Shown here piece by piece: positions 1 to 64,000 of a stretch of 64,000 bases of DNA. The notes beneath the pieces are model-generated. The model searched no databases. It had not been told where the DNA came from and worked only from the letters and a program-made list of their open reading frames with translations. Each line of letters starts with the position of its first letter. The first letter of the stretch is position 1. The DNA lies in the NCBI GenBank assembly GCA_949316235.1, contig OX438758.1, forward strand, positions 7,473,731 through 7,537,730, read 5' to 3'. A program made the translations under genes and the position numbers. The stretch comes from Oegoconia quadripuncta. Lineage: Eukaryota; Arthropoda; Insecta; Lepidoptera; Autostichidae.

Positions 1-77
1 TCAAATTTATCTCTGTAATAAATGATCGGTATTTTAGGCTTGTCTTAAATTGTGTTTTTTACTGGATTTCCGACATC

Positions 78-125
78 TGGCGACCGTGACAGGAATCGAA
101 CCTGCAATCTTCAGATTGAAGACTA
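78..125 (-). repeat. tRNA-Arg-like 3' half with CCA (PBS or retroposed tRNA piece)
   Basis: Read on the minus strand, about 45 bases resemble the 3' half of an arthropod tRNA-Arg: an anticodon-stem-like part, a T arm with GGTTCGATTCC, the acceptor 3' strand CACGGTCG and then CCA. The 5' half of the tRNA is absent. CCA is not encoded in eukaryotic tRNA genes, so this copy probably derives from mature tRNA. It could be the primer-binding site of an LTR retrotransposon whose 5' LTR would end near base 75, or the tRNA-derived head of a retroposed SINE. No retroviral-type coding sequence follows on the plus strand. Confidence 0.4.
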
Positions 126-329
126 CACACCTATAAGCGCAGCGCAGGACCCACACTAGGTGGTCGAATACTCTTAGTAAAGGTCACGGGAAGTCACTGA
201 ATGCAAGTCACTTCCAACCGGTAGGTCTGTAAGTCTGAGATGTACGAGTACGGAAGTCCTGTACCTACCGATGCGATGATGATTTTTTGTTTAACTTTCA
301 TTGGAAAAAAAAATTAAGCACTATTTTTA

Positions 330-405
330 GCTCTTGACCTCGGTCACACCTGATGTGAAATTGAGGCCGAAAGTGGAAGCGTACTGACCCGAAAACCCCA
401 TCTTT
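330..405 (-). repeat. SINE-A tail fragment
   Basis: Decayed match to the 3' part of SINE-A (full copies at 11.4, 15.2, 16.2, 28.3 and 40.5 kb), recognised by the segment reading tcacacctgatg and the following gcgtactgaccc. The head is missing. Confidence 0.55.
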
Positions 406-409
406 ATTC

Positions 410-1270
410 ATCGCCAATTTTAATATATGGCATCCAGGAATAATGGCATGAAAAGATGGAGAGGGTTGGTTGAAATACTTGTTCATCAGTCCATTATCTG
501 GTCCCAAAAATGATGAGAAATGTGTGTGCTAAGTGGGTAATGTCTACGATCGCCAAGTTGTGTCAGCCCGGAATGTAAAATGGATTAATAAATTTAAAAC
601 TGCACACGTAACGCCATTGTGACCTGTCAGATTGTTTACTTGCCATCACTTTGCACTTGGCTGGCCCACGTTGGGCGCCAACGTGTCTCGTACAATCACC
701 TATTTTAAGCGTAGCAATTTGGTTCAATTTTAAAGCTTAGGACAACTCAATAAGAATTACAGTGCTTTAAACGCGGCTGTACCAACACGGGAGCCGCAAA
801 TTGACAGTGCCACCTAGCGTCTAGCGGCAGGAATGTGCATCGGGCGGCAGACCGTGACGCAACTCCGTAATATGCGCACGTCCGCAGATAAATAAATTGG
901 AAATTTGCTAGAACTTTGTACAAGTAATTTGATTTGAATCTCAAATCGATTTACAATTTTACAATTTCGCTTGTAATACAGCTACAAAAATTGTCGGATA
1001 ATCTCTGTAGGTACGAGTATATCGCTGTAATTTTTCCCAAAATTAAATGGCTCTTATTTTTCAATATTATTTTATTTACGCAGGGTGTAAATTTAAGTAG
1101 CTACTTGTAAACTTTAAATCACGTGTAGTGTTAATTGAGGAATTTCATTGAAACAAGAAACTGAATAAAGAAATAAAAAATAATAATAAAAAAATTATTG
1201 CTCTTCAATGTGGGCCTCATGACAAAAATTTTTTCGAAGATTTTTCTGTGTTACAAAATGTACCCGTGAC
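410..1270. other. No gene recognised
   Basis: AT-rich with short open frames only. None shows a known domain, codon bias or splice context that I can support. Confidence 0.5.
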
Positions 1271-1278
1271 GTGTTAAA

Positions 1279-1422
1279 ATATTCCGTCCAGTAGCGCCCT
1301 CATTGAATAGTTTAAGATTTCATTTTAAATATAGAATACATAAAAAAATAGCTCTGACCTGTATTCTGTATTTATAAAGGTATCTAAACTTATTCAATGA
1401 GGGCGCCACTGGACGTAATAAA
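1279..1422. repeat. MITE-like palindromic repeat (GGCGCC family)
   Basis: The ends are inverted copies of each other, roughly 38 bp, reading ATTCCGTCCAGT-GCGCCCTC inward from both sides, with a short AT-rich centre. Related pieces occur near 10270, 22690, 36370-37008 and 62100-62250. It is non-coding and too short to be autonomous. Confidence 0.6.
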
Positions 1423-1734
1423 CCCTCTTAAAAGTACCCTGAATAAAGTGCAAATTTAATTGCATGCCAGATTATGAGGTATGATACAGTATTGCTAATA
1501 GAACACCGGACAAATACTACCAGAACGAACGTCTAGTGTAACCTGGCCGCGCGACGCTACCGTGCATTGAAGGTAGGGAGACCTACTTAGACTGGAAATT
1601 GTACAGTAGTCGTACGACTACGCATGCCATCACTGATAAAATGGCTAATTAAAGAGCTCGTTAGATAACGACATGTACGTCAGCTCAATTTTCCCCATGA
1701 TTGATGTAACTATGATAAATATATTAACAAAAAA

Positions 1735-1915
1735 AATAAAAAGATCTTCTTACCCGACTGCTCCAGGAAGGAAGGTAACGTTTTGGAGTGTATGTATACA
1801 TATATGTAAGTATGTATGTAGATTTCTGTGTTACCTCCTGTAGCCTAAACTTGACCAATTTTATAGTGCAAGGTGTATTTCGATTCATCGTGGTCCTTGA
1901 TTGATGTTTCATGGG
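1735..1915 (-). repeat. Dispersed repeat, related to 9140-9345
   Basis: Shares an ordered set of blocks with the sequence at 9140-9345 in inverted orientation: a CTTCTTACCCGACT block, a run of tatgta units, and a block ending tagtgcaaggtgta. The copies are diverged. No protein is supported. Confidence 0.45.
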
Positions 1916-1939
1916 ATGGTATAGTTGGTACCAACCGAT

Positions 1940-3390
1940 ATGGCGCCCGAAAAATAGAATATATACTGTCGGTTTTTTTCAGTTTTCAAATACTTTGTAT
2001 ATTTATATTTTTATTTTACTATATTACTCTTAATATTGTTGGCGATTAAATTTCAACTCCGTATCATTCTTTATTATTATAATTATGTTGGGATTGATGT
2101 AAATCACAGCCTTATACTAAAACCAACCCGACTTCTACCCTCATATACAAATTTACTCCATTACTTTTTATCATTGAATTCAATAGACGCAAAGGACTCA
2201 TGATTTGATTATTATAAGAAACTTCGCCAGTCATTTGTCTCAGCATATTCCAAGTCGAGAAACCCATTTGAATCGTCTCGGCATATCCAATCTAAAGCCA
2301 TCCAATCTCGATGTCCCTATTTCATAGACATATAGTTTCACATACAATAGAAACCTTCCAGAATCTCTACATACCATCTTATATACGTCTAAACGTATAT
2401 AACTCATGTATTATCACAAGAACAAAAAATCAAGAATCTTATTCTTAAGATTTCTCGATCTACGCATGCGTCGGAGATAAGCCACGCCTTGGACGGAAAG
2501 AGATAACGAATGATTTCATATTTCAGTCCGCTGAAATTTGATTCAGTGTATTGGATTGATTTCAGATAAACTTGGTAATCGAAATGACTGCTTTTGTATT
2601 TGTAAAGTGACTGATGAGAAAAGTTTTCAATGGTAACCTAATGGAATAAAATGAACCCCTAATTTGGTTAGATATTTAGAAATTGAAGTGAATTAGGACC
2701 TATCTAGCAAATAACTACACTGTTATTGAAGTTTTCCTGTGATTTTGCCAGTATCATGGAGCACTATTATAAAGACAACTGCATAAATATCTCTGCGGTT
2801 ATGTAAATAAATATAATTTTTTTTTATCTTATAATTCACTATGGTATTTACATAAAATGTAATCATTGAAAATTTTTATCTAAATTGTTGGTGAAGCAAT
2901 TTAAATAATATGAAATTAAAAAATAAAATCAACAATACAGTCATTTGCCGAATTCACATTTCACAATTCAAGCCTTTATTTCACCCTAATCATTCATGTT
3001 ATACACACACATAATTTAACCGCTTTCAAAACTTTTTATTATCTTAAAAAATTAAATAAACAAAATAAATAACAACTGGATCACTATGAATTTTTTTTTC
3101 TCCTTAGTAATAGCTCGTTGTAATGAGGCTTTCCTATATCCCTATATTTTGACAATTTAGCATCTCATACATAATCACTTTCTTATACTTCGGTTTCAGA
3201 GTTTTTATGGAAAACGATGTAATGTATTAAGTATTAAGTTTTAGTAGTGCTTACGTCACCAGTCAATGATTAAAAAAAAATAACTGCCTCTAACAGATTT
3301 TATCATTTTACCATAGATTTTGTATGTACAGGTCTTCTGTTAAAGTTATAACCGAAATTAAAACAATTTATTTTATAGCATACATTAATA
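1940..3390. other. No gene recognised
   Basis: AT-rich spacer with no recognisable element, exon or RNA gene. Confidence 0.5.
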
Positions 3391-3394
3391 TTTT

Positions 3395-3515
3395 TAAGTT
3401 CATTCATAATGGGATCAGACTAAGCATGGAACTGCCTTCCGACATCAGTCTTTCCAGAAGCCTAAAATCTGGCATCCTCAAGAGCAGAGTCAATAACCAT
3501 CTACTGAGATTGACT
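3395..3515 (+). pseudogene. Possible LINE reverse-transcriptase C-terminal relic
   Basis: A short plus-strand frame reads like the end of a non-LTR retrotransposon polyprotein: a GIRLSMELPSDI segment resembling the usual W-N-x-LP motif, followed by a basic K-S-x-VNNHLL segment. No catalytic domain remains. It could equally be chance, given how short it is. Confidence 0.25.
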
Positions 3516-3652
3516 GCTCCATCTTCGACCACATCGTCAATATCGATTAGGATTATAGTCAAAGGCGTCAAAGTCATTCATAAAAAATATACTGTAACCA
3601 CTGTTGATGTGCAATAAACAATATTTGTATTGTATTTATTACCTTGTACAGC

Positions 3653-4084
3653 CAGAAACAGATAAACCTTTACAGTCCTGCATAATATATATATATTTTT
3701 TTTTATATGAGAGGGCGGCAAACGAGCATGCGGGTCACCTGATGGAAAGCAATCACCGCCGCCCATGGGCACCCGCAACACAAACACAAGGCAAAATGCC
3801 AGTACTCAGACGTCGGTCTTCTGCGAGAGGGTGGTACTTCCCCGGTCGAGCCGGCCCATTCATGCTGCAAGCTAATAGCTTACAGCGTGGCTCTACCACT
3901 ACAAATAATTAATATAATATAAATTAAGTTTTCTTAGCAAATCATGAATATTTTTAGATAGTACTTTTTGTTTATTGTTAAACTAAATAATAGCTGTAAC
4001 TAAAAAATTATCGAAAAGTGTTCATGATTTCATGAGTAAATTTAATTTGTATCACGCAAGCCTGTAAAGGTTTATCTGTTTCTG
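3653..4084. repeat. Insertion bounded by 23-bp inverted repeats
   Basis: The 23 bp at 3653-3675 recur as an exact inverted copy at 4062-4084. The 432 bp between includes a lepidopteran retroelement tail at 3690-3905. I see no clear target-site duplication and no coding capacity. Confidence 0.4.
3690..3905. repeat. Lepidopteran retroelement-derived repeat
   Basis: Starts with an A/T tract, then a segment around gcaaacgagcatgcgggtca followed by the caatcaccgccgcccatggg block that is very common in moth and butterfly genomes. The similarity to other lepidopteran repeats is recalled, not searched. Confidence 0.55.
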
Positions 4085-4089
4085 ATTGT

Positions 4090-5970
4090 TCATTTTTTGA
4101 CAATAATAATAAGTGAATAATTTTCTTTACATAAACATATTTTTTTCATTTATGACAGTTACGGTTCACAACAAACTTATTCATACTTCCGATGTTAACA
4201 AACACTTTAAGTTTGAACTGAACTCAAGCACAGAGGTAAGTTAAAACTAAGTTAGTAATAATAATTGGAGCACGTCTCACGACACGCAGAACTTAGTCCA
4301 AGTATGGAGAGCAAGTGCATGCGATGCAAGTATTATTAAAAACTCCTATGAAAAATTTACGATAGGTTAAATAAACACGCATTAGAACTTTTATATATAA
4401 GTATAATGAAATTTTTCTGGTGATTTCTTATCGATATTAGTCTATCGAAACTCCTTTGAACTGGGAATTGAAACTTGTATTTTATCGATTACTGAATATA
4501 AATTTTTAAATTAGGAATTGTTTTATATAGACACAAGATATACTACACGTGTTATGTTCATTAATTTCGGCTGTAATTTTTAAATAATAATATTAAAAGT
4601 TATTGATAAGGAATAATGCAACAATACAATGTCACACATGAAGATGCAATTCATTTATGTCTGTAATAAATACTTGGATAACAGCGCCATCTAGATCCAC
4701 ACTAAGCAACAGGGCTTTATTAGTGCTACCAGGCAGTATTAATCATAATAATGTTGTAAACATAAATTATCTACAAGAAATCGCCAGAATATTTTGTTCG
4801 TGATACTAAAACTTCTGTCTGCTCATGAAACTTAGAAATCATAAACTTTTTAATACCATGGTATTATTTTAAGCTCGTTAAGACAATCTTTAAATTGTTC
4901 CTCATTCGAAAATAATTTAAGATATGTTAAGAGTCTACGGCGTGAAAATATAGTCGATACTCTTCCTATAAGTTTTAAAAAAATCTTGAGCCGACATAAA
5001 ACAAAAAAAAAGAAGAGATCATATACATTTGCTGCCAATATAATTTTAATGCAACCTGTCACTTACATTCTGATATTTATAAAAGTGCCAGGTTTGTTTA
5101 TTGACTATTAACAGGTAGCATCTAAGAATTATTACCCATTTTGACATGACACAACTACTTTATCGCGTTTATAAATATTAAATTGATTATATTATTTGTG
5201 TAGAGAGAGATGAAACCATCAGCAACCTCACCTGTCTTTTGGCATATCGAAAATATGACCAAAGAATACATCGAGGAAACACCACAGGCTGTTGATGAGT
5301 AGTAGCGTCAAAGAAAATGGTGATTGAGTAAGGTGTTTGAAATCATATGACGGTATAGACATTGAAATTTGAGTCCCATTTTGGGCGCCATTTATCTTAA
5401 ATTGCATCAGATTCAGCAAATTCTGAGGCTAAGAATGATACAACAATAAAGTTTCCTTGTTCATCTATACTATACTTTTAGAACAAATGTTTTTATAATG
5501 ATACACCACAATTGAACAAAAATAGTTTCCAATGTTCGAAATAGCACCAGAATACACTAAAGTAGGTGTATAATCTATTAGTCATATTGCTATAAAAGGA
5601 AAAATGTAATGTAATCGTTTCATTGAAAGTGGAAATAGAAATACAAGACTAAAGGTGGTGTTATTAGTGTAGAGGTAATTTTCATTAGCTTTTAGTCCTA
5701 GAGAGGAGCACTCGAATTTAATTAGTTCATCTTTCGTCGAGCATCTACTTCAAAACGAATATCCTGAGGCATTCTCATTAAGCTTTTGACGTCGAGATAT
5801 CAGTTTTTCAGTTTTTCCTCTCAACTTTTCATTACACGGTGAAACTAAGCAAAGTTTCTGTCTTAATTAAAGATATTCAGTGGAAACCCGCCCATGATGC
5901 CTTAACTCAGTGAGACGTGGTTGGCTTATTTTTTTTCGACACACTCATTCCCGCCTCTGAGGCCCTCCCA
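4090..5970. other. No gene; one SINE-B fragment
   Basis: AT-rich spacer. A SINE-B 3' fragment lies near 4680-4740 (the block beginning agcgccatctag). No exon-like reading frame is supported. Confidence 0.45.
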
Positions 5971-5974
5971 AACA

Positions 5975-6317
5975 AACAGTTCAGTACTTTGAAAACAATT
6001 TTTTGGGCAACTTATTTTGAGCCTTTCGCAGTTACGCGAAGCCTTTGTTTTGAAGGTAGTTGAAAGTGCGTTACAACGTTTTGAAAGTAGGGTAGATCTT
6101 TCAGTTCATTTCATGAAAGCGGAGACAGGCAAAGGAATAGAGTCAGTTGACCGCGAGCCTTCGCGAGAGCGGACGTGTGTAAGGGGTAGGTCGCCGCTCG
6201 TTGCGAAAATACGGAAAACTTTTCAGCGTATTTTTTTCAGTGTGGTTAAAGAAAATGTATTCAGAATTATTTTGTGCATTTACCTGTATGTGAAGGTGTC
6301 TAAAATATTTATTTGAG
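5975..6317 (+). promoter_or_regulatory. CpG-rich block, possible non-coding first exon
   Basis: This stretch is clearly richer in CG dinucleotides than its surroundings. It opens near an arthropod-type initiator (TTCAGT at about 5981) and ends at a plausible donor (GAGGTAGGT at about 6313). It contains a 99-codon frame without recognisable homology. It may be the 5' exon of a plus-strand transcript, but no downstream exon was found. Confidence 0.25.
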
Positions 6318-6319
6318 GT

Positions 6320-7940
6320 AGGTTATTATTGTATTTTTTAAATTAGGTGGTTAAGAATAATTAACATAAAAATTATCTCTATCGGCTGTAATTGAAGCCC
6401 GACTTGAACAAAACCTGGCATGCCAGGTAGGTAATCTGTAAGCTGTTTTACTACATATTTGTTATTTAATTTAAAAAAAAATCAAGAAATATAACAAATA
6501 TTCCTTGTTCTGTCGATTTGAATTATTAATTTGAAACAATTATATAAATATTAATTGTCAAAAGTTGTGCGTTTCATTTCAATTGTTCAGTACACAAAGA
6601 TTCAAAAAAAGCTAATTATTAGCTAATTAAAGCTAAGATAAAAATATTTTGTTTTCTTAAATAGAAACATCTATAACAATGCTTCTTTATCACTAACTTA
6701 GCATACCAGATTTTTTCAAAAAAGTTTTAAATTACAACCTATCGCCTAATTCCGGAAAAATATTTACATACTGAGGGGAACAACGTTTAGGTGACTAAAA
6801 GTTTAACTGTATACTTTACATGAAAATTAAAAACAAACTGTCTAACATTACAAAAAAATACTTTACATAATTATATTTCAACTGTTAATTTTAAGAAATA
6901 CATTTTTTCATAATATCAAGTGGAACTGAAAATAACAAGACTGAACTTGCAGTACATACAATAAGTCTGCTTCTTGTTTGTGTTTTGGCGACAGCTATGT
7001 TCAATAAACTGTCTGTATGTAGCAGAGAACTGATTTTGAACATATTCAAAAAAGGAAAAAGATTTCTTATTTCCACAACTACTTGAAAAATTATCTTTGT
7101 ACACAGACCAACAAAATACAAAAATATAATGTTTTTATATACAACATGCAAAGTTAATTAATGCAAGAAACAGATATTTAAATCTTTATTCAATTTTAAA
7201 GTGATGTATTACAGACAGACAGAATACAGACTTTTAAAAGAAAGTTAAGGGTTACTATTTTATAAAGATATTAGTGATACAATTTGTTATTTGAAAAATC
7301 GAAGTTATAAATTATACTAGACAGAATATCCTCCAAATAAGTAGCTAATAATGATGAAAAGTAAGGCCTTTTGCACATAATTTGTATTTTAAGGTAGTTT
7401 TGAATGTAAAGTCCAAGACACGGTATAAGAAATAATAATACAATGAATTAAATAAATATATGTAACAGATTTTTAAAAATATTGGATAGGGGATGAAAGG
7501 GAGACAATGAATAAAATGCTTTAAATTTTATTAGAAATTTTGTTATAATTAAAGTATGGTCTTTTATTATCAATGAAACTATTATGCATAAAAAATAACA
7601 TATAATTATTGATAATACCGATATAAAATAGCATCCGTAGTCAAAATTAAAAGGCTATGTTTTTAAATAGATTGAAGAATTGTTAAACAAAAAAAAACAA
7701 AAAGAAGAAGCGAATCTCTTTATGGCCCTTTTATCCCACACATCATACAGTAAGACAAAAGAAGTTATCAGAAAACAAGAGTAGATAAACGGTTAATATT
7801 ATCCCTGTTAGTATCCAAAAGTGAGGACAATACTAGAAATTTAGACCTTAGGCCTTAAATACCTCTATAGTTAAAACAAAATAAAAAAAATAAAAAAAAA
7901 AAAATAGTTAGCTGTACATGGTAACGATTAGAAAATGAAG
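6320..7940. other. No gene recognised; 3' flank of gene A
   Basis: Very AT-rich, with A-runs near 7860-7905. I could not place a clear polyadenylation signal for gene A here. Confidence 0.45.
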
Positions 7941-7948
7941 AGAGCTGA

Positions 7949-10900
7949 CTACAAAATTTTGACACCAAAGTCACAAATAGTATGCTGTAAGAAGGCAGGC
8001 GCGAAAAACGAGGCGTCCGTCAGGAAAATTTCCGACACACTCGCCCGTGTCTTAATTTCAAATTCAGCTAACGTAACTTGCACTTGAGGATCTGCAATGA
8101 AAGGCATTCAGGAAATTTCTGGATATTACTTCGACATGAGTACTAAATAAAAGATAAAACATTTCATATTTTCTTGATGCATAAACTACACACAAACGAT
8201 ACTGGACATAAGCCTCGCCAATGCTGATTTTTCGGGTCGCTCCCCATCTACCCCAAAAATACGGATTTTTTGTGGTATAACTTAATAATAAAGTTCGTGA
8301 TTATTTGTAGAAGGATAGAGTACCTATCAGTAATCAAGTAAAAATGTTTTCTAACAATTCTGTAGCTTGCTTTATAGTATAGGTATTTAGTTATTAAACC
8401 TGCAATATTAAATTAAAGTTACCACTGTGAACTTCATTGTGTTGTAGAAGATGCTAAGATCTCCTAAAACAATTTCCTAAAAAAATTATAAATCGGTAAT
8501 ATTTTTTTAATTTGACATTTGCCCTTGGTAATTTTTTTTATAAATGTAAAGAAGTTTTTGATCCTTTTTCTGAAAATAGTTACTGGGGTTCTAAGAACAT
8601 TCTCCGATGCAATGAAATTCACATTGGTAATTTTAATCGTATAGTTTATTATTTATTACTAAATATCTATATTATTATCTAAAGCAAGTTACCGATTTGT
8701 TAGATTTTTTTTTTAATTTTATCACTGACAGGTACTAAAATCACGGCCTAAACAAAAGTGTATCCTTACTGGACTACTATGACGCTGATCTCGATTACTG
8801 GGCCAGTATAGTCCAGTAATCACGGTAGTTTTTCTATAGATTCGCACGTTTTAACGGCGATGGGCTGTCACGTGTGAATTTAAGTATATTTCGTAAGGTG
8901 AACCGTGAATGTTGGAACACCCAAACACTATTTTTTTGGATATCTCTGAACGAACTTTATCCTAACCGGGGTGGCGTTTAGGATTAAGTTTGTGACGTTA
9001 TTTATGTATGCAGGAATTATAATAAAAGTCATTAAAAAGCAAAAAATCCCAGTCGGGCAAATAAAATTATAACTAAAAAGACTACTACTGCAAAATTCGT
9101 CGACGCCATTTTGTATCTTACGGGCGTCATATTGTTTTTTTTTTACCAAAAAAAAGATAACACTCTAGGGCTCAAAAGTGGCATTACACCTTGCACTTCA
9201 AAAGCGCTCAAGCAATTTAAACTGCAAGAAGTAACATACATATTTTTAACTACATACATATACCCCCGAAAAACATTGCCGTACTTAGTCGGGTTAAAAG
9301 AATTACTTTGGGATACGTTTCTATTACATTGTGTTTGAACATTACAAATTATATCATTTGGTATCTTAGACTCATCATCATCAGCCCCTAAACATCCCAC
9401 TACAGAGATATAGGCCTTCCCTCGTATATGAGGGAGTATGGGTCGTACTCCAGTCCACCACGCTGGCCCAATGCGTGTTGGGGACTTCACATTCCTTAGA
9501 ATTTTTATTTCTCATGCATACAGGTTTCCTCATCATGTTTTCCTTCACCGTTTAAGAGCAGTCGGATAAATGCACATTTATTTATTAAAAGCCCATAGTG
9601 TCTCACTTCTAGGCAAAGGCCTCCCTCATATGTTTCATCCATCCCTCAAACAATAAATGCATATAAGTAATTAAATTAAATTTAAAAACTCATTGGTACA
9701 TGGCCTGCCTGTGAATCGAGCCAGGATTTCCTAAATTGGGAGGCCTCGTCTAAACCGCTGAATCACCGACGCTCTTATATCTTAGACAAATTACATATTA
9801 TTTATGTTTGTGTTCTATTGTAATATTGCTCAATTTATGTTTTTATTTATGTATCGAATTGTCTAAAAAAGTAACATCAGTGGCGACAGTGCTTTATCCT
9901 GGTTTCGATTTCCTGGAAGCCGACGGGGCAACCTTTTATCTTGTGATATCACCAAGCATTTTGGCATTGTATCCCCCTTTAGAGTATAACATACATACAT
10001 AATGTCACGACCATTATCCCAAATGGGGTGGTCAGAGATATAATATACACACATAGAAATAAACATTAATTTAATACTTGAACATCATCCACAGTCGCAC
10101 CTCTCGAAATATAGAAATACTCACATAGCAGGGGGTTTCAGAATCCAGAAATTGGTATTATAAAAAAAGAGTGACAGTTTTTATCAATAACTCGAAGTTC
10201 TCGCAAATAACCGCAATTAAAACTATTTAGATATTAAGTATTTATAATTAGCTTTTAGGTTTTCGAGATATGAGGGCGCCACTGGATGGAATAAACACCG
10301 TTTTTGAGCGATTTCTTTGATATTTAAAATTAAATGCTTGATGAAAACATATTATTAAGCTTACTACCTTCGGGTTATTCTAAATTTTCAGTATAACTTA
10401 TTCTCCTTCAAGAGCTTATACTCTTGTCGGTGGAGCTCTTGTTAACTTATCCTATACGTATGAATAACAATAATATTGCTTGTATCAAAACAATATACTT
10501 CCGAGTTATTAAATATGTTCTCAACGCGTCTAAAGTGTACAGATGCACCAAAGTCACCTGAAAAAGTGTTATGTGTTTCACGGCGCTGTGTGTGTGTGTG
10601 TGTGGACAGTTCTTCTTCATATTTGAAACTACACGAGAGGCAGGTTATTAGCCATGTTTTATGTAAGTCGGTTGCAAAGACATTTCTCTTTTAGCGCAAT
10701 GTGTTTAGTTTATCTGAATGATATACATTGAGATCAATGATATTGGGGGTTTACTTAATTTTAAATTTATGGCTATTGTCCATTGAATCCAAGTCTGTAT
10801 TCCACGCCGTTGGCTCGCATGAGAGGTGAAGGTTCCGTTCAACCCAGCATCCACACCAATCTATAGCCATTATAATGCGACAATATTTTTTATATTAGTT

Positions 10901-13900
10901 TATGACTACTTTTTTGCATTGTCACAATTTTTTATCTAGTTTTTAAAAGTGAAGAGTCTGTGTATAAGGACTGCAATATGCTCTTGATCTGATATTACAA
11001 TAAGGTTTGGCAGCACAACGTCCTGATTGGCGCAAGTTTGTGGATAGGAGAGTAAGCGATTTCGAAGAGCAGCGTAGAGCTGACCTCGACGCTAAACGCG
11101 ACGAGCTGAAAACCTGTCCACCCGCTGCCATTCATTATGATTACGTGCCCAGATTGCGCACGGGAGTTAACCGCAAAGATTGGCTATGTTAACCATCTTC
11201 GAGCGCACCAGAGCCAAACCGATTAGGAGTCGAAGTGGTTGCTATGGCCGAAATCAGTCGGAAGCCAGTCCCTCAAATAAGATGCGGTTTCCGGGTGTAC
11301 GCTACTACCTTCGGCCTTATCTTCACTTAACATCAGGTGTGATTGAGCTCAAGCGCTAACCCTTTGTTTTTTTTTATGCGTAACGGGTTGGTACTTGACT
11401 TCAATCACACTTGATGTTAAGTGAAGATGAGGTCAAAGGTGGTAGCGTACTGACCCGGAAACCCCCAACACATTTGGGGAACTGGTTATCTTATCTCTGA
11501 CAATCAGATCACAACAATGCTATTAACATTGCTGTTTGGCGGCAGATTTAGATAAGATGGTGGTAGCTAGACAGGTGGACATTTAAAATGCCCTACCACC
11601 AACCGAACCGAGTACTTAAACATTTACCTCGCTGGGGATCGAACCCGGTACCTACGAATCGTAAACCCAATGTTGTTTACATTGAGCCACGGAGGCGGTT
11701 GTGGATTAAAAAAAAAGCATTATTATTAGTGCAGTGTCGACAAATAAACGTAGCCCTCTAACACTTACCCGTGCTATTGGCAATGCCAGGTCCAATAACA
11801 AATACAGGTAGTGGATCATTTACGAAAGCAAATGCCACCAACCGGTCCAATTGCATGTTATTTATCTTGGGAATCACTGCAGTGACCACCAAGGACTCTG
11901 AAAAAAAAAAACATTTTCATGATTAAAGAAAACCTCCTTAACTCGTATTCGCAAATGTCTCTTGTTTTTATACAAGTAAATAAATATCCTTAGACATACA
12001 CACAGCGCCATCTAATTCCACAGTAAGCAACTCTAGGCTTGTGTTGTGGATACCAGATGGTTGATATATTAGGTCCTTACCTATGAAATTGGCGTTTTGT
12101 ATGAAGAATTTCATTGAGACTGTTTTCTCTATACAAAAACATTTTTGATTTTTTTTTGGGAACGGCAAATCCAAATTTTGCTAAACTTTTTTTTTGTTGT
12201 GTTGTGGATACCAGATGGCTTATCGTCTGCCTTTAATTGAAAACAACCGGGATCGACTTTAACCTGCCCTTAGAAACACGAAAACACTTGTTTGGTGTAG
12301 TGGTTAGCAACTCTGACCATTATACCAAAAGGTTGCGGGTTCGAGTCCCGCTAAGGGGCATATGTTTGTATGATGAATACGGACATGTGTACCCGAGTTA
12401 TGGATGTTTTCATTTATAATAAATATTTATATACAAAAAAAAATATGTATGTATGTAGTATATCAACCATCTGGTATCCACAACACAAGCCTGTAGTTGC
12501 TTACTGTGGAACTAGATTGCGATGTGTGTATGTCTAAGGATATTTATTTATTATTATTATTATTATTAATATATACTTACAGGTGTCACAAAAACCTTTA
12601 CAGGTTTATCCGAACACCGTACCTATGTCATCATCGGACACTCATGCATGACATAGTGACTTATATTATAGCTTATAAACAGTTATCCATTCATTTTATC
12701 CCCCTACACACAACTAGGGCTTACCCCACGTTGTTTCAAGCATTATATAATGTTTGGAACACCTAAACGCTAATGTTTGGGATATCGATGACCACCCCAT
12801 TTGGGATAAAGATCGTGACGTTTTAATAATAATTATCCATTTTATTGTCATGCAATGCAATGCCCATAGATAAATAAATACCCTACAGACTAACAACCAT
12901 AAACTTAGGAATCACAGGTCCTTTTGCATTTCTGGTATGATGTTCATCCGTCTTTCTTGGAATCGATGGAATACTAAACCCTTTCAGCTTGCCGACCTTA
13001 TGTATGTATGTATGTCAGATAGCCACTAGTATGCCACAATTCCATCAAGCCGCACTGGTCCGCATGGTGGATTATGTCCCATACCCTCTCCCAGGGAGAG
13101 AAGGCTGTGCCTCAACAGTGTATACAAGTCGTACTGGTCCGCATGATGGATTATGGCCCATACCCTCTCCCAGGGAGAGAAGGCTGTGCCTCAACAGTGT
13201 ATACAAGCCGCACTGGTCCGCATTGTGGATTATGGCCCATACCCTCTCCCAGGGAGAGAAGGCTGTGCCTCAACAGTGTATACAAGCCGCACTGGTCCGC
13301 ATTGTGGATTATGGCCCATACCCTCTCCCAGGGAGAGAAGGCTGTGCCTCAACAGTGTATACAAGCCGCACTGGTCCGCATTGTGGATTATGTCCCATAC
13401 CCTCTCCCAGGGAGAGAAGGCTGTGCCGCAACAGTGTATACAAGCCGCACTGGTCCGCATTGTGGATTATGGCCCATACCCTCTCCCAGGGAGAGAAGGC
13501 TGTGCCGCAACAGTGTATACAAGCCGCACTGGTCCGCATTGTGGATTATGTCCCATACCCTCTCCCAGGGAGAGAAGGCTGTGCCTCAACAGTGTATACA
13601 AGCCGCACTGGTCCGCATTGTGGATTATGGACCATACCCTCTCCCAGGGAGAGAAGGCTGTGCCTCAACAGTGCATACAAGTCGTACTGGTCCGCATGAT
13701 GGATTATGGCCCATACCCTCTCCCAGGGAGAGAAGGCTGTGGCTCAACAATGTATACAAGCCGCACTGGTCCGCATGGTGTATTATGGCCCATACCCCCT
13801 CCCAGGGAGAGAAGGCTGTGCCTCAACAGCGTATATTAGAAAACACACGTTACGTTATTATTTTGATGTAAAACTCATACTTAAAAATATTTACAACTAT

Positions 13901-16900
13901 TTACAGTACATTAAAAGGTGACTTACGATACGTGACAGAAGACGCATCAGTAGTGACAACTGGCTCTTTTCCTCTCCGATGGAATCTGAAGTAGGTGTAG
14001 GGCACTACCTGATTGAGTCCTCTAAACTCTATTGCCAATACCACCTTGTCTGTATCCTTGTTTATACTACAAAAAAAAGAGGTAGAACTAACACTATATA
14101 TAATAATATATAGACACATGCAAATTGATTTAATTATGGCGAGAATTCTTAAATTCATCTGTTTCTTCAGATCTATGAAACATAATAACTAAACAATTAA
14201 TATAATATTTATGATTATAATTAATATATATATTTGTAATTAATATAATACAATAATTAATAACAATTAAAATAAATCAAATTTACTTTGCACTGGCTGA
14301 ATTGTATCCTTTTGTATCTCAATTTGGGGTGGAGCTACAAAAATTAAGTTCTTAGAATTAGAGAGAACACATCGCTTTCTACTTAAATGTACCTACTTCA
14401 AGCCTCATATATTTCCCACTGAAGCGCTACACAATATCAGTGACTTGGGCCCGTATTAATAAACCAATCTCAATACAAGTCTTGAGGCTGTATCAACAGA
14501 GATGCGTCTTAAGCAGTTGACGCTATCTCAAGCTCCGTGCTAATTTATAAACCAATCTGGAGGTCTACTCAGATGAGATCACTTCTCAAGTATTCGCCTC
14601 AGCGGCAAATGAATGATGGTGTTGAGTTTCGTTTATTAATACGCGCACCTCTCAAGTGAGTACTGCTTGAGTATGCACGTGCTTTTCAGGTCTCAAGTTA
14701 GGTTTATTAATCAACACGCTTACTTGAGATCGGTCACAAGACTGTTCTCAATCTTGAGAATGGTTTATTAATACGGGCCTTACTATCGGTCAGAGCGGTC
14801 GGTTTTTTGACATTGTCAAAATAGCTGAATTCGACTTTATGTATTCTAGCATCACCCACGTACATTGATCCCGTTCTTCTTTTTTGAAGTTTTCGTGATG
14901 AATTTCAAGAGAAACTAAGCCCCAGGCGAGAATATAGTAAAAATATAAAAAATACTTACTAAAACTCCTCGATCCGCCCATTAAGTCCTCTTATTTCCTG
15001 CTCATAAGTCGAGACAGTAACGTTTACGTTTGGAATATAGTATATAGCATGCCTCCTGTAGTAAGGCTCTGGTACAGGGCCATAGGTCTTCTTGCAGTGG
15101 CTGTGGTCAGCGAAGAAGTTTCTTATGCAGTTAGTGTCGTAGGGCCGGCAGGGACGCTCTATGTTGCCTTGGTCTGAAAGCAGGAATGATGAGGGTACTT
15201 TAACATTTTTTTTATGCACGACGGGTTCGTACTTGACCTCAATCACACCTGATGATAAGTGAAGATGAGGACCAAGGTGGAAGCGTACCGACCCGGAAAC
15301 CCCAACACATTTGGGGGACTGGCTATCTTATCTCTGACAGCCGGAACACAACAATGCTACTAACATTGCTGCTTGGCGGCAGATTTAGATAAATGGTGGT
15401 AACTAGCCAGGCGGACATTTAAAACGCCCTACCACCAACCAAACCGAGTACTTAAACATGTACCCCGCTGGGGATCGAACCCGCGACCTCCGGGTCGTAA
15501 ACCCAATGTTGTTTACATTGAGCCACGGAGGCGGTTAAACTAAATATAGGATTAAGTATTTAATAACATAAATTTAATGATGACCTGTTTGTTTGGTTTA
15601 GTAGTTAGAAACTCTGCTACTATACCAAATGGTCGCGGGTTCGAATCCCGCTAGGGGCATATGTTTGTATGATGAATACAGACATGTGTTCGCGAGTTAT
15701 GGATGTATTTCATTTATACATGTATTTATTTACATTAAAAAAAATGTATTTGTGTAGTTTATCAACCATTTGGTATCCATAATACAAGTCTAGATGCTTA
15801 CTGTGGACCTAGATGGCGCTGTGTGTTTGTGCAAAGATATTTATTCATTAGTAAAAAAATGTAAAAGATAGTAATAACCACGCGTTTGTTAGTAGCGTCA
15901 TAAAAGGTACAATAATTTAAGAGTACCACTATCCACCTCCAGGCTCCATCATCAGGGTCCTGATATCAAGTGTAATGTATTAGACTCGTCGAAACAAACC
16001 AAATGAGCCCAAACTCGAGGAGTTTACTAATAGCCATTCAAGAGTTCTGTCAACTCAATGATACCACAACATTTGGTGGCTCAATGTAAACAATATAGGT
16101 TTTACGAATCGGAGGTCGCGGGTTCTAAAGGTGAACCCTGGACATAGCCGAACCTTACTGAAGTGGGTAGTTTTACAAATTTTTGTATGTATAAATTAGT
16201 AGTATTTTAGTACCTCCGTGCCTCAATGTAAACAGCATTGGGCTTACGATTCGGAGGTCGCGGGTTCGATCCCCAGCGGGGTACATATATAAGCACTCGG
16301 TTTGATTGGTGGTAGGGCATTTTAAATGTCCGCCTGGCTAGCTACCACCATGTTATCTAAATCTGCCGCCAAGCAGTAATATTAATAGCATTGTTGTGTT
16401 GCGGTTGTCAGAGATAAGATAGCCAGCCTCCCAAATAAGACGGGGTTTCCGGGGCAGTACGCTTCCACCTTCGGCCTCATCTTCACTTAACATCAGGTGT
16501 GATTGAAGTTAAGTACTAAGCCGTTGTGCATAAAATAAATATGCAGATATGCATACGTGACAGGGGGTGAGTCTGTAGATGTTTTTAGGTGGAAAGTCCC
16601 ATAGTCGCCCTTTTACGAAACCCACGGGAAAATGGATTGATTCTATTCTTTTCTGTAGAAACCACACGGCCTTTTTATTTTATTTATTTATTTATTTATA
16701 TAGAAATCACACAGCATGTAATTACCTACATTTAAAAATATTTCTTAAAATTTCTAAAGCCAAATTTATAGAGATTTCTAATTTGCAATTTGAATATTAA
16801 CTGGTACTCAGCTAACTTTGATAGTAAATAAGCTAAAAACTAAGGCATTGCTTTACATCATTTGTGTGTATGTGTGAGTGAGAGAGTGTAGAATGTGGAT

Positions 16901-17209
16901 GGAGTGTAATAAACAAATACCTTTGAATGGAAACAATTTTAAAACGAAACGAAAACGAAAATTATACTTATAATATTGTAGACATAACAATATTTACTTA
17001 CCTGGGTTTCCTACATTCAGATTTCTCATTGGAGTTGTTCCATTTCTATTTGTGCCATTCATATTTTGGCGATTATTAAAATTATTGGTGTTAACATTAT
17101 TATTATTAATAACATTGTTGTTTATGTTATTGTTAATATTATTCACTTGACCTTGGCCGAGAGTATAACTTACGCAAACCAATAAGAAAACAGAATAAAA
17201 CGACTTCAT
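7949..17209 (-). CDS. Fibrohexamerin/P25-like secreted protein, gene A (5 exons)
   Basis: Exons: 17002-17209, 14960-15173, 13927-14066, 11769-11897, 7949-8091, all with GT-AG introns; 834 nt give 277 residues. Exon 1 encodes a signal peptide (MKSFYSVFLLVCVSYTLG) and then about 40 residues dominated by asparagine, ending TTPMRNLNVGNP. Exon 2 has the RPC-x4-D-x2-CI pattern and a third Cys, exon 5 ends CDFGVKIL. This pattern is that of the fibrohexamerin/P25 family, glycoproteins associated with fibroin in silk glands; takeout/JHBP is a weaker alternative. Exon lengths and phases match the five neighbours exactly, so the gene is probably functional. The introns carry SINEs, a 79-bp minisatellite and a MITE. 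A Tc1-like transposon sits 118 bp upstream of the ATG. The gene structure is well supported; the function is by family only. Confidence 0.78.
8750..9000. repeat. Short palindrome and dispersed-repeat fragment in intron 4 of gene A
   Basis: TACTGGACTA near 8768 and TAGTCCAGTA near 8811 are inverted copies. From about 8930, a diverged piece of the repeat family containing GGGGTGG and GTGACGTT follows (other copies near 10000, 12760 and 22300). Confidence 0.35.
9140..9345 (+). repeat. Dispersed repeat, inverted relative of 1735-1915
   Basis: Contains the same ordered blocks as 1735-1915 in the opposite orientation (taccttgcact-like block, tatgta run, GTCGGGTTAAAAGAA). Non-coding. Confidence 0.45.
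9371..9775 (-). mobile_element. SINE-C copy with internal extra block
   Basis: tRNA-derived SINE in reverse orientation: a catcatcatcagcccc tail block, the agggagtatggg block, and a head reading GGTTCGAT-like box B near 9710-9725 and a GGTGATTCAGCGG-like box A near 9760. Related copies at 36408-36695 and 51058-51340 lack the extra stretch at about 9588-9655. It lies in intron 4 of gene A. Confidence 0.65.
9990..10300. repeat. GGGGTGGTCAGA repeat fragment and GGCGCC repeat end
   Basis: At 9995-10135 is a copy of the dispersed family containing CCCAAATGGGGTGGTCAGA (better copy at 22290-22570). At 10265-10300 is an end of the GGCGCC MITE-like family. Both are diverged. Confidence 0.45.
10985..11225 (+). 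pseudogene. LINE polyprotein 3' relic with zinc-finger tail
   Basis: One frame (11007-11189) reads a charged helical stretch, WRKFVDRRVSDFEEQRRAD, typical of the end of non-LTR retrotransposon ORF2. A different frame (about 11149-11226) then gives a C2H2 finger, CPDCA...GYVNHLRAHQ, with C-x2-C and H-x4-H and a stop soon after. The change of frame means the fragment is dead. It lies in intron 4 of gene A. Confidence 0.5.
11262..11374 (+). mobile_element. SINE-A tail, truncated
   Basis: 3' third of SINE-A in plus orientation, ending in a T-rich stretch that directly meets the tail of an inverted copy at 11376. The pair is therefore tail to tail. Confidence 0.6.
11376..11699 (-). mobile_element. 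SINE-A, full length
   Basis: About 320 bp tRNA-derived SINE in reverse orientation. The head at 11630-11697 shows box B (GGTTCGATCCC on the minus strand) and box A (GTGGCTCAATGTAAAC). The body carries the taagatggtggtagctag block and the tail the atgttaagtgaagatgag block. It ends about 70 bp below exon 4 of gene A. Confidence 0.75.
11975..12070 (-). mobile_element. SINE-B 3' half
   Basis: Reverse-oriented SINE-B body: the block ccttagacatacacacagcg, then the block with aagcaactctaggctt and ggataccagatggttgat. The tRNA-like head is absent. It lies in intron 3 of gene A, just above exon 4. Confidence 0.6.
12225..12565 (+). mobile_element. SINE-B copy joined to a repeat-D fragment
   Basis: 12225-12286 belongs to dispersed repeat D (other copies at 24170-24310 and 33361-33830). 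From 12287 a SINE-B begins with a tRNA-like head: box A TGGTGTAGTGGTTAGCA and box B GGTTCGAGTCCC. A body with atgatgaatacggacatgtg and a TTATTA-rich tail follow. Confidence 0.65.
12750..12835 (-). repeat. GGGGTGG repeat fragment
   Basis: Short inverted relative of the family at 22290-22570 (tgaccaccccatttgggata). Non-coding. Confidence 0.45.
13046..13835. repeat. 79-bp minisatellite, ten units
   Basis: Ten head-to-tail units of exactly 79 bp: the marker ggtccgcat recurs at 13057, 13136, 13215 and so on to 13768. Units differ at a few positions only. Because 79 is not a multiple of three and the unit lacks stops in several frames, three overlapping plus-strand frames of 228-265 codons and minus-strand frames of 76 codons arise by chance. 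These are not genes. The array lies in intron 3 of gene A, about 90 bp below exon 3. Confidence 0.92.
14448..14779. mobile_element. Harbinger-like MITE, copy 1
   Basis: 332 bp element with inverted ends beginning GGCCCGTATTAATAAACC. Flanks are TTG and TTA, compatible with a 3-bp TTA target duplication with one mutation. Internal sequence consists of imperfect palindromes around CTCAAG. A second copy in the opposite orientation lies at 59275-59605. No coding capacity. It lies in intron 2 of gene A. Confidence 0.7.
15205..15536 (-). mobile_element. SINE-A, full length
   Basis: Reverse-oriented SINE-A with intact head (box A GTGGCTCAATGTAAAC, box B GGTTCGATCCC) at about 15470-15534. It starts only about 30 bp from the exon 2 acceptor of gene A, within intron 1. 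Confidence 0.75.
15588..15850 (+). mobile_element. SINE-B copy
   Basis: tRNA-like head with box B GGTTCGAATCCC, then the atgatgaatacagacatgtg body and the tail block ending ctgtgtgtttgtgc. It lies in intron 1 of gene A. Confidence 0.7.
16075..16534 (+). mobile_element. SINE-A head fragment followed by full SINE-A
   Basis: 16075-16125 repeats the SINE-A head with a broken box B. The full copy runs 16213-16534: head with GGTTCGATCCCC near 16263, body with the TCTAAATCTGCCGCCAAGCA block and the tail ending tgtgcataaaa. It lies in intron 1 of gene A. Confidence 0.7.
16545..16690 (+). repeat. Dispersed repeat, 3' part (family of 22290-22570)
   Basis: Shares acgtgacagggggtgag and the following block up to aaaccacacggcc with 22405-22550. 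Ends in a TTTA microsatellite. Confidence 0.5.
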
Positions 17210-17269
17210 TTTTAACAGTGCACAGACAACTGAAAGAATTACTATTAAAAGGCAATCTCAGTTACGTTA

Positions 17270-17282
17270 CATTCATAGCGTG
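17270..17282. promoter_or_regulatory. Shared upstream motif of gene A (GCGTG core)
   Basis: CATTCATAGCGTG lies 61-73 bp above the gene A start. Gene B has CATTCATTGCGTG at the same distance, and genes C-F have ATCGCGTGATAA there. On the coding strand the core reads CACGC. Conservation of sequence and position among otherwise diverged upstream regions suggests a binding site. Confidence 0.5.
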
Positions 17283-17672
17283 AGGTATCTATTTAATTAG
17301 ACCGTACAATTAACCTTTTATATATACAGGGCGTCCCAAAGTTATGGGACATGAAGGGGAAGTACCTTAAATATCGTAGATAGTGAATTTTGCTCAAAGA
17401 AGACTTTATGTTATTTTTAAAAGTTAGTAATTCTGCATTCATAGATTTTCTAAAAATTATTTGCTTCGGCTGGGAATCGAACCGACTCAAATGTGAAAAA
17501 AAAAACACCCTACTTTTATGATGCCAATCGAAAGAATAGCTAAAAAATAATAACTCTGCCTAAGTAACATAGTATTTTAAAAGAAAGGAACAACGTGAAA
17601 TTAATCATTTTAATCAAATAAAAAACATACATGAAACTGCCGTAGTCAATTAAGTAGGTATTTTTTTGTAAA

Positions 17673-18734
17673 TTAATTAATTAAATGCTCAAAATGTGAT
17701 CCCTCTTGTCTTACGCAAATCGCCAATCTTTTAATGAGCCCGCTGCCTGTTGATTTTCTAATCATTTTATGGTGAACACTCGATGTGATATGGCACAATT
17801 CTGTTTGCAACTCGCCTACGTTCTCGTATCGCTTTTTGTATAGCATATCTTTCACGTATCCCCAAAAGAAGAAATCTAATGGTGTGAGGTCCGGGGATCT
17901 GGCCGGCCATCTAATCGGTCCATTTGTACCAATCCATGTAGGAAAACATTCATTTAGAAAATCTGCTGCTCTCCGACTATTATGAGCCGGAGCTCCATCT
18001 TGTTGGAAAATTAAGTTTTCTTGCTCCGCCGCGGAATGGTTTCTTATCTTATCCCTTAAAATTTGAAGTATTCCTAAATACTTTTCTGTGTTCAAGGTTC
18101 CTTGGTAAAAATGGATTAAGAAAACCCGGTTTTTTAAAAGTCCGCACCAACAGTTGAGTGAAAAACGCACTTGGTTATTAGTTTCAGTCACTCGTAGGGG
18201 ATTTTCTTTAGACCAAATACGATTATTGTTGCGGTTATACATACCGTTATTGCTAAAGTTAGATTCGTCTGTCCAAATAATATTATCCAAAAAATTTGGA
18301 TCTTCGAGCAATCGTGCCTGGATATCAAGACAGAAATTTTTTCTCCTTTCTGTATCGCCCGGAAGTAATTTTTGAACCAATCGTCCTTCAACATAACTCT
18401 TAAAACCGTGTTTTTTTAATACACGGTGTATTTTACTTTTTGAAACTCCAATTTCATGTTCTCCTTCTCTCACCGATGCTTTCGGAAAAGCCGAAAAGTA
18501 AATTAAAATACCAAGTTCTTCGTCGTTGATCGTATGGTTTTCTTGCTGTGGTTCTCTTGGGCGTTTATCGAAACGTCCCAGAGTTTTCAAATTGTTCACA
18601 AGCCTTTTCAAAACTTTACGAGACGGTATTTGTCTATCAGGATATTTTACGCCATACCACCGCAAACTTCTAGAGATATCTTTATCGTTCAAAAAATATG
18701 CTTCCATTAGATCAAAACTTACTTGATATGCCAT
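17673..18734 (-). CDS. DDE transposase of copy 1 (DD41D-like group, spacing 40)
   Basis: 353 residues, intact. The N-terminal 125 residues look like a helix-turn-helix DNA-binding region (GVSKSKIHRVLKKHG at about 96-110). The catalytic DDE domain shows D156 in WTDESNF, D246 in FQQDGAPAH and D287 in SPDLTPLDFF. Forty residues separate the last two, close to the DD41D group of the Tc1/mariner superfamily but one short of it. It would cut and paste its own element at TA sites. The protein is identical to that of copy 2 as far as I can compare. All three acidic residues are present, so activity is possible. Confidence 0.88.
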   Translation of the reverse strand: MAYQVSFDLMEAYFLNDKDISRSLRWYGVKYPDRQIPSRKVLKRLVNNLKTLGRFDKRPREPQQENHTINDEELGILIYFSAFPKASVREGEHEIGVSKSKIHRVLKKHGFKSYVEGRLVQKLLPGDTERRKNFCLDIQARLLEDPNFLDNIIWTDESNFSNNGMYNRNNNRIWSKENPLRVTETNNQVRFSLNCWCGLLKNRVFLIHFYQGTLNTEKYLGILQILRDKIRNHSAAEQENLIFQQDGAPAHNSRRAADFLNECFPTWIGTNGPIRWPARSPDLTPLDFFFWGYVKDMLYKKRYENVGELQTELCHITSSVHHKMIRKSTGSGLIKRLAICVRQEGSHFEHLIN

Positions 18735-19178
18735 GTTCGCAATAAATTAACACAATAACACTTGTGTAAGTGAATTGAGACTAAACAGATCAATATCCGA
18801 AAAACAAACGCTCGCACATACTGTTCCATTTTCAAATTTAAGAACAACATTTAAAAATATCACTTCTTTTTAAAATATCTTAAAAAGTATGCATTCAAAC
18901 AAACGCTGTCATAAACTGTTCCATTTTCAAATTATAAATTATTTATTTTTGTTTTTAATTTGCCTTCTGTCTAGCTTACAGAGGACGTATTGAAATACAA
19001 GTTTTATCATTTCATCTACACGTGCACTTATAATAAGGAAAACTATGTTAGTACCTATTTTATGAAGTGGGTACTTATTTACGAATAATCAATGCTATCT
19101 TTGGAATGATAATATCGCTACTTTTCGAACGTCGTCGGCAATAAATAACTTTCTTGAAATTTGACTCAATCATTTTAT
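18735..19178. other. Non-coding interior of transposon copy 1
   Basis: AT-rich segment between the transposase start and the right inverted repeat, presumably containing the transposase promoter. CTGTTCCATTTTCAAATT occurs twice, near 18820 and 18916. Confidence 0.5.
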
Positions 19179-19448
19179 GTTGTTCCTTTCTTTTAAAATA
19201 CTATGTTACTTAGGCAGAGTTATTATTTTTTAGCTATTCTTTCGATTGGCATCATAAAAGTAGGGTGTTTTTTTTTTCACATTTAAGTCGGTTCGATTCC
19301 CAGCCGAAGCAAGTAATTTTTAGAAAATCTATGAATGCAGAATTACTAACTTTTAAAAATAACATAAAGTCTTCTTTGAGCAAAATTCACTATCTACAAT
19401 ATTTAAGGTACTTCCCCTTCATGTCCCATAACTTTGGGACGCCCTGTA

Positions 19449-20285
19449 TACCTCTAAGTAGGTAATGGTCATTAAATTCGAGTGAATAATTAGTCATAAT
19501 TTATGTTTATCACGATACTGAATTATAGTCACATACATATCAGTGATTAGTGGAAACTCTCGTCCCCATTGCTGGGGTACTACAGTACTACAGTAAGGCC
19601 TTCAGTTACTAAGAGGTGGGCCATAATCCACCACGTACCTACGCAGGCCCATTATATATAGCTACATATCTAGTCACTGTTCTGACGAGGTCTTTAAATT
19701 TCTTCTCAGATTAATAATTTTCTCAGGTACCTAAAGTGGTAATGAAAGCGTATTCAGTGTCCCATAAATGATATTTAAACTTTGCTTAGTCTAAACATAG
19801 TCACATCGGCCAATATTTGTCGGTCAAAGTGATATTAGTCAGTGGCGATACCTTGATATAAGCCCAAAAGCCCGGCATGCATTTGCCTTAATAAAATAGG
19901 TATTCAATCAAGAATATCAACTTCAAATTTTATTGATCTTTACTCTGTACTGAAATTGCATATAATCGTCCATATTGAACAGAAAGGAGGCAACAAGGTG
20001 TATTTAACTTCATTAACTGCATAAAAACTACAATACATTCATCCAACATATCTCGTTCTTGCCATACTCTGAAACCCTAGGCACGCCACTGATATTGTTT
20101 TATTGTCTTGTCGTTCAAATCGCTCAAAGATTCGTCGGGCCAAATAACCTGTCGTACGAATGTAGTGTCGGTAAAAGTTGTGTCGCTCTTACGTCGGGGA
20201 ACTGTTTGTAGAACAACAGTTCCGGAATCATCATTTAATATGCTTACTAGATTCTTGGGTTATTACTAGATTAAGGATAAAAATA
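19449..20285. other. No gene recognised
   Basis: Spacer between transposon copy 1 and the Helitron-like fragments. 19560-19660 contains weak traces of a repeat resembling SINE-C (ccattgctggggtactac). No exon found. Confidence 0.4.
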
Positions 20286-20289
20286 TACT

Positions 20290-20440
20290 GAACTATCTTT
20301 CCGCCCGCAACTTCGTCCGCATGGAAGATTTCATCACAATCGGTTCAGTAAAAAAAACCGTTTAGGTGTGAAGAGGTAACAAACATACATACACACATAC
20401 AAACTTTCGCATTTATAATATTAGTTGGGAATTAGTTGGG
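20290..20440 (-). mobile_element. Non-autonomous Helitron-like fragment
   Basis: Read on the minus strand it starts at a CTAATATTATAAATGCGAAAG block and ends at GCGGACGAAGTTGCGGGCGG, the typical termini of short Helitron-like repeats in Lepidoptera. A better preserved copy is at 27655-27848, and the long Helitron at 41397-46369 ends with the same motif. Confidence 0.6.
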
Positions 20441-20684
20441 ATTGAATTTCCGGCGGAGTTATGTTAGGTTAACTACAGGACTAGGGTTACTAATTTTCGG
20501 CCTAGTTTATTTCTCGGGTTTTCGATTTAAATTCCGGGAATTCACGATTGGTAGAAAAATGACTAAAACACCGTTATCTTCAAAAAAAAAACAATATTGC
20601 TTAAAAAAAAGAAATCGAGTAATTAGTGTTTCGTACAATAAAGTTGGTTGTTTTCATACTTCTACTACTTTATTGTATGACTAG

Positions 20685-20855
20685 CTTTCCGCGCGCGGAT
20701 TCGCCTGCGTGATATAACTTCATAGCGATAAAAAGTATTCTATGTCTTAATCCAGGGTATATTCTACCTATATACCAAATTTCATCCAAATCCGTTCATC
20801 GGTTTTGCCGTGATTGAACAACAAACAAACATCCAAACTTTCGCATTAGATTTAG
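20685..20855 (-). mobile_element. Non-autonomous Helitron-like fragment
   Basis: Begins ACTAGCTTTCCGCGCGCGG on the plus strand (inverted 3' terminus), contains caaatttcatccaaatccgt, and ends near the inverted 5' block aactttcgcatt. A further partial piece lies at 21500-21605. Confidence 0.6.
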
Positions 20856-20859
20856 ATGC

Positions 20860-21740
20860 ACTAACACTCGATTTCATTTGTTTTTGTCTAAGAAACGTCA
20901 CTCTTCTCAACTCGGACATTTGTTTCACTTACTCCAAGGTCGAAAAGGGATACTTTTAAATAGGTCCTATCGAAATTAGAGTAAAATCGGTTTAGTAGTT
21001 TTTTGTATTTACGGTAAACAGCCGGATCGCATTACGTATTTAGATGATTTTGAGAACAGAACCTTACTGAAGTCAGTTGTATTGTCCATTTTTGGCGGTT
21101 TGAATTATTCAAGTCCAATATTTCTCATTATAAAGTAATCTCGGATCGACTCGGTTTTGGGATTTGTCGGCGCATCGTCTCCTGTACGTACAAGTTCCAT
21201 AGTTTTTAGTCCAATCATTTTGATACTTACTTCTATTAAAGAAAGTTGAAAAATAAGATAAAGAAATGTTTTTATGATATCGGTTTTAGCAGCTTTCATT
21301 TTACCAAGGTTAAACTACACTGAAGCGACTTTTTGGTGCCTTTAGCAAAAAATTAGCCTATGTGTTAATTAATTAATTTATTTATTTTCGGGAAACTGAC
21401 AGTCGTTATATTATAATGTAAAGTAGAACAGAATAGTCATTGTATAGACAGAAATAGTCTCCACTGTATGACTATCTCATACACAGAAATACAGCAAAAT
21501 ATATGTTTAATCCAGTTCCTAATCCGTCTACTGACCAAATTTCATCCAAATCCGTCCAGCCGTTTAAGCGTGAAGAGGTAACAAGCATGCATACACACAG
21601 ACGCATTTTTTAACAAAAATGTAATGGAAGATCAAAAAATTATTTCCAAAATAACATCTTGGTTGTAATTGATGTAGCCAAGGTCGGAGATTCTATTTCT
21701 GTCGAGGTTATAAATATAATGTATATGAAACTATCACATT
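20860..21740. other. No gene; Helitron-like fragment only
   Basis: AT-rich spacer with a partial Helitron-like fragment at 21500-21605 (caaatttcatccaaatccgt, gaagaggtaacaagc). Short frames are not supported as genes. Confidence 0.4.
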
Positions 21741-21744
21741 AGGT

Positions 21745-21935
21745 TGCCAAATAGATTTATGTTAAAAACCTATTTTGATGTAGTGGTGAAAGACCCTGAC
21801 TGTTGTGTGTACGATGAATACGCATGTATACCCGAGTTATTATTTTTTATTGGTAACATCATTCCAACTGGACCGCTTATTGCTTGCGGACAGAGACTGG
21901 ACATACATACACATATAACGCCAACAAACACATAA
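21745..21935 (+). mobile_element. Diverged SINE-B fragment
   Basis: GATGTAGTGGTGAAAGACCC resembles the SINE-B box A and is followed by the acgatgaatacgcatgtata body block; box B is lost. Confidence 0.45.
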
Positions 21936-22289
21936 CACTCGTGGTTTTTCGTCGGGGGTTAAAAACAGTGCACAACATTACAACTCCACTCCAAGAACCA
22001 GGTCTTATGTTTCGTGATTTCCTTCTCGCTTGTATCTTTCATTAAGTATTTCTTCCTCAATCACCATATCTCTGCTCTAATACACTATGTCCATAGCTGG
22101 GGGACCTGGTGACCTGTATTTTTATTTATTTAATAACTGTAATTCTGGTTCTTCCTTTTCAGGCACCACTCTTCCCACAAATGAGTTCTATGTATTACCT
22201 AGTCCTAAACCCACTTTGTAAAGCGTCATTTGTGGTGAGAAAATAAACAATTTTTATTATTATTATTTTATTATTTTTTATTAGTTATG

Positions 22290-22570
22290 GACATTTATGT
22301 CACGACCTTTGTCCCAAATGGGGTGGTCAGACATATCCCAAATTCCAAATATTAAGAGATTAATGCAACTTCCACGAGTCACCTTCGAAATATACAAAAA
22401 TGCACACGTGACAGGGGGCGAGCCTATCGCCGTTGATACATGCAAATCTTTAGATGTTTTTGGTGGAAATCCCTTAGTCGCCTTTTACGTCATCCACAGG
22501 AAGACACGGGTTGGTTCTATTCTTTTTAACTGCCGAAACCATAGAGCCCATGTACGTTTATAATACGTAT
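22290..22570 (+). repeat. Dispersed repeat, longest copy in window
   Basis: Contains cacgacctttgtcccaaatg, a GGGGTGGTCAGA block, the cacgtgacagggggcgagcc block and ends accatagagcc. Fragments recur near 8935, 9995, 12755 and 16545. Non-coding. Confidence 0.5.
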
Positions 22571-22689
22571 TTATTTAAGATGTTCTTAGAGGGAAACTAG
22601 ATGGCGCAGTGTGAATGTTCCACGATATTAAAAAAAAAAAATGGGGTGGCCCATTGGCAAGTGACCGTTGTTTTTAGCTATGCTAGTTA

Positions 22690-22990
22690 AGAGGGTTTAT
22701 TTTATTCCTTCCAGTGGCGCCCTCATTTTTGAATTCATTAAGATTTTTGTAAATACAGAATAGGTAAATCGCTCTGACTCACTCGAGAAGTCCAGTAGCT
22801 AAATTATAAATAATACATAAATAGCTTCGATTAAGGTTATTTTCGAGAATTTCTGGAAAATAACCCCCATCAAAGCTATCTAGGTATTATGATAATTAGC
22901 TATAGGCTTCTTGAATGCAGGTCAGAACGACTTTTTTGATTTATTTTGTATTTAAAAGGAAATATCATAAGAGTTAACTATACCTAAACC
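22690..22990. repeat. GGCGCC MITE-like family copy
   Basis: Left end ATTCCTTCCAGTGGCGCCCTC matches the family; the interior has the atcgctctgact and ttttcgagaatt blocks shared with 36700-36960 and 62085-62250. The right end is decayed. Confidence 0.5.
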
Positions 22991-23065
22991 TATTCACGTT
23001 ATGCTGTGAAGTCGTTTACCTAAAATACGGCTTATGACATCAAAAGACAAAACTCCAATTTAAAT

Positions 23066-23071
23066 TTTATT
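23066..23071 (-). terminator. Polyadenylation signal of gene B
   Basis: AATAAA on the minus strand, about 60 bp below the stop codon of gene B. Confidence 0.5.
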
Positions 23072-23129
23072 TTGGGTAGTATTTTTTACAAATAAAAAAT
23101 GTTGAAAAGTTACATGATTACAGCCCTTA

Positions 23130-26100
23130 TTACAAAATTTTGAGACCAAAGTCACAAATATTGTGCTGTACGAACGTAGGGCCTATAAATGCAGCGTCAG
23201 TCAGGAAAGTTTCGGCGACAACTGCTCGAACATTGGCAAAGAGTGCAACGGCAGCAGCTTGTACTTGTGGATCTGCAAAAATAGGCACATCTCTCACATC
23301 TAGTAAAATATTTTATTATTAATTTATCTGTACATATATGTAATAACATTAATTGCAAATAAAACAAAGTAGAAAAATAGAAAAACCAATCAAATCACAG
23401 ATTCCAAACACTTATTCAGCCCCGAAATCTAAGCAAGATAGAAAACGAGTTCAAGATCGCTATCATGTGGCAGGGTATCCAGGATGCTAGCTTTATGGAA
23501 TGGCAATACTATAGTATACTATAGTATTGGCCAAGGCACCACCAGCTCTGCGATCGCCAGATAACTCATAATATTATTATTCAAAAATTTAGAAAAAAAA
23601 AAACTAAAGGTAAATCTTGTCCACCGAGCATACCCAAAATTCTGGCAGTATTGACCCGCTGGATAGCAAAGTAAAACAGCTGCCTGATTCTTGACCTCAA
23701 GGAGAGGCGTGAGCCTTAAAGAAAGAATGCGAACGCTTCTAATAATCAGGTAACATCGAATTAGAATATTATTTTCTCATAAATTACTACATTTAATAAG
23801 GCATTTACTAAATCGCGTGTATTATCTTCTTCAGTCAAAAATAACATTTAGTGACATAAAGTTGTCGTTGTATTTTTATATAAATGTACATAAGGAGGTC
23901 AAGGAGGTTAGGGACGTGTCAATGGATTGTCTAGAGCAGATGTAAGCCTGAAAATACCTATGTAGCGTGTTCACCCACAACTGAACACAGATATTATCAA
24001 CAGCCTTATACGTCCCCACTGTTGGGGTACGGCCTCCTCTCACTTAAGGTTATAGGGCCCATCACGCGGGTTCAGTGCGGATTGGTGCATTTGTGTCAGA
24101 CTAGTGGCCACCTGAGAGTCAGTGTTCTTAAGCGCCTCCTATTGGTCATCGACTTGGCTTAACGACTGTCTTCAATTGAAAACAATCGGGATCGACACTA
24201 ACCGGTGTCCACCAAAGCAGGGAAACATTCTTATTAAAATGCTACTAGTGGTCACCCATCTAAGGAACTGCGCTAATCAAAAACTAATAGCAAATGCGAC
24301 TGCGACACGAATGCTTCGAGATCACAAATATAGAGATATATTTACACTTGATAATATCGTTGAAATAAGGATAGTATTGTGGTATGGTAAGGATGGTATT
24401 GTGTGTTGAAATTATTTGTTACACACCTGTACTATTGAAGAGACCAGGTCCAAATTCATAAGGTGGCACTGCGTCGTTTACAAAAGCAAATGCAACGGAC
24501 CTCTCCAGATCGATGTCAAATATTTTTGGAATAATTAAAGTAATTATTACAGATTCTGAAAAAAAAAATCAACACGATTTTCTCTGGAAGTATAAAGGTG
24601 AAAAAATGCAGGGATAATTAGTGCATATGTCATCAGAGGTCACTTTCCATCAGGTGAGATTGTGGTCAAACGCGTAACATAAAGAAACATATTGTTTTGA
24701 GTTTTGACCATTATTATTTCGTTTAAATTACTTCTGTTTAAGTATTAATCTTGAGGTTTATTAACTTAAATAAGATATACATACGATAAGTGACTGATGA
24801 ATAGTCAGTTGTCACAACTGGCTCCTTCCCTCGTCGATGAAATCTGAAGTAGGTGTAATTAGAGGACTGAGTGAGCCCCCTGAAGTCTACAGCCAGGACT
24901 ACCTTGTCTGTATCCCTGTTTATACTGAAAATATTATAGATATAATATTATTATATTAATATATCTGGAAGTACAAAAAAAATTTATTCTAAATTTCGTT
25001 GTCGAATTTAGTAACATTTGGTAATAGGTCTAGAATTCACAGTTAATCAATATCCTTTAGATGTACAAGCATTGTGTTATAAACACATCGAACCTGTCAG
25101 CGAAAAAGACCGCTGCAGCACTCAAAGTGTTCGGTTTTTCCTCATTATTCTTAAAAACAAAATCTGTTTTTGGAATACATTGGACCAGCATAATCACATA
25201 TTCAATAGTTCGGCACTTATAAATTAAGACCATATTTACTCGTATGTATTTGTGCGAAACGGGTTATGTTAAGTGACGATGAGGCCAATAGTGGAATCGT
25301 ATTCAGCCAGAATTTATTTGGTAGACTGATTATCTTATCTCAAACAACCTGAATACAACAATGCTAACCTGAATAACATACTTCTTGGTTGCAGAGTTAG
25401 ATAAGATGATGGTAACTAGCCAGGAGACAATTAAAACTGCCTTATTACCAACAATATTGTCTTTGGGATATCTTCTGGGCAATATCGCTACCATCTATCT
25501 CAACAACTCCCTTATTGTCTAACTTCAATGGTAATGAATTTCATCAAAAACTATCACATTAAACCATAATAGGGTTCAATTATCAAAAAGCCATCAATGG
25601 CAAAAGAGGTGACAATGAAGTTTATTACCATTAGATAGATAATGCATACTTACTAAAATTCCTCAATTCGTCCATTAAGACCTTTAAACTCCTGTTCATA
25701 GTTTGACCATGTCACATTTATGCTTGGAACATAGCTTACACCTTGCCTCCTGTAGTAAGGGTCTGGTACAGGGCCATATACCTTCTTGCAGTGGCTATGG
25801 TCAGCGAAGAAGTTTCTTATGCAGTTTGTATCGTAGGGCCGGCAGGGCCGCTCTATGTTGCCTTGATCTGTAAATGTGACGACCGTTGTAACCTGAACCC
25901 AAATTTCGACAAAAGCTTCCACTGTCTAATGTACTGTAGGTGTATATCATCATCAGCAAACACTAGGCTAATGCTAGACATAGATCTCTCCCAAGGTGGG
26001 CCACACACTGTCTCTTCAACTTTACGCGACTGGTTCGTTTCGAGCCGCACGACGCATAGTACGTCGCTCAGTTTTTAACCTGTGTTTCACTTGATATGTA

Positions 26101-27279
26101 TTAACTGTATGTATATTTAAAACTTAGAAGATAAAGAACTTTGTTTGGGGCTTGTGGACGTAGGTAGGCAAACACTATGTCAAGGGTTTTTTTTTTAATA
26201 TATCGCATATAAGACTGGAAAAAGGCACAGAATAACTCACTGTAGTCGTGGTTAGCGACGTTTTTATAAATATTTATGAATGTTTATCAGTAATACAGGC
26301 GTTGAGTTTGGAACTAGATAATTGGTATGTCACCAAAATATTTATCATTATGATAATGGTGAGATCAGAATAAAGTAAGGAATTATCAGCTCGGTATGTA
26401 ACATTGCATAATTACAAATATTATACATATTATTGCACTGAGCAGGAATAAAGAACTCAAATTAATACAATGGTTTTAAATTGGAACTCAACAAATTGTC
26501 TTACGCGGCAAAGGTATTAAATATCAAACTTAATAAATAATAATAAATATCCTTAGACATACACCCAGCGTCATCTAGTTCCACACTAAGCAACTATAGG
26601 CTTGTGTTGTGGATACCAGAAGGTTGATATACTACAAATACATTTATTCTTTTGTAAATAAATACTTATTATAAATGAAAACATCCATAACTCGGGTACA
26701 CATGTCCGTATTCATCACACAAACATATGCCCCTAGCGGGATTCGAACCCGTAACCTTTTGGTATAGTGGTTAGAGTTGCTAACCATTACACCAAACAGG
26801 TCGTCAAAAAGTAGACTCGTCGAGTGTCGACAAAATAGTTGATGAAAAATATACATATATTCTGCAATAATGAATATGTCGTAAAATTTCAATGTGTAGA
26901 GCCTACATTTTCTAAACGCCATATTAAAGAAAAAATTTTACTTACCTGGATTTCCGACATTTAGATTTCTCATCGGAGTGGTGCCATTTCCATTTGTGCC
27001 ATTCATATTTGTACCGTTCATATTCGTGCCATTCATATTTTGGCCAATCATGTTCATATTTTGGCCAATCATGTTCATATTTTGGCCATTCATGTTCATA
27101 TTTTGTCCATTCATATTCATATTTTGGCCATTATTAAAATTATTGGCATTTATATTATTGTTATTATTATTATTGTTGTTGACATTATTTATATTATTGT
27201 TAATATTGTTCACTTGACCTTGACCAAGGCTAAGGGCAATGCAACTGAACAAGAAAGCTAAATATAAAAACGACTTCAT
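23130..27279 (-). CDS. Fibrohexamerin/P25-like protein with long Asn-rich arm, gene B (5 exons)
   Basis: Exons: 26946-27279, 25654-25867, 24785-24924, 24427-24555, 23130-23272, all GT-AG; 960 nt, 319 residues. I chose the ATG at 27279 because it opens directly on a signal peptide (MKSFLYLAFLFSCIALSLG); an in-frame ATG seven codons earlier exists. Residues about 20-100 form an Asn-rich arm: poly-Asn with Ile/Val, then repeated GQNMNMN and GQNMNMI units and three GTNMN units, ending TTPMRNLNVGNP as in gene A. Exon 2 has RPC-x4-D-x2-CI, and the protein ends CDFGLKIL. It is the closest paralogue of A. The core is P25-like by pattern; what the arm does is unknown. It could be a structural or self-associating segment of a secreted silk-type protein. 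Confidence 0.78.
24170..24310. repeat. Repeat D, uninterrupted copy
   Basis: Runs from gtcttcaattgaaaacaatc through ggtcacccatctaagg to cgactgcgacacga. The copy at 33361-33830 has the same order but is split by a SINE-B. It lies in intron 4 of gene B. Confidence 0.5.
25245..25470 (-). mobile_element. Diverged SINE-A
   Basis: Reverse-oriented, heavily mutated SINE-A (cgggttatgttaagtgacga, then a TAGATAAGATGATGGTAACT block), headless. It lies in intron 2 of gene B. Confidence 0.5.
25950..26055. repeat. Retroelement-type repeat fragment in intron 1 of gene B
   Basis: Contains catcatcagcaaacactagg and gacatagatctctcccaagg, a block similar to 34865-35060, common in lepidopteran genomes. Confidence 0.4.
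26535..26812 (-). mobile_element. SINE-B, full length, in intron 1 of gene B
   Basis: Reverse-oriented; tail block ccttagacatacacccagcg at the low end, head with box B GGTTCGAATCCC (minus) at about 26740 and box A TGGTGTAATGGTTAGCAAC at about 26775-26795. Confidence 0.72.
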
Positions 27280-27343
27280 TTTAGAGCCGTATGTATACAA
27301 CTTAGAGAATCAATAAAATAACCCAATGCCAGATCCTATATAG

Positions 27344-27356
27344 CATTCATTGCGTG
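27344..27356. promoter_or_regulatory. Shared upstream motif of gene B (GCGTG core) beside a TATA-like box
   Basis: CATTCATTGCGTG lies 65-77 bp above the gene B start, matching gene A at 12 of 13 positions. CTATATAGG (minus strand, about 27335-27343) adjoins it and is a plausible TATA box. Confidence 0.5.
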
Positions 27357-27654
27357 CGATGCGAGTTAAATTTAACTAGATCATACAATTAACCTGCAAA
27401 CGAGTGCGGTTCTAAATACATAACTATGAAGTTGTAATGGATAAAGGATATTTAGTATTGATTTCGGATTACTTTATTAATGAGTGATTGATTAGCCAAT
27501 TTGATGTCCTAGTTACATTTTGATAATGAGAACACCTGTTAGCATGTACTATAGTGATATAAGTGAATGTGGAGTTCGTGCAGAGTAAAATACAATCCCT
27601 GGGGGTCGTAAAAGGAGGACTAAGGCTTTGAATACAAAAGCAGAAAAAATCCCA

Positions 27655-27848
27655 ACTAATATTATAAATGTGAAAGTTTGTGTGTGTGTATGTATGTATG
27701 TTTGTTACCTCTTCACACCTAAACGGCTGGACGGTTTTAATTTGGTTGGTGTACAGATTACGACTTGGATTAACATATAGGTTATTTTTTTGCTGAACCG
27801 ATTTTGATGAAGTATTCCATACGGACGATGTCGCTGGCTGAAAGCTAG
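27655..27848 (+). mobile_element. Short non-autonomous Helitron-like element, near complete
   Basis: Starts CTAATATTATAAATGTGAAAG, contains gttacctcttcacacctaaa and an accgattttgatgaa block, and ends with GCTGAAAGCTAG followed by T. The ends match those of the other Helitron-like fragments. No coding sequence. Confidence 0.62.
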
Positions 27849-27859
27849 TAGTAATACAA

Positions 27860-28340
27860 TAAGAAGTATCATATTGCAAGTATTTATGTTTATGTCAAGG
27901 TACTAGTTACTAGGGCATTAAACATTATTGTGATTATAACATTTTACATTGGCTTAAGTCCAGTAGTGGACTTTTATGGAGTGACAATGTATGATTGCTG
28001 TGCTGTGAGGTGTCGCACGTAAAAAATGGAAACAACGTGTCTCTTCCCATGGGTATCGTTAAAGGCGTCTAAGGAGTATACTCCTAGGGTGGACCCATTG
28101 TCACCAAGTCAGGATCTGATAATGGAATTTTGCTAAAGTTATATGCATCTGGTTGTTATCATCTCATGTTGCTGAGCTGATGATAGAAGGCACTACTCCT
28201 TAGGAAATATAGAATAATTTGCTTTTAAGTGAGTTTTTTTTTTATTAGTGTTTGATCCTTTGTTGAAGTACTTTTTTTTATATTTTCATATCTCAGGGTA
28301 CTTCTAGAAGTTATTACCTCGTTCTCATAGTATATAAACT
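27860..28340. other. No gene recognised
   Basis: Spacer with weak retroelement-like blocks (for example gttaaaggcgtctaaggag near 28049), otherwise featureless. Confidence 0.4.
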
Positions 28341-28675
28341 TTTTTTTTAATGCACAGACAGGTTCGTACTTGACCTCAATCACACCTGATGTTAAGTGAT
28401 GATGAGGTCGAAGATGGATGCGTACTGACCCGGAAACCCCAACACATTTTGGTGGACCGGCTATCTTATCTCTGACAACCGGAACACAACAATGCTATTA
28501 ATATTGCTGCTTGGCGGCAGATGTAGATAAGATGGTGGTAGCTAGCCAGGCGGACATTTAAAATGCCCTACCACCAACAAAACCGAGTACTTAAACATGT
28601 ACCTCGATGGGGATCGAACCCGCGACTTCCGAATTGTAAACGCAATGTTGTTTACATTGAGACAAGAAAGCGGTT
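28341..28675 (-). mobile_element. SINE-A, full length
   Basis: Reverse-oriented, T-rich start, body block gataagatggtggtagctag, head ending tgtttacattgagaca with mutated box A and an intact GGTTCGATCCCC-like box B. Confidence 0.72.
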
Positions 28676-28679
28676 TATA

Positions 28680-29110
28680 TTTAGTTAAAATTAATACTTA
28701 ATAAATAAGCAGTGCGCGAGAGTGAAAAGGGATTACAGCCTCTCAGAATGTGGAGCAGGGAAACTACGGCGGATATATCACTGAAGATCACTGGAGTTAG
28801 ACAATAGGTCCCTTGGTAAAAGATGATCACTTCACCTTTGACATCTGTAACCTCCTAGAGATAAGATCAATACTTTCGACCTCAGACTATGGTGTGACAG
28901 GCGCCATAAACGTTTATGTCGCGCGAGATAATACTTGTCCTGCTCATTCGCTTGGACGAAATATACTACTATCCCACCCTCACTTCTACGTCACGTGCGA
29001 CAAACGTTGTCATGCTACGCTGGCAGGACTCAGATTCGCATTGTCATTCTGAGTACCAACAAGTCATCCGAAGAGATTAACAGAGTACTACTTATTTTTC
29101 TTAATCATTG
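28680..29110. other. No gene recognised
   Basis: Contains a 79-codon plus-strand frame (28813-29049) without recognisable domains; likely retroelement debris next to the LINE relic. Confidence 0.35.
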
Positions 29111-29114
29111 TTAA

Positions 29115-29235
29115 ACTTAAGTGGTAGCGGACGGGCCCATTGCTCGCAGGGCCGACGGCCATTGGAGCGGAAAGGTTCTCGAGTGGCGACCATGCCCCGG
29201 AAGACGTAGCGTGAGCAGGCAAAGGAATTCCTCTC
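29115..29235 (+). pseudogene. LINE (RTE-like) C-terminal relic
   Basis: The frame reads IARRADGHWSGKVLEWRPCP followed by GRRSV, closely resembling the end of a common arthropod non-LTR retrotransposon polyprotein (H-x-AR...KVLEWRPR-GRRSVGRP). It stops or shifts soon after. There is no RT domain in the flanks. Confidence 0.5.
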
Positions 29236-29359
29236 ACAGAAATAACAATGGGGGATTTGATGCTTCGCGACAGATATACCTAGTTAGGTACTTAGGTATA
29301 TATTTAGTCAACCTTCTGGTCAACAGTAAGGGTCGATTGATCGATTGAGAGGGCTAAAC

Positions 29360-29815
29360 TTGAGAGTGATGCTCGCCACCCGATGTTCCAGTATTCAACA
29401 GTGCTCCAAAGACTACAGAGTCGTAATAACTTTTTAAAGTGCGTTACTCCCGTACAAGTTGTGGCTTCGGATGCTCGCTGCGGCCTGTGGCGGCAAAGAT
29501 ACTCTCTTGCGTAGTTCCTCCCGCTCAAGGAGTCTCTTCCTCCTGGACGCGATTTGCCATGGCCAACATGGAAATCCTTAAATCGGCTTGGAACTCAGGT
29601 TGGCCGCAGCAAAGATAATTTGTGCAGGTGGGGCTTCTCCAATGGCAAGAGTGATCGATGCGAGTGCGGAGTCTCCCCACAGACAATGGATCACGTATTA
29701 TCTAGCCCCGCGTGTCCTGACAGCTGCACCTTTGACGACCTCCTTAACGCCACAGAAAGTGCTGGCTAAGTTTTGGTCCAATAAAATTTGAAATTGCCTC
29801 GACACGTGAAGAAGA
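29360..29815 (+). pseudogene. LINE (jockey/R1-like) 3' relic
   Basis: Frame blocks RLQSRNNFLKCVTPVQ near 29400 and LPWPTWKSLNRL near 29555, then CECGVSPQTMDH and a C-x3-C-like region, resemble the C-terminal tail of jockey/R1-type reverse transcriptases (CDCG...QTM-H). The coding part breaks at stops, and the end gaagaagaaga near 29805 looks like a LINE 3' tail. Confidence 0.5.
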
Positions 29816-29877
29816 AGATCGAAATACTAATATAACAAACTTATTGTTTTTAACTAACATTTAGTAACTAGTAGGTA

Positions 29878-30010
29878 TTATAAATGAGAAAGTTTGGATG
29901 TTAAACAGATTTGGATAAAATTTGGCACACTGGTAGAAAATAATGTTATAGAATACTTTTCATCCCGACAAAGTGAGTAGTTCCAGGATATAGGGATAAA
30001 CAAATTAACT
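29878..30010 (+). mobile_element. Helitron-like 5' fragment
   Basis: TATTATAAATGAGAAAGTTT with a following aaacagatttggataaaatt block; the 3' end is missing. Confidence 0.45.
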
Positions 30011-30124
30011 ATAATTGTTGCTCAATCACATGAAACTAATGAAGGATTTGGAGGTAGAACTTGCCTTAGAATTGGACATGGCTTTTTATTCTGATGAACT
30101 GAGTAGTTTCCACAGGATAAACAT

Positions 30125-30629
30125 ATCCCATCAAAAACAATACTTGTCAAAAAAACCAAGTCTCGCAACTCAGTTGTTCTGCGGTAAAAAGTTGTGAGAT
30201 CCATGTAATACCAAGTCGGTTGTTAATTTATTCAGTCTCTACTTAAGCGACTTTCTGTCTTAATACGTCCAGTCTCTAAGACCACGATCGTGGTCCATAA
30301 CAATTGAAAATCAATTGTGTCTGGAATCTCGGTACTCGAAGCATTAAGTTGTTACGTAATAATTAACAGCATCTTATAGTGACGCATATCAATATTAAAA
30401 TTCTTTAATGTTATATAAATATATCGAGACTTGGCCATCGCACTAAATAATTGAATTTACATGTGTTTTCAGGCGATTGAATTTACACGTCTTTTCAGGC
30501 GATGGCCTTAAGTAGAGACTGAATAAATTAACAACCGACTTGGTATTACATGGATCTCACAACTTTTTACCGCAGAACAACTGAGTTGCGAGACTTGGTT
30601 TTTTTGACAAGTATTGTTTTTGATGGGAT
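30125..30629. repeat. Fold-back repeat with perfect 123-bp arms
   Basis: 30125-30247 is an exact inverted copy of 30507-30629, with a 259 bp loop. The loop includes two tandem copies of a 26 bp unit ending gtnttttcaggcga near 30452-30505. The arms carry mirrored 26-residue open frames, which are not genes. It may be a fold-back transposon or an inverted duplication; an RNA reading through would form a long hairpin. Confidence 0.85.
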
Positions 30630-31415
30630 CTCATTTCTTTTTGTATTTTGTAGACAGTTCTACTTTTTTCCTTTTCGGTACCTTCTACTTATTGTATATA
30701 TGTATATCTACCAGCAACGAATTTTCTTAAAGCCCTCTCTCTGACTTATGAACTTCTCTTATTTTTGTAGGTAGCCTTCCGTTTTCTCTTTTCCGGTACT
30801 ACTTCTTGAGCTTCAGCTACAGTTTTTCTAAGAGCCCACTCCCTGTCTCTATGGGTTTTTCTGGGAGGCTTTGATGTTACAATTTTTGCCGTAAAATAAT
30901 AAAACATCGTTACGAATAAAGCCAATATTGAAAAATTTAATTAACTGAAGACTTGGCTGTATGGGCTTAATTTTCTTTGCTGTCTTTTCTAGATTTTTTA
31001 GTTTTTCCTTGATTCATACACCAAACACTACTTATATTCCAAATTTGAAGCTTCTAGGTCTGCTAGAAGTGCCTTAGAATTTTGATGATCGGTGAGTCAG
31101 TGAGTGACAAAATTAAGAAATTTGACCCCTTATAATTCTTAAAAATACTGGTTCAAATTGAATGAAATTTTAAATATACGTGTCTTTACAATGCCTGCAT
31201 AGTTACTGAAAATTTCAGTCTTCTATTTTTATCCACAACGAAGTTACAGGGGGTCGAAAATGGTCTGAATTGCTTCGAGAAAAGGATGGTACGGCCGTGA
31301 CGCATTTTTGCTCGACTTGGTGGGGGCACGGCCGTGCCCCCAGATTATCCAGACCGGGAAACAAACGTCACCAGACATAATAGAAGTGTTATTATGCCAA
31401 TAGGCGTGATAGATG
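30630..31415. other. No gene recognised
   Basis: AT-rich spacer; a C/T-rich stretch near 30650-30860 and a segment around 31060-31260 that looks like decayed repeat (gtcagtgagtgacaaaatta). Confidence 0.4.
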
Positions 31416-31419
31416 AATG

Positions 31420-31520
31420 TCTTAGTCCACTCCAGGTCAACTATATTATCATTATACGAGGGAAGGCATATATCCCTGCAGTGGGATGTTTACGAGCCAA
31501 TGACGATGACATAAATTCCA
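31420..31520 (+). mobile_element. SINE-C tail fragment
   Basis: Block attatacgagggaaggcata followed by ccctgcagtgggatgttta and cgatgac, the plus-oriented tail of SINE-C. Confidence 0.5.
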
Positions 31521-31562
31521 ATTATCTACAGAAAAACAAATATATGCTTAATAATATTTAAA

Positions 31563-31568
31563 TTTATT
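31563..31568 (-). terminator. Polyadenylation signal of gene C
   Basis: AATAAA on the minus strand about 60 bp below the gene C stop codon. Confidence 0.5.
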
Positions 31569-31626
31569 TTACAATTATATTATAATCAAAATTAATAATT
31601 TTGTGTGTTTGTTTATAACTGTATGT

Positions 31627-34600
31627 TTACAATACTTTCAACCCAAAATCGCAGATATTGTATTGGATATACGTTGGGGGGTAAAAAGGCGATTCCGCCA
31701 GCATGACTTCTTGTACGGATGTGGGGACATCCGCAACTAATGCAGCCACTGATGCAGCTACCGCTGGATCTGTAAAGGAACATCATAATTTTATGACTTT
31801 AAAAAAAATGTCTTGACAAACAAGCGAGCAGCTCACCTCGGGGATGGTGATTACTGCTACCCATGGCGATTACTACCTATACTATTTGGATTCTCCCATA
31901 GATAAGATCAATATATCGACCTTAAAACTGGGGTCACACTTGTGTTATCACCCTGAAGACCAAGAAGGAACTAATTTCACTGGCTCTCTTATTTTTCACA
32001 TCGGAATACAACAATGTGGGTATTGATGGGCAGAAATTGTGATACCTACTTAACTGACCTCCTGCATTACAAAGAGAAAGAGATCTAATAACCCAGGGAA
32101 AATACGGTAAAAAATTAGCTTAGCTAGACTTAATTCAGAACCGACTTATATAATTGCTATCTTATAATCTTGGAAATGTAATTTTGAATAATGAAGCCTA
32201 AAAAAAAGAGCGCTTAGTCTACATTTTTTTTAGAAAACCCTATTTTTAATTTGTGTCTTAATAACAATAAATACTAACTGATATTTAATTTGGTAGACTT
32301 TTGTTAAACACAGTTAACATAGTGATGGATAAAAAACTAAGCATGTTATAGTTAGGCATGCATGTGCTTTAGGTGAAAATGTCGTCGAGCTGCACTGCTT
32401 AAGATATAAAAATTAGAGCTAATATTTTGTAATGATAATTTAAAGAAATACCCATCAATTGAGCATTTTTTTAAAGCAATACACTTTACAACTTTAGCAT
32501 ATTTAGTTACTTGCGTTTCTAACAAATTTTTACAACACTTTATTAAATGTTACAAGAAAATCGCGGTAATTCGTTTGATACATTCGGTTAAATAATACCA
32601 ATTCGGTTCCGTTATTTGACAGTTGAGTAATTCCAATCGGTGACAATGTTCACCTGGCTAACTTATCAGTTCTACGTCATACTGCCCAGCTAGATTGGTT
32701 ATAAACGATACCTGGATTATTTGCTACTGCAGGTCCAATGATGAATGGTGGAAAAGCATCTTGGACAAACGCTGTCACTTCAGCCTGCTCCAGCTGTATG
32801 TTATCGATGTTAGGAATTATCGTCGTGAATGATGCAGAGCCTGTACAATATTGTTAAATTTAGAAACAAAAATTTTCATATTGATATGGGTATATACCTA
32901 CCAAAGCATCGTAGATTGTGTTACTTATTGGTAAAAATAGTATTTTCAATAAAAAAAAATATTAATTAACTACTAATCTATATATATTTTGCGGTTCTAT
33001 ACCCGAGGGGTCTCAAAGAGACCTTATTACTAAGCATATGTCCGTCTAACTGTATATCACATGGGTCTTCAGCTTCGGATGTAGGTAATAGGTAGGACAT
33101 TTGAAATTGTCATAAAATACGTCATGGAATTTCTTGGAAAACAATAAATAATTCAAGGAATTTAAACTCGAATACAAGATAAAATTAAAGAAAACGAAAT
33201 CTAAACCCAAGATGGGCAAACAATATAATTTTGTTCGACGTACTTATTTCATCTCTTTCTTCAAAATGGTATAAATATAAAATATTGAACTTGGTCAGAT
33301 TCAGATGCATATTCATTAAAATAAATTAAAATATTATTTATTTATATTTATTTATTTAAGGACTGCCTTCAATTGAGAACAATGTAGACCGACTATTTCA
33401 CGTGTCTTTAGAAACACGGCAACACTCGCAATAAAATGCCACTAATGGTCACCCAACCAAGGCCTGGCCCAGCCAGACATTTTTTAACTTGACGATTAAT
33501 TTTGACGACCGACGATGTTTGGTGTAGTGGTTAGCAACTCTGACCACTATACCAATCCCGCTAGGGGCATATGTCTGTGTGATGAATACGGACATGTGTA
33601 CCCGAGTTATGGATGTTTTCATTTATAATAAGTATTTATTTCCAAAAAAAAATGTATTTATGTAGTATATCAACCATCTGGTATACACAACACAAGCCTA
33701 TAGTTGCTTACTGTGGAACTAGATGGCGCTGTGTGTATGTCTAAGGATATTTATTATTATTATTAACTCCGCTAATCGAAAACGAATAGCGAAAGTGACT
33801 GCGACACGAGTACCTAAAAATAAATAAGTTAAATATGTAATATTATATTACATACCCACACACATCAACATTCTATAAAAGTCTTCTGCTATATAACTTA
33901 TGAAATAAACCTACTTGATTTGGGTGAATGATACGAGTACCTACCTACGCGTATGTTTCCATTCTAGGCTGGCGAATTGGTGAATGCAGATTTTTTGGGA
34001 GTTTCGCACCATCGATTCTGCTGTCCATAACTGTTATGTGCATAATCGTTTAGTCGTATTTTACTAAACCCACGGTAAAACATTTCTTCACAAGACCAGA
34101 GTATTTTATTATGGTGGTACGGGACCCTTTATGCACGTGTCCGACTAGCATTTCTGCATTATGTTAAAGTATCACAAACGAGCATACAGTAAGCCGGTGT
34201 AAAATGTATTGTATTGTTAAAATAGAGAAGATATTTACTGTAAATGATGTCTGAGAAGTCAACGGCTGTTATTGGTTCTCTGCTATTCCGGTAAAATCTG
34301 AAATAAGTACTGCGGGAAAAAACTCTGAGGTTCCTCACTTGGATGGTGAAGACGATTTTATTTGAAGCTTTGTTTATACTGAAAATAGAAAAAAATCATA
34401 TTGGATACCTACATGCATGGTGAATGACATTGGGAAATAAAGACTTAAAGGTCAGTACGCTTCCACCTTCGTCAAGTACCAATTCGTTGTTTTTTTTTTT
34501 TATGCACAACGGGTTGGTACTTGACCTCAATCACACCTGATGTTAAGTGAAGATGAGGTCGAAGGTGGAAGCGTACTGACACGGAAACCCCAACCCATTT

Positions 34601-36199
34601 GGGGGACTGGCTATCTTATCTCTGACAACCGGAACATAACAATGCTATTAACATTGCTGCTTGGCGGCAGATTTAGATAAGATGGTGGCAGCTAGCCAGG
34701 CGGACATTTAAAATGCCCTACCACCAACCAAACCGAGTACTTAAACATGTACCCCGCTGGGGATCGAACCCGCGATACGATTTGTGCATAAAAAAAAAGA
34801 AACTTGACTATATTGATCGTTGTGAATATAATAATTCATGTCAGTCGATGACAAACAAGCAAGCATCTTCATCATCATAATGTCAGCTACAGGACGTCTA
34901 GTGCAGAACATAGATCTCTCCCATAGATCCAGACCAACTGTTTGCCAACTGGCAGCGGTCAGCATCCAACGACTTCCCGCGGCTTCCTTGGGTCGTCCAC
35001 TTTGTTGGAGGACAACCTACGCTGCACATGCAAGCAGTTTACGTTGTGGATACTGACCACGAAGTACTCTCATCTCAGCCCGTAAACGTCCCACTGCAGG
35101 GATATAGGCCTTCCCTCGTATAATGAGGGAGTATGGGCCATAGTCCACCACGCTGGCCCAATGCGGGTTGGGAACTACTTCTCTGACTACCCTCATCCTT
35201 AAATATCAAGGTTAAGAATGGAATGCTTTTTAAGCCTGTATAATATGTACTAGCTCTTATCGTTCACACCAGAACCAACAATGTGGGTGTGTTGGCGGTA
35301 GAAATAGATAAGAGAATGGTATCCAGGGTAAGGGAAAGATATACCACCTGAAGTACTTACTAAAACTCTTCAACTCTAGTACTGTTCAGCCCATATATCA
35401 TCACGTTCGTAGGGGTCGCTGTGAGGTTAACATGCGAGAGATACACTGGGTATTGGCTTCTGTGCAACGGATCAGGTATAGGTCCATTCCTGATGATGCA
35501 CTTAGAGTGTTTAGCGAAGAACTGACGGATGCAGTTTAGATCGTAGACAAAGCAGGGACGCTCTATTATAGCGCTGTCATCTACAAATAATGGTGGGTGC
35601 AGTTAAAAGAGATTTACAATAAAATTTGAAAACAATTAGGTAAAAAAAGACGAAACAAGAATGCCTTATTTGATTAGAACGTAGTCCTGAGTTTTATGTT
35701 TTTTGAGCTTGAAACTCGTCGATGAAGAAGTAAATCACAACTCCAAACAAATAAGATGGGGTTTCCCGGTCAGTACGCTGCCACCTTCGGCCTCATCTTC
35801 ACTTAACATCAGGTGTGATTGAGGTCAAGTGCTAACCCATTGTAGATAAAACAAAATCACAACTCCTGTTCTATCATCCATAAGAACAACAAGTTAACCA
35901 TGCTATGTCATTTTCTGTAGCCATAAAACGATTAATGTTTGAGAGACCGTAACCATCTTCACTGCAAAGCTTAGATCTTCCTGTATCAGTAAAGTAACTT
36001 TTAACAAGACTCTGCAATTTTTGTTGTTGTGAGATGGGACACCCATTTTGCGATAAATATCCATGACCCATAATGGACACCTACCTGGATTACCAACATA
36101 CTCGTACTGGTATTTTGTCTTGTTTCCAGTATTCTCTAAGTAAACATCAGATAGACACCCAACACTCGCTATTAACAAAATCAAACAGACGTGCTTCAT
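31627..36199 (-). CDS. Fibrohexamerin/P25-like secreted protein, gene C (5 exons)
   Basis: Exons: 36085-36199, 35361-35580, 34239-34378, 32712-32840, 31627-31769, all GT-AG; 747 nt, 248 residues. The signal peptide (MKHVCLILLIASVGCLS) is followed by a short acidic/polar linker in place of the Asn-rich arm of A and B. Exon 2 gives RPCFVYDLNCI, then a third Cys and GPIPDPL; likely N-glycosylation sites are in VNLTA and LNSTR. Exon 5 ends YNICDFGLKVL. It belongs to the C-F clade (exon 2 of 220 nt). The predicted mature size of about 26 kDa fits fibrohexamerin. Introns carry a SINE-B inside repeat D and SINE-A copies. Confidence 0.8.
33361..33830. repeat. Repeat D split by a SINE-B insertion
   Basis: 33361-33480 and 33770-33830 are the two halves of repeat D (intact at 24170-24310). 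Between them, SINE-B occupies about 33518-33763 with box A TGGTGTAGTGGTTAGCA and a damaged box B. It lies in intron 3 of gene C. Confidence 0.6.
34451..34776 (-). mobile_element. SINE-A with abutting inverted tail piece
   Basis: 34451-34489 is a deleted plus-oriented SINE-A tail; 34491-34776 is a minus-oriented copy, cut within the head after ggggatcgaacccgcga. The two T-rich tails meet, as at 11.37 kb. It lies in intron 2 of gene C. Confidence 0.62.
34860..35180. repeat. Retroelement tail plus SINE-C fragment in intron 2 of gene C
   Basis: 34865-35060 begins catcatcataatgtcagcta and contains a ggcttccttgggtcgtccac block that I associate with lepidopteran retroelement tails. 35082-35180 is SINE-C (gggatataggccttccctcg). 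Confidence 0.5.
35755..35852 (+). mobile_element. SINE-A tail fragment in intron 1 of gene C
   Basis: Contains ggcctcatcttcacttaaca and the gtgattgaggtcaagtgc block; ends near 35852. Confidence 0.55.
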
Positions 36200-36263
36200 T
36201 TTGGATCGATTTAAACTAAATGCGATTTGATTTTTGCAATTAGCTTTATAAGAAGTAAACATC

Positions 36264-36275
36264 ATCGCGTGATAA
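36264..36275. promoter_or_regulatory. ATCGCGTGATAA motif upstream of gene C
   Basis: The motif lies 65-76 bp above the ATG. A TATA-like CTTATAAAGC (minus) is at about 36243-36252, between motif and gene. Identical 12-mers lie at the same distance in genes D, E and F. Confidence 0.6.
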
Positions 36276-36368
36276 TGTAATTGTAGATAGGGGAACTTGA
36301 TCTGATTTCCAATAACCAAGGTGCAGGTTTAAAACTGGACTCGTAGTTACATTACCGTCACGATATTA

Positions 36369-37008
36369 TTCAGTCTAGTGGCGCCATAAATTTAAATTTA
36401 TTTTTATTATCATCATCATTATCAGCCCGTAAACATCCCACTGTAGGCCTTCCGAGGGAGTATGGGCCACAATCCACCACGCTGGCCCAATGCGGGTTGG
36501 GGACTTCACAAGCCTTAGAATTTTTATCCATCATGCACAATGTTTTCCATCACCGTTCAAGAGCAGTCGGGTAAATTGCACATAAGTAATTAAATTAAAT
36601 TTAAAAGCTCATTGTTCATGGCCTGCCTGGGAATCAAACCCGAACTTCCCAAATTGGGACACCGCGTCTTAACCGCTGAGCCACCGACACGCTCCAAAAA
36701 AATCGCTCTGACCTGCACTCGAGTTATTAAGCCTAAAAACTAGTTATCAGTTAAAAACTAGGTATTTAGGTATCCTAAATAGCATTAATTACGGTTATCT
36801 TTGAGAATGTCAAATTGTTGATGAAAAGCGGCCACCTTTTTATAATCGTGAAATCTATTAAATATTAACAGAATATCAAAACTATTTTTTTTTCTTTCTT
36901 TTAGCTTTCTCGAGTCAGGTCAAAGTGATTTTTTTTTATTTATTCTGTATTTAAAAAGTAAATCCCAATTCATCCAATGAGGGTGCCACTGGACGGAATA
37001 AAATCTGT
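36369..37008. repeat. GGCGCC repeat with nested SINE-C (36408-36695)
   Basis: Left end CAGTCTAGTGGCGCC and right end CACTGGACGGAATAAA are inverted. SINE-C in minus orientation, with head box B near 36630-36645 and a GGTGGCTCAGCGG-like box A near 36680, interrupts it. Confidence 0.55.
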
Positions 37009-37009
37009 T

Positions 37010-38415
37010 ATAGCCTTTTATCTAATCTGAATGTAATCCACTGTAACTCCTGTATAAACTAGGATAAACAGTGGTACTCCGTACGGCACCTGCTGAAGGT
37101 AAACGATGCACTTCGTGACTCCATTGCATATTAGAGCATGAACTAATTAAAGAAAAAAGTAGGATGTACTCGTAAGTAGGAAATCTCTTTTCGGTCTGCA
37201 TGACAGTAGACTTGATTTCATGGTACCAGTATAAAATTTGTGGACTCTATTGCTGCAGGAATGTGTCAACGCTGAGACCCCGTGATTTGTATTGTCGCAT
37301 TTAAAGTCATTTTCAGGTCTAGGTATCTACATATTTAGGGTTAACTCATCTCTTGACATGAAGGTCTTCAAAGGTGAGTAAGAAATTTGAGCATAACCGC
37401 GTAGACCAGGGTTATACAGGAGCATCCGAGGTCCATAAATATTGCGATCGCCAATTAGCTTACTCAATGCGGTGTAACGACTATCATATGGAAAATTCTC
37501 CTGAGAAAGTGATAAAGAAGAAAGAAATAGTATTTATTGTCAATAAGTACAGAAAATTTCATAGGTATAACATTTTGCATAATCAAATGTATTTGTGGCA
37601 AAGGGATTGGGCGTCAGCATTTGCTGCCAATATGTCGTATGGCAATTGACAGCGCTGGTTTTCAGCGCAACCCCTCTCTCACTCTCACACTAGGTTTAGG
37701 TCTCAAAAAAAAGAACAATGAAAAGACAGTTAAATTCTGCAGTATTTATATCACGGGCCCTATTTTCGCGCACTCGAAACTTGGCTGTGGTTAGGTATTG
37801 CTATCTCTATCACTCTTACACCATACGCGAGTGCAAAAATCACAAATCTATTGATGTCTATCGACATTGAAAGCGCATGAGAATCAATGCGAATAAATAA
37901 ATCTTTATCGCGCTCTTCTCAGTAGATAAAATAGCGCCATCTCTTAGAATCGTCGAGAACTAATAGTACCGATGAGAATATGGCTAAACTACCGCGCACA
38001 ATATTTTTTTTAGTCTATGGCAGTAAATCGATCATATTGAAGTGCAAGAAAAAAATTACTATATTGATTAAACATGTGAGTTTTATGAGCGCATTATGTT
38101 TGTCATTCTTAAATACTCGCATGTTTTTTGGTCACTTTTCTGCGGTAAGTGATGCAGTTTTAATAATATAAATCAGCATTTGATACGACAGTTCGCGAAC
38201 GAAGTCGGTGTATGACTGAGTTCTGATTGCTCCAAACTCCCGTTTTAAAACCAATTAATATTATAAGCATTGTTTTACAGAAATGTATTTGATTGAACAT
38301 CACCATCGCCTTTGTACACCGGTTAAAATAATATCACTGTGTATATTTTTAAGCTGTGTACAATAAAGAATTTTTTCTTTCTTTCTTTCTTTCTTCTCAG
38401 AGTACTAACAAAATA
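37010..38415. other. No gene recognised between genes C and D
   Basis: Short frames at 37374-37800 lack recognisable domains. TTTC microsatellite at 38375-38395 just below the end of gene D. Confidence 0.4.
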
Positions 38416-38419
38416 ATTT

Positions 38420-41400
38420 TTACAGCACTTTTAACCCAAAATCGCAAATATTGTATTGTATATAATTTGGAATATAGAAAGGAGACTCGGCCAGCATCTC
38501 CTCTTGACCGGATGTAGCGAGATCCGTAAACAATTCAGCAACTGCTTGTATTACCACTGGATCTGCAAATAAATATCGAAAATGGCTTACTCAATAAGCA
38601 AAGCTTTACAAAATTTATTGAGTTCAAATACGAGATATCATCATGGATTCTATGTTGAAAAAACGTGTAAGAAATATCAAGAGGCGCCTCGATATGACCA
38701 AAAAACTCATCAACGGCTTGTATTATCACAGGATCTGTAAATAAATGTAAAAAAATTAATAAAAATGAGGTAGACTGATAAAAACGTTCCAATTTATCCC
38801 CTCTCTATATGAACCAATCAATCAATCAATTCTTTAGCTTTTGGCAACTCTTAGAATTTTGCCAGTGTCGAGTGAGTCATGAGGGTGACACCATCTCAGA
38901 TAATGAAAATGTCTGAGATGCATCAAAAGGTTTGGTGCCTTGGTATGCGCGAAATGCGCATAAACTTACTTAATAATGGCAGAATATTGTGCAGCAAAAG
39001 TTAGTGATGGTGTACAAGTGAAGGGAAGTGTAAATTAAACTGCGTAACGAAGCATTCTGCCACTTTACTGAAGAATGAGTCTAGTCTAGTCATTACTTGT
39101 TTTGACGGAGACTGACTTATAAACTGAAGAAATAAAAGAAATAGGACATGGCCGTATGGGCTTAGACCCCTTTACCTTCTCCGAGAGGAGTGAATAAAAC
39201 GAAAAAAAAATCATGTTCATCATTTCATCCGTTGGATGCGCGTAGTGCCTTCTACATCGTATACAAAAAGCAAGAAAGTTGAAATTGGCATGCATTTCAT
39301 ACTTATAACTATATTTTTATACATACCTGGGTTATTGGCTACTTCAGGTCCAAATATTGTCACTGGGGTAGCGTCGTCGACATACGCTGTCACCTCAGCC
39401 TTGTCCAGCTGTATGTCGTTGATTTTGGGAATTACTGCAGTAATCGATACCGATCCTGTATAATATAGGTTTTGAATTTAATTACCGTTAAGACATCTCT
39501 ACACTTCAGATTGATATTACTTTGCCAAATTGAGGAGAAAGCACAAAAAAATCTGTACATTCCTCCTCTAGTAAAATTCACTAAGATTATTGATATTTCT
39601 TGTAATTTAGTGAATGTAGAAGTTCACTATTACATTATCTTTAAAGTATATGAGGACATTCATCAAGTATAAAAAATAATAATGGTATTTACTGTATGTC
39701 ACTTCCGCGTAACTCAGGGCCGTTATTGGCTCTCTGCGATTCCGGTAAAATCTCAAGTAAGTAGAAGGGGAAACGAGCCTTAGAGGCTTTATTTGGATGG
39801 TGAAGACAATCTTATCTGAAGCCTTGTTAATACTGCAAATAGAAATAATATGTGAAAGAACTGCCCGGCAATACCAACACCCCCGTCACAAAGTATGTAA
39901 AGCGTCGCACCGCGCCTCGTGGAAGATCTTCCTTTTCCTGCAAACGTTTCAACCGTCTCCGCGTAAACAACATAGGGTTTACGCATCGGAGGACGCGGGT
40001 TCGATCCCCAGCGGGGTACATGTTCAGTACATCTTTTTTTATTGTTGTTGTGTAAAATGTATAATTTTCATTTTGTGCAATAAAATGTATATGTATTGTA
40101 TTCGATTTGGTAGGTGGTAGGGCATTTCAAAAAAACGTAGGTGAACATTTTTTTTTCAATTGCTGGATTGAAAATTAATGTGATTATTTTTAAACCCCAA
40201 CGAAAAACAACGGGCGTTCTTTCTTCATATGTAGTATCTGAATAATGAAATACTCGTATGAAAAATGATTTATTGTATAATCATAGTTTACAATACAGTA
40301 TTTGATTGCTGAGGACCCCTATTAAGTAAATAAATACCTGTACCAGGAGTCCTCGCTCTTCCATGGTGACAGTTACAACAATAGCTACAATAGTGTGGTT
40401 CGGTTTCAGTGCAGATTGATTTTATATTTAAGATTAAACTAGGGGAAAGCTTATTAGCCATTGATGAAAATCCGTCCAGCTGTTTAACAGCCTTCGTGGC
40501 TCAATGTAAACAACATTGGGTTTACGATTCGGAGGTCGCGGGGTCGATCCTCAGCGGGTTACATGATTAAAGACTCGGTTTGGTTGGTGGTAGGGCATTT
40601 TAAATGTCCTCCTTGCTACCTACCACCATCTTATTTAAGTCTACCGCCAAACAGGAATGTTAATAGCATTGTTGTGTTTCGGTTGTCAGAGATAAGATAG
40701 CTAGTCCCCTAAGTACGCTTCCTTTTGGCCTCATTTTCACTAATATCAGGTGGGATTGGGTAAAGTGCTAACCCGTTGAGCATAAAAAAACTATCGATAC
40801 ATGACAACCTACAGAATATTGTAATATTTTTTAGTTATTTGCTTTTAATCATTATAAATGGAAATGTAATATCAATAGCATAATTAAAGCATACACATGA
40901 ACATGGGCTTAGCTGATAATTCAACCTGCAACAAAAAAAGTAAATCAATGAAGCATCTTCTATGTGACTGCGAAGCCATGGCCACAAGGTGGATTGCGTC
41001 ATTTGGGTAAGGAATGTGCCGAACCCAGTGACTACATGCTCTTTCTATTAACTTGTGTCATAACACTTATGAAGTCTATGAGTTAGCAATATGAGGGAAG
41101 GTGCACAAAATACCCCGATTGGATCGATGTGCCCAACTCCACGGTAAATATAACAATAGAATACACAAGAACTCTATAATATCTTGCATAATCCTTCTTC
41201 CCCTTCTTATTTGCGTGAGCGCTTTGCTTTTTCGCGGCCACAGGATGAGCTTTGCCGTTCCAAAGTCAGGACTCTGCTGTGTATTCTCTTCCTCACACTA
41301 TCCGTGCCAGTCCATCGATCGCTGTCTTTAGGAAAAGAGTTAAGGAACATTACCTTTCCATTTCATAGTGTTATTCCGTGTATTAAATGTATGTTATCTA

Positions 41401-44400
41401 AATATATAAAGGAAGAAGCTGACTGACTGACTGACTGACTGACTGACATATCAACGCACAGGCCAAACCGCTGGGTCTAGAGTTTCCAAATTTGGCACGT
41501 AGGTTCCTTACGAGGTCTAGGGGAGCACTAAGAGAGGATTTTTCAAAATTCACCCTTTAAGGGGGTGAAACAGGGGTGGGAAGTTTGTATGAAGAAACAG
41601 TATAACTTGGACATTTCGACTATTTTCGACTCGAAACTTCGCAAGAGTACTCCTAGAAACAAATAAGCTAATACGTGTTTTGAGATTTTTCGAAAAACCC
41701 CCCCCTGGATTGTGAAATGGGGGTTAAAACCGTAAAATCGATATTGGTGTCGTTATTTAGGTTTTATGAGATGTTGATTTTGAAAATGACATTTATTTTA
41801 AGTTAACCCTCTAGGGTTGAGATAGGGGTGGGGGTTGATACCAAAAAAGTCAATATTGGTGTCATTATTTAGGTTTTTTGGGACGTTGATTACGAAAATG
41901 CTATTTGTTTTGAAGCTAACCCCTTGGGGTTAGAGAATGCGATAAGGGTGAGTTGAGATTTTTCGAAAAACAGCCCCCTGGGGTGTGAAATGGGGGTTGA
42001 AACCATAAAATCGATATTGGTGTCGTTATTTAGGTTTTTTGGGATGTTGATTATGAAAATGACATTTATTTTAAGCCAACCCCTTACGGGTTGCGATAGT
42101 GGTAGGGGTTGAAATCACAAATTCAAATTGGTGTCGAAGTCGAAGAGTCAAAGTCGAAGAGTCAATGTCGAAGATTGAAACTCGAAATTCAAAGTCGAAG
42201 GCTCAAAGTCGAAGGCTCAAATTCGAAGGCACAAAGTCGAAGGCTCAAAGTCGAAGGCTCAAAAGTCGAAGGCTCAAAGTCGAAGACTCAAAGTCGAAGG
42301 CTCAAAGTCAAAGGCTCAAAGACGAAGGCTCAAATTCGAAGGCTCGAAGTCGAAGGCTGAAAGTCGAAGGCTCAAAGTCGAAAGCTCAAAGTCGAAGGCT
42401 CAAAGTCGAAGGCTCAAAATCGAAGGCTCAAAGACGAAGGCTCAAAGTCGAAGGCTCAAAGTCGAAGACTCATAGTCGAAGACTCATAGTCGAAGACTCA
42501 TAGTCGAAGACTCAAAGTCGAAAAGTAAAATTCATAGTCAAAGTCATGTCAAAGTCATAGTCAAAATCATAGTCAAAGTCATAGTCAAAGTCATAGTCAA
42601 AGTCATAGTCAAAGTCATAGTCAAAGTCATAGTCAAAGTCATAGTCAAAGTCATAGTCAAAGTCATAGTCAAAGTCATAGTCAAAGTCATAGTCAAAGTC
42701 ATAGTCAAAGTCATAGTCAAAGTCATAGTCAAAGTCATAGTCAAAGTCATAGTCAAAGTCATAGTCAAAGTCATAGTCAAAGTCATAGTCAAAGTCATAG
42801 TCAAAGTCATAGTCAAAGTCATAGTCAAAGTCATAGTCAAAGTCATAGTCAAAGTCATAGTCAAAGTCATAGTCAAAGTCATAGTCAAAGTCATAGTCAA
42901 AGTCATAGTCAAAGTCATAGTCAAAGTCATAGTCAAAGTCATAGTCAAAGTCATAGTCAAAGTCATAGTCAAAGTCATAGTCAAAGTCATAGTCAAAGTC
43001 ATAGTCAAAGTCATAGTCAAAGTCATAGTCAAAGTCATAGTCAAAGTCATAGTCAAAGTCATAGTCAAAGTCATAGTCATAGTCAAAGTCATAGTCAAAG
43101 TCATAGTCAAAGTCATAGTCAAAGTCATAGTCAAAGTCATAGTCAAAGTCATAGTCAAAGTCAAAGTCGTAGTCAATGTCGAGTCGAAGTCATAGTCAAA
43201 GTCATAGTCTAAGTTTTAGTCAAAGTCATAGTCATAGTCAAAGGGGTGAATAGAGTTTCCAAATTTGGCACGTAGGTTCCTTACGAGGTCTAGGGGAGCA
43301 CTAAGAAAGGATTTTTCAAAATTCACCCTTTAAGGGGGTGAAACAGGGGTGGGAAGTTTGTATAAAGAAACAGTATAACTTGGACATTTCGACTATTTTC
43401 GACTCGAAACTTCGCAAGAGGACTCCTAGGAACAAATAAGCTAATACGTGTTTTGAGATTTATCGATAAACAACCCCCTGGGTTGTGAAATGGTGGTTAA
43501 AACCATAAAATCGATATTGGTGTCGTTATTTAGGTTTTATGGGATCTTGATTATGAAAATGACATTTATTTTAAGTTAACCCTCTAGGGTTGAGATAGGG
43601 GTGGGGGTTGCTACCAAAAATGTCTATATTGGACAACCCCCTGGGGTGTGAAATGGGGGTTAAAACCATATAATCGATGATGGTGTCGTTATTTAGATTT
43701 TATGGGATGTTGATTATGAATATGACATTTATTTTAAGTTAACCCTCTAGGGTTGAGATAGGGGTGGGGGTTGATACCAAAAAAGTCAATATTGGTGTCA
43801 TTATTTAGGTTTTTTGGGACGTTGATTACGAAAATGCCATTTGTTTTGAAGCTAACCCCTTGGGGTTAGAGAATGAGATAAGGGTGAGTTGAGATTTTTC
43901 GAAAAACAGCCCCCTGGGGTGTGTAATGGGGGTTGAAACCATAAAATCGATATTGGTGTCGTTATTTAGGTTTTTTGGGATGTTGATTATGAAAATGACA
44001 TTTATTTTAAGCCCACCCTCTAGGGGTGAGATAGGGGCGGGTGATGATACCAAAAAAGTCTATATTGGTGTCGTTATTTAGGTTTTTTGGGATGTTGATT
44101 ATGAAAATGACATTTATTTTAAGCCCACCCTCTAGGGGTGAGATAGGGGCGGGGATGATACCAAAAAAGTCTATATTGGTGTCGTTATTTAGGTTTTTTG
44201 GGACGTTGATTACGAAAATGACATTTATTTTGAAGCTAACCCCTTATGGGTTGCGATAGTGGTAGGGGTTGAAATCACAAATTCAAATTGGTGTCGAAGT
44301 CGAAGAGTCAAAGTCGAAGAGTCAATGTCGAAGATTCAAATTCGAAATTCAAAGTCGAAGGCTCAAAGTCGAAGGCTCAAAGTCGAAGACTCAAAGTCGA

Positions 44401-47400
44401 AGGCTCAAAGTCAAAGGCTCAAAGACGAAGGCTCAAATTCGAAGGCTCAAAGTCGAAGGCTGAAAGTCGAAGGCTCAAAGTCGAAGACTCAAAGTCGAAG
44501 AATCAAAGTCGAAAGCTCAAAGTCGAAGGCTCAAAACCGAAGGCTCAAAATCGAAGGCTCAAAGACGAAGGCTCAAAGTCGAAGACTCAAAGTCGAAAAG
44601 TAAAATTCATAGTCAAAGTCATAGTCAAAATCACAGTCAAAGTCATAGTCAAAGTCATAGTCATAGGCAAAGTCGTAGTCATAGGCAAAGTCATAGTCAA
44701 AGTCATAGTCGAAGACAAGAATCTAGCCATGATGTGGTAGCTTTAGCGGGTTTAGTCAAGAATAACTGTGATACATTAACAGATGAACAAAAGTTAGTAT
44801 ACGAACAAATAATAACTAGTGCAAATGCAAGTGAGGGCCAAATTTTCTTTTTAGATGCTCCAGGAGGAACCGGCAAAACGTACCTATTAAATTTGATTTT
44901 GGGAAAAATAAGGGTCACACGTGATATTGCATTAGCTGTGGCTTCTTCAGGAATTGCCGCAACACTTTTGCAAGGCGGTCGCACCGCGCACTCGACCCTA
45001 AAGTTGCCACTTAACTTAACAAATGTAGAAACTCCATTATGTAATATTTCAAAACAGAGCAAATTTGCAGAAGTATTAAGAAGAACTAAAATTATTGTCT
45101 GGGATGAAAGTACTATGGCCCATAAAAAAGGTATAGAAGGTTTGAATAGATCGCTGCAAGACATACGGAGCAATAAAAGATTGATGGGTGGTTTGACTGT
45201 ATGGCTGGCGGGAGACTTTCGTCAAACTCTACCAGTAGTTCCAAGGGGAACACGTGCCGATGAGATAAAAGCGTGTCTTAAAAGATTATCATTGTGGTCC
45301 TCGGTCAAAATATTAAAATTAACAAAAAATATGAGAGTCCACCTTGGAGGTAATGTTTCCGCCGGCCAATTTTCAGACCTTTTGCTAAAACTGGGTAACG
45401 GTGATTACCCCGAAAAAGATGGCATGATATCTATCCCTGCCGGTCTGTGTACTACAGACACAACAGTTGAAAACCTGATTTCAAAAATTTATCTAGACAT
45501 TGCTCTCATTATAGAAAAATCAATAGAGTGGTTATGCGAAAGAGCTATACTGACCCCAAAGAACGACCAAGCAGCGGTCATCAATGACATATTATTGAAC
45601 TCTTTTGAAGGACAACAGATTATTCATAGCTCAATAGATACCGTGGTAAACACCGACGATGCCGTTTATTATCCCGTAGAATTTTTGAACACTTTGAACC
45701 CACCGGGTATGCCATATCACAGACTTTTACTACGTGTGGGTGCACCTGTTATGTCATTGAGAAATTTAAAGCCACCCAAACTTTGTAACGGTACTAGGTT
45801 GCAAGTCAAGGTTTTGCATCGGAACGTAGTAGAGGCCACTATTTTAACAGGTCCTGCTCAGGGAGAAACAGTGTTTGTACCGCGTATTCCATTAATACCA
45901 AATGATCTTCCCTTTGAATTCAAAAGGCTTCAGTTTCCACTAAAGGTCTGTTTTGCCATGACAATAAATAAGTCGCAGGGGCAAACTCTCAAATTCGCCG
46001 GAGTAGACCTACGACAGGACTGTTTCTCTCACGGTCAGTTCTATGTGGCATGCTCCCGTGTAAGTTCACCTCAAAGTTTGGTTCTATTGCTACCACCTTC
46101 AAACATGGCAAAGAATGTTGTTTATAAGGAAGTACTTTAATAAATATAAACCAGAATTTTTCAAAAAGGTCTTTTAATGGTTCCCTGTCTTAATTCATTT
46201 ACCTGGCAAAACACCAACATTGTTCCACATACCTGTTATCTGCCCAGGGTCTTTTCCTGTTTGAGATAAACTCTACGTGGTAATTTTTCTGCTGAATGTA
46301 TTCCCGTGGGAAAGTAATAAAGTGTTGATTCATGTAGTCTACGCGGACGAAGTCGCGGGCAGCTGCTAGTATTTTATATTCGTATGTATTGAAATATGTA
46401 CTTATTTATGTATTTATGTACTTATTAGTATGTAGTTATATTTATATTCAGTTAGGTTTTCTTATCTATCATATTTATTCATTTCTTTAGATGTCCATTG
46501 TGCACGTCTTATATCTGCCTGTTCCAGTCATATCTCTCTTTCGTAGGTCTGCTGGAAGAAATTTCATTGTAGAAATAAGCAGAACCTATTGTGTCGTCTC
46601 TATTATGTTGTATCTGTATGTTTTTTTTTCTTTTGTGCAATAAATGATAAAAAAAAGAACACCTGCCGTAGGTCATTCTATAGACCGACGTCCATTCCAA
46701 TTCATAAATACTTACTAAAACTCTTCAACTCTCGTGCTATTCATCCCATATACCAACCCAGTGGTAGGCGATGCAGTTACGTTTACATGTGTCAGATACA
46801 CTCTGTTTTCACTTCTAAACAAAGGATCAGGTATAGGACCATTCTTGATAATGCATTTGGAATGCTTGGCAAAGAACTGGCGGATGCAGTTCAGGTCGTA
46901 GACGAAGCAGGGGCGCTCTATAGCAGCGTCATCGTCTGAAAATTGTGTGCTTGTACGAGTATCTTCTGTTGACTTGAGTGAAACATTTACATAGGTACAT
47001 GGAATTGATTAGAAAATAGAGAACCAAATGGGAAAAATATATTCTAATGGCCAATACGTTGCAATACTTCAATGCAATTGTTCTTTATGTTCCGAGTGCA
47101 TCATCAAATGCCCCTTGACTAGCACCTCAGCTCTGCCACATTATACAAAGTGACCTGATTATAGTAGTTATTCCGATCTCCCAATAGGTACACCATCATA
47201 GCTGGTCCCGATTCATCAAGATGTGATTAGTATTAAATATAACCTAATTGGGTTTTTATTGTATTTTTAGTACTGTTTTTATTAATATATTTTTGATGGA
47301 CACTGGGTATTGCTAGATCTGATTTAAAGTATTGAAATATATAGGCCGGTGCATACATATAATTAAAAAAAATATAATCATATTGAAGTAATTATACACA

Positions 47401-48311
47401 ACATAAATAATCGTTATTAATGATTTCAATTCTACCGCCTCCGTGGCTCAATGTAAATAACATTGGGTTTACGATTGGGAGGTCGCGGGTTCGATCCCCA
47501 GCGGGGTACATGTTTAAGTACTCGGTTTAGTTGGTGGTAGGGCATTTTAAATGTCCGCCTGGCTAGCTACCACCATCTTATCTAAATCTGCCACCAAGCA
47601 ATCAAAATCAAAAATCAATCAAAATCAAAAAATGCTTTATTTTGTAGGTACACAGGGTACACTTAAAATAGTCAGATTTTACATTTTTAAAGCTACTGCT
47701 TGTTCAAAAGGCAATTTTCCCCTGAGAAGAACAAGCAAGAAACTCGAGAGGTCGCTCTTTTAAAAAAAGGTTTTTATATTACAAAATTATTATTTTATAT
47801 TATAATATTTCATTATTAATTGTGAAATAGCCTGGTTATGCGAACGGGCTGGTTATGTCCATGATTGTTTATCATCTAAATAATCTGATATTTTATAATA
47901 TGCTTTCTTAATAAGTTTCTGTTTTATAGTATCTTTAAATTTTAATAGCATTGTTGTGTTCCGGTTGTCAGGGATAAGATAACCAGTCCCTCAAATGTGT
48001 TGGGGTTTCCGGGTCGCGCTTCCACCTTGACCTCATCTTCACTTACCTAACATCAGGTGTGATTGAGTTCAAGCACCAACCCGATGTGCATAGAAAAAAC
48101 AATTCTTATAAACTAGTAATTTGACTATTAACCGCGGATCTCTCAAATAGTTGTATTTCATAAAGGCTTGAAACTACCACGGATACCAACCTGGGTTACC
48201 GACATGTTCGTACTGTCTTATCTTGCCTCCATTATCCTTTAAGTATACACCCTCAGCAACAGACAAACATCCACAGCACACGGTCAACAGAAGTAAACAG
48301 ACGTCCTTCAT
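38420..48311 (-). CDS. Fibrohexamerin/P25-like secreted protein, gene D (5 exons)
   Basis: Exons: 48191-48311, 46716-46935, 39693-39832, 39327-39455, 38420-38562, all GT-AG; 753 nt, 250 residues. Signal peptide MKDVCLLLLTVCCGCLSVAEG, then a polar linker ending VGNP. Exon 2 gives DDDAAIERPCFVYDLNCI, a third Cys and GPIPDPL; sequons occur in VNVTA and MNSTR. Exon 5 ends CDFGLKVL. Intron 2 is about 6.9 kb because it contains a whole Helitron-like element whose helicase runs antisense, plus two SINE-A pieces. A decayed duplicate of exon 5 lies just above the real one. It is the sister of gene E. Frame and splice sites are intact despite the insertions. Confidence 0.8.
38600..38734 (-). pseudogene. 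Decayed duplicate of exon 5 in intron 4 of gene D
   Basis: An acceptor (TTTACAG, minus) precedes a sequence reading DPVIIQAVDEFF, matching the start of the real exon 5 (DPVVIQAVAELF). Similarity fades, the final CDFG is lost, and the frame runs on into other sequence. Gene E keeps a more decayed relic at about 50360-50440, so the duplication predates the D/E split. Splicing to it would give a protein without the last cysteine. Confidence 0.6.
39945..40130 (+). mobile_element. SINE-A head fragment in intron 2 of gene D
   Basis: Head with GGTTCGATCCCCAGCGGGGT near 40000 and short body traces (ggtggtagggcatttc) after an AT-rich interruption. Confidence 0.55.
40490..40790 (+). mobile_element. 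SINE-A, full length, in intron 2 of gene D
   Basis: Box A GTGGCTCAATGTAAAC, box B GGGTCGATCC, body block and tail cccgttgagcataaaaaaa. Confidence 0.72.
40900..41020 (+). pseudogene. LINE RNase-H/C-terminal relic
   Basis: The frame reads MGLADNSTCNKKSKSMKHLL then CDCEAMATRW, resembling the C-terminal segment of non-LTR polyproteins (G-L-x-D-x-x-C...EHILCDCEAL). A stop follows quickly. Confidence 0.4.
42120..42540. repeat. 14-bp tandem repeat (gtcgaaggctcaaa)
   Basis: About 28 imperfect units. A second array of the same unit is at 44290-44610. Lysine/serine/arginine-rich frames here are repeat artefacts. Confidence 0.85.
42541..43240. repeat. 12-bp microsatellite (agtcatagtcaa)
   Basis: More than fifty near-perfect units. 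The minus strand reads as a 210-codon Met-Thr-Leu-Thr frame and the plus strand as Ser-His-Ser-Gln; both are consequences of a stop-free 12-mer. Confidence 0.92.
43249..44640. repeat. Internal duplicate of the Helitron 5' block
   Basis: Starts agagtttccaaatttggcac, as at 41478. Within it, sub-blocks of about 120 bp around gatgttgattatgaaaatga recur several times, so the copy is longer than block 1. Confidence 0.75.
44734..46140 (+). CDS. Helitron Pif1-type helicase domain (Rep part missing)
   Basis: 468 codons counted from 44734, which is a GTG; the frame is open upstream to 44464, so the true start is not known. Motifs by that numbering: Walker A APGGTGKT at 42-49, Walker B WDEST at 123-127, GDFRQ at 160-164, and C-terminal NKSQGQTL at 412-419 with YVACSR at 437-442. 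These are the SF1B Pif1 helicase signatures found at the C-terminal end of Helitron Rep-Hel proteins; the activity is 5'-3' DNA unwinding during rolling-circle transposition. Immediately upstream the same frame runs through the microsatellite as SHSQ units. Without a Rep domain the protein cannot mobilise the element alone. The helicase itself looks intact. Confidence 0.85.
   Translation: MVALAGLVKNNCDTLTDEQKLVYEQIITSANASEGQIFFLDAPGGTGKTYLLNLILGKIRVTRDIALAVASSGIAATLLQGGRTAHSTLKLPLNLTNVETPLCNISKQSKFAEVLRRTKIIVWDESTMAHKKGIEGLNRSLQDIRSNKRLMGGLTVWLAGDFRQTLPVVPRGTRADEIKACLKRLSLWSSVKILKLTKNMRVHLGGNVSAGQFSDLLLKLGNGDYPEKDGMISIPAGLCTTDTTVENLISKIYLDIALIIEKSIEWLCERAILTPKNDQAAVINDILLNSFEGQQIIHSSIDTVVNTDDAVYYPVEFLNTLNPPGMPYHRLLLRVGAPVMSLRNLKPPKLCNGTRLQVKVLHRNVVEATILTGPAQGETVFVPRIPLIPNDLPFEFKRLQFPLKVCFAMTINKSQGQTLKFAGVDLRQDCFSHGQFYVACSRVSSPQSLVLLLPPSNMAKNVVYKEVL
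46342..46369 (+). terminator. Helitron 3' hairpin and CTAG end
   Basis: CGCGGACGAAGTCGCG folds as a short stem with a GAA loop and one bulge, followed by GGCAGCTG and CTAG. This fits Helitron 3' termini. Confidence 0.7.
47437..48098 (+). mobile_element. SINE-A split by a LINE 3' tail
   Basis: 47437-47600 is the SINE-A head and body, 47943-48098 its tail. The 342 bp between begin aatcaaaatcaaaaatcaat and contain aagaacaagcaagaaactcg, typical of a lepidopteran LINE 3' end in reverse orientation. It lies in intron 1 of gene D. Confidence 0.68.
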
Positions 48312-48369
48312 GTTAAAGCGATTTCAGTAAACTATACTGAGTAAATTGGCTTTAAGTGAAATAAATACG

Positions 48370-48381
48370 ATCGCGTGATAA
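48370..48381. promoter_or_regulatory. ATCGCGTGATAA motif upstream of gene D
   Basis: 59-70 bp above the ATG; CTTAAAGCC (minus) lies between motif and gene in the position of the TATA-like box of gene C. Confidence 0.6.
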
Positions 48382-48389
48382 TTTAAAAA

Positions 48390-49190
48390 GTAGCTTTAGT
48401 TTACAATGGTAGATCATGTTGGTGGTGTTTTGACTACAAATCAATCAAGGAGGTATAAGTTTACAGTAGTAACCTGACGGCATAGGCACTAAGTAGTTCT
48501 ATGGTGTTTCACTTTCATAAAGTGTTCATAATCATTACTCTTTCACTCATCTTTACGTTGCTAATAAGTTTAGGACCCAATTTCGAAAGATATATAAGTG
48601 AAAGCCATTTGTGCGACGCTAGATAATCGAAGTGCCATACGAATAAAACGCTATTTAGCCGATGGGCCATTTAATCGAAAATACAAATATGCGAAAGCCA
48701 TAAGGTCGAATATACAGACCCCTATCTGTAGCGAGCGAGCGAGCGAAACGAGCGAGCAATATGGGTCGGGGCTAAAATTAGGTTCAGAAGGTCAACCTTC
48801 GATATTAGGTTGACATATTTGTAATATTTTCGAAGTCATCGCACAACTGTACATTCGTATTCACTATCATTATATTTTGCTGTTGTTGCTTTATAATTGG
48901 TTATAATATAGCTTATATGTAAGAAACATTTCCAAAAGTACTTAGTTATTAAGCCACACTAGCTTATTTCAAAAATTATTTCCAATGGACATTCCATTGG
49001 AAATAATTTCCTACGTTTCATCGGATACAGTAAAAGCAACAATAGTTGAATAAGACTCTTGTTTTGCTAATCTAAAGACTATTTTAAATATACCTAAATT
49101 TAACAAAACTGTTAAAATATCATGTAGGCAAACAAAGGAACTAAAATATAAGCTCATGTGCCTATAAAATTAATCAACTAATTCATCACC
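48390..49190. other. No gene recognised between genes D and E
   Basis: AT-rich; contains a short GAGC repeat (gcgagcgagcgagcgaaacg near 48731) of unknown meaning. Confidence 0.4.
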
Positions 49191-49194
49191 ATCA

Positions 49195-49570
49195 TCATGT
49201 CAGCCACAAGACGTCCACTGCTGAGCATAAACCTCCCCCAAATATTTCCAGAGCTTCCGACGTCTACTTCCTTATTGGTTTCAATTACAAAATTACTTTA
49301 TTTCCTGGATACTTCCAGGATGTTTAATTTTCTATCTTCTGATTTTTTTTTATGAATGACTACAATCTCACCTGATGGAAAATGACGATGTGGGCGAAGG
49401 AAGGTGGGTAAAGCATGCGATCTCAATACATGCCTATTCACCCTAGTCTTGAAGATCTCAAGGTTGTAGGATTCAGCAAAGACTGATGGCGCCGGATGAG
49501 AGTTCCATGCCTTGGCTTTGCTTATTACCTATGAATGAAGAATCGAACCGCTTAGTGCGAATGTTCTCTA
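49195..49570. repeat. Two lepidopteran retroelement fragments
   Basis: 49195-49255 contains gacgtccactgctgagcata; 49345-49570 contains gaagatctcaaggttgtagg and a gagagttccatgcc block. Both are recalled as common repeat tails in moths. Confidence 0.45.
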
Positions 49571-50149
49571 TTCGGTTCAGTTCGGATTGCGCATGTATTT
49601 TTATAGCATTTTTGTGAAAAGTACGTTATGTAGTACAATATATTAAACCGACAAGAGCATAGGCTCTTAAATTGTAGAGAGAGAATACAATAGATTACAT
49701 AAAATATCAATACTTGCTTCAAATGCAAGGTGTTTGAGGAGAATCAAAATTATTCAAGTTGGATAAGATATTTATGACTGCACTCTTGAATGAGTACAAT
49801 AAAGTAGACGTTAAACACACAGAAACACATATCACTCAAAGTCACATACAGTAAATATAAATATATTTATTTGTTTTTAAACATTGTATTTAAACAAATG
49901 TATTTTATCGCACCTATCATCTCACAATTCTAACATTTGGGGCATTTCGGGGCACTGAAAACCAGCGCTGTGATTCGTCGCAGCATGAACTGACTGCTAA
50001 CCCATTTGTGCACGCCGCTACACGTGACAGAATTGTCGGGATCTTCTTCATAATTGTATGTCTATTTTAGCTATAATTTACTACTTCTTGGTTTTTGTAT
50101 CGTGTTGTGGTGTTCATAATAAACTATTCTTATTCTTAACAAAATAGTT

Positions 50150-53100
50150 TTAAAATACTTTCAACCCAAAGTCACAAATATTGTATTGTATATAAGTTGG
50201 AATGTAGAAAGGGGACTCCGCCAGCATCTCCTCTTGACCGGATGTGGCAAGATCCGTAAACAACTCAACAACAGCTTGTATTACCACTGGATCTGCAAAT
50301 AAATATCGGAAATTGCTTAAGAGAATATTAAGATGATCCGCTCAATAAGCAAATCTACGGGATCCTATATTGAAAAAACGTGAGAGAAATGTGAACAGGC
50401 GTGGCATCTCAATATGAGCAACAAAATGCTCATAAAGTGTGCTTAGTTGTCTTAATACGCATGGTTTCGCTTGAGTGAGTGCCAATTAGAGCGTTAGATT
50501 AACGTACTGGTGATTGCAATAATTGTTTTTACAATAACTACAGGTGACATCACTTTTGCTTTTGATCTAAACGCGGCACAGTGTATTTGCCAAAACGAGA
50601 CAATACTGTTCGCTGACACTCGCAGTGCTCATGTCAAAATGTAGTGCATATAGGGTCTTCTACATCGTGCAGTAGAACGCAGTTGAATTAGTCCCGGAGT
50701 CGGAGACATATATGTAATATCAATACGTGATTGGTATATCTTCCACTCCATTCTAAATCATTTGAGTTATTTCGTCTTGTTACTGGTTTCTTATAGGTTT
50801 TCATCTAAATATTTTTTTATACATGAATACCTTTCATTTTGAATTTCTTTCGTCAAGACTTATCATACCCATATCGGTAAGGTGATAGAATATTTGTTGT
50901 CAAACGTGATAAAATGGCTGCTAACTTCTGCCATCTTGGATTTAACAAAATGACAAACCTATACAAACCTATACAAAACCTATAAAACCCTATACAAACT
51001 CCAAGGACTAAAACAAATCTAACGACAACTCATAAAATCGGCTAATACATTCATTGTCATCATCATCATCAGTCCGTAAACATCCCACTGCAAGGATATA
51101 GGCATTCCCTCATATATAAGGGAGTATGGGCCATAGTCCATCACGCTGGCTCAATGCGGGTTGGGGACTTCACATGCCTTTGATTTTTATTTCTCAGGCA
51201 TGCAGGTTTCCTCGCAATGTTTTGCTTCACAATTTAAAAACAGTGGGATACATGCACATAAGTAATTAAATTAAATGTAAAAACTCATTGGTACATGGCC
51301 TGTCTGAGAACCGAATCCGGACCTCCCAAATTGACATTACCTTAATCCCAAATTACCCTAACTATCCATTTGCCTTCGCCGTAGTCGAATAAAAAGTTGG
51401 AGCGTTCCAAAATATGGGAATGTATTTCATAGTTATATATACCTGTATATATAACTATAAGATAGTTATATATATACCTAGAATATGTATACCTGGGTTA
51501 CTAGCTACTTCAGGTCCAAATATTGTCACTGGGGTGGCGTCGTCGACATACGCTGTCACCTCAGCCTTGTCCAGCTGTATGTCGTTGATGTTGGGAATTA
51601 CTGCAGTGAACGATACTGATCCTGTACAAATATTCTTTGTATTATTTTTGTGTGCAATAAAGGATTTAATAATACTAATAAATATAGGTTTAGGATTTAT
51701 TTTCCGTTAACACCTCTCTACGCTTTGTTATATTACTTTGCCAAATTGAGGAGAAATTCTACTAGATCTTGTGGAGAATTTACGCACTTTCTTCCACTAG
51801 TAAAACTCATTATAAAATCTACATACATTTACTACTGAATATCTTTTTAATATATGAATCCCCAATTTTGTGGACTGGATCAATAACCACATTCAATTGC
51901 TTGACCGCGCTAATATCATTTTCGTATTTTTCGGGTTATTTCAAGCTAATGCCTGAATATCATTCCAAGTCTATGAAATCAAATCCAAGTCTATCCAATA
52001 AGGTACAAAAAGGTTTAAATTCGCGCTTCGATATATTTAAAAAAAAAGAGCGTGGTCCTCAATATTTATGCATTTGGTTTTATTCCGCAGTCTCTTCGAG
52101 GTTCCTTGGGGGTGAGATAGGACAATACCTCTGTCTTGCAGTGTCATAGCTTCATTACGTTAATGTGATGTTATTTTCCCAACTTTTAGGGATACATCAA
52201 GTATAAAAATGGTAAAAAATAATACTGATATTTACTGTATGTCACGTCTCCGGGACTCAGGACCGTTATTGGCTCTCTGCCATTCCGGTAAAACCTCAAG
52301 TATATGTTAGGGGTAAACTGCCTTAGAGGGCTTACTTGGATGGTGAAGACAATCTTATTTGATGCTTTGTTGATACTGCAAACAGAGAAAACACTATTTG
52401 ATAATTCATTTGTTTGTTTATTTGTTGCTTCAAATATAATTGTTGCTTTATTGTTAAATTTTATATTATTATAATGACATCGGATACAATAAAATTTTGA
52501 ATTATTGTGACATTAGACTAAATTAACTGACATTTTATTATTATTATTGATGGATTATTATTATAATTTTTTATTTGATTGCAATTGTTTAGGTATTTAA
52601 ATCTATTATTTTATTATGAATTCTATTCTGCATGCCAGTTCCTGGTAAAATGTGTGATACTTTATTTTATAATTAACAACCTTGTGTACCACATTTTTAG
52701 CAAATAAAGATTATTCTATTCTATTCTATTCATTATAGTATGTGAGTGAGATGCTTCCGATCGCTATCGGCCATGGCGACAACTTCGATTCCTAATCGGT
52801 TTGGCGCTATTGCGCTCGAAGATGGCTAATATAGCCGATTTTTATGCTGAACGCACTTGCGCAATGTGGGCACGTAGTGATAATGAAAGAAAGCGGGTGG
52901 ACGGGTTTCATCTCGTCGCGGTTATCGTCGAGGTAGCTTTAGGCTGCTCCTCGATATCGCTTACTCTCCTATGCACTATTTCTGCGCCTGCGCCATTCAG
53001 GACGTTCTCCTGCCAAACCTTCCCATAGAGATGGCTCAAATCTCTTTATTTCATTACAGTAAAGAATATATTAAATACATGTTTATATGAACAATGTATT

Positions 53101-54150
53101 AGCGCTTGACTTCGATCAAACGTAAACGATGATTAAACCGCAGCAGGTGAGATCGGACTTAACCGAAACCGTAAACAAACAAACAAATATTCTTTATTGC
53201 ACAACAATAAGAAGCATAACAACGATAAATAAGAAAAAGATATCCCCATTTTGGCGGCCTTATCACTTCCAGGCAACCTTTGGGTTAGGAAGCAGTACGC
53301 AGATGATATGTAGGTAGCGTGCGCGGTAAACTAATTTTAATAAAATAAATAAATCACGCATATAAATACATACGTTAATTGAATACATACAAACATACAT
53401 ACATAACATATATATAAAAAATAATACATATAATATATACCCATATTTAAATTTATACTAATTAAATAGTACGTAACTAAGCACACAAAATAAGCACAGT
53501 AAACTTTATGAAAGATGTGCTAACTACCTGACAGGTGATGGCAGTCAGTCAGTCACAAAAAAAAACCTTAGACCCATATCATTAGAATAATTAAACGACA
53601 GGCAAGTAAGTCTTGCCTTATGTTATCCTACAGACTAATGTCCTTTAAGAATTTGTTCATAAATACTTACTAAAACTCTTCAATCCTCGTGCTATTCATG
53701 CCATATATCATCACATTAGTAGGCGTTGCAGTTACGTTAACATGTGTCAGATACACTTTGTTTTCACTTCTAAATAAAGGATCAGGTACAGGGCCATTTC
53801 TGATGATGCATTTGGAATGCTTGGCAAAGAACTGGCGGATGCAGTTGAGGTCGTAGACATAGCACGGGCGCACTATAACAGCGTCATCGTCTGAAAATTG
53901 TGTTCATGTACATACAAGCTTCGGTTGACTTGATCAAAATATTTACTTAGGTACCTACATCGAAATGATTAAGAATCTCTCAAATAATTTGCACTTTTAC
54001 AAAGGCTCGAAACTATGCTAGATACCGACCTGGGTTACCAACATATTCGTACTGTCTTGTCTTGTCTCCATCATCCTTTGAATATACAGCCTCAGTCACA
54101 GATAAACATCCACAACACACGGTCAAGAAAAGTAAGCAGACGTCTTTCAT
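50150..54150 (-). CDS. Fibrohexamerin/P25-like secreted protein, gene E (5 exons)
   Basis: Exons: 54030-54150, 53671-53890, 52236-52375, 51493-51621, 50150-50292, all GT-AG; 753 nt, 250 residues. Signal peptide MKDVCLLFLTVCCGCLSVTEA. Exon 2 reads DDDAVIVRPCYVYDLNCI, with Val where the paralogues have Glu before RPC, and GPVPDPL; sequons in VNVTA and MNSTR. It ends CDFGLKVF, with Phe in place of Leu at the last residue. The centre of exon 4 (51507-51599) is identical to gene F over 93 bp although other exons differ clearly, which suggests gene conversion. Likely a functional secreted glycoprotein, and closest to gene D overall. Confidence 0.8.
51058..51340 (-). mobile_element. SINE-C in intron 4 of gene E
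   Basis: Tail block catcatcatcagtccg at the low end, then gagtatgggccatagtccat; the head is damaged at about 51310-51340. Confidence 0.6.
53165..53320. repeat. Retroelement 3' tail in intron 2 of gene E
   Basis: aaatattctttattgcacaa followed by a cttccaggcaacc block; resembles LINE 3' ends in Lepidoptera. Confidence 0.4.
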
Positions 54151-54215
54151 TTTATATAGATTTCAGACAAATGTGAGCCACACTGAGTAAATTACCTTTA
54201 AATTAAATGAACACA

Positions 54216-54227
54216 ATCGCGTGATAA
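54216..54227. promoter_or_regulatory. ATCGCGTGATAA motif upstream of gene E
   Basis: 66-77 bp above the ATG; TTTAAAGG (minus) lies between motif and gene. Confidence 0.6.
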
Positions 54228-54229
54228 GT

Positions 54230-55235
54230 TAACACCAGGTACGTTTGCAATGCAATGCAAGATCAAGTTTTTGACTAATCAATCACGAAGGGTCAGCTCA
54301 CGACTGGATGAGTAGCATGAAATCAATAAGCCGCTCATCTCGAATAAAACCGCGTGCTACCTGATGGCGAACGACGGAATTAAGTAGTTTCGTAATGTTT
54401 AATAGCATCATCATATCATTTATTTCACTATGAACCTACAATGAACTATGAACTAGGTAGTCTCAACCACGTGCATTTAAAAGTAAGGGCTTGAAATGAA
54501 TAAACATTTTTAATTTTTAATTTAATTTAATTTAATTTAATTAATGAACCCCGTTAGGGCATTGTAATACAATACAATAGGTGGTTAGCTGCATTGAAAT
54601 ATATATTATAAAATTTTACTTCTATATCTACAAAATCTAAGTTATACATTTTCATTAATCTAAAACCAGCATGATAATATCATTTGCCCTAAAACAACTA
54701 TTCCTCTTTAAAATCGAAAAATTCCTCAAGTCCTTCATGGAATTGAGAGTTCTTTTCTAGATTTTTTATAGGTAGACTGAACTATTAAATATTTAAATAT
54801 TTTTACAGACATGTGATATGGTCCTGCACTAATAATGTGTAGTTTTGTAATGCGCTGCTAATCTATTTGAAAGTAAATAATTATTTGAAAGCAGCATTCA
54901 TCCTCGTTATCTTCCATGACGTTTGCATAACAATTTGTTATGTACTGGACAAAAGATACAAACGACAGATTTTTTTGCTTATGACAAAAATTCATGCTAA
55001 ATCAATAAATTAGTATAACTTAGGACTTTATAGTAGCTCGGATGCTATTCGGATATTTCGGATAACATTCAACATTTTCTACAAAAGATGGTTGAAAAGT
55101 ACATTTAATTGCAATGTTATACAATATTATGTACACTCGAGTTCCACACTTTCTTGAAGTCAAAGATGTTTAAAAAAATCTAAATTATTACAAATTGTAG
55201 AGTTTACTTAAGACTGAACTCTTGCACACACTGAA
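54230..55235. other. Spacer between genes E and F, no gene recognised
   Basis: AT-rich with a TTTAA run near 54515-54540. No exon or element recognised. Confidence 0.4.
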
Positions 55236-55238
55236 CTA

Positions 55239-58200
55239 TTACAATACTTTCAAACCAAAATCGCAAATATTGTATTGTATATAAGTTGGAATAAAGAAGG
55301 GAGACTCTGCCAGCATCTGCTCTTGAACTAATGTGGGGAGATCCATGTACACCTCAGTCATACCTTGTGTTACAACGGGATCTGTAAATAAATGTCGAAA
55401 ATGGATAAATTGAATATTAATAATGATTTACTTAATTAGGTATAAAACTTTATTGAGTGAGATACAATTAACGCTTTATTCGATGATAGTTTAAAAAAAA
55501 ACAATTAAACTACCTATGTGAATACCTTCTATGTCACTTACTTAACATGCCCTATTTTTTTTCTTGCGGTAAAAAAACTCATCCGGTATACAGGGCGTCC
55601 CAAAGTTATGGGACATGAAGGGGAAGTACCTTAAATATCGTAGATAGTGAATTTTGCTCAAAGAAGACTTTATGTTATTTTTAAAAGTTAGTAATTCTGC
55701 ATTCATAGATTTTCTAAAAATTATTTGCTTCGGCTGGGAATCGAACCGACTCAAATGTGAAAAAAAAAAACACCCTACTTTTATGATGCCAATCGAAAGA
55801 ATAGCTAAAAAATAATAACTCTGCCTAAGTAACATAGTATTTTAAAAGAAAGGAACAACGTGAAATTAATCATTTTAATCAAATAAAAAACATACATGAA
55901 ACTGCCGTAGTCCATTAAGTAGGTATTTTTTTGTAAATTAATTAATTAAATGCTCAAAATGTGATCCCTCTTGTCTTACGCAAATCGCCAATCTTTTAAT
56001 GAGCCCGCTGCCTGTTGATTTTCTAATCATTTTATGGTGAACACTCGATGTGATATGGCACAATTCTGTTTGCAACTCGCCTACGTTCTCGTATCGCTTT
56101 TTGTATAGCATATCTTTCACGTATCCCCAAAAGAAGAAATCTAATGGTGTGAGGTCCGGGGATCTGGCCGGCCATCTAATCGGTCCATTTGTACCAATCC
56201 ATGTAGGAAAACATTCATTTAGAAAATCTGCTGCTCTCCGACTATTATGAGCCGGAGCTCCATCTTGTTGGAAAATTAAGTTTTCTTGCTCCGCCGCGGA
56301 ATGGTTTCTTATCTTATCCCTTAAAATTTGAAGTATTCCTAAATACTTTTCTGTGTTCAAGGTTCCTTGGTAAAAATGGATTAAGAAAACCCGGTTTTTT
56401 AAAAGTCCGCACCAACAGTTGAGTGAAAAACGCACTTGGTTATTAGTTTCAGTCACTCGTAGGGGATTTTCTTTAGACCAAATACGATTATTGTTGCGGT
56501 TATACATACCGTTATTGCTAAAGTTAGATTCGTCTGTCCAAATAATATTATCCAAAAAATTTGGATCTTCGAGCAATCGTGCCTGGATATCAAGACAGAA
56601 ATTTTTTCTCCTTTCTGTATCGCCCGGAAGTAATTTTTGAACCAATCGTCCTTCAACATAACTCTTAAAACCGTGTTTTTTTAATACACGGTGTATTTTA
56701 CTTTTTGAAACTCCAATTTCATGTTCTCCTTCTCTCACCGATGCTTTCGGAAAAGCCGAAAAGTAAATTAAAATACCAAGTTCTTCGTCGTTGATCGTAT
56801 GGTTTTCTTGCTGTGGTTCTCTTGGGCGTTTATCGAAACGTCCCAGAGTTTTCAAATTGTTCACAAGCCTTTTCAAAACTTTACGAGACGGTATTTGTCT
56901 ATCAGGATATTTTACGCCATACCACCGCAAACTTCTAGAGATATCTTTATCGTTCAAAAAATATGCTTCCATTAGATCAAAACTTACTTGATATGCCATG
57001 TTCGCAATAAATTAACACAATAACACTTGTGTAAGTGAATTGAGACTAAACAGATCAATATCCGAAAAACAAACGCTCGCACATACTGTTCCATTTTCAA
57101 ATTTAAGAACAACATTTAAAAATATCACTTCTTTTTAAAATATCTTAAAAAGTATGCATTCAAACAAACGCTGTCATAAACTGTTCCATTTTCAAATTAT
57201 AAATTATTTATTTTTGTTTTTAATTTGCCTTCTGTCTAGCTTACAGAGGACGTATTGAAATACAAGTTTTATCATTTCATCTACACGTGCACTTATAATA
57301 AGGAAAACTATGTTAGTACCTATTTTATGAAGTGGGTACTTATTTACGAATAATCAATGCTATCTTTGGAATGATAATATCGCTACTTTTCGAACGTCGT
57401 CGGCAATAAATAACTTTCTTGAAATTTGACTCAATCATTTTATGTTGTTCCTTTCTTTTAAAATACTATGTTACTTAGGCAGAGTTATTATTTTTTAGCT
57501 ATTCTTTCGATTGGCATCATAAAAGTAGGGTGTTTTTTTTTTCACATTTAAGTCGGTTCGATTCCCAGCCGAAGCAAGTAATTTTTAGAAAATCTATGAA
57601 TGCAGAATTACTAACTTTTATAAATAACATAAAGTCTTCTTTGAGCAAAATTCACTATCTACAATATTTAAGGTACTTCCCCTTCATGTCCCATAACTTT
57701 GGGACGCCCTGTATATAGATAACTATCTTTTCGTCCACAGCTTCGGCTGTATCAATAACTTTATCGCTGATAAGTTTAATTTGTTTACTCTTCCCTTCAC
57801 TATCCTATGTTTTAATCCTTAAATGTTCTACCTATTATACCAAATTTCATCCAAATCCGTTTCGCCGTGATGAGCAACAAACAAACATCCAAAATTTCGC
57901 AATTATAATTGTAACATTAATATTTATTGGTATAATATTATACATACCTGGGTTGTTCACAATTATAATTGTAACATTAATATTTATTGGTATAATATTA
58001 TACATACCTGGGTTGTTCGCAATTATAATTGTAACATTAATATTTATTGGTATAATATTATACATACCTGGGTTGTTCGCAATTATAATTGTAACATTAA
58101 TATTTATTGGTATAATATTATACATACCTGGGTTGTTCGCAACTTCAGGTCCAAATATTGTCACTGGGGTGGCGTCGTCGACATACGCTGTCACCTCAGC

Positions 58201-61200
58201 CTTGTCCAGCTGTATGTCGTTGATGTTGGGAATTATTGCCGTGAACGATATCGATCCTGTGCAATATAGGTATAGAGTTTAATTTCCGTTAAAGCATCTC
58301 TACACTTCATTGGTGATATTGCTTTGACAAATTGAGAAGTCTACATGTTCTATTGAAAAACTCAGCTCAACTAGATTGCTCAACTAGGACATAGTTTGTG
58401 TTACTGAATATTTTATGATTTATAGCTCAACTATTTTCGCTCAACTTAGTTGATCAGTAGTTCATCTAGTCTTAAAATTAAACATATAACCTACCGCTCA
58501 ACTGCTTTTGAGGCACTGGCCACTTATAATTTATTTTCACTTGTTTCCTCTAGTCTCATTAGGATTGTTGATACTTGTATGGTCAGTGACTGTAGACAAT
58601 CACTATGACATAATATGCTACCTACTTACATCTAGAACGAATATTCTACGTCATTCTCCAATCCCAAGACATGTGTGGTGAATTTAACCATCTGAATCAA
58701 TGAAAGATCCCCCAGACTGATATTTTTCACGATTCATTAGGTATGCTTAGGAGAAGACTTACTCAATTTTCGCAAGCAACATTTATAGTTTTCATAGAAT
58801 GTTGAATAACTCTTAAACTACAGTGGCACGGTTTTTCTATGTCTATGTCAGCACAGTATTTTGACATTGACAACATAGCTGAATTTCACTGTGTGAATTT
58901 TAGCATCATGAAAGTGCTTCGGCGGCTGCCCCCGGCTTCCTTGAGGGTCCTTGGAAGTGAGATGAGGCAAGAGCGATTGCTTCATTACGTTAATATGATA
59001 TTATTATGCCAACTTGATCCATTAAGTATAAAAATTATAAAATGTAATATTGATATTTACTGTATGTCAATTCTGCGTAACCCACGGCCGTTATAGGCTC
59101 TCTGCTATTCCTGTAAAAGCTCCAGTACGTATTAGGCGAAAGGATCCTTATTGGTCTGACTTGGATGGTAAAGACGATTTTATTTGAAGCTTTGTTAATA
59201 CTGCAAACAGAAAAAAAGTATATGAAAAAGTTCTTCGAAATGTAAGCGGGTAGCGGGAGAGGAACAGACACTAAGGCCCGTATTAATAAACCATTCTCAA
59301 GATTGAGAACAGTGTTGTGACTGGTCTCAAGTAAACGTGTTGATTAATAAACCTAACTTGAGACCTGAAACGCGCGGCCTACTCAAGCAGTACTCACTTG
59401 AGAGTTTCACGTATTAATAAACGGAACTCAAGACTATCATTCATTCGCCGCTGAGGTGAATACTTGAAAAGCGCCCTCAGCTGAGTAGACCTCAAGATTG
59501 GTTTATAAATTAGCACGGACCTTGAGATAGCGTCAACTTCTTAAGACGCATCTCGGGTGATACAGCCTCAAGACTTGTATTGAGATTGGTTTATTATTAC
59601 GGGCCTAAATGACTGTATACACTTCTTTCAATCCTTTTGGTCGAACAGCAACAAAAAAAAAGTCCCGAGCATATACAAGGACAAGGCTATTTATACATCC
59701 TGATGACATTTAGCAATGTATATAGTTGGTTAACCGATTAGATCGCAATGATATAAAATAACAGTACATTAATAGCGTTATAAAAATATAATTCAATCAT
59801 TAATCATAAATATGAATTGAATCTTCATAAGAATAAATCAATGATTTACACAGGAACAAATCGAACGGACTACAAATTGGTAATCAATATCTTAATTACT
59901 ATAAATTGAAAATTTTGAAAACCCTCGAGAAAACAAGCGATTAGAACAAAACGGCTGATTTTGGTAATATATATCTGAGAACAAACGCTAGAAACTCCAA
60001 ATCGGTTTACCCGTTTAAGAGCTACGGTGCCACAGACAGACACACACTGCACAGCGATCAAACTTAAAACACCCTTCTTTTTGCGTCGGAGGTTAATAAA
60101 ACAATGGTTATTGACAAAACAAAGGAACCTATTGATATAATTCATTATGGCATGGGATGCTAATATAACTTCAACTGTAACAGAATCGTTATTGGCAATT
60201 AAAGAATATTAAAATATTACATGTTCTTATACACTATAGGCTAACCTTGCCACCAATCAAACATGTATAAAATGATATTAAAACCAATGGTGAAAGCAGA
60301 CGTAACCATAACTGACAATTTATAATGAAGCCTTGTCTAACATTACCTACTGTCTGACAGCAGACTTAAGTAGATGGTATTAGCAATCACTGTAGCAACC
60401 AAAATCATAATGTCCATGTCATTCAAATAATTAATAAATAAACAAATAATAATATAAATAAATAAATATTTCGGACACTTACATTAATCATCTAGTCCCA
60501 AACTAAGCAAAGCTTGTACTGTGGATACTAGATAACGGATAAACATACATAAATATTTATATAAACATCCATGACTAGGGAATAACTGTTCGTATTCATC
60601 ATACAAACATTGACCCCTCGCGGGATTCGAACCCGCAACCGTTGGTTTCGCTGACAGGGTCACTATCCACTACACCAATCGGTCGTCAAACCATATACGT
60701 TGCTGCTCCTACGTTAATCTTCATGCTAAGATCTAATAGACTATTGCTTTATTCGTAAATACTTACTAAAACTCTTCAACTCTCGTATTATTCATCCCAT
60801 ATATCAATAAATTGCTAGGCGATACAGTTGCGTTTATTTGTGGCAGATACACTTTGTTTTGACTTCTAAATAAAGGATCAGGTATCGGACCATTCCTGAT
60901 CCTGCATGAGGAATGTTTGGCAAAGAACTGGCGGATGCAGTTCAGATCGTAGACGAAGCAGGGGCGCTCAATAACAGCGTCATCGTCTGAAAATTGTGTG
61001 CTTGTTAGTACGAAAAGCTTTGGTTGACTTGAATGAAACATTACTTAGGTACTTCGAACTGATTAGAATTGAGGGAACAGTGTGGGATTAATATAATCGA
61101 AATAATAAAACAAGTGACTTCAGTGGTTTGTTCTTCATGCATCATCAAATACCCATTGGCTGACATCAGCTTCTTAACTTTTTTTTTATGCACAACGGGT

Positions 61201-61659
61201 TGGTACTTGACCTCAATCACACCTGATGTTAAGAGAAGATGAGGTCGAAGGTGGAAGCGTACTGACCCGAAAACCCCAACACATTTGGGGGACTGGCTAT
61301 CTTATCTATGACAACCGGAACACAACAATGATATTAACATTGCTGCTTGGCGGGAGATTTATATAAGATGGTGGTAGCTAGCCAGGTAGATTAATTATGT
61401 GTAAAGACCTAGTTATTTTGTAAAGGGCCTATTACACCATTCTAAATTCAGAGACTAATTATGGTCTCCGAATTTAGGATGGTGTAATCGAACATCTCAA
61501 TTGTACATTTGCAGAGATTTCAAAGTAATAATATAGATACCAACCTGGGTTACCGACATATTCGTACCGTCTTATCTTGTTTCCATTATCCTTTGAATAT
61601 ACAGCCTCTGCCACAGATAAACATCCAACGACCAACACAAATAAGCAGACGTCCTTCAT
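55239..61659 (-). CDS. Fibrohexamerin/P25-like secreted protein, gene F (5 exons, repeated splice donors)
   Basis: Exons: 61545-61659, 60767-60986, 59061-59200, 58128-58256, 55239-55381, all GT-AG; 747 nt, 248 residues. Signal peptide MKDVCLFVLVVGCLSVAEA. Cys at 48, 55 and 66 in exon 2 (RPC-x4-D-x2-CI, then SSC) and Cys241 in CDFGLKVL; sequons at N90 and N104. Directly below exon 4, a 60-bp unit containing the exon end and its donor is present four times (57901-58140). The unit is in frame and stop-free, so use of a distal donor would add 20, 40 or 60 residues before exon 5. Intron 4 also holds transposon copy 2. Family role as for the others: a secreted silk-type glycoprotein by pattern. Confidence 0.8.
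55591..57711 (-). mobile_element. Tc1/mariner-superfamily transposon with long TIRs, copy 2
   Basis: 2,121 bp, flanked by TA, same ends as copy 1 and same orientation. It differs by one extra A in the left A-run, C instead of A at 55913, and T instead of A at 57621. It is inserted in intron 4 of gene F, in the same direction as the gene. Confidence 0.92.
55938..56999 (-). CDS. DDE transposase of copy 2 (spacing 40)
   Basis: 353 residues, same sequence as the transposase at 17673-18734 by reading: HTH-like N-terminal part, then D156, D246 and D287 with 40 residues between the last two. No stop or frameshift. Being sense-oriented inside an intron of gene F, it could be read through with the host transcript. 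Confidence 0.88.
   Translation of the reverse strand: MAYQVSFDLMEAYFLNDKDISRSLRWYGVKYPDRQIPSRKVLKRLVNNLKTLGRFDKRPREPQQENHTINDEELGILIYFSAFPKASVREGEHEIGVSKSKIHRVLKKHGFKSYVEGRLVQKLLPGDTERRKNFCLDIQARLLEDPNFLDNIIWTDESNFSNNGMYNRNNNRIWSKENPLRVTETNNQVRFSLNCWCGLLKNRVFLIHFYQGTLNTEKYLGILQILRDKIRNHSAAEQENLIFQQDGAPAHNSRRAADFLNECFPTWIGTNGPIRWPARSPDLTPLDFFFWGYVKDMLYKKRYENVGELQTELCHITSSVHHKMIRKSTGSGLIKRLAICVRQEGSHFEHLIN
57718..57905 (-). mobile_element. Helitron-like fragment adjoining the 60-bp repeat
   Basis: Inverted 3' terminus (CTATCTTTTCGTCCACAGC), the aaatttcatccaaatccgt block, then gcaacaaacaaacatccaaa and TTTCGCAATTATAATT, where the 60-bp repeat begins. Confidence 0.55.
57901..58140. repeat. Four 60-bp tandem units duplicating the exon 4 splice donor of gene F
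   Basis: Units 57901-57960, 57961-58020, 58021-58080 and 58081-58140 differ by a single base (A at 57959). Each ends with the last bases of exon 4 (minus: GCGAACAACCCAG) plus the donor GTATGT, at plus positions 57942-57947, 58002-58007, 58062-58067 and 58122-58127. Confidence 0.95.
58260..59055. other. Intron 3 of gene F, no element recognised
   Basis: Contains several copies of GCTCAACTA-like words near 58360-58500, otherwise unremarkable. Confidence 0.35.
59275..59605. mobile_element. Harbinger-like MITE, copy 2
   Basis: 331 bp, ends GGCCCGTATTAATAAACC and inverse, flanked on both sides by TAA, a clean 3-bp target duplication. Opposite orientation to copy 1 at 14448-14779. It lies in intron 2 of gene F. 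Confidence 0.75.
59610..60455. other. Intron 2 of gene F, nothing recognised
   Basis: AT-rich, no domain-bearing frame and no repeat that I can name. Confidence 0.35.
60462..60688 (-). mobile_element. Variant SINE-B in intron 2 of gene F
   Basis: Tail block and attcatcatacaaacat body; head with GGTTCGAATCCCGC (minus) near 60620-60635. It has an extra stretch between boxes B and A compared with other SINE-B copies, which resembles a tRNA with a longer variable region. Confidence 0.6.
61178..61388 (-). mobile_element. SINE-A, headless, in intron 1 of gene F
   Basis: T-rich start, tail and body blocks up to gtggtagctagccaggtaga; tRNA-like head absent. Confidence 0.65.
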
Positions 61660-61723
61660 TTTACATTGATTTCTGACAAATGTGATCGACACTGAATAAA
61701 TTGGCTTTAAATGGAAGAAACCA

Positions 61724-61735
61724 ATCGCGTGATAA
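61724..61735. promoter_or_regulatory. ATCGCGTGATAA motif upstream of gene F
   Basis: 65-76 bp above the ATG; TTTAAAGCC (minus) lies between motif and gene. Confidence 0.6.
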
Positions 61736-61739
61736 TTTA

Positions 61740-62538
61740 ACATTCAAGATTCATTTGATGTTGCTTTGACTCATCGATCACGCAGGCATGTGCTCAAGTT
61801 AGGATCAGTATCACTCATATTAGGTAAGGTATTAGGTAGGTGAAATAGAATTTATCGGCATAGGTAGTTTAATTATATTTTCCCAAACGGTAAAAAAATG
61901 TCATCCGGTACATTAGGTATAGGTATCACATAGTGGAAATATGGAAAATAGTGTTCTGAAAACTAAGAAGTCCTCGATACTATCATAAAGTCTTAAGGAA
62001 ACAAAGCAAATGCATTAAAATCTTAGAAACTGCTGAATAGATTTCCAACAAACATAGCTATGAACCATCTCGCAAATATCAGTTTTCGAACTGAAAAACT
62101 TGCTTTATAATTTGCTTGGCTTCTCGAGTGCAGGTCATAGCGAATTTTTTTTATATATTCAACAGAATAACTTTTTAAAAACGTTTAAAAAGTAATCTTA
62201 ATTTGTACAATTATGGCGCCGCTTATTGCGTCAATTAATAAACTCTCTTAAAGAGTGAAGTCATAATAGTTTCCTTTTTCTTATCTAAGAATATATTAGA
62301 TTTGATAACGGAGAAACTAGTAACTAATTAGGAATAGGTTAAGCAGAGATGGTATTATGACATGAAGGCTAAATATGTGACAAATAGCAGTTCGGGGAAT
62401 CCGAGGTTGCTGAACCCGTGTCCTCATAATCTGTAAATCTAAATTACCGGCCAAGCAATTGATATGAGTACTTCCTGGATAAAAGACCTCAGTTAATTCA
62501 TCACATCACTGAGTCTTCAATGCATGTACTACTCTGTG
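61740..62538. other. Spacer, GGCGCC repeat fragment only
   Basis: 62085-62255 carries interior blocks of the GGCGCC family (cttctcgagtgcaggtcat, ttatggcgcc). No gene recognised. Confidence 0.4.
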
Positions 62539-62540
62539 TA

Positions 62541-63827
62541 AAAAGTATCGGGAATATGTCAATAAAAAGACCCGCGTAAAAGAGGTCGTTCTAATTTTTT
62601 TACTGCATGTTGGTAGCACTGTACTGATTTAGCGCGCAAAATTTGAGCGGGATCTGTCATTTAATTTGTTTTAAACTACACTTTTTGTTGGTCATAGTTT
62701 TGAGTCCTCGGCGATTTTTACAATGGAAAATATTGTTGAACAAAGAGTGTGCCTTAAATTTTGTGTTTCAAATGATATTTCATGTGGTGAATCACTAAAA
62801 ATGTTGCGAAATACCTACGGCGAATCGTGTATATCGAAAACAAGGGCTTATGAATGGTATAAGGCTTTTAAAGAAGGCCGAGAAGTAGTAGTAGACTTGC
62901 CTCGTTCTGGTAGACCTTCAACCGCTACGACCAAAGAAAACATCGACAGAATCAAGAAGCTAGTGCTCGAAAATCGACGTATGAGTCTGAGAGAGTTGGC
63001 TAGTGAGGTGAACATATCTTTTAAGTCCGTCCACAACATTCTCATTGACATTTTAGGCATGAAACGCGTCGCCGCTCGACTAGTTCCAAAAGAGCTCAAT
63101 TTTGTTCAAAAAGCGCAGCGAAAGCATGTCGCTGAAGACATGGTTTCCCGAGCTTCTACGGATCCGACCTTTATGAAACGTATAATAACTGGCGACGAGA
63201 CATGGGTTTATGAGTACGACATGCAAACAAGCCAACAGTCTTCAGAATGGCGTCTCGAAAACGAGCCGAAACCCAAAAAACCGCGGCAAAGTCGCTCCAA
63301 AATCAAGGTGATGCTGACAGTTTTTTTTGACTACCGTGGTGTGGTTCACTCCGAATTCCTTCCAGAGGGAGAAACAGTGAATAAAGAATATTATTTAGGC
63401 GTCATGAAGCGTTTGCGTGAGAGTATCCGCCGAAAACGTCCAGATTTGTGGCAACACAACTCATGGATGCTGCACCATGATAATGCACCATCACACACAG
63501 CCATTATAGTGAAAGAGTTTTTAGCGAAAAATTCAACAAAAGTTCTCGACCAAGCACCTGATATGGCTCCGTCTGACTTTTTTTTATTTCCCAAGTTAAA
63601 ATTACCACTTCGAGGAAAACGTTTTGAGTCGATAGAAGCCATAAAAGAAAATTCGCTGAATGAGCTAAAGGCCATACCGCAAATAGCCTATGAAAAATGT
63701 ATGGAAGACTGGGTGAAGCGGTGGAGATGTTGTATTGCAAGCGGTGGGGCCTACTTTGAAGGCGATAAAATAAATTTAGATGAATAATTTGTATTTTTTG
63801 TTTTATTGACAAATTCCCGATACTTAG
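62541..63827 (+). mobile_element. mariner element
   Basis: 1,287 bp between TA dinucleotides (62539-62540 and 63828-63829). The ends form an inverted repeat of about 27 bp with core AGTATCGGGAAT and tgtcaataaaa; the left end differs from the right at three positions, including the outermost two. One transposase gene. Confidence 0.9.
62723..63787 (+). CDS. mariner transposase with shortened DD31D spacing
   Basis: 354 residues without stops. N-terminal helix-turn-helix region (SRASTDPTF precedes the catalytic part; DLPRSGRPS linker near 59-67). Catalytic residues: D158 in TGDETWVY, D253 in HHDNAPSHT, D285 in MAPSDFFLFP. Mariner transposases have 34 residues between the last two acids; here there are 31, because three residues just before PD-x-AP in the usual YSPDLAP motif are missing, consistent with a 9-bp in-frame deletion. 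The protein would be made but is probably catalytically impaired. RLVPKEL stands where WVPHEL-type motifs occur. Confidence 0.88.
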   Translation: MENIVEQRVCLKFCVSNDISCGESLKMLRNTYGESCISKTRAYEWYKAFKEGREVVVDLPRSGRPSTATTKENIDRIKKLVLENRRMSLRELASEVNISFKSVHNILIDILGMKRVAARLVPKELNFVQKAQRKHVAEDMVSRASTDPTFMKRIITGDETWVYEYDMQTSQQSSEWRLENEPKPKKPRQSRSKIKVMLTVFFDYRGVVHSEFLPEGETVNKEYYLGVMKRLRESIRRKRPDLWQHNSWMLHHDNAPSHTAIIVKEFLAKNSTKVLDQAPDMAPSDFFLFPKLKLPLRGKRFESIEAIKENSLNELKAIPQIAYEKCMEDWVKRWRCCIASGGAYFEGDKINLDE

Positions 63828-63829
63828 TA

Positions 63830-64000
63830 CACTGAATGTATACCTATATTGTCCTATATATATGAGCGGTACGCCATAATATTCTATATATTATGTCAGG
63901 ATATAACACTCGCAAGGCAATCACTTTGTGGGGTGGGGCGTGTATGGATGTTGATGATACGCTGAAAAGGACAATCAAACATTATATTTTAACGAACCAA
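63830..64000. other. Window end, no feature recognised
   Basis: AT-rich flank of the mariner element. Confidence 0.35.

Follow-up and report, generated by a model that had tools for sequence, protein, structure and literature searches.

The locus considered here raises the question of whether four copies of one splice donor at the end of a coding exon give rise to a graded series of protein isoforms, or whether a recent minisatellite has copied a donor whose original is still the main one. In the window (the whole stretch of 64,000 nucleotides analyzed, from Oegoconia quadripuncta, to which all coordinates refer), the end of exon 4 of a gene named F lies, on the minus strand, in an array of four 60-bp units at 57899–58138 (57896–58142 with the 4 and 3 matching edge bases). 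TRF returned a 60-bp period with 4.1 copies, 98% matches, and a score of 487 over 57896–58142, and the units follow one another in register at 58138–58079, 58078–58019, 58018–57959, and 57958–57899, which bears out the description in an earlier note of a 60-bp unit carrying the exon end and its GTATGT donor four times. Units 1, 2, and 4 were identical, and unit 3 differed by a single C to T change, that is, by one base in 240. Each unit contains CAG/GTATGT, and the GTATGT of donors 1 to 4 occupies 58122–58127, 58062–58067, 58002–58007, and 57942–57947, respectively (minus strand). A 29-base core spanning the donor occurred four times in the window with up to three mismatches, compared with no occurrence in 100 shuffles, and within the window was confined to the array. 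When two units (120 bases) were used as a query, a single place in the genome was matched (622,649,726 bases in 45 contigs; this search skipped very common words and gives minimum counts), and an exact scan of a collection of prokaryote genomes with the 60-mer gave no matches. The exon–intron context is the same at all four donors, as had been proposed, over approximately 15 nt on the upstream side and 48 nt or more on the downstream side, but not further upstream, where donor 1 stands behind exon 4 (50% GC), whereas donors 2–4 stand behind intron-like, AT-rich sequence (15% GC).

Gene F was modeled on the minus strand with five exons of 115, 220, 140, 129, and 143 bp (coding sequence including the stop codon), located at 61545–61659, 60767–60986, 59061–59200, 58128–58256 (exon 4 up to donor 1), and 55239–55381 (including the stop codon), which together would encode 248 residues. 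Exon 1 contains the ATG, encodes an N terminus that is signal-like by eye, and ends at the donor CAG/GTTGGT; the Fibroin_P25 domain starts in exon 2. When introns beginning at 58127, 58067, 58007, or 57947 were spliced to 55381, the predicted proteins comprised 248, 268, 288, and 308 residues, each with one terminal stop, and the coordinates, junctions, and lengths given previously for an in-frame series free of internal stops thus held in the spliced models. The peptide of one unit, GMYNIIPININVTIIIANNP, consists of 20 residues, including seven Ile and five Asn, in agreement with the Ile- and Asn-rich extension already described. Each added unit also contributes one NVT N-glycosylation sequon, giving totals of two, three, four, and five in the four predicted forms. 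The 248-residue form matched the Pfam family Fibroin_P25 (PF07294) with 66 bits against a cut-off of 25, residues 44–244 corresponding to profile positions 1–195 of 196, and this match continues through the exon 4/5 junction. In the 308-residue form, the match stops at residue 192 (profile position 148), shortly before the insert starts at residue 202. Judged by the profile score, gene F belongs to the fibrohexamerin-like silk genes, and dN/dS values of 0.33, 0.35, and 0.16 relative to paralogs E, D, and C, respectively, point to constraint. When a composite query of exons 1, 2, 4, and 5 was run against a protein database, 107 candidates were returned, none at E ≤ 0.001, and a PDB sequence search gave no matches at E ≤ 1.

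Gene F belongs to a cluster of 12 fibrohexamerin-like paralogs arranged in tandem on the minus strand, from approximately 7949–61659 onward to approximately 110800 (window coordinates). Six of them lie in the window and six within 47 kb past its high-coordinate edge; no further paralog was matched in the remainder of 100 kb on either side (tblastn, E 0.05, eight exon queries). The paralogs were named A to L in order of increasing coordinate; for A and B, no exon 1 was found. The 3' end of exon 4 falls on the homologous base in all 12, with CAG/GT in 11 and CGG/GT in A, and its length is 129 bp in nine paralogs, including F, and 126 bp in the other three, so that the variation does not exceed one codon. 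The six proteins of the window align without a gap across the exon 4/5 junction, and none of the 12 paralogs has an insert like the extra units of F at the position of donor 1. Within 400 nt downstream of exon 4, serial copies of the gene's own donor were found in F only; the same pattern scan detected one unrelated donor-like 9-mer in L, at +295. Since this exon end is shared by all paralogs, serial copies are restricted to F, and the junction is ungapped, donor 1 is the ancestral donor and donors 2–4 are additions in F. It should be noted that competing donors as such are not specific to F, and this idea was rejected: in a score-based scan of the same 400 nt with a small matrix, six of the 11 other paralogs (B, C, E, G, I, and J) had a site scoring at least as high as their own donor. 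Good 9-mers downstream are thus common in these paralogs, and their presence alone is no sign of use. In introns 4 of E (+15), G (+36), and J (+54), such sites are in frame, stop-free, and score above the gene's own donor with the small matrix, and they could provide small alternative extensions. Exon 2 of paralog J (about 93764–93982, window coordinates) contains an in-frame stop, and this paralog may be a pseudogene.

A unit that is a multiple of three without stops, as correctly stated before, proved to be weak evidence. A third of all lengths keep the frame; a given frame was open in 31% of 60-mers drawn at random from the window and in 13% of shuffled versions of the unit's intronic part, and read-through beyond the donor was open for at least 20 codons in five of the 11 other paralogs. 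Consequently, the combination of an open unit and a preserved frame is unremarkable and near chance, and openness as a sign of selection was rejected on these random, shuffle, and paralog controls. Moreover, unit-to-unit identity was as high at intronic positions as at exonic ones, so that no trace of coding selection on the units is seen.

All four donors scored 10.97, a value reached by 11 of the 3539 GTs on the strand, four of which are these donors; among the other 21 donors in the six genes of the window, on which alone the matrix was trained, they ranked above 19, level with one, and below one. Donor 1 lies at a step in GC content, from 0.50 in exon 4 to 0.15 in the intronic part of the unit. 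That it is the one donor at this exon–intron step and behind the coding exon, together with a family without any such insert, suggests that donor 1 is likely to dominate over donors 2–4, with minor longer isoforms being possible. Predicted RNA structure distinguishes the donors in another way. The exonic motif GGACCTG (58146–58152, minus strand) is located approximately 18 nt before donor 1 and outside the duplicated unit, and its ACCUG is predicted to pair with the CAGGU of donor 1 in a hairpin of −8.7 kcal/mol, compared with 0.0, 0.0, and −1.1 kcal/mol for donors 2–4 (the last not over the donor). The local probability that the entire donor 9-mer is open was 0.0009 for donor 1 versus 0.022, 0.022, and 0.037 for donors 2–4 in 80-nt windows, and 0.0005 versus 0.0014, 0.019, and 0.014 in 150-nt windows. 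Because of this exonic pairing, donor 1 is the least open of the four in the predicted structure.

GGACCTG is invariant across the six window paralogs. Among 13 fourfold codons (Gly, Pro, Ala, Thr, and Val) of exons 3–5 encoding the same residue in all six, the third base was kept in two, which are neighbors and both fall in GGACCTG. In the 12 paralogs, these two third bases were kept in 11 and 12, respectively, and the one exception, an A to G change in K, permits a G–U pair; of ten such fourfold codons, three reach 11 of 12, one of which spans the donor itself. A hairpin of at least five pairs over the donor was predicted in 10 of the 12 paralogs, with four pairs in J and none there in I. 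As a post hoc observation, GGACCTG could represent a family-wide donor hairpin or an enhancer, and it bears on the array since the unit starts 3' of the motif, which leaves donors 2–4 without it close by. In mammals, SRSF1 and enhancers located between competing donors are reported to favor the intron-proximal donor, and hnRNP A1 and silencers the intron-distal one (PMC5585400). The SRSF1/enhancer rule would favor the longer forms, which is a point against the dominance of donor 1.

A comparable arrangement is known from the minisatellite of human IFI6, whose 12-bp unit is present in about 26 copies and keeps the reading frame; in gene F, the unit is 60 bp in four copies, and the two genes are unrelated. 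The IFI6 (G1P3, 6-16) minisatellite is reportedly the subject of work by Turri, Cuin, and Porter from 1995 (Nucleic Acids Res 23:1854). In both cases, the tandem repeat spans an exon end, supplies a donor with each unit, and has a frame-keeping unit length. In IFI6, two of the repeat units further downstream are reported to act as donors, so that three mRNA species arise (PMC4526556); the use of several donors is thus reported there, whereas donors 2–4 of gene F are candidates. The arrangement, which had been called unusual, therefore has a direct precedent, multiple donors provided by a minisatellite having already been described for IFI6. A literature search for in-frame isoforms from VNTR splice donors at an exon–intron boundary gave no match. 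What is new is the gene, the 60-bp unit, and the one NVT sequon per added unit. Gene F shares with the lepidopteran fibrohexamerin/fibroin P25 and fibrohexamerin-like silk proteins a match to nearly the whole Fibroin_P25 profile and differs in its serial donor copies, which are absent in the 11 other paralogs. An expansion of fibrohexamerin-like genes is reported in the moth Pseudoips prasinana (PMC8347419) and one P25 copy in Pyraloidea species (PMC9745057), the accessible portions of both sources making no mention of serial donors; N-linked glycans of the fibrohexamerin family are named in the title of a reference.

If all four donors were appreciably used, the gene would produce a graded series of silk proteins of 248, 268, 288, and 308 residues, each step adding one NVT sequon along with a hydrophobic run of Ile and Asn. 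Four identical strong donors, a preserved frame, the absence of stops, the regular rise in predicted sequon count, and the IFI6 precedent speak for this reading, and the four lengths predicted for it in the earlier note are right. The series is nevertheless considered unlikely: donor 1 is ancestral, the insert would fall inside the domain, at a position where neither the 12 paralogs nor the Pfam match has one, the openness of the unit is near chance, and its intronic bases are as well conserved between units as its exonic ones. A stronger version, in which array copy number would tune a working fibrohexamerin-like ladder by 20 hydrophobic residues and one sequon per step, with the isoform ratio set by the donor 1 hairpin, seems more doubtful still. 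The same hairpin could mask donor 1 so far that splicing mainly uses donor 4 (57947), the intron-proximal one, with the 308-residue protein as the main product. The folding energies and the low accessibility of the donor 1 9-mer in both window sizes agree with such masking, but the 10 paralogs that share the predicted hairpin at the homologous donor indicate that it apparently does not block splicing, and the 180 nt that would be added are AT-rich and intron-like; dominance of donor 4 is accordingly rated as improbable.

Two further readings concern the array itself. Near-perfect tandem repeats can be mis-sized, and three of the four units are identical, so that the real array might be shorter than assembled or variable between alleles. 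This we regard as very improbable for an array of just 247 bp, with a substitution of its own in unit 3, in an assembly of 623 Mb in 45 contigs. The units might also be 60-nt mini-introns, through recursive splicing, exitrons, or intron gain by tandem duplication at AGGT, with the same mRNA restored: every unit holds CCCAG/GTATGT, and the excision of any whole unit is neutral for the product. Intron gain by tandem duplication is described in PMC4974935 and PMC3629103, the former with a model in which the duplication carries CAG/GT. Cases associated with this route are ATP2A1, potato RdRp, and fission yeast. The gene F array is similar in that its duplication carries CAG/GT, but the duplicated segment already spans the donor and its copies are poor acceptors by matrix score, hence alternative donors are expected and not a new intron. 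CCCAG scored −14.2 as an acceptor, the 24 acceptors of the matrix ranged from 6.2 to 16.8, and 2646 of the 3335 AGs on the strand scored at least as high; by matrix score, the usable acceptor on which intron gain depends was not found in the duplicate. Recursive or exitron splicing between units was rejected on this score, the lowest modeled acceptor reaching 6.2, and the mini-intron reading as a whole is hardly credible.

The best overall explanation, held with moderate confidence, is a recent minisatellite that copied a splice donor while donor 1 remained the main one. The 3' end of exon 4 together with the first 48 or so bases of intron 4 (60 bp in all) would have been duplicated, probably between matches of TTGCGAA, a 7-bp sequence present at both presumed breakpoints (the 4 + 3 extra matching bases bounding the array). 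Expansion to four copies would then have carried the donor along. Donor 1 would still yield the family-length protein of 248 residues, and donors 2–4 would give at most minor in-frame isoforms longer by 20, 40, or 60 residues; the in-frame length of the unit would have made the expansion tolerable and is not evidence for a built isoform ladder. With one base differing in 240, compared with a dS of 0.33 to 0.37 between F and its nearest paralogs, the array is young compared with the genes. In paralog D, the opening 31 nt of intron 4 showed a 77% match to the F unit (E 0.008), with no match in the intron of E; the duplicated intronic part thus derives, at least in part, from local sequence. Membership of the unit in a dispersed element was judged unlikely, given the single genomic place of the two-unit query and the partial likeness to the D intron. 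The 14-bp palindrome GTATAATATTATAC recurs in every unit and may have promoted slippage. The predicted RNA fold of exon 4 and the array was better than that of each of 100 shuffles (z −3.64), the units being paired with one another; such a strong fold is expected from repeated palindromes.

Use of one or of several gene F donors would be informative either way, although donors supplied by a minisatellite are not a new idea. If donors 2–4 are used, the locus is a natural competition assay among four identical 5' splice sites spaced 60 nt apart, which differ only in position and upstream sequence and would thus test the position rules of donor choice in insects. If donor 1 alone is used, the exon context ahead of it outweighs three perfect copies further downstream. 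Were the ladder true, array copy number would alter protein length and glycan number while leaving the ancestral coding bases untouched.

Other repetitive sequences occur in the vicinity. Intron 4 of gene F contains a DNA transposon (55587–57715) with terminal inverted repeats (TIRs) of approximately 280 bp and an ORF of 354 aa at 55944–57005 (minus strand), in which DDE_3 scored just below its cut-off and DUF4817 just above. A second copy at 17323–19450 is 99.86% identical over 2129 bp, which suggests that this transposon moved recently. Other tandem arrays in the window are located at 13046–13835 (79-bp unit, 10 copies), 42137–43240, and 44297–44718 (14-bp and 12-bp units), and by coordinate comparison they do not overlap the modeled exon ends of the six window genes. 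Upstream of gene F, at about 62700–63800, there is a sequence recognized by eye that we take to be a mariner-like transposase.
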